Below, piece by piece: positions 1 to 64,000 of a stretch of DNA of 64,000 nucleotides. The notes under the pieces are model-generated. The model saw only the letters and a list, made by a program, of their open reading frames with translations, was not told the origin of the DNA and did no database searches. Every line of letters begins with the position of its first letter. The first letter of the stretch is position 1. This DNA is from Myxococcales bacterium. GTDB lineage: Bacteria; Myxococcota_A; UBA9160; SZUA-336. The stretch is taken from assembly GCA_013215565.1 (NCBI GenBank), contig JABSQV010000017.1:1-64000 (forward strand), read 5' to 3'. Made by a program: the position numbers and the translations under genes.

Positions 1-1471
1 CTGTCTGAGTTCGCGCAGAATCTCGGTACGTTCGATCGTGGCGATGTCGCTGTGCAGGTAGCGGACCCGGATGCCCAGCTCCTCGTAATAGGTCGTAAGC
101 TCCTCTGCCATCCGCTTCGTGAGAGTCGTGACCAGCACGCGGTCGCCCCACGCGACTCGCTGTCGGATCTCGGCGAGCAGATCCTCGACCTGGTTGGTGG
201 CCGGGCGCAGCTCGAGTTCGGGGTCGATCAGTCCCGTTGGGCGCACGACCTGTTCGACGATGACGCCCTTGGATTGCTCGAGTTCCCAGTCGCCCGGGGT
301 CGCCGAGAGGTAGATCCGTTGAGGAACCTTTCCCTCCCATTCATCGAAGCGCAGCGGCCGATTGTCGAGCGCCGACGGGAGCCGAAAGCCGTACTCGACC
401 AGGGTCTCCTTGCGCCGGCGGTCCCCCCGGTACATCCCGCCGATCTGGGGAATCGTCACGTGACTCTCGTCTACAAAGCAGAGGAAGTCCTCGGGAAAGT
501 AGGAGAGCAGCGTGTAGGGCTGGTCTCCTGTCTGCCGCCCGTCGAGCCAGCGCGAATAGTTTTCGACGCCGTGACAGAAACCGAACTCGCGCATCATCTC
601 GATGTCGTACATGGTGCGCTGCTCGATGCGCTGCGCCTCGAGCAGCTTGTCCCGCTTGCGCAAATCCTGAATCCGCTCGTCGAGCTCTCCGCGAATGCCC
701 TCGATGGCACGCTCCAGTCGCTCCTCGGTCTGCACGTAGTGGCTGTTCGGAAATACGATTGCCTTCGTGGGCCGCGCGATCACGCGGCCGCGCAGCGGAT
801 CGACCTCGGTGATCGACTCGAGTTCGTCACCGAAGAATTCGAGCCGGAGCGCCCGCTCGTCCTCGTACGCCGGGAAGATTTCGACCACATCCCCGCGGAC
901 CCGGAAGGTTCCGCGATGGAAGTCGTAGTCGTTTCGGTCGTAGAGCATCGCGACGAGCTTCTTGAGCAGTTCGTCCCGCGCGAGTGTCATCCCGCGCTCC
1001 AGAAACGCGTGCATCTGTCCGTACGTCTCGGGCGATCCGAGCCCGTAGATACAGGAAACACTCGCTACCACGATCACGTCCCGCCGGGAGAGCACCGAAC
1101 GCGTGGCCGAGTGCCTGAGCTTGTCGATCTCCTCGTTGATCGAGGCGTCCTTCTCGATGAAGGTGTCGGTGGTCGGCAGGTAGGCCTCGGGCTGGTAGTA
1201 GTCGTAGTAAGAGACGAAGTACTCGACCGCATTGTTGGGAAACAGCTTGCGCAACTCGCCGTAGAGCTGGGCCGCCAGGGTCTTGTTCGGCGCCATCACG
1301 AGGCTGGGACGGTTCAGCCGCTCGATCACCCAGGACATGGTCGCGGTCTTTCCGCTGCCGGTGATCCCGAGCAGCGTCTGGTTGCGTTCGCCGCGTTCCG
1401 CGCCCGCCACCAGGTCGGCAATCGCCCCCGGCTGATCGCCCGTGGGCGTGTAATCCGTCACGACCTCGAAG

Positions 1472-1479
<8 letters not shown>
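1..1479 (-). CDS. uvrB: Excinuclease ABC subunit B (3' part truncated by window edge), GTG start
   Basis: Reverse-strand translation gives [26 protein letters not shown]...[16 protein letters not shown]...[36 protein letters not shown]...[21 protein letters not shown], typical UvrB; not in the ORF track because it is open at the edge. Confidence 0.96.
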
Positions 1480-2871
<1,392 letters not shown>

Positions 2872-2875
<4 letters not shown>

Positions 2876-3351
2876 GCCCGACGTTCCTCGAGCAGGACTA
2901 CGGCCTGCGCCGCGATCCCCTCGCCGCGGCCCACGGCCCCGAGACCGTCCCCGCTCTTGAGCTTCACGTTCATGTCTGCCTCGGAAAGCCGTAACAACTT
3001 CGCGAGTTCCTTGCGAATGCCGTCCCGATACGGCGCGAGCCGTGGCTCGGCCGCCGTGATCACGCAGTCGACGTTTCCGATCCGCAGCCCCGCTCGTTCG
3101 ACCCGCTCGAGAATCGGCGTCAGCAGCGCAGCGCCGGGAGCATCGTGCCAGCGCGGGTCCTCCGACGGGAAATGCTCGCCGAGGTCTCCCGCCCCGAGTG
3201 CGCCAAGCAGGGCATCGCCGACGGCGTGCGCCAGCACGTCGGCGTCGGAGTGACCCTCGAGCCCGCGCGTGTGAGGGATTTCGAGGCCACCGAGAATCAG
3301 ACGCCGCCCCTCCGCGAAGCGGTGCATGTCGGACCCGAGCCCGACCCTCAT
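2872..3351 (-). CDS. ispF: 2-C-methyl-D-erythritol 2,4-cyclodiphosphate synthase
   Basis: MRVGLGSDMHRF...LGGLEIPHTRGLEGHSDADVLAHAVGDALLGALGAGDLG; 4-bp overlap with ispD. Confidence 0.97.
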
Positions 3352-4019
3352 CCGAGACGCTCCCGCGCCCGCTCGAGATCCTCGGGCCAGGTGAGCTTCC
3401 AGTTTTCAGGTCGGCCCGGGCAGGTCCGCACCGTCACCCCGATCCGCTCGACGAGCGAGGCGCAATCCGTGCCCTCGAAGCCGTCGCGCTCGGCTTTCTC
3501 GTGCGCTTCCCGCAGCACGCTTGTCCGAAACGCCTGCGGTGTCTGCACCTGGACCAGTCGCGCGCGATTGAAGGTCCGGACCACCCGGTCGCCGTCGATC
3601 TCCTTGATCGTGTCGGAGATCGGGATCACGGGAATCGCCGCCCCGGTCTCCCGCGCCGCCGCCAGCACCTGCTCGGCGTCGCGCACCTCGACGAAGCAGC
3701 GGGCCGCGTCGTGGATGAGCACCCATTCCGTCCGCACCGCGGCGAGCCCGGCGCGCACCGAAGCCTGGCGCGTCGCCCCGCCCGGGATCGCTTCGAGCAG
3801 CCGGCCGAGCGCTCCCCAGGCGGCCCGCAACGGGTCGAGCGCCGGTTCGTACCCGGCCGGGACCACGCAGTGCACGGCATCCACGCTCGGCGCCGAGGCG
3901 AGCGCGCCGACGCTCCAGTGGAGCAGGCTTCGACCCCCCACCTCGACGAGCGCCTTCGGGACCCGGGACCGCATCCGGATTCCAGCACCGGCTGCGAGCA
4001 CGACGGCAGCGACGGACAT
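3348..4019 (-). CDS. ispD: 2-C-methyl-D-erythritol 4-phosphate cytidylyltransferase
   Basis: VVLAAGAGIRMRSRVPKALVEVGGRSLLHWSV...HDAARCFV...TPQAFR. Confidence 0.95.
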   Translation of the reverse strand: MSVAAVVLAAGAGIRMRSRVPKALVEVGGRSLLHWSVGALASAPSVDAVHCVVPAGYEPALDPLRAAWGALGRLLEAIPGGATRQASVRAGLAAVRTEWVLIHDAARCFVEVRDAEQVLAAARETGAAIPVIPISDTIKEIDGDRVVRTFNRARLVQVQTPQAFRTSVLREAHEKAERDGFEGTDCASLVERIGVTVRTCPGRPENWKLTWPEDLERARERLG

Positions 4020-4094
4020 GCGGGCAATATAGCGCCCGCCGCGCGGTCGCTCGCTCGTGAGCCGGGGCCGCCCGAACGGCGCCCGGCAGCGCCC

Positions 4095-4637
4095 CTAGCG
4101 GATGGACTGCTTGATCTCGGCCTTGATCTCTGCCTCGACCTCGGCCGCAGGCTTTCGCAGGGCTGCTGCCAGCTCGTGCACGACCAGCGAGCGGGCGAGA
4201 TCGAGCAGGCGGTGCTCGCCAAACGAAAGCTCCTTCTCGAGCTGCAGCCGCAGCAGGTCGCGCAGGATTTCGGCGACCTCGAAGACGCTCCCGTGCCTGA
4301 GCTTCTCCTGGTTGTCCCGAAACTGCCGGCTCCAGGTCTGCCCGCGCGGCCGCGGGCGCCGGGCTGCCCGCAGGATCTCCCAAATCCGGCCCACCTCGCG
4401 CCGGCCGACGACCTCGCGAAGCCCCGCCGCCTCGACGTTCTCACACGGAATCAGGATTCGCGAATTGTCCTCGAGCAGCGTCAGCACCAGTAGTTCGACG
4501 GTGAAGTCCGCGATGGTCCGCTTCTCGACCCCGCTCACGCGGGCCACTCCACGCCCCGGGTAGACGGCCAGCTGGCCGATCCGGGCGTCCCACCTGCGGG
4601 TCCGCATGCGCGTTCTCGTGCGCCGTCTGGCTGCCAC
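4095..4637 (-). CDS. CarD/CdnL-family transcriptional regulator
   Basis: IGQLAVYPGRGVARVSGVEKRTI...RILIPCENVEAAGLREVV plus C-terminal helical domain; start codon uncertain (Arg-rich N-terminus). Confidence 0.88.
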   Translation of the reverse strand: MAARRRTRTRMRTRRWDARIGQLAVYPGRGVARVSGVEKRTIADFTVELLVLTLLEDNSRILIPCENVEAAGLREVVGRREVGRIWEILRAARRPRPRGQTWSRQFRDNQEKLRHGSVFEVAEILRDLLRLQLEKELSFGEHRLLDLARSLVVHELAAALRKPAAEVEAEIKAEIKQSIR

Positions 4638-4744
4638 CCGTCGCCCCCTCCCCGAACGAGCACGCGCATGCTAGCACGCGCCCTCCCGCCGGCCCTGCCC
4701 GCCGGCAGGCCAAGCTCGCGGCTCGCGACTGACCGTTGATTCAG

Positions 4745-4783
4745 TATAATGACTCCTGGTCCTATTTACTGACTGATGAGTCA
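4745..4783 (+). promoter_or_regulatory. Candidate promoter/operator upstream of tetR: TATAAT at 4745-4750 and palindrome TGACT-GATG-AGTCA at 4770-4783
   Basis: AT-rich island in the divergent carD/tetR intergenic region; perfect 5+4+5 inverted repeat 14 bp upstream of the tetR ATG; no good -35 hexamer at 17 bp. Confidence 0.5.
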
Positions 4784-4796
4784 AGAGGTTTGACCC

Positions 4797-5408
4797 ATGC
4801 CCCTCGAACGCCGTGCGGTGACCAAGGAAGAGGTCGTCAAGGACTTCCGGACCGGCGAGATCGCGAACGCGGCGAGACGCGTGATCGGCGAACTCGGATA
4901 CCCGGAAGCCTCGATGGAACGTATCGCTCAGGAAGCCGGGGTCTCCAAGGGCACCCTCTACCTCTACTACCGGAACAAGCGCGCGCTGCTGCTGACCGCG
5001 ATCGAGCACAGCTTCGACGAGCTGATGACCGAGACCCGGATTCGGACCGAGCGCGTCAAGGGCTGCGAGGCTCAGCTCGGCGCGATGGTGAGGGCGTGGG
5101 TCGAACACACCAACGAACAGCGGGCGTTCTTTCGCGTTCTCCAGCTCGTGGGGCCCGACCTTTCCGAAGAACTGCGCGGTCTCCAGGAGATCTATCACGG
5201 CTTCCTATCCGAATTGCTGAACCGCGGCCAGCAGGCAGGAGAGCTTCGCGGGCACGACTCGGCGCAGGTGGCCCGGCTGGTCGTGAACCTATTGCGCGGC
5301 ACCTCACTCGCGCGCCTCAACCAGAGTGACCCACCCGATGCGGAGGACGAGATCGCCACGATCGTCGACGTACTGATGCACGGGATCGCAGCCGGAGACG
5401 CTCGATGA
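4797..5408 (+). CDS. TetR/AcrR-family transcriptional regulator
   Basis: N-terminal HTH: AARRVIGELGYPEASMERIAQEAGVSKGTLYLYYRNKRALLLTAIE. Confidence 0.95.
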   Translation: MPLERRAVTKEEVVKDFRTGEIANAARRVIGELGYPEASMERIAQEAGVSKGTLYLYYRNKRALLLTAIEHSFDELMTETRIRTERVKGCEAQLGAMVRAWVEHTNEQRAFFRVLQLVGPDLSEELRGLQEIYHGFLSELLNRGQQAGELRGHDSAQVARLVVNLLRGTSLARLNQSDPPDAEDEIATIVDVLMHGIAAGDAR

Positions 5409-7087
5409 CCCTCCGAATCCTGTACGCGCTGACGCTGACGCTCGGGCTCGCCGGCCCGGCGCTCTCCCAGAGCGAGCCCGGGCCCGGCCCGGAACCCGCC
5501 ATCGAGGAGCTGCGCCTGACCCTGCGCGAGGCCGTCGAGCTCGGGCTCGAGCACAACCTGGAGCTCGAGATCGAACGCGCGGGTCCCGAGATCGCGGCCG
5601 CGCGCGTCGGCCAGGCGATAGGTGCGTTCGACCCGATCGGCTTCGCCGAATACGGGCGCGACCACCTGGAACTGCCGATTGCGAACCCGGTCCAGAACGT
5701 GTTCTCCGGCGGCAACGTCGAGGACCAGATCATCCAAGACTCGTGGAAGGCAGGAGCCGGGTTCCAGGGCCAGCTTCCGTTCGGGCTTCGCTACGCGAGT
5801 ACCTACGGTTTCGACAAGATCAAAACGTCCTCGAGCTTCACCGCCCTGGAGCCAGAGTATGCGCCCACGTGGTCGACCGAGATCACGCTGCCGCTCCTGC
5901 GCAACTTCCTCTACAACGACGCCTCGGTGAGCGTGAAGCGCAGCCGGATCTCCGAGCAGATCTCGATCGAGGAGTTCCGGGGCCGGCTGATGGACCTGGT
6001 CGTCTCGATCGAGCAGGCCTACTGGGCGCTCGCCGCCGCCCGCGCAGAGCACGGGGTCTCGGACAAGAGCCTGCAGACCGCGGTCGACCTGCTCGAGCTG
6101 ACCCGGGTGCAGTACGAAGTGGGCGTGGTCTCGCGCGTGAACGTCACCCAGGCCCAGGCCGGCGTCGCGGAGCGCGAGTTCAACGAGATCGCGGCCGAGA
6201 ACCGCGCCGAGAACGCGGAGGACATCCTGCTCGAACTGATCGCGACGCCCGATCTCGCCAGCTACGACCGCACCCGGATCGAGCCCGAGAATCCCACCTT
6301 CATCGAGTACGAGGTCAGCCAGACGCGCTCGGTCGAGCGCGCGATCGAGCTTCGGCCCGAACTCGCGGCCGCGCGCCGCAGGGTCGAGGAGGCGGACCTC
6401 GCCCTGACGCTCGCGCGCAACCAGCGGCTGCCCAGCCTGGACCTGACCGCCTCCTACGCAATGAGAGGGCTCTCCGGAAGCCAGAAACGGGCCGCAGGAT
6501 CGGAAAATCCGCCCTTCGCAAATTGCGTGGTGGACGCCCTCGGCACGCCCATAGCAATCGGAGATCCTTGCGTGAGCACGGCCAGCCGACCCCAGCCCAA
6601 TCTCGACTTTCCCACCAGCGCCGGGGGGTCCCACGATGGCTTCTTCGATGCCTCGGGCTCCCACAGCTGGGGACTGATGGGGCGGGTCGAGATCCCGATC
6701 GGAAACCGCAGCGCGCGCTCCGTCGAGATCGAGCGCCGGATCGAGGCGCGGCGCGCGCGCACGCGGCTGAGCCGGCTCGAGCAAACGGTCGTGCGCGAAG
6801 TGCGTGCGGCCGTCCGGAATCTGGGCTCGGCAATTCGGGGCATCCAGTCGGCCGAGCGGCGGCGCGTGGCCCAGCAGGAGACGCTGCGCGCCGAGGAGGA
6901 GCGGCTGCGGCTCGGCGATTCCACCCCGCACGACGTGCTGGAGTTCGACCGCGACCTGGCCGACGCGGAACGCCAGGAGATCTTCGCGCTACGCGCGTAC
7001 CGGAACAACATCGCCGCGCTCGAGCGGGCCCAGGGAACCAGCCTGCGCACGCTCGGGATCTCGGTCGAACAGGAGCTGCTGCGATGA
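5405..7087 (+). CDS. TolC-family outer membrane efflux protein
   Basis: Signal peptide, LTLREAVELGLEHNLELEIERAG, LARNQRLPSLDLTASYAMRG, coiled-coil repeats; 4-bp overlap with tetR. Confidence 0.93.
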   Translation: MTLRILYALTLTLGLAGPALSQSEPGPGPEPAIEELRLTLREAVELGLEHNLELEIERAGPEIAAARVGQAIGAFDPIGFAEYGRDHLELPIANPVQNVFSGGNVEDQIIQDSWKAGAGFQGQLPFGLRYASTYGFDKIKTSSSFTALEPEYAPTWSTEITLPLLRNFLYNDASVSVKRSRISEQISIEEFRGRLMDLVVSIEQAYWALAAARAEHGVSDKSLQTAVDLLELTRVQYEVGVVSRVNVTQAQAGVAEREFNEIAAENRAENAEDILLELIATPDLASYDRTRIEPENPTFIEYEVSQTRSVERAIELRPELAAARRRVEEADLALTLARNQRLPSLDLTASYAMRGLSGSQKRAAGSENPPFANCVVDALGTPIAIGDPCVSTASRPQPNLDFPTSAGGSHDGFFDASGSHSWGLMGRVEIPIGNRSARSVEIERRIEARRARTRLSRLEQTVVREVRAAVRNLGSAIRGIQSAERRRVAQQETLRAEEERLRLGDSTPHDVLEFDRDLADAERQEIFALRAYRNNIAALERAQGTSLRTLGISVEQELLR

Positions 7088-8247
7088 AGCCACGTTCCCC
7101 CCTGCTCTGCGCACTGCTGCTCGCGACGGCCTGCGGCTCGGCCGAGGTGACCGAGACGCCGGACGCTACGGTCCCGGTCCGCGTCGGAACGGTCGAGCGC
7201 CGCTCGCTGGCACGCACGGTCCAGGTGTCGGGACGCCTCGCGGCCCACGAGGAGGTCCAGATCGTGCCGCGCGCGAGCGGCCAGATCGTGCGCCTGCACC
7301 GCGACGAGGGGGACTACGTGAAGGCTGGCGAGTTGCTGATCGAACTCGACAAGCGGGAGCCCGAACTCGAACTCGCGCGCGCGCGGGCCCACGAACACCA
7401 GGCTGCGGCCCGCCTCGAAGACGCCGAGCGCGTGCTCGAGCGGAAAAGCGAACTCTTCGAGCGCAACATCGCGGCCCGCGCCGACCTCGACAGCGCGCGG
7501 GTCCAGGCTCGCATCGCGGCGGCCGATCTCGAAAACGCGATCGCGGGTCGAAAGCTCGCCGCGCAGCGGCTCGACGAAACCGAGATCCGCGCACCGATCG
7601 ACGGAATTCTGCAGGACCGGACGGCTTCGGTCGGAGACTTCGTCGGTTCCAGAGGCCCGGGCGGCCTCCCGGGACGCAACGGCGGCTCCGGTGGAGGCGG
7701 ATCGGGGAGCTTCGGCTCGTTCGGGGACCCGATCTTCACGCTGATCCAGATCGATCCGCTCAAGCTCGAAATCAACGTCGCCGAGCAGGACGTGCCCTAC
7801 ATCGAGGCCACCGACGCCAGAATCAGGGTGGCGGTCGACGTCTACCCGGAGCGCGAGTTCTTCGGCCGGATCACGTACATCGCACCCAGCCTGCACCCGC
7901 TCGCGCACACACAGTTGATCCGGCTGATCGTCCCCAACCCGGATCACACACTCAAGCCGGGGATGTTCACGCGGATCCGGACCACGCGCGAGCGCGCCGA
8001 GGCAACGCTCGTAATCCCGGCGGCCGCGCTCATGAACCTGGGCGGCGTCTCCGGCGTCTACGTCGTGAACGGCACGGGCGAGGCCCACCTGCGCACGATC
8101 GAGACCGCGTTTTCGACTGAACAAGCCGCCGCGATCCGCTCCGGGCTGCGTGAGGGCGAACAGGTAGTGATCGAGGGCCAGAGCAACCTGCGCGACGGCT
8201 CGCGGATTCGCGTGGTCCCGGGTCCGGAGGCAGCCGGGGGTTCGTGA
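7084..8247 (+). CDS. Efflux RND transporter periplasmic adaptor (lipoprotein, MdtA/AcrA-like)
   Basis: Lipobox LLATAC-G; VPRASGQIVRLHRDEGDYVKAGELLIELD; ETEIRAPIDGILQDRTASVGDFV; start at ATG 7084 inside longer ORF 5743-8247. Confidence 0.94.
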   Translation: MKPRSPLLCALLLATACGSAEVTETPDATVPVRVGTVERRSLARTVQVSGRLAAHEEVQIVPRASGQIVRLHRDEGDYVKAGELLIELDKREPELELARARAHEHQAAARLEDAERVLERKSELFERNIAARADLDSARVQARIAAADLENAIAGRKLAAQRLDETEIRAPIDGILQDRTASVGDFVGSRGPGGLPGRNGGSGGGGSGSFGSFGDPIFTLIQIDPLKLEINVAEQDVPYIEATDARIRVAVDVYPEREFFGRITYIAPSLHPLAHTQLIRLIVPNPDHTLKPGMFTRIRTTRERAEATLVIPAAALMNLGGVSGVYVVNGTGEAHLRTIETAFSTEQAAAIRSGLREGEQVVIEGQSNLRDGSRIRVVPGPEAAGGS

Positions 8248-11200
8248 ACCTCACCGAGTTCAGCGTCCGGCATCCGGTCTCGATCTCGATGTTGATCGTG
8301 ATCCTGGTGACGCTCGGCTTCGTCTCGATGTCGGGGCTTCCGGTCGAGATGTTTCCCGAGATCGACTTCCCGATCATCAGCATCGCGACCGAGTACGAGG
8401 GGGTCGCTCCGCAGGAGATCGAGGAACGCGTCACGCGTCCGATCGAACAGGCCGTCGCCGCGGTCGAGGACGTCAAGAGCGTCCGTTCGCGCACCACCGA
8501 GGGTCTTTCGCTGGTCTTCATCGAGTTCTACTGGGGCGCCGATACCGACCTGCTCCGGATCGACGTGCGCGAGAAGCTGGACTCCATCCGGGGGGCGCTT
8601 CCCGAGGACATCGACGACCCGATCGTGGCGAAGCGGGGCTTCGGCTCCGATCCGCAGGCGATCCGGGTTGCGGTCTCGTCGGAATATCTGCCACTGACCG
8701 AGGTACGCCGGCTCGCCGAGGACATCCTCAAGCCCCGACTCGAGAGTATCGAGGAGGTCGCGACCATCGACGTCGTAGGCGGTCGGGAACGCGAGATTCA
8801 GGTGAACGTGATCCAGCGGCAACTCGGTTCCCACCGGCTGACGCTCGACGACGTAATCGCCACGCTGCGTAGAGAAAATCTCAACCATCCAGGCGGTCGC
8901 TTCGAACGCGGCCATTACGAGGTTCTGCTCCGGACCGTTGGGAAGTTCCGTTCCGTGGCCGCGATCTCGAACTTGCCGATCGCGAACCGCGAAGGCGCGG
9001 TGGTTACGATCGCCGACATCGCCGAGGTGAAGGACACGTTCCGCGAGGTCCGCTCGCTCTCGCGCTACAACGGCCTCGAAACCGTGGAACTCGCGGTGCT
9101 CAAGGAAGCCCAGGGCAACGCCCTCGCCATCAGCGACGCGGTGCGCGAACGGATCGTCGAACTGGAGCGCGAGTTCCCGCAGCTACGGATCGGAGTAGCC
9201 TTCGACTCCTCCCCGTTCATCCGCGACGCAGTGATCAACGTGCGCGAGAACGCGACCTGGGGCGGCTTCTTCGCGATCCTGGTCCTTTGGCCCTTCCTGT
9301 CGCGGCGACGCTGGGGCGTGTTCCTCGCGATCGCGGCCTCGGGCGCGGCCCTACTGGGCATCGACGTGCTGCTCGGGACCGCGGGGGAAGGCCTCAGCTC
9401 TCTGCTGCTGCTCGCGGCGCTCGCGGTCGGGGGCTTGCTCGTGTCACTGCTCTGGACCAGCTCCCCGGCGACCCTGATCGTGTCGCTTGCGATTCCGATC
9501 TCGATCGTGTCCACCTTCATCCTGATCAAGTTCGCGGAGATCTCGCTCAACGTGATCAGCCTGGGAGGGCTCGGGCTCGGAATCGGGATGCTCGTGGACA
9601 ACTCCGTGGTCGTGACCGAGAACATCGCGCGCCACCTGGCGATCGGGAAGAACTCGCGACGCGCGGCGATCGAGGGCACCTCCGAGGTATCGCTCGCGAT
9701 CGTGGTCTCAACCTTGACGACGCTCGCGGTCTTCCTGCCGATCGCGTGGGTGGAAGGGATCGCACGCGAGATCTTCAACGATCTATCCCTCACCGTCACG
9801 TTCTCGCTCAGCACCTCGCTGCTGGTCTCGCTCACGATCGTCCCGATGCTCGCATCGAAGTTTCTGCGCGCCGAGACGAGCCAAGAACTCGACCACGACC
9901 CGACCCCAGAGGAGGAAATCGGGGCCCTCCACCGCCCGCAGCTTCGACTGCGCGACGCCCTGCTCTGGATCCTGGCGAAGCGGCGGCGTATCTCGACCGT
10001 GCTCGGCGCGAGCGCGCTGCTATTCCTGCTCGCCATGGTTGGACTCGCGCTGCACCCGAAGGGCTTCTTCCCGTCGATGGACCGGGACACCTTCGCACTC
10101 TCGCTGGAGGCGCCGAAGGGCGCGTCGTTCGCGTTCGTAAACTCGATGGTCGAGCGCGTCGAGACGATCGTCCGACAGGACCCGGACGTCCAGGATACCT
10201 TCGTGTCGGTTCGGCCCGAAAAGACGATCGTGGGCGTCACGCTCCACAAGATCCGAACCCGTCACTCGCAGGACGTCCAGTCCGATCTGCGCGCGGCGCT
10301 CGCGGACATTCCCGACGCCACGATCCTGGTCTACAACTTCTCCAGTTCCGGGAGCGGACGCCCGGTCGATGTCGAGATTCTGGGCCACGACCGAGAACGC
10401 CTGGCAGCGCTCGGCGGCCTGATCAAGTCCCAACTCGAAGCGGTCGACGGCGTGCTCGACATCCAGTCCTCGGCCGAGGAGGGGCGTCCCGAACTCCGGA
10501 TCGAGATCGACCGCCTGCGAGCGGCGGACTTCGGACTTTCGGTACGCGATGTCGCGGACGCGGTCGAGACCGCGATGGAGGGTCGGATCGCGGGCCAGTA
10601 CACCGACCAGGATGCCGAGATGGACATCCGGGTGCAGTACGACCCCGAACGGCGCCGCGCGATGGCGAGTCTCGAGAACATCGGGCTCCGCACGCCCGAC
10701 GGCGTTCCGGCCGTGCTGCGCGAGGTCGCCCGGCTCCGGACCGACCGCGGACCTATCGAGATCGAACGCCTCGACCAGCGACGCATGGTGCACGTGGACG
10801 CCGAGAAGGACCGCGACGTCGCGATCACCGAGATCGCGACCGCGCTCGGCCGGCGGCTCGCGGATATCCCGTTCCCCGCGGGCTATCTGTGGCGCTTCTC
10901 GGGCGAGGAGGAGCGACGCGCCGAGGCCTTCGGCGGTCTCGCAATCGCGCTCGCGATCGCGATCTGCCTCGTCTACATGATCATGGCGGCGCTCTTCGAG
11001 TCGCTGGTGCAGCCATTCGTGATCATGCTCACGCTCCCGCTTGGGCTGATCGGGATCTATCTCGGACTCGCGCTGTTTAACCACGAACTCACGGTGCCCG
11101 CCTATATCGGGATCATCATGCTCGCCGGGATCGTGGTGAACAACGCGATCGTATTCGTCGACTACGCGAATCGGCTCCGCCGGCGCGGACTCGACCGCGA

Positions 11201-11513
11201 CCAGGCGCTGGCCCTAGCCGCGGGTGTTCGCCTACGGCCGATCCTGATGACGGCCGGAACCACGGTGCTCGGCATGCTGCCCCTCGCACTCGGCCTCGGA
11301 CGCGGCTCGCACGTGTTCCAGGCGCTGGCCGCAGCCGTCGCGGGCGGCGTCACGACCTCGACGCTCCTCACACTCGTGGTCGTGCCCTGCGCCTACGACT
11401 TCGTCGACCGGTTCGCCGGCCACCTGCGCCGTGGCGTGTCGAAACTCGGACTCGAGATCGATGATCCCTATGCCGGCAGCCCGGAGGTGCACCCGCCCGC
11501 GCGCGCGATGTAG
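8244..11513 (+). CDS. Efflux RND transporter permease, GTG start
   Basis: SVRHPVSISMLIVILVTLGFVSMSGLPVEMFPEIDFPIISIATEYEGVAPQEIEERVTRPIE; GLGIGMLVDNSVVVTENI; GIVVNNAIVFVDYANRLR; 1089 aa. Confidence 0.97.
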   Translation: MNLTEFSVRHPVSISMLIVILVTLGFVSMSGLPVEMFPEIDFPIISIATEYEGVAPQEIEERVTRPIEQAVAAVEDVKSVRSRTTEGLSLVFIEFYWGADTDLLRIDVREKLDSIRGALPEDIDDPIVAKRGFGSDPQAIRVAVSSEYLPLTEVRRLAEDILKPRLESIEEVATIDVVGGREREIQVNVIQRQLGSHRLTLDDVIATLRRENLNHPGGRFERGHYEVLLRTVGKFRSVAAISNLPIANREGAVVTIADIAEVKDTFREVRSLSRYNGLETVELAVLKEAQGNALAISDAVRERIVELEREFPQLRIGVAFDSSPFIRDAVINVRENATWGGFFAILVLWPFLSRRRWGVFLAIAASGAALLGIDVLLGTAGEGLSSLLLLAALAVGGLLVSLLWTSSPATLIVSLAIPISIVSTFILIKFAEISLNVISLGGLGLGIGMLVDNSVVVTENIARHLAIGKNSRRAAIEGTSEVSLAIVVSTLTTLAVFLPIAWVEGIAREIFNDLSLTVTFSLSTSLLVSLTIVPMLASKFLRAETSQELDHDPTPEEEIGALHRPQLRLRDALLWILAKRRRISTVLGASALLFLLAMVGLALHPKGFFPSMDRDTFALSLEAPKGASFAFVNSMVERVETIVRQDPDVQDTFVSVRPEKTIVGVTLHKIRTRHSQDVQSDLRAALADIPDATILVYNFSSSGSGRPVDVEILGHDRERLAALGGLIKSQLEAVDGVLDIQSSAEEGRPELRIEIDRLRAADFGLSVRDVADAVETAMEGRIAGQYTDQDAEMDIRVQYDPERRRAMASLENIGLRTPDGVPAVLREVARLRTDRGPIEIERLDQRRMVHVDAEKDRDVAITEIATALGRRLADIPFPAGYLWRFSGEEERRAEAFGGLAIALAIAICLVYMIMAALFESLVQPFVIMLTLPLGLIGIYLGLALFNHELTVPAYIGIIMLAGIVVNNAIVFVDYANRLRRRGLDRDQALALAAGVRLRPILMTAGTTVLGMLPLALGLGRGSHVFQALAAAVAGGVTTSTLLTLVVVPCAYDFVDRFAGHLRRGVSKLGLEIDDPYAGSPEVHPPARAM

Positions 11514-11560
11514 ACTCGGCAGAGACGCGGTGGCTGAGCGGCCGCCGCCGGGGGGCCGGG

Positions 11561-11980
11561 ATGTCTTCGAAACGCAGGCGGGACGAATCCGCAGGGTCGG
11601 CGGCCGCGCAACCCGAGTCCGATCGGCGGAGGCGGGGTAGCCCTGCGACGCTCGGGTCGTCGATTCAGATTCGCGGCGAGGTCACGGGCGACGAGGACTT
11701 GCTGATCGAGGGCCGGGTCGAAGGCCGGGTCGAACTCCGCCAGGGCGAACTGACCGTGGGCCTCGGCGGAACCGTCAGCGCTGCGATCTCGGCCCGGACC
11801 GTCACGATCCAGGGACAACTCGAGGGCGATGTGCTGGGAAGCGAGCGCGTCGAGATCGCGCGCACGGGACGTCTCCAGGGCGACATCGTCTGCGGAACGA
11901 TCGTCGTCCACGAGGGCGCCGAGATCCACGGATCCATCAGTACCAAGCCCGCCAGCGTGCGCGAGGCCGACGACTCCTGA
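11561..11980 (+). CDS. Bactofilin-family (polymer-forming) cytoskeletal protein
   Basis: GSSIQIRGEVTGDEDLLIEGRVEGRVELRQGELTVGLGGTVSAAISARTVTIQGQLEGDVLGSERVEIARTGRLQGDI, beta-helix repeats. Confidence 0.93.
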   Translation: MSSKRRRDESAGSAAAQPESDRRRRGSPATLGSSIQIRGEVTGDEDLLIEGRVEGRVELRQGELTVGLGGTVSAAISARTVTIQGQLEGDVLGSERVEIARTGRLQGDIVCGTIVVHEGAEIHGSISTKPASVREADDS

Positions 11981-12106
11981 GCTGCCGGGCTTGCTCCAGC
12001 CGCAATCCGGCCGCCAAAACGCCGGCGGATCTGGACGGACGGACGCCCTCCGGGGCCGCGACTTCGCGCCAACCGCCGATCGCTGGCCTCGCGAACGCGG
12101 TCCCGG

Positions 12107-13033
12107 CTAGGCCTGCTGGGCCGTGTGGAAGCCACGCTGCTCCAGAAAGATCAGGAGTGCACTGGCCACGTAGATCGTCGAATAGGTCCCGATCACGATC
12201 CCGAGCAGCAGTGCGAGCGCGAAATCACGCAGCACCGGCCCCCCGAGCAGCACCAGCGCCACCACGACCAGCAGCGTCGTCAGAGAGGTCAGCAGCGTCC
12301 GCGAGAGCGTCTGGTTGATGCTCTGGTTGACGACGTCCGCGATGTGCGTCGCGCCCCGGAGTTCCAGGTTCTCGCGCACGCGATCGTAGATCACGATGGT
12401 GTCGTTCAGCGAGTAGCCGATCACGACCAGCAACGCCGCCAGCACCTGAAGATTGAACTCCAGTCCGATCGCCACGAATACGCCCGCGGTGATCACGACG
12501 TCGTGAATCAGGGCGACCACCGCCCCGGGGGCGAATCGCAGGTCGAAGCGGAACCAGATGTAGAGCAGGATCAGGACCCACGAGAGCATCAGGGCCCAGA
12601 GTCCGTTCCAGCGAAGCTCCGCTCCGATCCTCGGCCCGACCGACTCCAGTCGCTCCCGCAGCACGGGTGCACCCAGGGCCTCGGCGAGCGCAGACGTGAT
12701 TCGCAGTTCCAGATCGGGGCTCTCCTCCTTGGAGAGCGGGATATTGATCATGAACATCCGCTTCTCGACCGAATCGTAGCGATAGATCACGGCATCGGCG
12801 TATCCGGGACCGAGGGCCGTCACCACCGTGCGCAGGTCGCCCTCGTCGACCGGGCCCGCGGCATCGGCCACCGAGACCTGCAGGGCGGGTCCTCCGGCGA
12901 AGTCGATCCCGAGTTGGAAACCCCGAACCCCCATCAGCAGTACGGATCCAGCAAACAGCACGGCCGAGACGATCGCGCAGATCCGCGACTGCCCGATGAA
13001 ATCGATCTTGGTTTCGTGGGGAATTAGTCGCAT
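12107..13033 (-). CDS. secF: Protein translocase subunit SecF
   Basis: GIDFAGGPALQVSV...GYSLNDTIVIYDRVREN. Confidence 0.96.
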   Translation of the reverse strand: MRLIPHETKIDFIGQSRICAIVSAVLFAGSVLLMGVRGFQLGIDFAGGPALQVSVADAAGPVDEGDLRTVVTALGPGYADAVIYRYDSVEKRMFMINIPLSKEESPDLELRITSALAEALGAPVLRERLESVGPRIGAELRWNGLWALMLSWVLILLYIWFRFDLRFAPGAVVALIHDVVITAGVFVAIGLEFNLQVLAALLVVIGYSLNDTIVIYDRVRENLELRGATHIADVVNQSINQTLSRTLLTSLTTLLVVVALVLLGGPVLRDFALALLLGIVIGTYSTIYVASALLIFLEQRGFHTAQQA

Positions 13034-14595
13034 CAGATCTTGACTGCCTGTATGCCGCGCTCACTCATCAGGTCGATGAGGAGTCGGGTCACCACGAGTG
13101 CACAGAAGACGCTCGAAAGGATCCCCACGGAGAGTGTGACCGCGAAGCCCTTGATGGGTCCGCTCCCGAACTGGAACAGCACCAGTGCCGTCAACAGCGT
13201 CGTGACGTTGGCATCCAGAATCGTGAGCCTGGATCTCTTGAAGCCGATTTGGATCGCATTGCGCGAGCTCTTGCCTCCACGTAACTCTTCCCGGATGCGT
13301 TCGAAGATGATCACGTTCGCATCCACGGCCATGCCGACCGTGAGCACCAATCCCGCCATGCCCGGCAGGGTGAGCGTCGCCTGGACCAGACCCATCACTC
13401 CCAGGATCAGGACCAGGTTCAAGCCGAGGACCAGATTCGCGAGCACGCCCGCCGTCCGGTAGTAGAGGATCATGAACAACACCACGACCAACCCGGCCAC
13501 CAGAATCGACATGATTCCGCGCTCGATCGAGTCGCGCCCCAGCGCCGGTCCCACGGCTCGCTCCTCCTCGATCTCGAGCGGGACCGGAAGCGCGCCGGAG
13601 CGAAGACGCACGGAGAGGTCCGCGGCCTCCTGTTGCGTGAAGTTGCCCTCGATCTGACCGCGGCGCCCGATCCGGCTCTGGATCACGGGCGCCGTCACGA
13701 CTTCGCCGTCGATGATCGCGGCCAGGCGATCGCCGATGTGGTTTCCGGTGAATTCGCGGAAGATCCGGGTTCCCTCGGAATCCCACTCGAAGGTCACGAT
13801 CGGCCGGTTGCGACGATCGAAGCTGAGTCGCGAATCGACGAGCATGGAACCGGTGAGTTCGGCCCGCCCGGGAACCAGCAGCGCTTCTGAAACCCCGCCA
13901 TCGGCGTTCCGGACCACGACGATCTCACGGTCTTCCGGGAGACCGCCGGGATATCGGTCACCGAGCAGGGCTTCGTTCGCGGCGGCATCTTCGACGATCT
14001 TGAATTCGAGAAAGGTGGTCTTGGCCAGAATGCTGGCGGCCTGCGCCGGATTTACGTTGCCCGGCATCTGCACCAGGATCCGTTCGTCCCCCTGGGGCGC
14101 AATCACGGGCTCGCTGACCCCGAGGCTGTCGATGCGCCGACGGAGGACGTCGAGCGCCTGCGCCACGCCGAGCGAGATGATCTGCTTGTAGCGCACACTC
14201 GAAACTTCGATCAGCAGCGATTCGCCCCGATCCTCGATGTCCAGATTCTCATCGTCCAGGTAGCCGCGGACCCGCGCCAGAGTCGCCGGATCGGCCCTCA
14301 GCTCCAGCTGGTTCTCGGCATTGATCTGGAGTTCTGCGGCCGGGAGCTGCTCGTCGCTCAGGAAGCCCTGAATGCTGCGTCCGATCTGGTCCATTTCCTG
14401 ACGAACGCGCGTCGGCGAGTCGATCCGGAGCAGCCAGTGAATTCCGCCCTGTAGATCGAGCCCCAGATTGATGCCCCCATCGGGGATGAAGGCGTTCTCG
14501 GCCTGCTGCTCGGCTGAGAAGAAACTCGGCAACGCGAGCAGCGCTCCAAGCAAGAGGACCACCGATACCCAGACGACTCGGGCTCTCAGACTCAC
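13033..14595 (-). CDS. secD: Protein translocase subunit SecD
   Basis: NLGLDLQGGIHWLLRID...GMAGLVLTVGMAVDANVIIFERIREELRGGKS. Confidence 0.97.
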   Translation of the reverse strand: MSLRARVVWVSVVLLLGALLALPSFFSAEQQAENAFIPDGGINLGLDLQGGIHWLLRIDSPTRVRQEMDQIGRSIQGFLSDEQLPAAELQINAENQLELRADPATLARVRGYLDDENLDIEDRGESLLIEVSSVRYKQIISLGVAQALDVLRRRIDSLGVSEPVIAPQGDERILVQMPGNVNPAQAASILAKTTFLEFKIVEDAAANEALLGDRYPGGLPEDREIVVVRNADGGVSEALLVPGRAELTGSMLVDSRLSFDRRNRPIVTFEWDSEGTRIFREFTGNHIGDRLAAIIDGEVVTAPVIQSRIGRRGQIEGNFTQQEAADLSVRLRSGALPVPLEIEEERAVGPALGRDSIERGIMSILVAGLVVVLFMILYYRTAGVLANLVLGLNLVLILGVMGLVQATLTLPGMAGLVLTVGMAVDANVIIFERIREELRGGKSSRNAIQIGFKRSRLTILDANVTTLLTALVLFQFGSGPIKGFAVTLSVGILSSVFCALVVTRLLIDLMSERGIQAVKI

Positions 14596-14957
14596 GCGCT
14601 CTTCCCCCGCTTCTGATCCGGCTTCTCCGGCGCGTCTCCGGACTGGACCGTCGCTGCCACCTTTGAGCGGCTGAACTTGACCCGAACGCGGTCGGCAATC
14701 TCGAGCGTGACGACGTCTTCCGCGACCCCGGTCACACGTCCGTACATCCCCCCCTCCGTCACGACCGAGTCGCCTTTGGCGAGGGCACCCTGCAGTTGCT
14801 TAAGCCGATTCCGTTCCTTCTGCTGCGGCCGGATCACGAGGGCATACAGGATCAGCAGCATCGCCAGGAACGGCAGAATGAAGCCAAAGCCACCATCGGG
14901 CGCAGCCTCGCCATCCGGGGACGGGCCCATCTGCGCGACCTGGATCTCAGTGTTCAC
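14592..14957 (-). CDS. yajC: Preprotein translocase subunit YajC
   Basis: ILPFLAMLLILYALVIRPQQKERNRLKQLQGALAKGDSVVTEGGMYGRVTGVAEDVVTLEIADRVRVKFSRS. Confidence 0.96.
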   Translation of the reverse strand: MNTEIQVAQMGPSPDGEAAPDGGFGFILPFLAMLLILYALVIRPQQKERNRLKQLQGALAKGDSVVTEGGMYGRVTGVAEDVVTLEIADRVRVKFSRSKVAATVQSGDAPEKPDQKRGKSA

Positions 14958-15933
14958 GTGCTGAAGCTCCTTTGCCGGGCAGGCCGACCCCGACCTCTCG
15001 ATCGGCCGCCGGAGGCCCGAGCGAAACCAGACGGCTGCCCGGATAGTAGTGGTCCAGAATCTGGGGGTAACCCCAGTCGCGTTCGGCCAGGGAGCGGGCC
15101 CCCCACTGCGACAGGCCGACTCCGTGTCCGGCTCCGCTTCCGAGGAAGCGCACGAGTCCCGGCGCCTGCCGGACCTCGAACAGGCTGCTTCGAATCGCCC
15201 GTCCTCCGAGCAGGCCCCTGAGTTCTCGGCCCGAGAGCACCGCCTCCCCGGCCTCCAGGCGCTTCACGCGCCCGCTTCGGCTCCGCTCCAGAACCCGTAC
15301 CCGGGCCACCGTCCCAGTCGCGTAGCCGGCGGACTGGAGCGCATCGGCCAGGTCACGCAGGGGGATCTCGTAGCTCCAGAAGAAGTCCGGGGCATTGTCG
15401 TCCATTCCCTCCACCGGACGCAGGTACGGCACCGGCGTACCCCAGACCTCCTCCGCGGAGGCCGTCCGGCCGCCGGCAGACGCGTGAAACGCCGCCAGCA
15501 GCGGTTGCCCCCGGTACACGAGGACCTGGCCGCGGGTATCCCGAACCGCCCGGCGGATCGAGCCCGAGACCTCCCCCCGCACGTAGCGCTGGGAAATGAC
15601 CGAATCCTCCACATCGAAGGGGTCCCCGGCACTGCGACGTCGGTCGCGCTCATGCAAGGCATAGGTCCGGGCCACGACCGCCTGAGCCCGCAGGCTCTCA
15701 CGCGGCCAGGAAGCGTACACCTCGGCGGCGACGGCACCGAGCACGTAGGCCTCGAGCGACACAGCCTGGATGCCCTCGGCGGTACGCACCCGCACCAGGT
15801 GGTCGGGACGCGCCCCCCACCCGGCGCCCGGCAGCACCGCGCCCAGGATCAGGGCGAGCCCGATCCCCGCGTAGCTCGCCCGCGCTCGCACCGACCTCAC
15901 CCCTCCCCTTTCCAGGCGCGGGAGTAGTCGCAA
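14947..15933 (-). CDS. SpoIID/LytB domain-containing protein
   Basis: LEAYVLGAVAAEVYASWPRESLRAQAVVARTYAL...FHASAGGRTASAEEVWGTPVPYLRPVEG...GHGVGLSQWGARSLAERDWGYPQILDHYYPGSRL. Confidence 0.92.
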   Translation of the reverse strand: MRLLPRLERGGVRSVRARASYAGIGLALILGAVLPGAGWGARPDHLVRVRTAEGIQAVSLEAYVLGAVAAEVYASWPRESLRAQAVVARTYALHERDRRRSAGDPFDVEDSVISQRYVRGEVSGSIRRAVRDTRGQVLVYRGQPLLAAFHASAGGRTASAEEVWGTPVPYLRPVEGMDDNAPDFFWSYEIPLRDLADALQSAGYATGTVARVRVLERSRSGRVKRLEAGEAVLSGRELRGLLGGRAIRSSLFEVRQAPGLVRFLGSGAGHGVGLSQWGARSLAERDWGYPQILDHYYPGSRLVSLGPPAADREVGVGLPGKGASAREH

Positions 15934-15966
15934 AGATCCCGTGGAACGTCAAGAAGTTAGGCCCGA

Positions 15967-17430
<1,464 letters not shown>

Positions 17431-17449
17431 CGACGTCTCCTCGGCAACG

Positions 17450-18613
17450 CTACAGACCGAGGTCTCGACGCAGGTCCTGGGCCTTCGAGGTCAGCTCCCA
17501 CAAGAAATCCGGATCCGGGCGGCCGAAGTGCCCGTGGACGGCGGTCTTGCGGTAGATCGGCCGCCTGAGATCGAGCGCGTCGACGATCCCCTTCGGGCTC
17601 AGGTCGAAGCGCTTGATGATCGCCCGGATCATCCGCTCTTCCGAGACCCGCCCGGTGCCGAAGGACTCCACCAGGATCGAGGTCGGCTCGGCGACCCCGA
17701 TCGCATAGGAAAGCTGAACCTCGAGCCGGGTCGCAGCGCCCGCGGCCACCAGATTCTTGGCGACCCAGCGAGCCGCGTACGCGGCTGACCGGTCCACCTT
17801 GGTCGGATCCTTGCCGGAAAAGGCTCCCCCGCCGTGACGACTCATGCCACCGTAGGTGTCCACGATGATCTTTCGGCCCGTGAGACCCGTATCGGCCGCG
17901 GGCCCGCCCTCGACGAAACGCCCGGTCGGATTTACGAGAAAGCGGGTCTCGGCATCGAGCAGCGACTCCGGAAGGATCGGCCGGATCAGCTGCTCGGATA
18001 CATCGTTCTTGAGCTGTTCCCAGCCGATCCCGTCACGGTGCTGAGTGGAGAGAACGACGCTATCGATCCGGACGGGCTCGTGACCTTCGTACTCAATCGT
18101 CACCTGCGATTTTGCATCCGGGCCGAGATAGTCGAGCTGGCCCGACTCCCGGAGCGCCGCCTGCGCCTGCATCAACTGGTGCGCGAGCGAGATCGGGAGC
18201 GGCATCAATTCTTCGGTTTCGGAGCACGCGAACCCGAACATCATGCCCTGGTCGCCCGCACCCTGCTCTTTGTACAGGCCCTCGCCCTCTGACACCCCCT
18301 GGGAGATGTCGCGCGACTGGCCCTCGATCGCGACCAGGACCCCGCAGGAAGCCCCGTCCAGACCGAGCCGCGAATCGTCGTACCCGCAGTCGAGCGCGGT
18401 CTCGCGCACCAGCCGGGGGATGTCCACGTAGCCGTCACATGTGATCTCGCCAGCCACGACCACGAATCCGGTCTTGACCAGCGTCTCGCAGGCGACGCGG
18501 CTCTCGGGGTCCACCACGATGCAGCCGTCCAGGACCGCATCCGAGATCTGGTCCGCAAGCTTGTCCGGATGGCCCATCGAGACCGATTCGGACGTAAATT
18601 GAGAGCGAGGCAT
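17450..18613 (-). CDS. metK: S-adenosylmethionine synthase
   Basis: [81 protein letters not shown]. Confidence 0.97.
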
Positions 18614-18662
18614 GGGGGATCCCCTCAGAGCTCAGGTGCTGGATCAGCGAGCCTGAAGGATC

Positions 18663-20432
18663 CTACCCCGCCGGGAGCAGCCCCTCAAACTCCCTCGGAA
18701 AGCGCCGCATCATTCGAGCCTCGACGCGCCGGTGGATTTCGCGGGCGCCCCGGAGTTCGAAGAGCTCCCAGAGCAGGCCCCGGGCCTCCTTCAGCGTAGA
18801 GTCGCGGAGCATCTTCTTGAGCATCGGGATCGAGGAGGAGGTCATGGAAAGTTCGTCGAGGCCCAGTGCCATGAGCACCCAAATGAAGAGCGGGTCTCCG
18901 GCCATCTCTCCGCACATTCCAATCGAGATCCCGGCCCGCCGGGCGGCCTGGCTCACGCGTTGGACCAGCCTCAGGTTGGCGGGATGGAGGGGCTCGTAAA
19001 GATAGGCCACGTGCTCGTTGGCCCGGTCGACCGCGAGCGTGTACTGGAGCAGATCGTTCGTCCCGATCGAGAGAAAGTCGACCGAGGGGGCGATCAGGTC
19101 GGCGATCATGGCCGCGGCCGGGGTCTCGATCATGACCCCGACCTCGAGCTTGGGATCAAACGCTGTTCCCTCTGCCGAGAGTTCGGCGCGGACCCGCTCC
19201 AGTTCGGCCAGCGCAAAGTCGAGTTCGGCCAGCCCCGAGATCATTGGAAGCAGGAGCTTGAGCCTGCCGCACGCGCTCGCGCGGCAGAGCGCGCGGAGTT
19301 GGGTGCGAAAGATCTCGGGGTGCGCGATAGAGAAGCGCACCCCACGCAGGCCGAGCGCGGGGTTTGGCTCTTCCGGCAGCGAGAGGCCGGACGTGACCTT
19401 GTCGCCTCCGAGGTCGAGGGTCCGGACGACTGCGCCGTGAGGTGCGATGGCCTCGGCCAGCTTGCGGTATTCGGAGAACTGCTCCTCCTCGTCGGGCAGG
19501 TCACTCCGGTTCATGAACATGAACTCGGTTCGGTACAGGCCGATGCCCTGCGCCCCGTAGCGAAGCGCGCTCGGGATCTCCTCCATCAAGTCGACGTTCG
19601 CGAGCAGCCGAAGCTCGAAGCCGTCGCGCGTCTCTGCGGGCAGATGGACGTAGCGGAGCAACTGCTCGAGCAGCGCAGCCTGGTCGGCTCGGCGCTTTTC
19701 GTACTCGGCAATCGAGTCGGGTTCCGGATCGATCAGGACGCGGCCGCTGCGACCGTCCAGCACCACCGTCAGCCCGTCCGCGACGCTCCGCGCCAGGCCC
19801 ACCCCGGCTCCCACGACGGCCGGGATCTCGAGGCTCCGCGCAATGATGGCGACGTGGGAGGTGCGCGATCCCGCCTCCGTGACCAGGCCCGCGACGCGAC
19901 CTTCGGTGATCTGGGCCACGTCGGCGGGCGACAACTCCTCGGCCACGACCACCACGCCAACGGGCGCGTTCGCGAGTCCCTCGGGTTCCCGCCCCATCAG
20001 GGCCTCGAGGACGCGGCGGACGACGAGCCGGACGTCGCTCGAGCGCTCTCGAATGTACGGATCGGACACCGCCTGGAACATCTCCTCGATGCGCGCGAAC
20101 TGCCTCTGCAGGGCCCACTCCGCATTGCGGAACTCCTCGCGGATGCTGCGCTCGGTCCCGCTCAAGAGTGCACGGTCCTGGAGGAACAGGAACTGAGCCT
20201 CGAAGACCTCGCGGACAAGCCCGGACGGTTCGAGCCCGCTTCGAATCTCCTCCAGCCGGGCGCGCGTCTGCTCGAAGGCTGCGGCGAGGCGAGCGACCTC
20301 GGGCTCCACCTCGTCCGGCTCGAGCAGGAATTCGGGAATCACCAATCGCTCGCGGCGAAGGACGTAGGCGGGTCCGATCGCGATCCCCGAGGCGGCGGGC
20401 AGACCGACGAGTTCGCGCGCTTCGCGGCTCAC
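18663..20432 (-). CDS. ptsI: Phosphoenolpyruvate--protein phosphotransferase (PTS enzyme I), GTG start
   Basis: GSRTSHVAIIARSLEIPAVVG phospho-His motif, IGLYRTEFMFMNR, GTNDLLQYTLAVDRAN; start re-assigned to GTG 20432 overlapping the ptsH stop. Confidence 0.93.
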   Translation of the reverse strand: MSREARELVGLPAASGIAIGPAYVLRRERLVIPEFLLEPDEVEPEVARLAAAFEQTRARLEEIRSGLEPSGLVREVFEAQFLFLQDRALLSGTERSIREEFRNAEWALQRQFARIEEMFQAVSDPYIRERSSDVRLVVRRVLEALMGREPEGLANAPVGVVVVAEELSPADVAQITEGRVAGLVTEAGSRTSHVAIIARSLEIPAVVGAGVGLARSVADGLTVVLDGRSGRVLIDPEPDSIAEYEKRRADQAALLEQLLRYVHLPAETRDGFELRLLANVDLMEEIPSALRYGAQGIGLYRTEFMFMNRSDLPDEEEQFSEYRKLAEAIAPHGAVVRTLDLGGDKVTSGLSLPEEPNPALGLRGVRFSIAHPEIFRTQLRALCRASACGRLKLLLPMISGLAELDFALAELERVRAELSAEGTAFDPKLEVGVMIETPAAAMIADLIAPSVDFLSIGTNDLLQYTLAVDRANEHVAYLYEPLHPANLRLVQRVSQAARRAGISIGMCGEMAGDPLFIWVLMALGLDELSMTSSSIPMLKKMLRDSTLKEARGLLWELFELRGAREIHRRVEARMMRRFPREFEGLLPAG

Positions 20433-20704
20433 CGATCCTCCCCGAAGCGATCCTCGATCAGCCCCGCCAGTGCAGTCGCGGCGCTGGACGCGTCCTCTCC
20501 TTCCGCGATCAACTGCACCGCAGTGCCCTTGGTCGCCGCGAGCGTGACCAGGGCGATGATGCTCTTGCCGTTCACTGAATCGCGCCCGACCGCGAGCGTG
20601 ACCTCGGCTGAGAAACGATCCGCGAGCTTCACGAATTCGGCCGCAGCCCGGAGGTGCAGGCCGAGGTCGTTCGCGATCACACACTCGACCTCGACGCGAT
20701 TCAA
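20429..20704 (-). CDS. ptsH: HPr-family phosphocarrier protein, TTG start
   Basis: VECVIANDLGLHLRAAAEFVKLADRF...VNGKSIIALVTLAATKG; start TTG 20704 overlaps the upstream stop. Confidence 0.88.
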   Translation of the reverse strand: MNRVEVECVIANDLGLHLRAAAEFVKLADRFSAEVTLAVGRDSVNGKSIIALVTLAATKGTAVQLIAEGEDASSAATALAGLIEDRFGEDR

Positions 20705-21156
20705 GCGCTTTCCTCTTTGCTGCTTCCGCCATCGTCGGCACCGATTTCGCCCGAAGCCCGGCCGGCAAGCACGTCGCTCGCCACGGAAATATTCTTGCGC
20801 CCGTACTCGCAGGCGAGCTCGGCCAGAGAGTGAATCGAAGCGCCTTCTCGCGAGCGGGCGATCTTTACCAGCATCGGGAGATTCACGCCCGTCACGACCT
20901 CGATGCGGCCTTCCTCGAGAAACGAGAGACACAGATTCGACGGCGTACCCCCGAACATGTCGACCAACACCAGTACACCCTCGCCACTGTCGACCTCCCG
21001 AAGCGCCTTCTCGAGCCGCTCGCGCGTATCGCTGGAAGGCGTCACGGGATCCACGCCTACGGAGAGAAAGCCGTCGATCTCACCCAGAATCAGGTGCAGC
21101 GCGTTCAGAAGTTCGTCCCCCAGCCCGTAGTGCGTGACGATCAAGACCCCAATCAC
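20701..21156 (-). CDS. PTS EIIA component, mannose/fructose family
   Basis: MIGVLIVTHYGLGDELLNAL...GVLVLVDMFGGTPSNLCLSFLEEGRIEVVTGVNLPMLVKIA. Confidence 0.9.
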   Translation of the reverse strand: MIGVLIVTHYGLGDELLNALHLILGEIDGFLSVGVDPVTPSSDTRERLEKALREVDSGEGVLVLVDMFGGTPSNLCLSFLEEGRIEVVTGVNLPMLVKIARSREGASIHSLAELACEYGRKNISVASDVLAGRASGEIGADDGGSSKEESA

Positions 21157-22028
21157 GAATCAATCCTCCGCTGTCGATCCGCGTCGCGATGCGTAACGCG
21201 AGCACTGATCTTGAGTTCGCACAGGTGGCGCTCGAGCGCATTCGCAACCGCGACCGAACGGTGACGCCCGCCCGTACAGCCGATCGCGAGCGTCAGGTAC
21301 GCCTTGCCCTCCCGCTCGTACAGCGGGAGAAGATACCCGACGAAGTCGAAGAAGCGCTCTAGAAAAGCCACGGTCCGGACATCTTCGAGCACCCAGGCCG
21401 CCACCTCCGGGTCGCTGCCGTCCCGATCCCGCAGTTCGGGCTCGAAATTGGGGTTCGGCAGAAAGCGGACGTCGATCATCAGATCGGCCTCCTCGGGCGG
21501 CCCGTAGCGGAATCCGAAGGAGACGAGATCGACGGTCAGGCGGTCCGTGGCGGGCGCTCCGGAGAAATGCCGGGTCACGAAGCGCTTGAGGTCGTGCACG
21601 TTCATGCGCGTGGTGTCCAGGATCCGGTCCGCCCGTTCAGCGATCGGAGCCAGGATGGCAGCCTCGCGCCGGATGCCGGCCCGGACCCCCTCCCCCGCCG
21701 CCAGCGGGTGCACGCGCCGCGTCGCGTCGAATCGAGTCTGAAGCTCCGCCTCGTCCGCCTCGAGGAAGAGCAACTCTCTCAGCACGCCCCGACTTCGCAG
21801 ATTGTCCGCTACGCCCGGAAAGTCGTCCAGGAAGTCGCCCTCGCGAACGTCGATCACGGCGGCCAGCCGGGAGACGCCCTCTCCGAAGAGATCGACGAAG
21901 GGCCCGAGCAGCACCACCGGCAGGTTATCGACGCAGTAGAAGCCGAGATCCTCGAGCGCCTTCATCACGGTGGTGCGGCCCGCTCCGGAGTGACCCGAAA
22001 CGATCACCAGCGAGGGGGCCGAATTCAC
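21153..22028 (-). CDS. rapZ: RNase adapter RapZ (YvcJ family), GTG start
   Basis: VIVSGHSGAGRTTVMKALEDLGFYCVDNLPVVLLGPFVD; SFGFRYGPPEEADLMIDVRFLPNP; AIGCTGGRHRSVAVAN; GTG 22028 in ORF 21153-22466. Confidence 0.94.
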   Translation of the reverse strand: MNSAPSLVIVSGHSGAGRTTVMKALEDLGFYCVDNLPVVLLGPFVDLFGEGVSRLAAVIDVREGDFLDDFPGVADNLRSRGVLRELLFLEADEAELQTRFDATRRVHPLAAGEGVRAGIRREAAILAPIAERADRILDTTRMNVHDLKRFVTRHFSGAPATDRLTVDLVSFGFRYGPPEEADLMIDVRFLPNPNFEPELRDRDGSDPEVAAWVLEDVRTVAFLERFFDFVGYLLPLYEREGKAYLTLAIGCTGGRHRSVAVANALERHLCELKISARVTHRDADRQRRIDS

Positions 22029-22570
22029 GCGGAATCCCCGCGCAGCATCGCGAGTACGCGGTAGTCCAGTTCCGCGACAGAACTCTGCCCGGCACGCTGC
22101 AGACGATAATTCCGGGCCGCCACCTCCACCAGCGACGCCACGTTTCGTCCCGGCGCGATCGGAAGGCGGATCGAGGCCACATCGCTGTCGACGAGCCGAA
22201 AGGTCTCGGTCTCGAGTCCGAGCCGCTCGATCTCCATCCGCTCCCAGGCATTCAATTGGATCACGAGATCCACCTGCTGGCGCTCGCTGACCGCCGAACC
22301 GCCGAAGAGACTCGGCACGTGCACGATGCCGATCCCGCGAAGCTCGAGGTAGTGACGAACGAGACTGGGCGCAGTACCGAAGACGCGGCCATCTTCGTCC
22401 GTTTCGAGTAGCACGATGTCGTCTGCCACGAGGCGGTGCCCGCGCATGACGAGGTCGAGCGCACACTCGCTCTTGCCGATTCCGCTCTTCCCCACGAGGA
22501 GAAGCCCGACGCCGACCACCTCCACCAGGGTTCCGTGAATTCGCTGCGGCGCCTCGCTCTCATCCGGCAT
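22025..22570 (-). CDS. hprK: HPr kinase/phosphorylase, C-terminal catalytic domain only
   Basis: LLLVGKSGIGKSECALDLVMRGHRLVADDIVLL; LELRGIGIVHVPSLFGGSAV; 181 aa, no N-terminal domain. Confidence 0.9.
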   Translation of the reverse strand: MPDESEAPQRIHGTLVEVVGVGLLLVGKSGIGKSECALDLVMRGHRLVADDIVLLETDEDGRVFGTAPSLVRHYLELRGIGIVHVPSLFGGSAVSERQQVDLVIQLNAWERMEIERLGLETETFRLVDSDVASIRLPIAPGRNVASLVEVAARNYRLQRAGQSSVAELDYRVLAMLRGDSA

Positions 22571-22574
22571 CGGC

Positions 22575-23033
22575 CTAATCCGATTCCGCCTCCTCGACGA
22601 CTCGGAAGAGCTCGTCGACCGATTCCAGTTCCTGAAGCCGCTCCCGAAACTCAGTCTCGGAGAGCAGGCGCGAGAGCTTCGCCAGGGTCAAGAGGTGCGC
22701 ACTGCCCTCTCGACCCGGCGCTACCATCAGGAAGAAGAGGTGCGCCTGCTTTCCGTCCACGGAGTCGAAGTCGATCCCGGCTCCGCTTCGGCCGAAATTG
22801 GCAACGAGGCGGTCGAGCGACTCGATGCGGGCGTGGGGAATCGCGATCCCGTCACCCATTCCGGTGGTGCCGAGCTTCTCGCGCTCGAGCAGGAGACCCA
22901 GGAGTTCCTGCGGATCGAGACCGCCAGTGTGACTAGCCAGCCCAACGGCGAGTTCCTGGAGCGCATCCTTCTTCGTCTTCGCCTGCATCTCGACGATGCA
23001 GGCCTTCCGAACCAGGATGTCCGTCAGCTTCAT
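22575..23033 (-). CDS. ptsN: PTS EIIA-Ntr-like protein
   Basis: EREKLGTTGMGDGIAIPHARIESLDRLVANFGRSGAGIDFDSVDGKQAHLFFLMVAP. Confidence 0.94.
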   Translation of the reverse strand: MKLTDILVRKACIVEMQAKTKKDALQELAVGLASHTGGLDPQELLGLLLEREKLGTTGMGDGIAIPHARIESLDRLVANFGRSGAGIDFDSVDGKQAHLFFLMVAPGREGSAHLLTLAKLSRLLSETEFRERLQELESVDELFRVVEEAESD

Positions 23034-23063
23034 CCCCCTACCCCCCCCAACCGCGCGCGCAGT

Positions 23064-24608
23064 CTAGCCAATCTCGCGCCGAAGCGTCGAAGAGAGGATC
23101 CGGAGCGCCTCGCGGTACTTCGTCACAGTCCTTCGGGCGATGCTGATGTCCCGAGTGCGCAGGATTTCGGAGATCTTCTGATCCGACAGGGGCCTACTCG
23201 CGTCCTCGGCACTGATGATCCCCCGGATCTTCGCCTTCACGCTCTCCGAGGCAATCGAGTCTCCACTCGCGGTCTGGATGCTCGAATTGAAGAAGAACTT
23301 GAGTTCGTACAGGCCGTGTGGTGTCTGCACGTACTTGGCAGTGGTCACGCGGCTCACTGTCGACTCGTGCATTCCGATGTCGTCCGCCACGTCCCGCAGA
23401 TTCAAGGGTCGAAGATGTTCGACACCGCTGTCGAAGAACTCGCGCTGAAAACGGAGAATCGACTCCATGACCCTGACGATGGTGCGCTGTCGCTGCTGGA
23501 TCGATTTGATCAGCCAGACCGCACTGCGGAGCTTGCCGCGCACGTACGCCCTCGTCTCCTTCGACCCGTCTCCGTCATCGTCCCGACGCTGCAATACCTG
23601 CCGATAGGCGTTGCTCACCCTCAATCTCGGCAGGCCATCCTCGTTGAGCACCACGTGGTACTCGTCTCCGATTCTCAGAACGAAGATATCCGGGGTGATG
23701 TAGATGGGTTCTTCTTCTGCGAAGGGACGCCCGGGCCGGGGCTCGAGGGTCGCGAGGTCGCGCGCCGCGCGCGCAACCTCCCCGATCGTCGTATCTTCGA
23801 GCCTGCTGATCCCGGCGTAGTCCTTGCGCTTGAGCCGTTCGAGATGGTCGCGTGCGAGCCGGCGCAGGAGCGGGTCCTCGATTTCGGCCACCTCGATCTG
23901 AATCAGCAAACACTCTGAGAGCGTACGGGCGCCGACACCGACCGGATCGAACCGCTGCAGCCGGAGCAGGACCTTCTCTGCCAGATCCGGCTCGGTCCCG
24001 GCCGCCTCCGCAATCAACTCGATCTTCTCTTCGAGGAAACCGTCCGCGTTGAGGTTCCCGATGCAAAGCGTCGCAACTCGTTTCTCGAGACTGGACATCT
24101 CGCTAAAACCGAGCTGCCAGAGCAGATGATCCGCCAGCGACTCGCCCGCTGTGAGATTGTCTTCCAGGCTCGGACGATCGTCATCGGGCCGTCCCAGACT
24201 GGTCTGCGGACGGGACTCCATGTACGAATCCCAGTCCACGTCCGCCACCATTTCGTCCGTGCTCGACACGGCCGCGTCGGCAGAATCCGCCGAAGCGAGC
24301 GAGTCGGCCGCACCCTCGGCATCGACCGCGATCGCCCCGTCTTCGTCATTGGAACTCTGCTCCGGCTCGCCCTGGGCCTCGGCCTGATCGCCCGGAAGGT
24401 CGGCGTCGGAGGCTTCCGCATCCTTGGAGGAAGGCTCCTCGTCGCCCTCGCTCACCTCTTCGAGTACCGGATTCTCGACCAGTTCTCGAGAGACCTCTTC
24501 GACCAGCTCCTGCCTCGATAGCTGGAGTAGCTTGATCGCCTGCTGAAGCTGCGGCGTCATGACCAGCTGCTGAGTGAGCCTGAGTTGCTGTCTGAGTTCG
24601 ATCGCCAT
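23064..24608 (-). CDS. rpoN: RNA polymerase sigma-54 factor
   Basis: LRQQLRLTQQLVMTPQLQQAIKLLQLSRQEL; FDSGVEHLRPLNLRDVADDIGMHESTVSRVTTAKYVQTPHGLYELKFFF; RpoN box ARRTVTKYRE. Confidence 0.97.
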   Translation of the reverse strand: MAIELRQQLRLTQQLVMTPQLQQAIKLLQLSRQELVEEVSRELVENPVLEEVSEGDEEPSSKDAEASDADLPGDQAEAQGEPEQSSNDEDGAIAVDAEGAADSLASADSADAAVSSTDEMVADVDWDSYMESRPQTSLGRPDDDRPSLEDNLTAGESLADHLLWQLGFSEMSSLEKRVATLCIGNLNADGFLEEKIELIAEAAGTEPDLAEKVLLRLQRFDPVGVGARTLSECLLIQIEVAEIEDPLLRRLARDHLERLKRKDYAGISRLEDTTIGEVARAARDLATLEPRPGRPFAEEEPIYITPDIFVLRIGDEYHVVLNEDGLPRLRVSNAYRQVLQRRDDDGDGSKETRAYVRGKLRSAVWLIKSIQQRQRTIVRVMESILRFQREFFDSGVEHLRPLNLRDVADDIGMHESTVSRVTTAKYVQTPHGLYELKFFFNSSIQTASGDSIASESVKAKIRGIISAEDASRPLSDQKISEILRTRDISIARRTVTKYREALRILSSTLRREIG

Positions 24609-24659
24609 GACTCAGTTAACCTTCGGAGGACCTGGTACGCATCTGAAATACATCCCGTC

Positions 24660-25385
24660 TCAGAGCCGGAAGTCCTGCCCTAGATAGATCTCTCGAACCG
24701 TCGGGTCCTTGGTGATCTCGGCCGGATCTCCCTCTCGGATGATTCGGCCGTCCTTGATGATGTAGGCGCGGTCGCAGATCGAGAGCGTCTCGCGCACGTT
24801 GTGATCCGTGATCACAATCCCGATCCCGCGCTCGCGGAGCTGCGTGATGATCTTCTGAATGTCCATCACCGCGATCGGATCGATGCCCGAAAAGGGCTCG
24901 TCCAGCAGCATGAAGCGTGGATTCAGCACGAGGGCCCGCGTAATCTCGACGCGCCTGCGCTCCCCACCCGAGAGTGTGGCGGCCGGCTGCCTCGCGCGGT
25001 CCTCCAGATCGAGCTCTCGGAGCAGATAGCTCAGCCGCTCTCGCCGCTCGCGCCGACGCAAGGGGAGCGTTTGGAGGATCGCCAGAATGTTCTCCTCGAC
25101 GCTGAGCTTCCGAAAGATGGAGGGCTCCTGCGGGAGGTAGGTGATGCCTCGCCTCGCCCTCTGATACATCGGCAGGTGGGTGATCTCCTCGTCCCCCAGA
25201 AATACCCTCCCGGCCGTAGGCCGGATGCGTCCGACAATCAGGTTGAAGGTGGTGGTCTTTCCCGCCCCGTTCGGGCCGAGCAGGCCGACGATCTCGCCGG
25301 GCGCGAGCGCCAGCTCGATGTCCCGAACCGCCTCCTTGGACCCGAAACTCTTGGCCAGGCCCTGAGCATGCAGCGTGGCACTCAT
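24660..25385 (-). CDS. lptB: LPS export ABC transporter ATP-binding protein
   Basis: GLLGPNGAGKTTTFNLIVG; MYQRARRGITYLPQEPSIFRKLSVEENI; LSGGERRRVEITRAL; start at ATG 25385 within longer ORF. Confidence 0.96.
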   Translation of the reverse strand: MSATLHAQGLAKSFGSKEAVRDIELALAPGEIVGLLGPNGAGKTTTFNLIVGRIRPTAGRVFLGDEEITHLPMYQRARRGITYLPQEPSIFRKLSVEENILAILQTLPLRRRERRERLSYLLRELDLEDRARQPAATLSGGERRRVEITRALVLNPRFMLLDEPFSGIDPIAVMDIQKIITQLRERGIGIVITDHNVRETLSICDRAYIIKDGRIIREGDPAEITKDPTVREIYLGQDFRL

Positions 25386-25966
25386 CGGCTCGGCTCCGCG
25401 ACGGGAGGGAGCGCCACCGCTTCCTCCGCCGCTTTCGCCTGTTCGTTCTCGGGCCGCATCCGAACCCGTGCTCCTCCGAGCACCCGGACGATGTTGTTGC
25501 GCAGGTCGAACTCGATCCGCTTGCCTTCGATGACGTCCTCGCCCCGGCGCAGCACCGCCCAGCCGCCCCCGGCCGTGCAAACGGCCTCACCCTCAGCGCG
25601 GTCGAACACCATCTCGGTGCAGGCCACGTCGGTCTCTGCCTGCCGGATTCGAACCTCTCCCCGGGCGTGGATCGAAGCGGGCCCACCGGTGCGATCCCGG
25701 GCATAAACCACCTCCAGCCAGTCGCAGGTCAGCCGCAGGTCTTCCTGCAACACCTCGACGTTGTGGAGGAAGATCACACGCTCCTCAGCGCCCTCCGCCG
25801 CAGCCTCGAGTTCATCGGAGCGAATCTTCATCGGGGCGTCGGAAGCGAGCGAGATTCCCAGTACGCGAGCGTGGCGCGGCTCGTCCGGAACCGCTTCCTG
25901 GGCCGGCACAAGCGCCCCGGCTGCGAGCAAGGCCCAAGCGAGCGTCAAGACCGGCCCCACGCTCAC
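25382..25966 (-). CDS. lptA: LptA/OstA-family LPS transport periplasmic protein
   Basis: PMKIRSDELEAAAEGAEERVIFLHNVEVLQEDLRLTCDWLEVVY...; position next to lptB. Confidence 0.85.
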   Translation of the reverse strand: MSVGPVLTLAWALLAAGALVPAQEAVPDEPRHARVLGISLASDAPMKIRSDELEAAAEGAEERVIFLHNVEVLQEDLRLTCDWLEVVYARDRTGGPASIHARGEVRIRQAETDVACTEMVFDRAEGEAVCTAGGGWAVLRRGEDVIEGKRIEFDLRNNIVRVLGGARVRMRPENEQAKAAEEAVALPPVAEPSR

Positions 25967-26559
25967 GGACCCGTCTCCGCTCCGGAGAGGATGTCGGCGT
26001 CGACTGACCCCAGCAGCCGCAGCCTGCGCGTCCGGAGGTCGAGTTCCAGGCCCTGCCCGCGGACTACGGTCCGCGCGCCCACCAGACGCGCGGGGCGGTC
26101 GGTCCAGAGCCGTTCCCGTTCCCGCTGATAGCGCAGCTCCGATGTGTAGAAGCGCTCCCGGCTTCCGAGCGAGCCCTCGACGCGCCCCGAAAGCACGAAG
26201 TCGTCGGAAGCCAGATCGACCTCCGCACGCTCCGCCTTGACTTCGACAGGGCCGCGTCCGGGCTCCTCGAAACGGATCCGAACCTCCCAGAGCCGCGCAT
26301 GGCCGGTCACCGAGTCGACCTCGGCGGTCTCCGCGCGCACCTCCACTTCGTGATTCGCTGCTCGATAGCCGTCGAAATCCACCCCGTAGAGGACCGCAGG
26401 CGGCGCCTGCGCCCCGGACGAACTGCCGCTCATGAGCGGGGGGAGTTCGCTGCCACAGGAAGCGGCCCCGAGTACCGCCAGAGGCAGGATCCTGCGCCTC
26501 CAGCTAGAGCTCGCCAACCAGCTTCTCCTCATCCAGGCTGTAACCAGAGTTGCACGCAA
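25963..26559 (-). CDS. lptC: LptC-like LPS export protein
   Basis: GVDFDGYRAANHEVEVRAETAEVDSVTGHARLWEVRIRFEEPGRGPVEVKAERAEVDLASDDFVLSGRVEG; position upstream of lptA. Confidence 0.78.
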   Translation of the reverse strand: MRATLVTAWMRRSWLASSSWRRRILPLAVLGAASCGSELPPLMSGSSSGAQAPPAVLYGVDFDGYRAANHEVEVRAETAEVDSVTGHARLWEVRIRFEEPGRGPVEVKAERAEVDLASDDFVLSGRVEGSLGSRERFYTSELRYQRERERLWTDRPARLVGARTVVRGQGLELDLRTRRLRLLGSVDADILSGAETGP

Positions 26560-26630
26560 AAATCATACCTTCTTGCCCCGTCGAGGACTAGGTCCCGGAA
26601 GCGGACGTTGTCGGGCACGCGGAGCGAGGC

Positions 26631-26921
26631 CTAGGGTACCGCGGGAGCCGGAGCTTCGTCGGGCGCGGGCGGAGGCCCGTCATCCGCACGAACCGCTTCC
26701 GCGCCAAAAATCGTCCGAAACGGCTCCTTCTGGCCGAGCCACCAGGCCGGGAAGAAGATCAGTCGGTCGAGCAGCCAGCCCACGGGGTGCAGGACGTACG
26801 CCGCGATCCGGACCGGATGGCCCGCATCCTCGGGCCGATATTCATCGGCGCTTGCAGCCAGCGGTCCGGACAGCGAAACCACGACCGCTGCAATTCCGAC
26901 GATCCACGCGATGCGATTCAT
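26631..26921 (-). CDS. Small predicted secreted/periplasmic protein of unknown function
   Basis: 96 aa, Sec-type signal MNRIAWIVGIAAVVVSLSGPLAASA-DEY, then HPVRIAAYVLHPVGWLLDRLIFFPAWWLGQKEPFRTIFG. Confidence 0.7.
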   Translation of the reverse strand: MNRIAWIVGIAAVVVSLSGPLAASADEYRPEDAGHPVRIAAYVLHPVGWLLDRLIFFPAWWLGQKEPFRTIFGAEAVRADDGPPPAPDEAPAPAVP

Positions 26922-27138
26922 GACGTCCTCGCTTATCGGCGCGTCCTCGGAACTTCATGCGCGCGCCCCGCAGAGTATCTTGCCGCAGAGTTCCTGCCGG
27001 CGACAGTTGCGGACGGGCCCTGCGGGGCCTGGCCGGCACAGCTGTCGTCTCACGGACACGGATCCGAAGCAGTGTCGTACAGCGCGCGCCCCCGGGCCCG
27101 CCAGAGCCGGCAGGCTGGATACGTGCAAGGGGCAGGTC

Positions 27139-27215
27139 TGGTGACCCAGGCAGGATTCGAACCTGCGACTTCTTGCTCCGGAGGCAAGCGCTCTATCCAA
27201 CTGAGCTACTGGGCC
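27139..27215 (-). tRNA. tRNA-Arg(CCG), CCA encoded
   Basis: Full cloverleaf: GGCCCAG/CTGGGTC acceptor, CTTGC-CTCCGGA-GCAAG anticodon arm, GCAGG-TTCGAAT-CCTGC T arm, A-CCA. Confidence 0.97.
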
Positions 27216-27219
27216 GGCG

Positions 27220-27294
27220 TGGTGGGCGATACTGGGTTCGAACCAGTGACTTCTACCGTGTGAAGGTAGCACTCTACCGCTGAGTTAATCGCCC
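27220..27294 (-). tRNA. tRNA-Val(CAC), CCA encoded
   Basis: GGGCGAT/ATCGCCC acceptor, CTACC-TTCACAC-GGTAG anticodon arm, ACTGG-TTCGAAC-CCAGT T arm, A-CCA. Confidence 0.97.
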
Positions 27295-27304
27295 GCCCGA
27301 CCTG

Positions 27305-27333
27305 CTTATAGGGGAGGCACTCCGGGACTTCAA
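27305..27333 (-). promoter_or_regulatory. Sigma-70-like promoter of the tRNA-Val/tRNA-Arg unit (TTGAAG-N17-TATAAG)
   Basis: -35 at 27328-27333, -10 at 27305-27310, 17-bp spacer, 10 bp before the tRNA-Val 5' end. Confidence 0.75.
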
Positions 27334-27354
27334 CCACTGGCCGGGGACCCCTCG

Positions 27355-29536
<2,182 letters not shown>

Positions 29537-29540
<4 letters not shown>

Positions 29541-30019
29541 GACCCCGCCCCCAGGGGCTCGGGCTTCTGTGCCTCATGCGGGTGCTCGGGCCCGGCGTAA
29601 ACGCGCAGCTTCATCAGCAACTTTCGGCCGAGTCGGGTCTTCGGAAGCATGCCTCGCACCGCACGCTCGACCACGCGCTCCGGATGCGTCTCGAGCAGCC
29701 GGCCCGCCGTCACCGACCGGAGTCCGCCGGGGTAGCCGCTGTGCCGGTGGTATACCTTGTCTTCGCGCTTCTTCCCGGTCAGTGCCACTTCGCGGGCGTT
29801 GATCACGATCACGAAGTCCCCGGTATCGGCGTGCGGCGTAAAGATCGGCTTGTGCTTGCCCCGGAGCACCGTCGCGATCCGGCTCGCCATCCGCCCCAAG
29901 ATCTGGCCGCGCGCATCCACCACGTACCAGCGGCGGTCGGCATCCTCGGTTCGGATGCTGCGCGTAGACGCCACGCGCGAGAGCGCGGCTCGGGGTCGGG
30001 CGGTTTCGGCGAGGGACAT
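29537..30019 (-). CDS. rplM: 50S ribosomal protein L13
   Basis: [72 protein letters not shown]; start ATG 30019. Confidence 0.97.
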
Positions 30020-30052
30020 CGGGCCTCCGTGAACCTGGAAGGCGCGCGGGAC

Positions 30053-30081
30053 TTCATAGCCGATCGCTCCGCGGGGGTCAA
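30053..30081 (-). promoter_or_regulatory. Sigma-70-like promoter upstream of rplM-rpsI (TTGACC-N17-TATGAA)
   Basis: -35 at 30076-30081 and -10 at 30053-30058 with 17-bp spacer, between the truA stop and rplM start. Confidence 0.65.
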
Positions 30082-30120
30082 TCACGGCCGAGGCCCGAAG
30101 CACGCGGCCCTGCTCGGGAA

Positions 30121-30882
30121 TCATGCCGTGCGGCCGGAATCCGGGTAGACCACGCGCTCGAGACACAGGCCGTGAGGAGGAGCCGTGGGGCCGGCCCGCG
30201 CGCGATCCCGGGACTTCAGGATCTCGGGCAGTTCGTCTGCCGCCAGCCGCCCCTGCCCGACGGCGACCAGGGTACCGACGAGATTCCGCACCATGTAGCG
30301 CAGGAAGCCGCGACTCTCGGCCCGAATGCGCAACTCGTCGGCTTCGCGGTCCACGCGCAGCAGTCCGAGGGTACGACGGGTCTCTTCGTCAGGCGGAGGC
30401 CCGCCCGGGGCCCCGCGAAAGGCCCGAAAATCGTGCTGCCCGACGAGGTGGCCGGCGGCCCGCGCCATCTCGCTCTCGCGGAGCCGGCCCGGCACGTGCC
30501 AGCAGACGCGGCGCCGGAGCGGGCTCGGGGTGGCGCGCGCCAGAATCCGATAGAGATAGACCTTTGCAACCGCATCTCGGCGCGGGTCGAAGTCCGGTTC
30601 CGCGGGCGAGACCTCGAGCACGCGCAGGTCGTCGGGAAGCAGCGCGTTCAGGGCCCTCCGGACCCGGCCCGGCGCGAGCCGGCCGGCGTAATCGATCACG
30701 GCCACCTGCCCGCGCGCGTGGACGCCGGCATCGGTGCGCCCGGCGCCCTGCATGCGGCGCGGCTCGCCCGCGAGTTTCTCGAACGCCGTCTCCAGTTCGC
30801 CTTGAACGCTGCGACCCCGGCTCTGGACCTGCCAGCCCTGAAAGTCGCTTCCGTCGTACTCCAGCGTCAGTCGCAGCCGCAC
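30121..30882 (-). CDS. truA: tRNA pseudouridine(38-40) synthase, GTG start
   Basis: [73 protein letters not shown] 30882. Confidence 0.95.
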
Positions 30883-31904
30883 AACGCTTCCGCGGCCTCG
30901 ACCGCCGCCAGGGCGGCCCCGCGACGCAAGTTGTCGAGCGCGATCACGAAGGCGAGGCAGTTGCTCCGCTCCGGATCCGCCCGCACGCGGCCCACCCAGA
31001 CAGAGTCGGTCCCGGTGACGCGACGCAGCGTCGGCAGTACTGCTTCCGGGAGCGGCTCGATTCCGGCGGCCTTGGCCCAGAGATCGTGCGCGCGGGCCGG
31101 CCCGAGGGCCTCGGAAAAGCGCGCATGAACACACCCGAGCACGCCCGAAAAGGCCGGAACGCGCACGCGCGTAGACTCGATCGGGAGGCCGGGAGCGGCC
31201 AACAGGCGCCGGAGCACATGCCGTAGCCGGCGTTCGCCCGAAGTTTCGCCGGCCTCGAGCAAGCCCCCGACCTCGGGAACGCAGTCGAAGGCCAGCGGTT
31301 CTGGAAAGACCCGGGCCTCGCCCGGCTCCCCCGTCATGTCTCCGAGCAGCTTGAGCGTCTGCTCGGAGAGTTCGGTCACGCCCCGACGGCCGGCCCCCGA
31401 AGCCGACTCGAGCGACACCACGGTGAGCCGTTCCAGCGGGGTCTGGTCCGCCAGTGGGCGCAGCGCAAGCCCCAGCCCGGCCGCGATCCCGCGCGGAATC
31501 GCGATCGAACGAGCCTCCGGATCTCTTGCCAGCGGCCAGAGCGGTGTCTCGGGGTCCAACTCCAGGCTGCCGCTCAGGTCGACGAGCGCCGCGCCACTCT
31601 CGCGAATCGCGGGCAGGAGCGGCTCGAGTGCTCCGGGGGCCGCGCAGAACACCAGGTCCGAATCGGCGATGCGCGAAGCATCCGTCGGCTCCGCCACGAC
31701 CTCGCTGCCCCGGAACTCGAGCCCGGCCGGCGCCCCGAAATCGCCACTGTCGTCGCTCGAGCCGAAGCAGCGGAGTTCGCCAACCGGAAACTCCCGCTCC
31801 CCGAGAATCTGGAGCAGTTCTTCTCCGACGAGCCCGGTCGCACCCAGCACCGTCACGCGCAAGTCAGCAGGCCTCACGCGGGCACCTTCCGGACTCGAAC
31901 GCAA
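30867..31904 (-). CDS. Aspartate-semialdehyde dehydrogenase homologue lacking catalytic residues (Usg-1-like)
   Basis: VTVLGATGLVGEELLQILGEREFPVGELRCFGS...SLESASGAGRRGVTELSEQTLKLLG...DNLRRGAALAAVEAAE; catalytic NPNC region reads IAIPRGIAAGLGLALRPL. Confidence 0.88.
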   Translation of the reverse strand: MRSSPEGARVRPADLRVTVLGATGLVGEELLQILGEREFPVGELRCFGSSDDSGDFGAPAGLEFRGSEVVAEPTDASRIADSDLVFCAAPGALEPLLPAIRESGAALVDLSGSLELDPETPLWPLARDPEARSIAIPRGIAAGLGLALRPLADQTPLERLTVVSLESASGAGRRGVTELSEQTLKLLGDMTGEPGEARVFPEPLAFDCVPEVGGLLEAGETSGERRLRHVLRRLLAAPGLPIESTRVRVPAFSGVLGCVHARFSEALGPARAHDLWAKAAGIEPLPEAVLPTLRRVTGTDSVWVGRVRADPERSNCLAFVIALDNLRRGAALAAVEAAEALCGCD

Positions 31905-32034
31905 CCCATGCGATCCGGCCCCGCTCGAATTCTACGTCGGGAGCCACGGCGGACAGCAGCCGGGCCGCCTCCTCGGTGACCCCGGGTCCGATCGCGTCAC
32001 CAGGCAGCGGCAGAGCAGCCGGCAAGGCGACGCC

Positions 32035-33582
32035 TCAGACTCCGCGAAGCTGAGAGGCTCCGGCGTCCTCGCGGCGAGCCAGTTTGTTCAGCGCGTGGAT
32101 GTAGGCCTTCGCACTCGCGATCAGGATGTCGGTGTCGGCTCCCTTGCCGATCACGCGCGCCTCGTCTTCTTCGAGCGTCACCGAGACCTCTCCCTGGGCA
32201 TCGATACCGCTGGTGATCGCGTTCACGTGGTAACGCAGCAGCCGAGGGTTGCGCCCCGAGAGTTCCCGAATCGCCTGGAACACCGCATCCACCGGGCCAT
32301 CTCCGACTCGCGCGAGCTTGCTGACCTCGTCGCCCACCTGGAGTTCCACCGTCGCGCTCGGCGTCGCCAGGGTCCCGCAAACGACCGATAGATTCACCAG
32401 CTTGAAGCGCTGATCGACCTGGAGCAACTGATCCGTGATCAGCGCCTCGATGTCTTCGTTGTAGACCGTCTTCTTGGCGTCCGCGAGACTCTTGAAGCCC
32501 TGGAAGGCCCTTTCGAAATCGATCTTCTCGGTGTCGAAGCCCAACTCCCGAATCCGGTCCGCGAACGCGTGGCGCCCGGAGTGCTTGCCGAGCACCAGTT
32601 CCGTGGCTCCGCGCCCGACCGATTCCGGCGTCATGATCTCGTAGGTGAGCTTGTTCTGGAGCATGCCGTGTTGGTGAATCCCGGCCTCGTGCGCAAAAGC
32701 GTTGTCCCCGACGATCGCCTTGTTCGGCGGCACGTTGATCCCGATAACCTGTTGCAACATCCGGCTCGCGGGATAGATCTCGCGTGCCTCGATCCGCGTG
32801 TCGCAGCCTTCGTAGAACTCCGGTCGCGTGCGGAGTGCCATCACTACCTCTTCCATCGCGGTGTTGCCAGCGCGTTCCCCGATGCCGTTCAGCGTGCACT
32901 CGACCTGCCGCGCGCCGGAACGGATGGCCGCCAGCGAATTGGCAACCGCGAGCCCGAGATCGTCGTGACAGTGCACGGAGAGCCGCGCCGCATCGATACC
33001 GGGCACCTGCGCACGCAGGTAGGCGATCAGGTCCGCGTACTCCTGGGGTGTGGTGTAGCCGACGGTGTCGGGAATGTTCAGCGTCGACGCGCCCGCTTCG
33101 AGCGCGCGGCGGCAGACCTGGACCAGGAATTCCCAGTCGGAGCGGGTGGCATCTTCGGGAGAAAACTCGATGTCCTCGGTATAGCCCCGCGCCCGCTCGA
33201 CTCCGCGCGAAACCTCCTCGAGCACGCGGTCGGGTCCCATGCCGAGCTTGTCCCGCATATGGATCTCGGAGGTCGCGATGAATACGTGGATGCGCCCGCG
33301 CTCCGCGTCGCGCAGCGCTTCGGCCGCGCGGTCGATGTCGTCGTTCTGGGTGCGCGCGAGACCACAGATGACAGGCCCGTGGACCTCGCGCGCCACCGCC
33401 CGTACGGCTTCGAAGTCGCCCTGAGAAGCGATCGGAAAGCCCGCCTCGATCACGTCGACGCCAAGCTTCGCAAGTTGACGCGCGAGGATGAGCTTCTCTT
33501 CGATGTTCATGCTGCAACCGGGCGCCTGCTCGCCATCCCGAAGCGTGGTGTCGAAGATCAATACTCTAGAGTCGTCTCGCAT
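32035..33582 (-). CDS. leuA: 2-isopropylmalate synthase
   Basis: LIFDTTLRDGEQAPGCSMNIEEKLILARQLAKLGVDVIEAGFP; SVHCHDDLGLAVANSLAAIRSGARQVECTLNGIGERAGN; C-terminal LeuA regulatory domain. Confidence 0.97.
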   Translation of the reverse strand: MRDDSRVLIFDTTLRDGEQAPGCSMNIEEKLILARQLAKLGVDVIEAGFPIASQGDFEAVRAVAREVHGPVICGLARTQNDDIDRAAEALRDAERGRIHVFIATSEIHMRDKLGMGPDRVLEEVSRGVERARGYTEDIEFSPEDATRSDWEFLVQVCRRALEAGASTLNIPDTVGYTTPQEYADLIAYLRAQVPGIDAARLSVHCHDDLGLAVANSLAAIRSGARQVECTLNGIGERAGNTAMEEVVMALRTRPEFYEGCDTRIEAREIYPASRMLQQVIGINVPPNKAIVGDNAFAHEAGIHQHGMLQNKLTYEIMTPESVGRGATELVLGKHSGRHAFADRIRELGFDTEKIDFERAFQGFKSLADAKKTVYNEDIEALITDQLLQVDQRFKLVNLSVVCGTLATPSATVELQVGDEVSKLARVGDGPVDAVFQAIRELSGRNPRLLRYHVNAITSGIDAQGEVSVTLEEDEARVIGKGADTDILIASAKAYIHALNKLARREDAGASQLRGV

Positions 33583-34396
33583 CCTGACCTCTGTCCTCCG
33601 GGCCTTCTGCCGTCTCCAGTTCAGAAGCCACCGCCCGGCTGCGGAACCCGCGGACCCAGAGCACCGGGCCCGAGACGACGTAGACTGCCCCGATCGCGAA
33701 CAGGACGGGCTCGTGATAGAGCAAAACGATCACGACGGCAAAGACCAGGGCGACGAACACCGGATAAGCGTTGCGGCGATCGATCCGAATCGCCTTCAGA
33801 CTCATGTAAGGAAGCGGGCTCACCATCAGCAGCGCCAGGATCGTGAACCCGACTGTGGCCGAGGTCCCGACCAGGGCGGGCAGCGGCGCATCAAAGCCGA
33901 GCCAACCCACGAACCACACGCTCACGGCCACCATGCCCCCGGCGAAGGTGCTCGGAAGCCCCTGATAGCGCTTAGACTCCTCGACCTGTTGGTGCACGTT
34001 GAAGCGGGCCAGACGCAGCGCCGCGCAGATCGTGAACACCGCCGCGACGACCCAGGCACGCGGGCCGAGCGGGGCCAGGGCCCAACTGTAGAAGAGCACC
34101 GCCGGTGCCACACCGAAGGAGATCACGTCCGAGATCGAGTCGTACTCGATCCCGAAGGGACTCGTCGAATCCGTGGCTCGCGCAACCCGGCCGTCGAGCA
34201 TGTCCGCAATACCGGCGAGTACAATCGCGAGTGCCGCGCGTTCGTACTGCTGGTTGAACGAGAGAATGATCGACCAGAACCCGAGCAACAACGCCGAGGT
34301 GGTGATCAGATTCGGAAGCAGATAGATCGCACGTCGCTCGCGCCGCCGGCTTCGGCGTCGCCTTTTGCGCCCGCGTCCACGCTCCCGGGGGCTCAA
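33566..34396 (-). CDS. pssA: CDP-diacylglycerol--serine O-phosphatidyltransferase
   Basis: YLLPNLITTSALLLGFW; DMLDGRVARATDSTSPFGIEYDSISDVISFGVAPAVL (CDP-alcohol phosphotransferase motif). Confidence 0.95.
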   Translation of the reverse strand: MSPRERGRGRKRRRRSRRRERRAIYLLPNLITTSALLLGFWSIILSFNQQYERAALAIVLAGIADMLDGRVARATDSTSPFGIEYDSISDVISFGVAPAVLFYSWALAPLGPRAWVVAAVFTICAALRLARFNVHQQVEESKRYQGLPSTFAGGMVAVSVWFVGWLGFDAPLPALVGTSATVGFTILALLMVSPLPYMSLKAIRIDRRNAYPVFVALVFAVVIVLLYHEPVLFAIGAVYVVSGPVLWVRGFRSRAVASELETAEGPEDRGQDARRL

Positions 34397-35061
34397 GAGA
34401 TCACCTCCGCAACGACGGTCTCTCCGCCGCGGACCCGGTCGCCCACTGCGACGCTGGGCTCGCAGCCCCGGGGCAGCAGCAGTTCTACACGTGAGCCGTA
34501 ACAGATAAGCCCGTAGCGCATACCGCGCTCAAGTTTGTCCCCCTCGTTCGCGTAGCAGACGATCCGGCGAGCAATCAGCCCCGTGATCTGCACCACCGCG
34601 ATTCGAAGTCCGGAGGCTGACTCGAGGTCGAGCCGGGACTGCAGGTTGCGGTTGGAAGCCTCCGGCCGGAACGCGGCCAGGAACCCGGAACCGCGGCGCC
34701 GCAGCGCCCGCACCTTTCCGGAAATCGGGATCCAGTTGACGTGTACGTCGAGCACCGAGAGGAAGATCGCGATCCGGTAGCCGGGACCGACCACCTCGTC
34801 GGCAGCCAGTGCTCCCGCCCCGGTCCGGGCCACCTCGAGCACGCGGCCGTCCGCGGGCGAGACCAGCCTGTGATCGCCATCCGGCACCACGCGCTCCGGG
34901 TTTCGAAAGAAGGCCAGGTTCAAGCCTGCGAGCAGCAGCAACACGCCTCCGGTCCAGGAAAAGCCGAGACCCAGGAGCCCGGCCGCAATTACGCCAAGGA
35001 CCCCCGAGAAGAGGTAACCCGGACGCGCGATCGGTCCCCGAAGTGCCTGCGGTGTCTCCAC
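34393..35061 (-). CDS. psd: Phosphatidylserine decarboxylase (short form)
   Basis: FFRNPERVVPDGDHRLVSPADGRVLEV; IFLSVLDVHVNWIPISGKV; MRYGLICYGSRVELLLP pyruvoyl cleavage site. Confidence 0.93.
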   Translation of the reverse strand: METPQALRGPIARPGYLFSGVLGVIAAGLLGLGFSWTGGVLLLLAGLNLAFFRNPERVVPDGDHRLVSPADGRVLEVARTGAGALAADEVVGPGYRIAIFLSVLDVHVNWIPISGKVRALRRRGSGFLAAFRPEASNRNLQSRLDLESASGLRIAVVQITGLIARRIVCYANEGDKLERGMRYGLICYGSRVELLLPRGCEPSVAVGDRVRGGETVVAEVIS

Positions 35062-35070
35062 CGGATCCCC

Positions 35071-36087
35071 TCAGTTGCGCGAACGATCGACCAGCTTACC
35101 CTCACTCAGGAAGGGCATCAGCGATCGCAGCTGCCGCCCGACCGCCTCGAGCGGGTGCTCTTCGCCCTGACGCGTCAGCGCGTTGAAGACCGGCTTCCCC
35201 GAGCGCGTCTCCAGCAGCCATTCGCGCGCGAACTCTCCGGTCTGAATTTCCGAGAGGATCTTGCGCATCTCGCTCTTGACCTGCTCATCGACGACGCGCG
35301 GACCTCGCGTGAGGTCGCCGTACTGTGCAGTGTTCGAAATCGTATAACGCATGTTCGAGATCCCGCCCTCGTAGATGAAATCTATGATCAGTTTCATCTC
35401 GTGGATGCACTCGAAGTAGGCCATCTCGGGTGCGTAGCCCGCGTCGACCAGCGTCTCGAAACCCGCCTGCATGAGCGCGGTAAGCCCACCGCAGAGCACG
35501 GCCTGCTCACCGAACAGGTCGGTCTCCGTTTCTTCCCGGAAGCTCGTTTCGATGATGCCCGAACGTCCGGCCCCGATGCCCTTGGCGTAGGCGAGCGCGG
35601 TCTCGAGGGTATCTCCGCTCGGATCCCGGTCGACGGCCACCAGCGCAGGCACGCCCTGCCCCTTCTTGTAGAGCGCCCGCACGATGTGTCCGGGACCCTT
35701 GGGAGCCACCATGAAGACGTTCACGCCCTCCGGCGGATGAATGCAGCCGAAGTGAATGTTGAAGCCGTGCGCGAGGCCCAGGTACCGTCCCTGCTTGAGG
35801 TGTTCCGCGACATCGCTTTCGAAGATTTCGCCCATCGTCTCGTCCGGAAGCGTCAGCATCACGATGTCGGCCTCGGCCGCGACGTCGGAGACCGACAGCA
35901 CCCGGAGACCTTCGGCTTCGGCCTTGGCACGACTCGAGGAGCCCGGGCGGAGCCCGACCAGAACCTTCACGCCGCTGTCCTTCAGATTGAGTGCGTGCGC
36001 GTGGCCCTGGCTGCCGTAGCCGATCACGCCCACGGTCCGCCCCTCGAAGCGGGCCAGATCTGCATCCTTGTCGTAGTAGACCTTCAT
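35071..36087 (-). CDS. ilvC: Ketol-acid reductoisomerase
   Basis: [79 protein letters not shown]. Confidence 0.98.
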
Positions 36088-36117
36088 CGATTCACCCCTC
36101 CGTACGGCAGAGGCGCC

Positions 36118-36600
36118 TCAAAGTCCGCGCGCAACCGCGACACGGCCACTCCGAACCACGTCCTCGAGTCCCAGAGGCCGGAGCATCGCCGTGAAGGCCT
36201 CTACCTTCCTCGGGCTTCCGGTCAGCTCGATCGTATATGAATCCGAACACACGTCGACGATCTTACTCCGAAAAATCTCGGCGATGCGCATCACCTCTGC
36301 GCGCGACTCGGCCTGCGTCCGTACCTTGAAGAACGCCATCTCGCGCTTGATGCAGTCGTCCGGATCGTGCTCAATGACTTTGATCACGTCGATCAGCTTA
36401 TAGAGTTGTTTGGTGATCTGCTCGAGTTCCTCATCGTTGCCGCGGGTCGCGATGGTGATCTGCGAGACCGCGGGATCGAGGCTCTCTGCGACGCAGAGGC
36501 TATCGATGTTGTAGCCGCGGGCCGAAAACAGTCCGACCACGCGAGAAAGAACACCGAACTCGTTTCTCACACGAACCGTGAGCGTGTGTTCGGTCGCCAC
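36118..36600 (-). CDS. ilvN: Acetolactate synthase small (regulatory) subunit
   Basis: HTLTVRVRNEFGVLSRVVGLFSARGYNIDSLCVAESLDPAVSQITIATRGND. Confidence 0.97.
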   Translation of the reverse strand: MATEHTLTVRVRNEFGVLSRVVGLFSARGYNIDSLCVAESLDPAVSQITIATRGNDEELEQITKQLYKLIDVIKVIEHDPDDCIKREMAFFKVRTQAESRAEVMRIAEIFRSKIVDVCSDSYTIELTGSPRKVEAFTAMLRPLGLEDVVRSGRVAVARGL

Positions 36601-36604
36601 CGCT

Positions 36605-38320
36605 TCAGTCCCGATCGGGCGCTGAATGCAGCATCGCGCGAGAGGCCGCGCCGCCCGGAACCATCGGGAAACAGTTTTCGTCGCGGCCGCAGATGAAGTC
36701 CATCAGTACGGGTCCATCCAGCGCCAGCCCCTTCTCGAGCACGGCCTCTACGTCCTCGGGACGCGTCGCGCGCAGCCCGGTCATCCCGTAGGCCTCGGCG
36801 AGCTTGACCCAGTCAGGTGTGCCCCGTGGCATGTCGACCGCGGAGTAGCGACGCTCGTAGAAGAACTCCTGCCACTGTCGCACCATGCCGAGTACCCCGT
36901 TGTCGATCAGCACGATCTTGACCGGGAGGTTGTGCTCCGATGCAACCGCCAGTTCCTGCGAGTTCATCGCGAACGAGCCCTCCCCCGTAATGCAGATCAC
37001 GAGATCATCTGGACGCCCAAACTGGGCCCCGATCGCGGCCGGGAACCCGTAGCCCATGGTTCCGAGCCCCCCGGAGGTGAGCCAGTCATTCGCGGATTGC
37101 GCGTGGTAGTACTGGGCCGCCCACATCTGGTGCTGGCCGACATCGGTCGAGACCACCGCCTGGCCCTGTGTGAGCTGGTACACCTTGTCAATCACGTACT
37201 GCGGCAGGATCGGGCCGTCGGCCGGTTGCGCGTACCCGAGCGGGCGCTCGCGGTCCCAGCGCTCGACCTGCTTCCACCAGTCCGCGATCTGCTTGGAATA
37301 GGCCCCGTCGAGCGCAGCCTCGGAGTCCATCACCTTGAGAAACTTCTGGAGACTGTTCTTCGCATCACCCACGATCGGGACGTCGACGGCAACGCTCTTG
37401 CGGATCGAGGTCGGATCGATATCGACGTGGATCTTCCTCGAGTGGGGGCTGAACTTCGACAGGTCGCCGGTCACGCGATCATCAAAACGCGCCCCGATCG
37501 CGATCAGCACGTCGCACTCGTCCATGGCCATGTTCGCGCGATAGGTTCCGTGCATGCCGAGCATCCCCATCGAGAGCGGGTGGTTCCCCGGGATTCCGCC
37601 AATCCCCATCAGGGTGTACGTCACCGGGGCGCCCAGCCGCTCGACGAAGCGACGCATCTCGGCGCTCGCCCCGGAGAGGATCACGCCGCCCCCGAAGTAG
37701 ACGAGCGGACGTCGGGCTTCGAGGATCAACGACATCGCCTTCTTGATCTGGCCCCAGTGGGCCTCGTAGCGCGGCTGGTAGCTCGTGAGCGACACGTTCT
37801 TGGGGTAGTGGTAATCGGCCTCCGCACCGGTCACGTCCTTGGGCAAATCCACGACCACTGGCCCCGGGCGACCCGTCCTCGCGACGTGGAACGCCTCTTT
37901 GATGGTCGGAGCCAGGTTGCGAACGTCCTTGATCAGGTAGTTGTGCTTCACGACCGGGCGCGTGATTCCGATATTGTCGGCCTCCTGAAAGGCGTCGTTC
38001 CCGATCGCCGTGGTCGCAACCTGCCCGGTGAAGACCACGAGAGGAATGGAGTCCGTGTAGGCGGTGGCGATTCCGGTCACGGCGTTCGTCACGCCCGGCC
38101 CCGACGTCACGATCGCAACCCCGCACCTTCCCGTGGCGCGTGCGTAGCCATCGGCCATGTGCACGCCGCCCTGTTCGTGACGAACCAGCACGTGGCGCAA
38201 GTGGAGACGCTGGATCGCGTCGTAGAGGTGCAGCACCGCGCCGCCCGGATGCCCGAAGACGATTTCCACGCCCTCTTCCTGGAGCGCGCGCACGACGATG
38301 TCAGCGCCGAGCAGCTTCAT
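36605..38320 (-). CDS. ilvB: Acetolactate synthase large (catalytic) subunit
   Basis: [60 protein letters not shown] motif [29 protein letters not shown]. Confidence 0.98.
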
Positions 38321-38335
38321 GACCTTCCTCGGCGC

Positions 38336-38560
38336 TCAGACGTTCTCGTAGCGAACGACGATCTCGGCGATGCGGTCCCGGCCCGCGAGCTTGCGCTTCT
38401 GGAGCAACTTCCGCTCCAGCTGCTCCTGGGGCGATAGGTATGCCCGCGAGTCGAGTGCGTGGAGGCGCGTCTCAAGGTCAAGGTGCTCCTCCCAGAGCTC
38501 GCTGAGCTCCGGGTTCCGACCGAGCAGGGACTCAATTCGGGAACGCTCGTGTTGCTCCAT
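38336..38560 (-). CDS. YdcH/DUF465-like small protein
   Basis: MEQHERSRIESLLGRNPELSELWEEHLDLETRLHALDSRAYLSPQEQLERKLLQKRKLAGRDRIAEIVVRYENV; start ATG 38560 inside ORF 38336-38734. Confidence 0.75.
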   Translation of the reverse strand: MEQHERSRIESLLGRNPELSELWEEHLDLETRLHALDSRAYLSPQEQLERKLLQKRKLAGRDRIAEIVVRYENV

Positions 38561-38592
38561 GAATTCGCGAAAAAACTCCCTGATTCCATAAG

Positions 38593-39300
38593 TTACGGGT
38601 TCCCTCCGCCGGTGTCCAGCCGCTTTTCGAGCGCCTCCGGAACACGCAGATAGCGAAGCCGCAGTTCGGATGGGCGCAGGCTCCGGCCCGCGTGCATCAA
38701 CCGCTCTCCGAGCAGGCCGACCTCCGCCGCACACGGTCTGCCGGCGTCCGCCGGCAGCACCAACGCCCCGGATCCCAGCACACTCTCGATCTCATTCCGG
38801 TAGAGCTGGGCCCCGGGCCCGAGCAGCCAGACACGTCCCTCGCCCGAGAGCCCGCGAAGCCAGGGGAGCGGATCCGCAACCCGATCCTCCTGCAATTCTC
38901 GCGCGCCCGGTCCGTAGAGGCCCGCGTAGAGCTGGCCCTTGCGCGCGTCCAGGAGCGTTGCGATGCGCGCCCCGGGATCGGACTGGGCCGCCACTGCACG
39001 CAGCGAGAGCGCCGCCAGCGTCGGGACCGGCACCACGCGACGCTCGGTGCCGAAGCAGAGCCCGAGAGCGGTCGCGAGCCCGACCCGGAGCCCCGTGAAC
39101 GATCCGGGGCCGATCGAGATCGCGATCGTAGCCACGTCGTCGAGACTGGCGTGTCGCTCGGCGAGCAGGCGGTCGATCCCCTCGAGCAGCCAGGTGGCGT
39201 GCGACCGCGGCCCCTCACCCGTGCGCTCCCCGATCACCCGCGCATCCTCGACCAGGGCAACGCCACCCGTGTCGGTCGCCGTCTCCAGGGCCAGCAGCAT
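38593..39300 (-). CDS. tsaB: tRNA threonylcarbamoyladenosine biosynthesis protein TsaB
   Basis: MLLALETATDTGGVALVEDARVIGE...IDRLLAERHASLDDVATIAISIGPGSFTGLRVGLATALGLCFG. Confidence 0.93.
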   Translation of the reverse strand: MLLALETATDTGGVALVEDARVIGERTGEGPRSHATWLLEGIDRLLAERHASLDDVATIAISIGPGSFTGLRVGLATALGLCFGTERRVVPVPTLAALSLRAVAAQSDPGARIATLLDARKGQLYAGLYGPGARELQEDRVADPLPWLRGLSGEGRVWLLGPGAQLYRNEIESVLGSGALVLPADAGRPCAAEVGLLGERLMHAGRSLRPSELRLRYLRVPEALEKRLDTGGGNP

Positions 39301-39306
39301 CGGCGT

Positions 39307-40944
39307 TCAGACGAGGTCCCGGAAGAAACCTACGATGCCGGACCAGTAGCGAGAGAGATCGTTCCAGAACGCGAACGCCATCAGCAACAGGATCATCGAC
39401 ACTCCGACCTGCTGAGCGATTTCACGCGTCCGCATCGTCACGGGCGAGCCCTTCACCCACTCGGACAACAACATCAGGATCTGCCCCCCGTCAAGAACCG
39501 GAATCGGGAGCAGGTTGATCAGCGCCAGGTTCACGCTGATGACGGCACAGATCCACAGAAACTCGAACCAGCCCATGCCGAAGGATTCGGCCGCGATCAC
39601 GGCGATTCCGATCGGGCCGGCGAGGTTGTCGAGCCCCACGCGGCGCGTCGCCAACTGGACGAACGCGTCGACGGTTCGGGCGAGGATCTCCCAGGTGAGT
39701 TCGGCCCCCAGCAGGACCGCCTCGAACGGATTCCGAATCGCGCGTTCGGCCATCTCGCCCCGGACTCTCGCCACACCCGCGGTCACGCCGATGAAGAACA
39801 CCTCTCCGAGTTCGGGCACGCCGCGCCGTTCCGGCGTGACCTCGAGTTCGACCTCTTCGCCCGCACGGGCCAGCAGCAACTGAATTGGCGCGCCGCCGCT
39901 CGAGCGCACGACTTCCGCGAAGCCCGGAAAGCTCTCGAGGGGCGTGCCGGCGGCCTCGATCAACAGGTCTCCAGGCAGGATTCCGGCCCGCGCGGCCGGA
40001 CTGTCCGGGAGCACGGTCTGCACCTCGAGATCGCCCGAAACGACACCCAGCGCTGCCGGGCTCCAGAGCTTGCCGACCGCCGGGATCGTCATGCGCAGCC
40101 GTTCCCCAGCCGGAGACCGTGCACCCGGCGTCCGCGATCCAGCAGGATCGGGCCGCTCGACCTCGAGTTCGAGAGCTCCCGGGGCGGCCGAGAGTGCCGC
40201 CACCAGCCCCGACCAATCCTCGATCTCGGCGCCGTTCAGCCAGCGGACCCGGTCGCCGCTTCTGAGCCCCGCACGTCCGGCCGGGCCATCCAGACTTCGT
40301 ACCCCAAGCACGGCCGCCCGCACGCTGTGGTGCAGGCCGAGGCCACCCGGGCCGGCGGGACCCAGTTCGATTTCGACCGCGCCCTCGTCACGGTCCACCC
40401 CGATCCGGAGCGGATTCCGGCCCGCCGCCTCGACGACCTCGACAAACTCTTTCCAGCGCGTGACCCCGGTACCGTCGATCGACGTGATCCGGTCACCGGC
40501 CCGAAGCCCGGCGGCCTCGGCCAGCGAGCCCGCAGCCACTTCACCGATCCGGGTGGTCTCGACCGGCATCCCGGTCATGAAGAGCCCCGCCAGCAATACG
40601 ACGGGCAGCAGCAGGTTCATCGCGGGACCGGCCAGATAGATGGCCATCCGGCGCGGCACGGTCTGAGCGTCGATGGTCCGCTCGAGATCCTCGGGCGGCA
40701 GTTCCTCGCCCGGAAGCTCGCCCAGCATCTTGCAGTACCCGCCGAGCGGCAACCACGCGATCCGGTACTCGGTCTCGCCCAGCCGGCGCCGCACGATCGC
40801 GGGCCCGAAGCCGATCGAGAACTCCTCCACCTTGACGTGGAACCACTTCGCGACCAGGAAATGCCCGAGTTCGTGGACGAAGATCAGGCCGCCGAGAAGC
40901 ATCAGGAAGGGAGCGGCCACATCCACAAAGCCAGCTAGCTGCAC
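39307..40944 (-). CDS. rseP: RIP metalloprotease RseP (site-2 protease)
   Basis: LIFVHELGHFLVAKWFHVKVEEFSIGFGPAIVRRRLGETEYRIAWLPLGGYCKM; three PDZ-like segments; NLALINLLPIPVLDGGQILMLL. Confidence 0.95.
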   Translation of the reverse strand: MQLAGFVDVAAPFLMLLGGLIFVHELGHFLVAKWFHVKVEEFSIGFGPAIVRRRLGETEYRIAWLPLGGYCKMLGELPGEELPPEDLERTIDAQTVPRRMAIYLAGPAMNLLLPVVLLAGLFMTGMPVETTRIGEVAAGSLAEAAGLRAGDRITSIDGTGVTRWKEFVEVVEAAGRNPLRIGVDRDEGAVEIELGPAGPGGLGLHHSVRAAVLGVRSLDGPAGRAGLRSGDRVRWLNGAEIEDWSGLVAALSAAPGALELEVERPDPAGSRTPGARSPAGERLRMTIPAVGKLWSPAALGVVSGDLEVQTVLPDSPAARAGILPGDLLIEAAGTPLESFPGFAEVVRSSGGAPIQLLLARAGEEVELEVTPERRGVPELGEVFFIGVTAGVARVRGEMAERAIRNPFEAVLLGAELTWEILARTVDAFVQLATRRVGLDNLAGPIGIAVIAAESFGMGWFEFLWICAVISVNLALINLLPIPVLDGGQILMLLSEWVKGSPVTMRTREIAQQVGVSMILLLMAFAFWNDLSRYWSGIVGFFRDLV

Positions 40945-42098
40945 GCGGAGTCCTCGATGACCCGAAGCGCGGCCTCACGACCCAGACGGTCGGCCTCACG
41001 AATCTCGTCCAGATCGACTCCGGGGCCGAAATCGGCCGAAGCGAGCACGGCTTCCACCGCCTCGGGAATTCCCGGAAACGAGATCCGACGGTCCAGAAAG
41101 GCCTGTACGGCAACCTCGTTGGCGGCGTTGAGCACGGCTGGCGCGGTCCCTCCGATCCGGTTGGCCTCGAGCGCGAGGCGGAACGCAGGGAAGCGTTCGG
41201 CATCGGGCGCCTCGAAGTGGAGTGCCCCGATTTCGACGAGATCCAGCGGCTTCAGCTCGGGAAGTGGCAGGCGATCGGGCATGCCCAGAGCGTAGGCGAT
41301 CGGAATTCGCATGTCGGGGATCCCGAGCTGCGCGAGCCAGCTCCCATCCACGAACTCGACCAGCGAGTGGATGATGCTCTCCGGGTGAATCACCGCCCCG
41401 ATTCGGTCCGGTTCCAGGTCGAACAACCAGCGGGCCTCGATCGCCTCGAGCCCCTTGTTCATGAGCGTCGCCGAGTCGATAGTGATCTTGGGCCCCATCT
41501 CCCAGTTGGGATGGGCCAGCGCCTGCTCGGGCGTGGCCCGGGCCATCTCGGCCGCCGTGGCGGTTCGAAACGGACCACCGGACGCGGTCAGCAGCACCCG
41601 GGCCAGGGCCTCGCGCGGATGCCCGGCCAGCGCCTGATGGATGGCCACGTGCTCGGAGTCGAGCGGCAGAATCGCGCCACCCGAACGCCGGGCCTCCCGC
41701 AGCACCAGCGGCCCCGCCATCACGAGCACCTCCTTGTTGGCCAGCGCGACCTCCCGCCCCGCACGCAGCGCCGCGAGTACGGGTTCCAGGCCCAGACTCC
41801 CGACCAGGGCTCCGGCCACCAGGTCGACGTCGACGGCCGCCAGCTCGGCCAGCCCCTCGGGGCCGGACAACACCCGGATCCCGGTCCCCGCGAGGGCGCT
41901 CTGCAGCCGCTCCACGTCCGCGGCGCGCGCCACCGAGACCCGCGTGGGCCGGAACTGCTTGGCCTGCTCGATCAGCAGGCTCAGATTCCGGCCCGCCGCG
42001 AGCGCCGAAATCTGCAGCCGTTCCGGGTGCCGCTCCGCAACCTGCAGGATCTGAGTACCGACCGAACCGGTCGAGCCAAGAACCGCGATCCGCTTCAC
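40935..42098 (-). CDS. dxr: 1-deoxy-D-xylulose 5-phosphate reductoisomerase
   Basis: MKRIAVLGSTGSVGTQILQVAERHPERLQISALAAGRN; ALANKEVLVMAG; LPLDSEHVAIHQAL; HPNWEMGPKITIDSATLMNKGLEAIEARWLF. Confidence 0.97.
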   Translation of the reverse strand: MKRIAVLGSTGSVGTQILQVAERHPERLQISALAAGRNLSLLIEQAKQFRPTRVSVARAADVERLQSALAGTGIRVLSGPEGLAELAAVDVDLVAGALVGSLGLEPVLAALRAGREVALANKEVLVMAGPLVLREARRSGGAILPLDSEHVAIHQALAGHPREALARVLLTASGGPFRTATAAEMARATPEQALAHPNWEMGPKITIDSATLMNKGLEAIEARWLFDLEPDRIGAVIHPESIIHSLVEFVDGSWLAQLGIPDMRIPIAYALGMPDRLPLPELKPLDLVEIGALHFEAPDAERFPAFRLALEANRIGGTAPAVLNAANEVAVQAFLDRRISFPGIPEAVEAVLASADFGPGVDLDEIREADRLGREAALRVIEDSACS

Positions 42099-42835
42099 GG
42101 CTCCGCTCGAAGCTGCTTCGCGGTGCGCCCGAAACGTCGCTCGCGCCCCTGAAACTCGCGCAGCGCCGCGACCAGATCCGCCTTGGAAAAGTCGGGCCAG
42201 AGCGCCTCGGAAAAGTAGAGTTCGGTGTAGGCCAGCTGCCAGAGCAGGTAGTTCGAAACCCGGTGTTCCGCGCCGGTCCGGATCAACAGGTCGGGCTCGG
42301 TCGATTCGGGCGCGTACAGGTTCGCCCCGATCGTCTTCTCATCGATGGCTTCGGGCTCGAGCTGACCCGACTCGATGGCGCGCGCAATGCGCCGGACTGC
42401 ATCCACGATCTCGGTGCGGCCACTGTAGGAGAGGGCCATGTTGAGCCGCATTTCATTAAAGCCCTCGGTCCGACGCTGCACGCGCTCGAGCTCGCGCCGG
42501 ACGCTGCCGGGAAGTTCCTGAATCCGGCCCAGGGTCTCGAGCCGGATGCCGTTCTCGACCAGTTCGTCCGCATGCTTCCTCAGGTAGCGGTGGAGGAGAC
42601 GCATGATGGCGTTGACCTCGACGGTCGGACGCCCCCAGTTCTCCTGAGACCACGCATACAGCGTGAGTTCGCGAATTCCCAACTCATGAGCCGCGCGCAC
42701 CACCTCCTGAACCGTCTCGGTCCCGCGGCGGTGGCCCTCCATCCGCGAGAGGCCCCGCTTCTCCGCCCAGCGTCCGTTCCCATCCGGAATGATGGCGACG
42801 TGGTGCGGCAGGCGATCTGGGTCGAGTGTCGACAT
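42095..42835 (-). CDS. uppS: Isoprenyl transferase (undecaprenyl diphosphate synthase)
   Basis: LPHHVAIIPDGNGRWAEKRGLSRMEGHRRGTETVQEVV; LTLYAWSQENWGRP; DLLIRTGAEHRVSNYLLWQLAYTELYFSEALWPDF. Confidence 0.96.
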   Translation of the reverse strand: MSTLDPDRLPHHVAIIPDGNGRWAEKRGLSRMEGHRRGTETVQEVVRAAHELGIRELTLYAWSQENWGRPTVEVNAIMRLLHRYLRKHADELVENGIRLETLGRIQELPGSVRRELERVQRRTEGFNEMRLNMALSYSGRTEIVDAVRRIARAIESGQLEPEAIDEKTIGANLYAPESTEPDLLIRTGAEHRVSNYLLWQLAYTELYFSEALWPDFSKADLVAALREFQGRERRFGRTAKQLRAEP

Positions 42836-42839
42836 GGCC

Positions 42840-43403
42840 CTAGATGGTGAGGATCTCGGCCTCCTTGGCCCCGGCCGACGCGTCGATCTTCTTCACGTAC
42901 TCGTCCGTCAGGTCCTGGACGCTCTTCTGGGCGCGGCGCGAGTCATCCTTGCTGGTCTCGCCCGTCTTCTCCAGCTCCTTGAGCATCGAGATCGCGTCGC
43001 GGCGAGAGCTGCGAACCCCGAGCTTGTGTTCCTCGGCCAGCTTCCTGGCCTGCTTGACGAGATCCCGGCGCCTTTCCTCAGTGAGTTCGGGCACCGGGAC
43101 CCGCAGGATCTTACCGTCGCTGATCGGACTCAGACCCAGATCGGACTTGAGAATCGCGCGCTCGATCTGACTGATCGCTCCGGGGTCGAAGGGTTGAATC
43201 GTGAGCAGCCGCGCCTCCGGGGCGTTCAGGGTCGCGAGCGACTTGAGCGGGGTCGGGGTTCCGAAATAGTCGACCTGAATCGCCTCGAGCAGGGCCGGGT
43301 GCGCACGGCCCGTCCGAACCTTGGCAAAGTCGCGTGCGAGGCTGTCGAGGCTCTTCTCCATGCCCGAGCGGGCCTCGTCGACAATCAACTCCTCATCCGC
43401 CAC
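42840..43403 (-). CDS. frr: Ribosome-recycling factor, GTG start
   Basis: GMEKSLDSLARDFAKVRTGRAHPALLEAIQVDYFGTPTPLKSLATLNAPEARLLTIQPFD; GTG 43403 inside ORF 42840-44198. Confidence 0.96.
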   Translation of the reverse strand: MADEELIVDEARSGMEKSLDSLARDFAKVRTGRAHPALLEAIQVDYFGTPTPLKSLATLNAPEARLLTIQPFDPGAISQIERAILKSDLGLSPISDGKILRVPVPELTEERRRDLVKQARKLAEEHKLGVRSSRRDAISMLKELEKTGETSKDDSRRAQKSVQDLTDEYVKKIDASAGAKEAEILTI

Positions 43404-43414
43404 CTGTCTCCCCC

Positions 43415-44124
43415 CTATGGCCCTACCCGCGTGCCGATCGCTTCTCCGGCGATCACGCGCTGCAGGTTGCCCTGCTCCGTGATGTCGAAGACCCTGATGC
43501 CGAGCGCGTTGTCCCTGCAGAGCGAGATCGCGGTCGCGTCCATGACCTTCAGGTTCTTGGTCAGGAACTCCTTGTAGCTGACCTCGTCGTACTTCTTCGC
43601 TTCCTTCACGCGTTCGGGATCGGCATCGTAGACGCCGTCTACGCGGGTCCCCTTCAAGAGCAGATCTGCCTCGATCTCCATCGCTCGCAGGGCTGCACCC
43701 GTGTCCGTCGTGAAGAAAGGGTTCCCGGTCCCGCCCGCAAAGATCACGATTCGCCCCTTCTCGAGGTGACGGATCGCGCGGCGCCGAATCTGCGGTTCCG
43801 CGACGGACGGAATTTCGAGCGCCGAAAGCACGCGCGAAGCCGCCCCGGCCCGCTCGAGCGCATCCTGGAGCGCGAGCGAATTGATGAGACCGGCGAGCAT
43901 GCCCATGTAGTCCGCGTTCGTGCGGCTCATGCCTTCTGCCGCGGCCGCGATGCCGCGGATGATGTTCCCTCCCCCGCAGACGACGGCCAGTTGGACGCCC
44001 GACTGCGCGACGTCGACGATCTCCTGTGCAGTCCGACCGATGACGGCCGTGTTGATCCCCCAGCCGTCCTCGCCGGCCAGTCGCTGGCCCGAGATCTTGA
44101 GCAGTACGCGGCGGTAGGCCGGCT

Positions 44125-44128
<4 letters not shown>
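43415..44128 (-). CDS. pyrH: UMP kinase
   Basis: [62 protein letters not shown] 44128 overlapping the tsf stop. Confidence 0.96.
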
Positions 44129-44994
<866 letters not shown>

Positions 44995-45002
44995 CCCCCC
45001 GT

Positions 45003-46064
45003 TCAGGCCCCACCGGTATCGCCCCGGCTCGTCTTCTCGGCTGCCTCGGTGGCCGGCGCCTCGCTGGCCGGCGCCTCGCTGGCCGCTGCCTCGCTGGCCG
45101 GCGCCTCGCTGGCCGCTGCCTCGCTGGCCGCTGCCTCGCTGGCCGCTGCCTCGGTGGCCGCTGCCTCGGTGGCCGGCGCCTCGCTGGCCGCTGCCTCGGT
45201 GGCCGGCGCCTGCTGGTCGGCCTGTTCCTCTCGCCGGTAGACCTCGGCCATGCGCTCCATGCGCGCGGGCCGACGGGCCGGCTGCGTGATCTCGACGACC
45301 CGACGCCCGGGCGACGCCTCCACCTTCTCGTCCACAGGCGCGAGCTCCTTCTCTTCCTGCAGGCGCTCGTTGAAGAGAGCGAGACCGAGCGAACACGCAG
45401 CGCCGACCTTCTCGCAGTACAGCCGGATGGCCCGGATCGCGTCGTCGTTTCCCGGAACCGGCAAGTCGATGCCGAGCGGATCGCAGTTGCTGTCGACGAC
45501 TGCCACGATCGGAATCCCCAGGCGACGCGCCTCCGCGACAGCGATGTGCTCGCGCTGGATGTCGATCACGAACAGCGCGTCGGGCAGCCCCTCCATGTCC
45601 GCGATCCCCTCGAAGGCTTTCTCGAGCTTTTGCTGCTGGCGCACCAGGCGGGAGCGCTCCTTCTTGGAGAGGCCCGCCTCGCTCGCCTCCCCCCCGAGGA
45701 GTTCGTTCAGCTCCTTGTAGCGCTCCACCCCTTTTCGAATGGTGCGGAAGTTCGTCAGCATTCCTCCAAGCCAGCGCCGATGCACGTACGGCATCCCGCA
45801 CTCTCGCGCGCACTCGGCGACCACATCCTGGGCCTGGCGTTTCGTGCCCACGAACAGGGCCTTTCCGCCGCTTGCGATCAAGTCGGTCAGGAACCCGAGC
45901 GCCTCCACGATCCGCGGGAGGGTTTGCTGGAGATCGATGATGTGGATGCCGTTTCGCTCTCCGTAGAGGAACGGCTTCATTGCGGGGTGCCAGCGCCGGG
46001 TCTGGTGCCCAAAGTGGACGCCTGCTTCGAGCAGTTCACGCATCGTAATAGAGACGGCCGACAT
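45003..46064 (-). CDS. rpsB: 30S ribosomal protein S2 with long Ala/Glu-rich repeat tail
   Basis: [69 protein letters not shown]-terminal pentapeptide repeats. Confidence 0.97.
45046..45210. repeat. 11 x 15-bp in-frame tandem repeat (plus-strand unit tcgSTggccgSYgcc) in the rpsB 3' end
   Basis: Eleven contiguous 15-mers differing at only a few positions; encodes A-(A/P)-A-(S/T)-E repeated 11 times. Confidence 0.97.
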
Positions 46065-46086
46065 CGAGTTGTCTCGCTCCTGTTCG

Positions 46087-46104
46087 GTCGTCGGGGCCGA
46101 CGAC
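46087..46104 (-). promoter_or_regulatory. Perfect hairpin GTCGTCGG-CC-CCGACGAC in the rpsB leader
   Basis: 18-nt perfect inverted repeat 22 nt upstream of the rpsB ATG. Confidence 0.6.
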
Positions 46105-46246
46105 GCTGGGTTTGTCTGCCTCCGCCCCTCCCCTCAGACCCGGTTCGGGCCCCGGCGGCCGGGCCGCCTGCGAGGGCTGCCCCATCCCGGAGGCCGTCTA
46201 TGGCGAGCCGGGAACCCGGGGCAATCGGAGCGTGTGGAATGGGGCG

Positions 46247-46275
46247 TTTGTAGCAGAGCGGGCCTGCCCTCTCAA
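46247..46275 (-). promoter_or_regulatory. Sigma-70-like promoter of rpsB (TTGAGA-N17-TACAAA)
   Basis: -35 at 46270-46275, -10 at 46247-46252, 17-bp spacer; implies a leader of roughly 175 nt. Confidence 0.6.
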
Positions 46276-46288
46276 CCGAAGCCGGGGC

Positions 46289-46978
46289 CTAGCCGGCAGG
46301 ATCGGGGAAACCCGCGAGATGACCACGGAGATTATGTGCCTGTAGCGACCAGACCGCGCCATGGGCGACCGGCACGGTGGCGAGGCGGCTCAGTCCTGCC
46401 CAGCCCATCATGAAGCGCTCGGCGGCCCAGGGCACGCTCTCGACCCCGAGCAGGTGGCCGAGGATCACGGCGTTCGTCCCGCCGTGGGCCACGACCAGGA
46501 GTCGCTTGCGCGGACCCGGGATCCGCCAGATCCGGTGACCCCCCACCGAGTCGGTCTCTGCACCGTGGGCCCCGAGCAGGAGGCGCTCGATGCCGCCCGT
46601 CACCCGCTCGTGAAACAGGCGAAACGACTCTCCGCCGGGCAGGCCGTCCCACCAGCGCTCCGCCTCCCTGAGCCGCGCCTGCTCGAAGAAGCGCGCCACC
46701 TCTTCGGTCGGCGTCCCCTCGAGTTTGGGCAACCTGAGTTCTGCGAGCCAAGGCTCGCAAACCGGCTTAATGCCGAGCGCGTCCGCGATCGGACGCGCGG
46801 TTTCCTCCGCGCGCCGCAGCGGGCTCACGTGGAAGGCATCGAAGTGGACATCGGCCAGCTCCGCCGCCAATCTCGCAGCCTGCGTCCGGCCCAGTTCCGT
46901 GAGGCCGGGCGCGTCGACCGCGAGCCCGCCGGGCTCCCAGTCCGGCTGCGCGTGCCGGACCAGAACCAGTTCGATCAC
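46289..46978 (-). CDS. Histidine phosphatase (phosphoglycerate mutase-like) family protein, GTG start
   Basis: IELVLVRHAQPDWEPGG; LTELGRTQAARLAAEL; SPLRRAEETARPIADAL; VVAHGGTNAVILG; GTG 46978. Confidence 0.93.
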   Translation of the reverse strand: MIELVLVRHAQPDWEPGGLAVDAPGLTELGRTQAARLAAELADVHFDAFHVSPLRRAEETARPIADALGIKPVCEPWLAELRLPKLEGTPTEEVARFFEQARLREAERWWDGLPGGESFRLFHERVTGGIERLLLGAHGAETDSVGGHRIWRIPGPRKRLLVVAHGGTNAVILGHLLGVESVPWAAERFMMGWAGLSRLATVPVAHGAVWSLQAHNLRGHLAGFPDPAG

Positions 46979-48153
46979 GTGGTGTACTCGGCGTTGATCC
47001 GCACGTACTCGTAGGAAAGGTCGCAGGTCAGCAGGGTCGCGCGCCCGGCGCCGGATCCGACTACGATGGCGAGTTCCACGCGCCTTTGCTTCATCGCACG
47101 CTCGGCGCGGCGCAGGGCCTTCGTCCCGCCCACCGGCACCCCGTTTCGCAGCAGCCACACCCCGCCGACGCGAACACCGAGCCGGCCGACCTCGATCGGA
47201 ACCCCGGCCGCACCCGCCGCCTGAACCAGGCGTCCGTAGTTCGGGTCCGAGCCGAAAAGCGCCGTCTTGACCAGGATGGAGTTCGCGATTTTGCGCGCGA
47301 TCCGGTCCGCGTGCGCGTTGCTCCTGGCTCCCGATACGACGACGTCCGCGAGCCGCGTGACCCCCTCCCCGTCGGCCGCGATCTTTTCCACCAGTTCCTG
47401 GCAGACGGCTGCCAGGCTGCGTACGAACTCAGGTCCCCTACGCGAGCCGGCCTCGATCGGACGGTTCCCGGCCGCCCCGTTTGCCATGACCGCGACGCTG
47501 TCGCTGGTGCTGGTCTCGCCGTCGATGCTGAGTCGATTGAAGGTCGAATCGACCACCTCCCGCAGCACGCCCGACAACCAACTGCGCTCGATGGCGAGAT
47601 CGGTCACCAGGTAGGCGAGCATGGTCGCCATGTTCGGCATCGTCATGCCGGAACCCTTGGCGATTCCGAGCAGCGCGAAGCCTGCCGCATTCTGGTGAAC
47701 GAGCTTCGGTCGCAGGTCGGTCGTCAGGATCGCGCGCGCAGCCCGGTTCCAGCCCGCCGGTGAGAGCGCCCGAACCGCCATGGGAATGCCCCGCAGAATC
47801 CGGCGCATCGGGAGCGGAACGCCGATCACGCCAGTCGAGGAGACCAATACCTCCCCGGCCGGGATCTCGAGTTCCCGGCCGACCGCGGCCGTCATCTCCC
47901 GGGCGTCCCGGCATCCCCGTTCGCCCGTCGCCACGTTCGAAATACCACTGTTCACGACAACCGCACGCACCCGCCCCCGACGCGCCCGAGGCCGGGAGAC
48001 CCGAATCGGCGCTCCCGGTACCCGGTTCCGCGTGAAGACTGCCGCGCCCACGGCCGGACGCTCCGAGGCGATCACGGCGAGGTCGAGTGCACCCCCGTCC
48101 TTGATCCCGCAGGCCACTCCCGCGGCCAGAAACCCGGGGACGCGCAGCGCCAT
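46975..48153 (-). CDS. argJ: Bifunctional ornithine acetyltransferase/N-acetylglutamate synthase
   Basis: VFTRNRVPGAPI; VVVNSGISNVATG; KGSGMTMPNMATMLAYLVTDL autoproteolysis site; FNRLSIDGETSTSDSVAVMANG; ATG 48153. Confidence 0.95.
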   Translation of the reverse strand: MALRVPGFLAAGVACGIKDGGALDLAVIASERPAVGAAVFTRNRVPGAPIRVSRPRARRGRVRAVVVNSGISNVATGERGCRDAREMTAAVGRELEIPAGEVLVSSTGVIGVPLPMRRILRGIPMAVRALSPAGWNRAARAILTTDLRPKLVHQNAAGFALLGIAKGSGMTMPNMATMLAYLVTDLAIERSWLSGVLREVVDSTFNRLSIDGETSTSDSVAVMANGAAGNRPIEAGSRRGPEFVRSLAAVCQELVEKIAADGEGVTRLADVVVSGARSNAHADRIARKIANSILVKTALFGSDPNYGRLVQAAGAAGVPIEVGRLGVRVGGVWLLRNGVPVGGTKALRRAERAMKQRRVELAIVVGSGAGRATLLTCDLSYEYVRINAEYTT

Positions 48154-48154
48154 G

Positions 48155-50944
48155 CTAGGCGGCCACGGCGCAGCACTTCTTGTACTTCCTTCCCGAGCCA
48201 CACGGGCACGGCTCGTTCCGCCCCACTTTTCGGCCATCGCGAACCACGGTCCGGACCTGGGTGCCGGCGCTTCCCGCAGCCTCTCCGAAACCGGAGGCAC
48301 CCGCATGCTGCAACCGCAACTGCTGTTCGACCTGGCGGCGCCGCGCCTCCTCCTGCGCGCGCATCTGCCGAGCCCGCTCCTCGTCGGGCTCCTGGATCTG
48401 AATCTTCAGAAACTGCTCCACCGCGTGGGAACGGACCCGGTGGTCCAGGTCCATGAACATGGCATATCCCTCTCGCTGGTATTCGATCTTGGGATCCCGC
48501 TGCCCGTAGCCCCGCAACCCGATCCCTTCCTTGAGATGGTCCATCGCCAGCAGGTGATCCTTCCACTGCTGATCGAGGTTCTGGAGCAGGACACCCCGGG
48601 CAACTTCCTCGAAAGACGGAAACTGCAGGTCGGGAAATCGTTCCTCGGCATCGGCGAACATGCGCCTCTTCTCTTCGATCTTCTCGCTCAGCGATTTCTC
48701 GGTCCGCTCACACAGCTTCTCCGAATCGAGTTCGCCGTTCGGAAGCCGCGCCTCCGCTTCCGGAAGGTCTAGGCGGATCGCGAACTGGTTCTCGATGTTC
48801 CGCACCAGAAACTCCGTCTCCTCTTCCGACGCCGCGGCCTCCTGCACCATGGTCTGGAGCAGCTCGCGCGCCATCTCCGCGTACTGTTCCCCGAGATCCT
48901 CGCTATTGAGGATCTCCCGTCGCCAGCCGTAGATGGTCTCGCGCTGCCGGTTCATCACGTCGTCGTACTCGAGTAGGTGCTTGCGGATGTCGAAGTTATG
49001 CGCCTCGACCTTGGCCTGCGCCCGCTCGATGGCACTTGTCACCATCTTGTGTTCGATTGGCTCGCCATCCTCCATTCCGAGCCGCTTCATCAGCGGGGCG
49101 ATGCGATCCGATCCAAAGCGGCGCATCAGATCATCCTCGAGCGCCAGGAAGAAGCGTGAAGAGCCGGGATCGCCCTGGCGACCCGAGCGCCCGCGCAGTT
49201 GATTGTCGATACGGCGAGCCTCGTGGCGCTGGCTCCCGACGACGTGCAGGCCGCCGGCCTCTACCACCTGCCCGCGTTCCGCTTGCACCTGTGTGCGCAG
49301 CCGGGCGAACTCCTCCTCGTTCTCCGATTCGTAGGGATCGAGTCCGCGCGCGCGAAGCGCCATCTCCGGGTTTCCCCCCAAAACAATGTCGGTCCCGCGC
49401 CCGGCCATGTTCGTCGAGATCGTGACGACTCCGAGACGGCCGGCCTGCGCGATGATGTCGGCCTCTCGGTCGTGCTGCTTGGCGTTCAGCACGTTGTGCG
49501 GGATTCCCCGATTCTTGAGTCTCTTCGCGAGCATCTCCGAATCCTCGATGCTGCTCGTTCCAACCAGAACCGGCTGTCCCTGACCCCGGGTTTCCGAAAT
49601 CTCCTCGACGACAGCGTCCCACTTCTCGGCTCGCGTCCGGTACACGAGATCCGCGCGGTCATCCCGGATCATCGGCATGTTGGTGGGGATGACGACCACG
49701 TCGAGTTCGTAGATCTTATGAAACTCCTCGGCCTCGGTATCGGCCGTACCCGTCATGCCGGAGAGCTTGTCGTACATGCGAAAGTAGTTCTGAAAGGTAA
49801 TCGAGGCGTATGTCTGAGATTCATTCTGGATCTTGACCTTCTCCTTCGCCTCGACAGCCTGGTGTAGCCCGTCACTCCAGCGGCGCCCTTCCATCAGGCG
49901 CCCCGTGAACTCGTCTACGATCACGACCTGCCCATCCTTGACCGCGTAGTCGACGTCGCGCTGATAGAGCACATGCGCGCGCAGTGAATTCTGGACCACG
50001 TGCAGGGTATCGATCTGCTCTGGTGCGTAGAGATTCGGGACCTTGAGGATCTTCTCCATCTCGGCGATCCCGTCATCGGTCAACATCACTTGACGCGCCT
50101 TTTCCTCAACGGTGTAGTGGTCCTCGGCTCGAAGTCGTGGGATCAGGCGATCGATCGCCCGGAACTTCTCCGGATCGTCGCCAATCGGACCGGAGATGAT
50201 CAGAGGCGTACGCGCTTCGTCGATCAGGATCGAATCGACCTCGTCCACAATTGCAAAGTAGTGTCCGCGCTGCGCGTAGAGTTCGAGCGACGGCTTCATG
50301 TTGTCGCGCAGGTAGTCGAACCCGAACTCGTTGTTCTGTCCGTAGGTGATCGGAGCCGCGTAGGCGCTGCGCCGTTCCTGGTCCGAGATCCCGGCGACGA
50401 TGCACCCGACCTCGAGGCCCAGATAGCGGTGGATCTGGCCCATCCAGTCGGAGTGAAAGCGCGCGAGGTAGTCGTTCACGGTCACCACGTGAACGCCCTT
50501 GCCCGTGATCGCGTTCAGGAACGAAGGAAGGGTGGCGACCAGGGTCTTCCCTTCTCCCGTCCTCATCTCTGCGATCTTCCCCTCGTGGAGCACGATCCCG
50601 CCCACGAGCTGCACATCGAAGTGTCGCTGTCCGATCGTGCGCTTCGCGGTCTCACGAACCAGCGAAAAAGCCTCCGGCAGGAGGTCGTCGAGCGACTCGC
50701 CCTGCTCGTGGCGACCGCGCAATTCGCCGACCTTGCGCCGCACGCCATCGGCATCCAGCGCCTGCATTTCCGGTTCGAACGAATTGACCCGCTCGACGAG
50801 CGGACGCGTTCGCTTGAGCAGACGCTCGTTGGCCGAACCAAAGACCTTGCGGGCGAAACTCCGAATGGCGCCCTCCAATTCCGTCGCGCTGCCGCCTCGA
50901 CGATTCTCGCTGGCGCGGACGGCGCTGCCCGGCGGTCTCCGCAA
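48155..50944 (-). CDS. secA: Preprotein translocase ATPase SecA
   Basis: [61 protein letters not shown]-terminal [18 protein letters not shown]; exact start uncertain. Confidence 0.97.
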
Positions 50945-51012
50945 TCGCAGCGACGGAACCGGCCAGCGATACAGACCCGCGAGTATAAGAAAGCTCGCCG
51001 GGGCGATCCAGA

Positions 51013-51939
51013 TCAGTCCAGGATGTAGTTCCGCGGATTGACGGGGGCCCCGTTCACCTCGACCTGGTAGTGAAGGTGCGGTCCGGTGCTCCGGCCCGTA
51101 CTTCCCATCGCGCCGATCTGTTCGCCACGCCTGACGCGCTGCCCGACCTTCACTCCGAGTTCGGACAGGTGACCGTAGAGACTCTCGATTCCGTACCCAT
51201 GCTCGAGCACGATCGAGTTTCCGAGAGAACGTTTGGATCCCACAAAGCGCACGCGGCCATCCGCGGGTGCAACGACAGACGTACCCACCCGGCCGGCGAT
51301 GTCGATCCCACGATGAAATTCGCGGTTGCGCGTAAACGGCGAACTCCGGTAGCCGAAGCCCGACGTCACCCAGCCCTTGGTCGGTGTAACCGAGGGGGTC
51401 GCCGCCAGCTGCGCGGTCTGATTCTCGAGGTGGCGAATCAACTCACCGAGGCTGGCTTCTTCGCTCCGGGCCGCCTCGCTGAGTTGGTCCAGACCCTCGA
51501 GCATCCGCTCGTGCCGGCGCTGGCTTCCGAGGCTGACGAGTTGGTGCGGTTCCAGGAATTCGCCGTCCACGCCCCCGACACCTGGAAGCGGAAACGGATC
51601 GGCCGGGTCGAGATCCGCAATCACGCGCAGCTTCCGATCGAAACGGCCGACACGGCGAAGGGACTCGGCCAGGCCGCCCATTCGCTCCGCGTAGGCCTCG
51701 ATCTGCGCGCGCTGCTCGAGGACCTCGCCCTGCAGGTCCGCCAGATCCGAGTTCAGACTCCGCACGCGCACGTAGTCGACCGAGAGGCCGAGAAAGAGCA
51801 CGGCGAACCCGACCAAGACGCCACCGACGATCCGGATCAACTTCCGGCGTAGCGTGAAACGACGCACGTTCCCGGCATGCCCCGGGATCAGCATCACCGT
51901 CAGGACATCGTCCGGGCCCTCACCCGCGTCACGCGCCAC
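51013..51939 (-). CDS. M23-family metallopeptidase (LytM domain) with N-terminal TM and coiled coil
   Basis: [78 protein letters not shown]. Confidence 0.94.
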
Positions 51940-51944
51940 CGGGT

Positions 51945-52373
51945 TTACCCCTCACCCTGCATCGCGGGCTCGAGAACCCGCAGTTCCAGCTCCCCGATCC
52001 GGAGCATATCGCCTTCCCCGAGCTCTGTCCGGTCACAGCGGACCCCGTTCACGAAAATTCCGTTCATGCTGCCCAAGTCTCGGACAAACAGGACCGGACC
52101 GTCAAAGCCGATTTCCGCGTGCCGGCGCGAGAGCGTGGGCTCACACAGGCAGAACTCGGCCTCGGAGCCGCGCCCGATCACGAGCCGCTGGGGCCCGACC
52201 GGCCATTCCAGTCCGCGATAGAACCCGTTCGTCACCTGGACCCGGGCCCCGGGCGAGCCCGAATTCCGCTTCGCTGGAGGAGACTTAGCCAAATCCTTTG
52301 CACCTGCCCCGCCGGGCCGGCAGAATACCGGGAACCGGCGGACCTCCTCCGGATCGGCGTGCCGGGCGATCAA
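51945..52373 (-). CDS. FHA domain-containing protein
   Basis: LVIGRGSEAEFCLCEPTLSRRHAEIGFDGPVLFVRDLGSMNGIFVNGVRCDRTELGEGDMLRIGELELRV. Confidence 0.92.
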   Translation of the reverse strand: MIARHADPEEVRRFPVFCRPGGAGAKDLAKSPPAKRNSGSPGARVQVTNGFYRGLEWPVGPQRLVIGRGSEAEFCLCEPTLSRRHAEIGFDGPVLFVRDLGSMNGIFVNGVRCDRTELGEGDMLRIGELELRVLEPAMQGEG

Positions 52374-52451
52374 CTTGAAAACTGTGCCATTTTCGCCCCG
52401 TTGCTCGGAATCTCGGTCCCGCCGCCCTGTTTCGGGCCCCCGCGAGCCTGG

Positions 52452-54140
52452 CTAGCGCGATTCGAGCAACTCTCGCGCGTGCGCGCGCGCCGCCTCGGTC
52501 ACGCGGCCGCCGGCAGCCATCCTGGCGATCTCCTGAACCCGCGCTTCGGCTCCGAGACACTCGACCCAGGTTTCGGTCCGGCCGGCGCGGCGCCGCTTGG
52601 CGACCCGGTGGTGAGTTTCTGCCAGCGCCGCGATCTGGGGCAGATGCGTGACACAGAGCACCTGGTACCGCGTGGCCAGTTCTCGGAGACGCTCGCCCAC
52701 CCGCCTCGCCGTCTGGCCGCCGATGCCGGCGTCGACCTCGTCGAAGATCAGGATCCCGCCGGGGCCCGCGTCCCGCAGCGCATTCCGCAGCGAGAGATAG
52801 AGACGCGACAATTCGCCGCCCGATGCGGCTTCCCGGAGCTTCCGGGATCCCTCGCCCGCATTCGCGCCCAGCTGAAACCGCGCCCGCTCGCGGCCCTGGG
52901 GGCCACAGAAGGGCTCCGGGCCCGTGCTCGGCTCCCGGGGCGGAGACAGGGCTTCGAGGCGAACCTCGAAGCGCGCGCCATCTAGATCGAGCGCCCCGAA
53001 TTCCCGCATCACCGCCTGTTCGAGCCCCGCTGCCGCCTTGCGCCGCAATTCCGAGAGCCGGAGCCCGTCGGCCTCGAGCGCATCCGCGATCGAAGCCCGA
53101 CGCGCTTCCAGTTCGGCGATCCGCTCCTCGCCTCCTGCCAGTTGTTCGAGTTCCTGCCGCGCCACCTCGCGGTGCTGCAAGATCTCGTGCACGGAGTCGC
53201 CGTATCGGCTTCGCAACCGACCCAGATCCGAGAGACGGCTCTCGACGGCCGCGAGCCGGCCCGGGTCCGCCTCGAGATCCGCGCCGTACCGCGCGAGGGA
53301 GACGGCGGCCTCCTCGACCTCGAGCGCAGCCCGCTCCAACCCCTCGAGCAGCGGTCCCAGGTCCGGATCCAGGCTCACGCTCTGCGCGAGCGCTGTGCGG
53401 GCCTGGCCGAGACGGTCGCGGATTCCCGCGTCTCCATCGATCGCGTCGTAAGCCTGCCGCGTCGCGTGTGCCAGCCGATCGCTGTGGGCCAGCCGGCGGT
53501 GTTCGGCCTCGAGTTCGTCGATTTCGCCCGGAGCCGGATCCAGAGCCTCGATCTGCTCGATCTCGTGGCGCAACTGATCTTCCCTTCGGACCCGCTCCGC
53601 GGACCTGGCAGACCGCTCCGCGATCTCGCCCCCCAGTTCCCGCCACTCGCGGTAACGGGCTTCCACCGCTTCGCGACTCGGCCCTGCGCCGCCGAAGCGG
53701 TCGAGCATCTCCGCCTGCACGTCGGGGCGCAGGAGGTGCTGGGTTTCGCTCTGGCTGGCGACCTCTACGGCGGTTCCGACGAGTTCCCCGAGCAGGGACA
53801 CGGTGGCCAGGGAACCCTGGACGTGCACCCGCGCCCTGCGCGAGCCGTCGGCGGGAAGCGTCCGGGCAACCAGCAACTCGGAATCCGCGGGCTCCGCAAG
53901 CCCGCGCGCCTGCGCGGTCGCGAGCGGCGCACCCTCGAGAATCGCCTCTGCCGACGCTTCGTCGGCCCCCGAGCGGACGGAGCCGGAGCCGACCCGGCCG
54001 CCCGAGATCAGGCGAACCGCCTCCAGGAGTACCGACTTGCCGGCCCCGGTCTCGCCGGTCAGCACGTTCAAGCCCGGCCCGAACTCAAGTTCGAGTTCCT
54101 GAATCACCGCGAGGTTCCGCACGTGCAGACTGCGGATCAA
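52452..54140 (-). CDS. recN: DNA repair protein RecN
   Basis: MIRSLHVRNLAVIQELELEFGPGLNVLTGETGAGKSVLLEAVRLISGGR; FDEVDAGIGGQTARRVGERLRELATRYQVLCVTHLPQIAALA. Confidence 0.96.
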   Translation of the reverse strand: MIRSLHVRNLAVIQELELEFGPGLNVLTGETGAGKSVLLEAVRLISGGRVGSGSVRSGADEASAEAILEGAPLATAQARGLAEPADSELLVARTLPADGSRRARVHVQGSLATVSLLGELVGTAVEVASQSETQHLLRPDVQAEMLDRFGGAGPSREAVEARYREWRELGGEIAERSARSAERVRREDQLRHEIEQIEALDPAPGEIDELEAEHRRLAHSDRLAHATRQAYDAIDGDAGIRDRLGQARTALAQSVSLDPDLGPLLEGLERAALEVEEAAVSLARYGADLEADPGRLAAVESRLSDLGRLRSRYGDSVHEILQHREVARQELEQLAGGEERIAELEARRASIADALEADGLRLSELRRKAAAGLEQAVMREFGALDLDGARFEVRLEALSPPREPSTGPEPFCGPQGRERARFQLGANAGEGSRKLREAASGGELSRLYLSLRNALRDAGPGGILIFDEVDAGIGGQTARRVGERLRELATRYQVLCVTHLPQIAALAETHHRVAKRRRAGRTETWVECLGAEARVQEIARMAAGGRVTEAARAHARELLESR

Positions 54141-55009
54141 GACGCTCCCCAGCCGAGCTTGTTCCGCAGCGTCTCGAAGTGATTCTCTTCGGCCCCGACG
54201 ACGAGCCGGACCGGCTGCTCCGCACGCGCAACGCGGACGCGGTCCCCTCTGCTGAGCGCCACGCCAACCTGGCCGTCCAGTGTCAGCGTAACCTCCTCTC
54301 TCGAAAGCAGCCGAACCTCGATCCAGTTGTCGTCAGGCAACACCAGCGGGCGCTGGCTCAGCGTGTGCGGACAGATCGGGGTCAGCAGGATCGCGGACAG
54401 GGTCGGATCCAGAAGCGGCCCGCCCGCAGACAGGTTGTAGGCGGTCGAACCCGTCGGCGTCGCCACGATCAGGCCGTCCGAGCGATAGGTCGCGACCAAC
54501 TGGTTGTCGACACGAACGTGAAGATCGATCATGCGCGCAAGTGCGGTTCCCTTGGTGAGCACCACATCGTTCAGGACCAGATCCCGGCGGGTCTCGACCC
54601 CGTTTTCGATCACGACCACTTCGAGGCGCGCGCGCTCATCGATCCGGCAGCGGCCCGCGAGTGCATTCGACAACACCTGATCGACGTCCTCGGGGTGGAC
54701 GGCGGTCAGAAATCCGAGATGGCCCAGACTGATTCCGAGAATCGGGGTCGCACGCGGTCCGATCTCGCGCGCCACCCCCAGCAGGGTTCCGTCACCCCCG
54801 ACCGCAATCATCAGGTCCGCACGCGCCGTCACCTCCTCGCGGGCCACGATCTCGGCCCCGCCGAGCTTCGTGATCTGTGCAGCCGCCTCCGCCTCCACGA
54901 GCACCTCGCACCCGTTCTGATCGAGCAACGACACGATCCGCTCGAGTAGCGGACGGAGCCTCGCGTGGCCGGGCTTGGCTACGATTCCGACGCGCTTCCA
55001 GGAGTCCAT
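54137..55009 (-). CDS. nadK: NAD kinase
   Basis: MIAVGGDGTLLGVAREIGPRATPILGISLGHLGFLT; YRSDGLIVATPTGSTAYNLSAGGPLLDPTLSAILLTPICPHTLSQRPLVLP; ATG 55009. Confidence 0.96.
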   Translation of the reverse strand: MDSWKRVGIVAKPGHARLRPLLERIVSLLDQNGCEVLVEAEAAAQITKLGGAEIVAREEVTARADLMIAVGGDGTLLGVAREIGPRATPILGISLGHLGFLTAVHPEDVDQVLSNALAGRCRIDERARLEVVVIENGVETRRDLVLNDVVLTKGTALARMIDLHVRVDNQLVATYRSDGLIVATPTGSTAYNLSAGGPLLDPTLSAILLTPICPHTLSQRPLVLPDDNWIEVRLLSREEVTLTLDGQVGVALSRGDRVRVARAEQPVRLVVGAEENHFETLRNKLGWGAS

Positions 55010-55089
55010 CCTGCTCCGAAGATACGGCTCAGGCTGGCGCGACGCGACCCGGCGGCCCCCCGGGGCGTGGGCCGCGATAGACTCGAAGG

Positions 55090-56415
55090 GTGGAACTCTT
55101 CCCGCGCGAGACCCGCGAACCACCGGAGCCCCCGGAAGACGCACCGTTGGCAGAGCGCCAACGGCCCCGCGACCTCGCGGATTTCGAGGGGCAGGCGCAC
55201 CTGCTCGGCACAGACGGGCCGCTCGGACCCGTCGTACGCGGCGCGGGCACGCTGCAATCCCTGATCCTGTGGGGCCCGCCCGGCTCGGGCAAGACCACGC
55301 TGGCACGGCTGCTCGCGGCGCGCGTCGGTCTGCGCATGGTCGGCATGTCGGCGGTTCTGGCCACGGTGAAGGACCTGCGCGAGGCGGTCGCCGCAGCCCG
55401 TGTCCTGCGCGAGAGCGGGACCCGAACGGCGCTGTTGATCGACGAGATTCACCGCTTCAACAAGGCGCAGCAGGACGTGCTGCTCCCCCACGTGGAGGTC
55501 GGCACCGTGGTTCTCCTCGGCGCGACGACCGAGAACCCGTCGTTCGAGGTGATTCCGGCGCTGCGCTCGCGCTGCCGCGTGTTCACGCTCCGCGCGCTCG
55601 AGCCCGAGACCGTGAAACGGATCCTGGCCCGCGCGCTGGCCGATCCGCAGCATGGACTCGGCGAACGGCAACTGGAGGTCGAGGCCCCAGCATTGGACGC
55701 CATCGTGCGGCTCACCGAAGGCGACGCGCGGCGGGCACTCGGGCTGCTCGAGACCACAGCCGAGCGCGTTCGAGACCGGATCACCCGCGCCGACGTGGAA
55801 GCCGCTGTCGAGCAGCGGCTTCCGGACTACGACAAAGGAGGCGAGGGCCACTACGACACGATCTCGGCCTTCATCAAGAGCCTGCGCGGAAGCGATCCCG
55901 ACGCTGCCGTGTACTGGCTGGTACGCATGCTCGAAGGCGGAGAAGATCCGCGCTTCATCTGCCGCCGGATGCTGATCTTCGCATCCGAGGACATCGGGAA
56001 CGCGGATGCCCGGGCGCTGAGCGTCGCGGCCGCGACCGCGGAAGCCTTCGATCGGGTCGGACTCCCGGAGGGGCGCCTGATCCTCTCGCAGGCCGCGACC
56101 TATCTCGCGAGCGCACCCAAGAGCGACGCGAGCACGACCGCGCTGAGCCGCGCCGCCGCTGCAGTCGACGAGCACGGATCGCTCCCGGTCCCGCTACACC
56201 TGCGCAACGCACCGACGGAACTCCTGCGCCGCGAGGCGTACGGCAAGGGCTACCGGGTTCCGCACGCGCACCCCGGCCACTTCGTCGAACAGCAGTATCT
56301 GCCCGATCGCCTGCGGGACGCGCGCTTCTACCATCCGAGCGATCAGGGAGACGAGCTCGAGATACGCGAGCGGCTCGCGCGGCTCTGGCACGGAACGAAG
56401 CCGGACACCGGCTAA
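55090..56415 (+). CDS. rarA: Replication-associated recombination protein A (MgsA/RarA AAA ATPase), GTG start
   Basis: LADFEGQAHLLGTDGPLG; LILWGPPGSGKTTLARLLAARVG; LLIDEIHRFNKAQQDVLLPHVEVGTVVLLGATTENPSFEVIPALRSRCRVFTL. Confidence 0.96.
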   Translation: MELFPRETREPPEPPEDAPLAERQRPRDLADFEGQAHLLGTDGPLGPVVRGAGTLQSLILWGPPGSGKTTLARLLAARVGLRMVGMSAVLATVKDLREAVAAARVLRESGTRTALLIDEIHRFNKAQQDVLLPHVEVGTVVLLGATTENPSFEVIPALRSRCRVFTLRALEPETVKRILARALADPQHGLGERQLEVEAPALDAIVRLTEGDARRALGLLETTAERVRDRITRADVEAAVEQRLPDYDKGGEGHYDTISAFIKSLRGSDPDAAVYWLVRMLEGGEDPRFICRRMLIFASEDIGNADARALSVAAATAEAFDRVGLPEGRLILSQAATYLASAPKSDASTTALSRAAAAVDEHGSLPVPLHLRNAPTELLRREAYGKGYRVPHAHPGHFVEQQYLPDRLRDARFYHPSDQGDELEIRERLARLWHGTKPDTG

Positions 56416-56505
56416 CCGCGCCCGGCGGGCCGAGCTGCCGCACACCGTCTTCGCCGGAACTCACCCGGAGGGCCGGCGCTCCTTCGCGGCCTCCCCGGCG
56501 CGAAC

Positions 56506-56582
56506 TGGCGGGGCGGACGGGACTCGAACCCGCAACTTCCGGCGTGACAGGCCGGTGCTCTAACCAGTTGAACTACCACCCC
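56506..56582 (-). tRNA. tRNA-Asp(GTC), CCA encoded
   Basis: GGGGTGG/CCGCCCC acceptor, CCGGC-CTGTCAC-GCCGG anticodon arm, GCGGG-TTCGAGT-CCCGT T arm, G-CCA. Confidence 0.97.
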
Positions 56583-56656
56583 TTGGCGCCCTTTCTACAG
56601 AAACCCCGACGGCCACGCAAACCAGCAGGCGCTCATGCAAATCCCGGGCGGGGACG

Positions 56657-57775
56657 ATGGGCTCGGTGAGCCGACGGGAGGACGCGATGCGGGATTCGAG
56701 GGACCAGCAGCGGTCACCGCGAATCAACCTGGTCGGTTCGGACCAGCTCGAGACCCGAATTCGGTCCGCACTCGGTCCAGGGTTCGAACTCAGGCGAAAC
56801 GGGGCCGAAGGCTGCGAGCTGTGGCTGGTTTCCGCGGACCCGGACCTGAGTCCGGGGGGGTGCACGCCGCGAGAGAACCTCGAGCGGAGCCCCGACACCC
56901 CCTGGATCGCCCTGCTGCCGGAGGGCGCGGCCAGCACGCTCGCACGCACTTGCCTGCAGGCCGGCGCCATCGACGCAATCCCACTCGAGATTCTGGATAC
57001 AGCGCTCGAAGCCGCAGTTCGCTCCGCGCTCGCAGACACCCGGCCGGCAGCGCCCGCCCCAGACCGGCGTCGCTTCCCTCAAGCCGACCCCGAGGCGCAG
57101 GCACACGGCCTCGAGCTGGCGCTGGACGGGGTCCGGGAGGCGTACGATCAAACGCTCGCCGCACTCGTGGCTGCTCTGGACTGCCGTGAGAAGGAGACCG
57201 CCTGTCACTCGCAGCGGGTCGCCACCTTCTCGATCCGGATCGCGCTCGGGCTCGGGCTCGAACAGATCGAACTGGAGGACCTGTATCGCGGAGCGCTGCT
57301 CCACGACATCGGGAAGATCGGCACGCCCGACGCGATTTTGCTCAAGCCAGGGGCCCTCACGCCGGCGGAATGGGAGGTGATGCGAGAACACCCGGAACAG
57401 GGATTCCGACTGATTGAAGACATCGCATTTCTGGATCGGGCCCGCTGCGTTCTCTTATGTCACCACGAGGCCTGGGACGGCAGTGGCTATCCGGCCGGAC
57501 TGGCCGGCGACGAGATCCCGCTCCCGGCACGGATCTTTGCGGTCGCCGACACGTACGATGCCATGCGCTCGGCACGTCCCTACAGGACGCCCGCGTCGCA
57601 CGAGGCCACCATCGAAGCGATCCGTGCCGACGCCGGCACGCGCCTCGACCCGATGATCGTGGAGTGGTTCGCCCGGCAGGCAAGCGACACCTGGGAACGG
57701 CTGGTTGCGGGGGCGCGGACGAGTTGGACCTTTCGGGATGCGCTGCGCGCCTGCTGCAGCATTCGGCCGGCATGA
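56657..57775 (+). CDS. HD-GYP domain phosphohydrolase with degenerate receiver-like N-terminus
   Basis: LYRGALLHDIGKIGTPDAILLKPGALTPAEWEVMREHPEQGFRLIEDIAFL; LLCHHEAWDGSGYPAGLAGDEIPLPARIFAVADTYDAMRSARPYR. Confidence 0.93.
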   Translation: MGSVSRREDAMRDSRDQQRSPRINLVGSDQLETRIRSALGPGFELRRNGAEGCELWLVSADPDLSPGGCTPRENLERSPDTPWIALLPEGAASTLARTCLQAGAIDAIPLEILDTALEAAVRSALADTRPAAPAPDRRRFPQADPEAQAHGLELALDGVREAYDQTLAALVAALDCREKETACHSQRVATFSIRIALGLGLEQIELEDLYRGALLHDIGKIGTPDAILLKPGALTPAEWEVMREHPEQGFRLIEDIAFLDRARCVLLCHHEAWDGSGYPAGLAGDEIPLPARIFAVADTYDAMRSARPYRTPASHEATIEAIRADAGTRLDPMIVEWFARQASDTWERLVAGARTSWTFRDALRACCSIRPA

Positions 57776-58626
57776 GTCCCGACCTCGCACGGATCGGGAG
57801 GATTCTCCGACTCGGGCACGATCCCGGGTTGCGGGTCGAAGCGCTCCAGGCCGAACTCGAGTCCTGCCCGGGACTGGCCCCGGAAGTCGCGCGTCTCGCC
57901 GGGTCGCGCCTGTACGGGTTGCCGGGGCGAATTCGCAGGCTCGACCGCACGATCCTGATTCTGGGCCCCGGCGCGGTTGCCGAGATTGCGGCCAGCGCGC
58001 TCGTGGCCCGCGGCCTGATGCAGCTCCAGATCGGAATTCTGGCCGGGACGGCGCTGCTCCAGCACAGCCTGGAAATCGCGATCGGTGCGCAGTTCGGGGC
58101 GTGCCGGCTTGGCGTCGACCTGGAGCGGGAGGCGTATCTAGCCGGACTGCTCCACGATCTCGGCATCTGCGCGATGCTCGGCGCACACGGACAGGAATAC
58201 GCGGCCGTGGTCACGCGCGCGATCTGCGAGCAGCGGTCCCTCTCCGACCTCGAACGCAGAAGCTTCGGAACCACGCACGCGGAAGCTCTGGCGGAAGCCG
58301 TTTCAGCGTGGGAGTTGCCGCGACCGCTGCGTTTCGGCCTCGCCCCGGGCCGCGATCGATGCCCCGAAACGCAACCGGAGCGGACCCTGGCAGAGTTGAT
58401 CCAATCCGCGCACGCAATCCTATCTCCGCCCGAACCGAGCCGAGCGTGCCTCGGCGGCGGATGCGAAATCCCGAACCGCCCAACCGCCGGCGTACCCCTG
58501 CAAACCGAGGCCTGGGAGCGCCGGGTCCGAACACGCGTCGAGGACCTCTGCGCGCACTTCCGGGTACCGGAGGCGGCCGCCTCCGTGGGCGGAGCAGGAC
58601 TCGAACCTGCGACCCGCGCCTTGTAA
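57772..58626 (+). CDS. HDOD domain-containing protein; 3' end overlaps tRNA-Val on the opposite strand
   Basis: ARLAGSRLYGLPGRIRRLDRTILILGPGAVAEIAASALVARG; AYLAGLLHDLGICAML; ATGA overlap with the HD-GYP gene; TAA at 58624-58626. Confidence 0.85.
   Translation: MSPDLARIGRILRLGHDPGLRVEALQAELESCPGLAPEVARLAGSRLYGLPGRIRRLDRTILILGPGAVAEIAASALVARGLMQLQIGILAGTALLQHSLEIAIGAQFGACRLGVDLEREAYLAGLLHDLGICAMLGAHGQEYAAVVTRAICEQRSLSDLERRSFGTTHAEALAEAVSAWELPRPLRFGLAPGRDRCPETQPERTLAELIQSAHAILSPPEPSRACLGGGCEIPNRPTAGVPLQTEAWERRVRTRVEDLCAHFRVPEAAASVGGAGLEPATRAL
58568..58585. repeat. 18-nt perfect palindrome cggaggcggccgcctccg abutting the tRNA-Val 3' end
   Basis: Sequence equals its own reverse complement; begins at the base adjacent to the tRNA discriminator (58586). 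Confidence 0.9.
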
Positions 58627-58657
58627 GGGCGCTGCTCTACCGCTGAGCTACCCGCCC
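58586..58657 (-). tRNA. tRNA-Val(TAC), CCA not encoded
   Basis: GGGCGGG/TCCGCCC acceptor, GCGCC-CTTACAA-GGCGC anticodon arm, GCAGG-TTCGAGT-CCTGC T arm, discriminator A followed by CGG. Confidence 0.96.
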
Positions 58658-58662
58658 GCGGA

Positions 58663-61119
58663 TCAGTTGACCGTGCCGGGAGCCTCTACCGATCCCTGGA
58701 AGATCTCCTCGAGCGGGTACTCCATCGGATCCGAGAGCACAGCCGGATCGGCCAGTCGGAGTGCCTGCTGAAGGACCTCGTCCATGCTCTCGACGAACAC
58801 GATCTGGAGCCTGCGAGTCACCTTCGCGGAGACTTCCTGGAGCTCCCGCTCGTTCTCCTTCGGAATCAATACCGTATCGACGCCACCCCGAACCGCCGCG
58901 ATCAGTTTCTCCTTGAGACCCCCGATCGGAAGAACCCGGCCACGCAGCGTGACCTCGCCGGTCATCGCAATATTGGCCTTGACCGGGATGCCGGTCAGCG
59001 CCGAGGTGAGCGCGGTCGCCATCGTGATTCCCACGGAGGGTCCGTCCTTCGGCACACCACCCTCGGGGATGTGGACGTGAATGTCGACCTTCTGGTAGAA
59101 GTCCCTGGCCAGGCCGAGCTGCCTGGCGCGCCGCCGCACGTAGGAAACCGCGGCGTGTGCCGATTCCTGCATCGTCTCGCCCAGGCGACCGCTGATCTTC
59201 ACCTTGCCCTTCCCAGAGGTGACGAGCGCCTCGATGTTGAGCAGTTCGCCGCCCACCTCCGTAAAGGCGAGGCCGGTACACACGCCGACCTGATCCGAAT
59301 CCTCGCGCATGCCGTAGCGGTGGCGCGGAATCCCCAGGTATTTCCGCAGGCTCCGCGGTGCGATCCGAACCCGGATCGGCTCCTCGTTCGCGACGACTTC
59401 GCGAGCCACCTTGCGGCAGATGGTTCCGAGTTCCCGCTCTAGACCCCGGACGCCCGCTTCCTTGGTGTAGACGCGGATCATCTGAAGCAGTGCGGAGTCG
59501 TTCAGGCCGAGCACCTCATCCGAAAGCCCGTGGGTTTTCAATTGCTTGGGAATCAGGAAGCGCTTGGCGATCTCCAGCTTTTCCTCTTCGATGTAACCCG
59601 GCAGATGAATGATCTCCATCCGGTCCTGGAGTGGTCGCGGGATCCCCTGAAGCGTGTTCGCAGTCGTGATGAACAGGATCCGCGAAAGGTCGTAGTCGAG
59701 ATCCAGGTAGTGATCGTTGAACGTGTGGTTCTGTTCGGGATCGAGAACCTCGAGCAGCGCCGAACTCGGATCCCCCCGGAAGTCCATTGACAACTTGTCG
59801 ATCTCGTCGAGCAGGAAGACCGGGTTCCCGGAGCCGGCCTTTTTGAGCCCCTGAATGATCTTGCCCGGCATCGCCCCGATGTAGGTGCGCCGGTGACCGC
59901 GGATCTCTGCCTCGTCGCGCACGCCGCCCAGGCTGATCCGAACGAAGTCGCGTTCTGTAGCGCTGGCAATAGAGCGGCCCAGCGAGGTCTTGCCCACGCC
60001 CGGGGGGCCCACGAAGCACAGGATCGGGCCCTTCATCTCCTCGACCAGCGCACGAACCGCCAGGTATTCGAGAATCCGTTCCTTGGGCTTCTCGAGACCG
60101 TAGTGATCGGAGTCGAGGACCTCTTCGGCCGCGTTGATGTCCTTATTTTCCTCAGAATCTTCGCCCCAGGGCAGCGATAGAATCCAGTCGACGTAGTTAC
60201 GGACCACCGTGGCCTCGGCCGAGGTGGGCGTCATCGCCTTGAGCTTCTTGATTTCCTTCTGGCACCGCTCCTCGCCCTCGGGTGAAATCTTGAGCGTCGC
60301 GAGCTTGTCGGTGAGTTCGTCGATCTCGCTCTTGAACTCGTCGCGCTCCCCGAGTTCCTTCTGGATCGCGCGCATCTGCTCGTTCAGGTAGTACTCCTTC
60401 TGCGAGCGCTCCATCTGCTTCTTGACGCGGGACCGGATCCGGTTCTCGACCTGGAGCACATCCAGTTCCGCCTGCATCAACCCGAGGATCTCCTCGAGCC
60501 GCTCACGTGGACTCAAGATCTCCAGGAGCCGCTGCTTGTCCTCGACCTTGAGGTTCAGGTGCGCAGCCACGGTATCCGCGAGCGCCGAAGCCGAGGTGAG
60601 ACTGGTAACGCTCGTGAGCATTTCCGGCGGTACCTTCTTGTTGAGCTGCACGTACTTCTTGAAGGCGGCCTTTACGCCCCGCATGAGCGCGACGGCCTCG
60701 GGCCCCTCGTCCTCGCTCTCCTCGATCGACTCGAGCGCGACGAGAAAGTATTCTTCCTCGTTCGGATCGTAGGCCGTCACCCGTGCGCGGGACTTGCCCT
60801 CGACCAGAACCTTGACGGTGCCGTCGGGAAGCTTGATCAACTGCACGATCGTACCGAGCGTACCGATCTCGTGGATGTCGCCTACTTCAGGGTCGTCGGT
60901 GCTTGCGTCGCACTGCGCCGCGAGCATCAGCCGCTGGTCGCGACCCATCGCCTCCTCCAGCGCCTTGACCGACCGATCCCGGCCCACGAAGAGTGGCACC
61001 ACCATCTGGGGGAAGACGACGATATCCCGGAGAGGGAGAAGCGGCACCCAGCCCGAGTTGGGCTCCGCCGGGTTCCCTGGCTGTTCGCTGTCTTCGTCGT
61101 CGTTCTTGAAAAAGGCCAT
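58663..61119 (-). CDS. lon: ATP-dependent protease Lon
   Basis: [113 protein letters not shown]. Confidence 0.98.
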
Positions 61120-61130
61120 GGACTGCTCCC

Positions 61131-62372
61131 CTAGGCGCTCTCTGCCTGGTCGTAGACGATGATCGGCTCCGCGTGGTCCCGAATGACCTCCAGCCCGATG
61201 ACCACCTCGGACACGTCGGCCCGGGATGGAACCTCGTACATGATGTCGAGCATGGTTTCTTCGAGGATCGAACGCAATCCCCGCGCACCCGCCTTTCGAT
61301 TGAGCGCGACCTGCGCCACCGCTTGCAGCGCGGGGTCGGTGAAGCGGAGCGACACTCCCTCGAGTTCCATCAACTTCTGGTACTGCTTGATCAGGGCGTT
61401 CTTCGGTTCCGTCAGGATTTCAACCAGGGCCGGCGCGTCGAGTTCCTCGAGCGTCGCGACGACCGGAAGCCGTCCCACGAACTCCGGGATCATCCCGAAT
61501 TTGAGCAGGTCCTCGGGCTGGTAATCCTTCAGGGTCTCGCCGAGCCGACGGGAACCCCTGGCGTGAAGCTGCGCCCCGAAGCCCATGCCCCGCACGCCCA
61601 CCCGCCGCTCGATGATCTCCTCGATCCCGTGGAAGGCGCCGCCGCAGATGAAGAGAATGTTGGTGGTGTCCACCTGCACGAATTCCTGCTGCGGATGCTT
61701 GCGGCCCCCCTTTGGAGGGACATTCGCGACCGTCCCCTCGATGATCTTGAGAAGCGCCTGCTGAACCCCCTCGCCGGAAACGTCGCGCGTGATCGAGGGG
61801 TTCTCGCTCTTGCGCGCCACCTTGTCGATCTCATCGATATACACGATCCCGCGCTGCGCCTTCTCCACGTCGTAGTTCGCGGCCTGCAGCAGGTTGAGGA
61901 TGATGTTCTCGACGTCTTCGCCGACGTAGCCAGCTTCGGTCAGCGTCGTGGCGTCGGCGATCGTGAACGGAACTTCGAGGATCTTTGCCAGGGTCTGGGC
62001 AAGCAAGGTCTTGCCACAGCCTGTCGGACCGAGCAGCAAGATATTGGACTTCTGCAACTCGACGTCGCCGACCACGGAGTGGTTCTCAATGCGCCGGTAG
62101 TGGTTGTGCACCGCCACCGAAAGTACCTTCTTGGCCCGCTCCTGCCCGATCACGTATTGATCGAGCGTTTCGCTGATCTCCTTGGGCTTCGGAACCGAAG
62201 ACTGGGGGGTCTCACCGTCGCGGCCAGCTTCCTCTGCGATGATGTCGTTGCAGAGTTCGATGCACTCGTCACAGATGTAGACGGTGGGCCCCGCGATCAG
62301 CTTCCTGACCTCCTTCTGGCTCTTGCCGCAGAAGGAGCACGCGAGACTGGTGCCTTCTTCGTTGCGCTTCAC
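61131..62372 (-). CDS. clpX: ATP-dependent Clp protease ATP-binding subunit ClpX
   Basis: Zinc finger [75 protein letters not shown]. Confidence 0.98.
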
Positions 62373-62992
62373 GCCGCAGCCTTTCCCGTCTTCTTCTCGG
62401 CCGGTCCGCGCCGGTCCATGATCGAATCCACGATCCCGTACTCGACTGCCTGCTCAGCGGACATAAACCGGTCGCGCTCGGTGTCTTCGGCCACGCGTTC
62501 GGCGTCGCGATGGGTGTGGTCCGCCAAAATCTGGTTCATGGCCGCGCGGATCTTCAGGATCTCGTCCGCCTGGATCTTGATGTCGGTCGCCTGGCCCTGC
62601 AGCCCGCCGAGCCAGGGCTGGTGAATCATGATGCGGGCGTGGGGAAGCGCGAAGCGCTTCTGGGGTGCGCCACCCGCCATCAGAATCGCGGCCATGCTGG
62701 CAGCCTGCCCCATGCAGATCGTCTGAACGTCTGGCGCGACGTATTGCATCACGTCGTAGATGCCGAGGCCCGCCGTCACCTCTCCGCCTGGGGAGTTGAT
62801 GTAGAGAAAGATGTCTTGCTCGGGATCTACCGACTCGAGGAAGAGCAGTTGCGCAATCACGAGATTCGCGATCTCGTCGTTGATGCCGCTGCCGAGCACG
62901 ATGATCCGGTCCTTGAGCAGGCGCGAGTAGATGTCGTACGCGCGCTCCCCGTGGTGCGAATGCTCTATGACCATCGGAACCAGCACGGACAT
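62369..62992 (-). CDS. clpP: ATP-dependent Clp protease proteolytic subunit
   Basis: [63 protein letters not shown]; real start may be GTG 62986. Confidence 0.97.
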
Positions 62993-63073
62993 CTCCTTCT
63001 TCGACGCTTCCAGGACCCTTCTATAGTAACGGTTCGGGGGGTGGAAGCGTCACTGGCCCTCTCGCAGCACCCG

Positions 63074-63114
63074 TGGAATCTCTTTCGATTCCAGTACCTT
63101 ACCCCTTGGTAAGG
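63074..63114 (-). promoter_or_regulatory. Two adjacent hairpins in the tig-clpP junction
   Basis: CCTTACC-AAGG-GGTAAGG (63097-63114) spanning the tig stop codon, then TGGAATC-GAAAGA-GATTCCA (63074-63093); both stems 7/7. Confidence 0.7.
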
Positions 63115-64000
63115 GTAGCTGAGGAGGCCACGAATTCAACAACCCGCGCTTCCAGCAGACCCGCCCGAAGCGATTCAAGCAGGCCCTGTTCCTTGTAGGC
63201 GCGGCGCACGCGCGATTCCGGCTCACCCCGCGCCCTGGCGATGCTGCGCAACTCCTCCTCGAGTTCCTCCTCGCTCACCTCGATCGACTCTGCCCGGGCG
63301 ATCTCGGGGACGACCAGGGCGAGCCGGACTTCCCGCTCCGCCCCCGGACGCCACTCTTCGCGCCAGCCCTCGGCCTGGGTCGCCAGTTCCTCCTGAGGCA
63401 CGTGCCCTCTGAGTTGGCCCACCGCGCGCGCAATCCTTCCCTGCAGCGCACGTTCGACCAGAGTCGGCGGCACCGGAAACGGGTTCGCCTCGAGGAGTGC
63501 ATCGATCGCACGCTCGCGGACCATCTGGGTCCGCTGGGCCTCGCGTCCCGCTTCGACCCGGCGAGAGAGATCGGCCCGGAGTTCCTCCAGGGTCTCGAAC
63601 TCCCCGAGGTCCCTGGCGAGTTCGTCATCGAGCGCAGGAAGCTCCTTGCGTTTGACCTCGAGCACCTTCACGCGAAATGTCGCCCGGGTTCCGGCCGGAT
63701 GCGCAGAAGCCGCCTCCGGGAGTTCGAGTTCGAATTCCCGTTCCTGGCCGGCCGCGAGCCCGATCATGGCTTCATCGAAACCGGGAAGCGCGCGGCCTGC
63801 ACCGAGTTCCACGGACTGCGCCCGCCCGCTTCCTCCCTCAAACCCCTGGCCGTCGACGCTGCCCTCGAAATCGATCACCACGACGTGCCCGAGCGCGCTC
63901 AGGGTGCCATCCGGCTCGGAATCCAGCTGCGCGTTTGCGCCGCGCAGCTCCTCGAGGTGCGCCTCGACTGGGTCGTGCTCGGGCTCCGGGATCTCGGGTT
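63099..64000 (-). CDS. tig: Trigger factor (5' part beyond window edge)
   Basis: VVVIDFEGSVDGQGFEGG...FDEAMIGLAAGQEREFELELPEAASAHPAGTRATFRVKVLEVKRKELPALDDELARDLGEFETLEELRADLSRRVE. Confidence 0.94.
   Translation of the reverse strand, partial: PEIPEPEHDPVEAHLEELRGANAQLDSEPDGTLSALGHVVVIDFEGSVDGQGFEGGSGRAQSVELGAGRALPGFDEAMIGLAAGQEREFELELPEAASAHPAGTRATFRVKVLEVKRKELPALDDELARDLGEFETLEELRADLSRRVEAGREAQRTQMVRERAIDALLEANPFPVPPTLVERALQGRIARAVGQLRGHVPQEELATQAEGWREEWRPGAEREVRLALVVPEIARAESIEVSEEELEEELRSIARARGEPESRVRRAYKEQGLLESLRAGLLEARVVEFVASSATLTKG

Follow-up and report, generated by a model that had tools for sequence, protein, structure and literature searches.

The window analysed here, a stretch of 64,000 nucleotides from a Myxococcales bacterium, contains between leuA and truA a gene whose product resembles aspartate-semialdehyde dehydrogenase (Asd) without the catalytic Cys of this enzyme. 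A sequence-only reading described it as a Usg-1-like Asd paralogue, repurposed rather than decaying. The locus therefore raises the question of what this protein is, whether it shares its descent with Usg-1, and why the gene is kept.

Location, start and fold of the paralogue

The paralogue is read on the minus strand, from 31904 to 30867, a strand which the sequence-only reading did not name (Table 1). The TTG start of its longest open reading frame is doubtful, and the GTG at 31877 would be the likelier start because a GGAAGG lies seven bases upstream of it; the product contains 336 to 345 amino acids depending on the start. Pfam shows a Semialdhyde_dh domain (7e-16) and a Semialdhyde_dhC domain (2.6e-29), both matched over approximately their full length. 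The AlphaFold model of the window protein (pLDDT 89.5, pTM 0.87) has the Vibrio Asd2 2qz9 as its best PDB match (TM 0.84-0.86), and its comparison with the Pseudomonas Usg 2hjs gives a TM of 0.83-0.86. The Asd fold assigned from the letters alone is thus confirmed by the Pfam domains, the model and the PDB matches, and both this fold and the Rossmann cofactor motif are present according to Pfam, the model and the alignment. The window protein shares the full-length fold, the Rossmann motif and the dimerisation domain with type-II Asd (asd_B, NF011456/TIGR01296; Vibrio Asd2 2qz9 and M. tuberculosis Asd 3tz6), but six of the seven catalytic or substrate-binding residues are replaced and its scores are under the equivalog cut-offs: 202.5 against 223 for PRK14874 and 159.7 against 324.2 for asd_B.

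Table 1. Features of the leu-truA cluster and of the paralogue, in window coordinates.
Feature	Position	Strand	Basis and remarks
rplM - rpsI, downstream part of conserved order	29145..30166	-	Synteny; rplM start not refined
truA (tRNA pseudouridine 38-40 synthase)	30121..30882	-	GTG start at 30882; 16-bp overlap with paralogue
Cys-less Asd paralogue	30867..31904	-	Longest ORF 345 aa, TTG start 31904
R248...V255 (RVPAFSGV) replacing canonical RVPVxxGH	31140..31163	-	Arg retained, catalytic His lost
G223-E224-R225-R226 replacing canonical substrate-binding E-E-x-K	31227..31238	-	Alignment
E166 replacing active-site Gln (LESASG)	31407..31409	-	Glu in 8/8 family copies
P137-R138-G139 replacing canonical PNC	31488..31496	-	Alignment; catalytic Cys lost, G139 on Cys column
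E115 replacing phosphate-binding Arg (SLELD)	31560..31562	-	Glu in 8/8 family copies
Retained Rossmann motif GATGLVG (residues 21-27)	31824..31844	-	Three Gly in 8/8 family, 93-98% of class copies
leuA, upstream of paralogue	32035..33582	-	Gap of 130 bp; no leuB here
ilvC - psd - pssA, upstream part of conserved order	33566..36087	-	Synteny

Active-site residues of the window protein

The roles of the Asd residues (attack by Cys, assistance by His, two Arg, Glu and Lys) are those described in PMC12060211, and the H. influenzae mutants named in PDB titles (R103L, E243D, K246R, R270K and H277N) concern the same residue positions. Aligned with 34 intact Asds of its class, the window protein retains one of the seven catalytic or substrate-binding residues, the carboxylate-binding Arg (R248), while other residues take the place of Cys, Gln, His, the phosphate-binding Arg, Glu and Lys. 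The codons ATT CCG CGC GGG ATC GCG, at 31482-31499, encode I-P-R-G-I-A where canonical Asd shows (N/C)PNC(S/T)T, and no alternative Cys is found at the catalytic position in the alignment with intact Asds. The catalytic His column contains V255 (SGVLG), and H259, in GCVHARF, falls outside it. The substrate-binding Glu and Lys correspond to G223 and R226, respectively, and the adjacent Glu, E224, is retained. The three losses pointed out by the sequence-only reading, those of the catalytic Cys, the catalytic His and the Arg of the D(N)TSxFR segment, are all borne out, with G139, V255 and E115 in the respective columns. Both cofactor motifs, GxxGxxG and A-S/T-x-x-S-x-G, are retained.

Distribution and conservation in the class

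Sixty relatives were searched, and their asd/truA loci were retrieved and compared. This survey gave 46 readable copies linked to truA or leuA; besides the window copy, they comprise 43 whose contig also carries truA and two located at the edge of a contig. None of them contains the catalytic Cys, the phosphate-binding Arg or the Lys; one has the His and one has the Gln. All 34 unlinked copies of the asd_B type keep the seven residues. The linked copies have open full-length frames, and sequencing error, a chimera or chance are ruled out as the source of the Cys loss, since the 46 copies are concordant.

With the positions conserved in at least 93% of 109 intact Asds as reference, the paralogues retain scaffold residues such as the Rossmann glycines, D109, G172, P250 and R306 and the greater part of the A-S/T-x-x-S-x-G loop; nearly all the chemical residues are replaced. 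E115, R138, G139 and E166 are invariant in the eight sequences of the window's family, a set in which about one residue in two differs; 60 of 345 columns (17%) are invariant overall in this family, and the contrast with the fixed pocket residues is post hoc and suggestive. Outside the family the pocket varies, with G, P, S, A or D at the Cys column and E, H or V at the Gln column, which looks more like loss than like one conserved new ligand. None of the 42 class copies that fall outside this family carries the Gly conserved in the LRKGAA motif.

The order ilvC-psd-pssA-leuA-(leuB)-paralogue-truA-rplM-rpsI is recurrent across the class, so that the position after leuA and beside truA, already described for the window, is conserved class-wide. 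In 43 relatives truA mostly starts 2-30 bases past the paralogue stop codon, and a few show overlaps of four bases. Consequently, the previously described truA overlap of 16 bp is real with the GTG at 30882, but its exact extent is particular to the window genome. This spacing suggests that the paralogue may be translationally coupled to truA. In the region 31905-32034 leuB is missing, and leuA and the paralogue are separated by 130 bp here against about 1.1 kb in relatives. Other contigs of the window genome contain two Iso_dh homologues, and one of them is presumably leuB. Downstream of the cluster, pyrG (27355-28986) follows rpsI in the window and an argC-like gene follows it in many relatives.

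Catalytic Asd elsewhere in the genomes

A second, intact asd, whose search had been proposed in the sequence-only reading, was found on another contig of the window genome (3.8 Mb, 91% complete). Its product (L001) shows VPNCTT and CVRVPVPVGHS, with both Cys and His, and rules out the absence of any other asd in this genome. L001 exceeds the curated asd_B and PRK14874 cut-offs, both of which the window protein fails to reach, and to judge from the activity of its family it would carry out aspartate-semialdehyde synthesis. The window genome contains a single further Semialdhyde_dh match, located on contig C67 and presumably argC.

In genomes in which the survey showed no asd_B copy, the family search finds Cys- and His-bearing Asds of another kind, two examples of which belong to asd_gamma and asd_EA according to NCBIfam, and asd_B itself is polyphyletic in the class, with several places in the tree. 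The catalytic Asd has thus been exchanged among at least three families (asd_B, asd_gamma and asd_EA) while the Cys-less copy stays constant, which argues against the latter being tied to any single Asd; an obligate partnership with a single Asd type is rejected on this ground. A Cys-bearing Asd is found in nearly every adequately complete checked genome that has the paralogue. In G001, which is 58% complete, only the paralogue is seen.

Relation to Usg-1 and to other Cys-less Asds

The E. coli Usg (b2319; NF005957/PRK08040) likewise shows an Asd fold with Cys and Gln replaced and is encoded directly upstream of truA. It keeps the His, which is absent in the window protein, and its operon partner is pdxB, against leuA for the window gene. 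The P. aeruginosa Usg homologue (2hjs; NF004224/PRK05671) also combines an Asd fold with replaced catalytic Cys and Gln, but it has a Cys one position off the catalytic column, and Asp instead of His. Each of these two proteins exceeds the cut-off of its own NCBIfam model, and the window protein is below both (131.5 against 273 for NF005957 and 165.7 against 284 for NF004224).

Two trees were built, one of 89 rows and a careful one of 57 rows without the active-site columns. In both, the E. coli and Pseudomonas Usg proteins nest within gammaproteobacterial Asd. In the latter tree this nesting, which extends to a Cys-less copy from Steroidobacteraceae, is supported with 99/95 (starred), and the window protein is located in a Cys-less clade formed only by Myxococcota (98/97, starred). 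This clade also contains the paralogues L178, L185, L205, L207, L214, L222 and L183, from other families of the phylum, which, unlike those of the window's class, are mostly not immediately beside truA; the class copies form one clade (90/83) within it. Cys-less Asd paralogues not immediately beside truA are seen in the Myxococcota families f20, f22, f24 and f29 (L203-L215, L222). In the AU tests, the union of the class with the three gamma Usg gave p 0.0019, that of the Myxococcota Cys-less proteins with gamma Usg gave p 0.049 (0.010 with L153 added), and that of all Cys-less proteins, in the larger tree, gave p 0.0504, so that two of the four tests (0.049 and 0.0504) favour independence from Usg only marginally. 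The separation of both groups is conservative, because long branches would draw them together. Convergent inactivation, in which the Cys-less state of the window's class would have arisen independently of Usg, is favoured and not proven. The term Usg-1-like holds for the position and the chemistry, a Cys-less Asd fold directly upstream of truA, but not for descent, given the trees, the AU tests and the NCBIfam models.

Locus L153 (3043-3972 in G131, family f25; the same as L192) shows a Cys-less Asd with VASPTSGTVQ, which keeps the Gln and lies about 2 kb from truA. It nests among the intact Asds of its relatives and is apparently a more recent, separate inactivation; with this grouping, the tree contains at least three Cys losses. 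About half of the other Myxococcota loci sampled have an intact asd about 2 kb from truA, and it is compatible with this that the class paralogue is an old asd locus which lost its chemistry in place. In L148, L151, L166, L168, L176 and L184, the genes between asd and truA resemble, by eye, those of a surface protein of the MYXO-CTERM/fibronectin type and of a beta-barrel protein of the outer membrane.

Selection and gene loss

The NG86 dN/dS of the paralogue ranges from 0.10 to 0.44 in nine usable pairs and overlaps with that of truA (0.10-0.23); a few values of neighbouring genes are unusable, being saturated or truncated. In G053/G012, the only genome pair with both compared, the intact Asd shows 0.08 and the paralogue 0.15. 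These values show that purifying selection acts on the paralogue, at a level overlapping that on truA. G007, G017 and G025 (loci L283, L285 and L286) contain no paralogue, and only about 1.1-1.3 kb, the size of leuB, is found between leuA and truA, so that the gene has been cleanly lost there; the paralogue is thus useful in the class but can be dispensed with in these lineages. The proposal of repurposing instead of decay, previously based on the intact frame and its coupling to truA, gains support from purifying selection, class-wide retention and truA adjacency.

Discussion

Four other explanations were weighed against that of a pseudoenzyme. A new enzyme, whose pocket would have been rebuilt (R to E, N to R, C to G and Q to E) to take a different substrate and which would still carry out NADP(H)-linked or some other chemistry, would agree with the four residues fixed in a family that diverges at about half of its positions, but it is unlikely, since neither a nucleophile nor a general acid is evident, the pocket positions vary elsewhere in the class and the contrast with the 17% of invariant columns was drawn post hoc. 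It is rather improbable that the Cys-less copy is a regulatory subunit that joins the intact Asd in heterodimers or mixed tetramers and tunes its activity: its dimerisation domain is full length and a Cys-bearing Asd accompanies it in nearly every adequately complete checked genome, but a fixed heteromeric partner is expected to follow its subunit, and the paralogue is one clade whereas the intact Asds come from three curated families, asd_B being polyphyletic.

Membership of the Usg-1 family by descent, either by transfer or from a shared Cys-less ancestor, is very unlikely. The shared fold, the missing Cys and a position immediately before truA, which E. coli usg also has, speak for it, and the union of all Cys-less proteins and that of Myxococcota with gamma Usg are only marginally rejected; against it, gamma Usg lies inside gamma Asd even with the active-site columns removed, its union with the class is rejected (p 0.0019), the losses differ (the His is present in the E. 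coli Usg and absent in that of Pseudomonas) and the Usg cut-offs are not reached. Least credible is a decaying relic whose frame is kept only for delivering ribosomes to truA by translational coupling. Such a relic would fit the short distance to truA, or the overlap, that most genomes show, and the clean losses in three genomes. It does not fit purifying selection at the amino-acid level in the range of truA, the retention of the gene across the class, the full-length frames that stay open in linked copies or the new residues fixed in the family.

The best-supported reading overall is that the window gene probably encodes a non-catalytic, cofactor-binding Asd-fold pseudoenzyme of the leu-truA cluster. 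To judge from its residues, the protein would not be an aspartate-semialdehyde dehydrogenase and, by descent, is probably not a Usg-1. Alignment and synteny show that the catalytic pocket was already dismantled in an ancestor of the class, if not before. Sequence and model show that the Rossmann half and the dimerisation fold persist, which makes NADP(H) binding and dimerisation likely, and the fixed E115, R138, G139 and E166 suggest a changed pocket, for another ligand or for the cofactor only. From its co-production with TruA and branched-chain enzymes, the protein might, tentatively, act as a regulator or scaffold without catalysis, tying nucleotide or metabolite state to the operon, perhaps to TruA. 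Loss of TruA (HisT) in enteric bacteria derepresses amino-acid operons, and a metabolic input to this operon is therefore plausible.

To our knowledge, Usg is a gene beside truA without known function. The only work retrieved by a full-text literature search on usg concerns the operon and intracellular survival in Salmonella (PMC6358828), and a search for Asd pseudoenzymes and USG-1 gave no matches. For annotation, the Cys-less copy L059 (3986-4990) is a trap: it passes the NCBIfam PRK14874 Asd equivalog (230.5 against 223) and would automatically be labelled an active Asd, and NF005957 names the E. coli Usg as Asd. Since Cys-less copies can pass such models, pathway reconstruction may count a dead protein as a lysine/threonine enzyme. 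By alignment, a class-wide Asd pseudoenzyme is confirmed, analogous to Usg-1 and probably not homologous to it by direct descent. As a more speculative suggestion, Asd may, on at least two independent occasions (gamma Usg and this class), have become a partner without catalysis for the leu-truA cluster, which would imply that an Asd-fold cofactor or metabolite sensor repeatedly evolves to act together with tRNA pseudouridylation or with the control of branched-chain amino acids. This apparently independent class-wide case, with its fixed pocket residues, swapped Asds and natural deletions, provides comparative handles, through the organisms in which such a protein is retained or lost.
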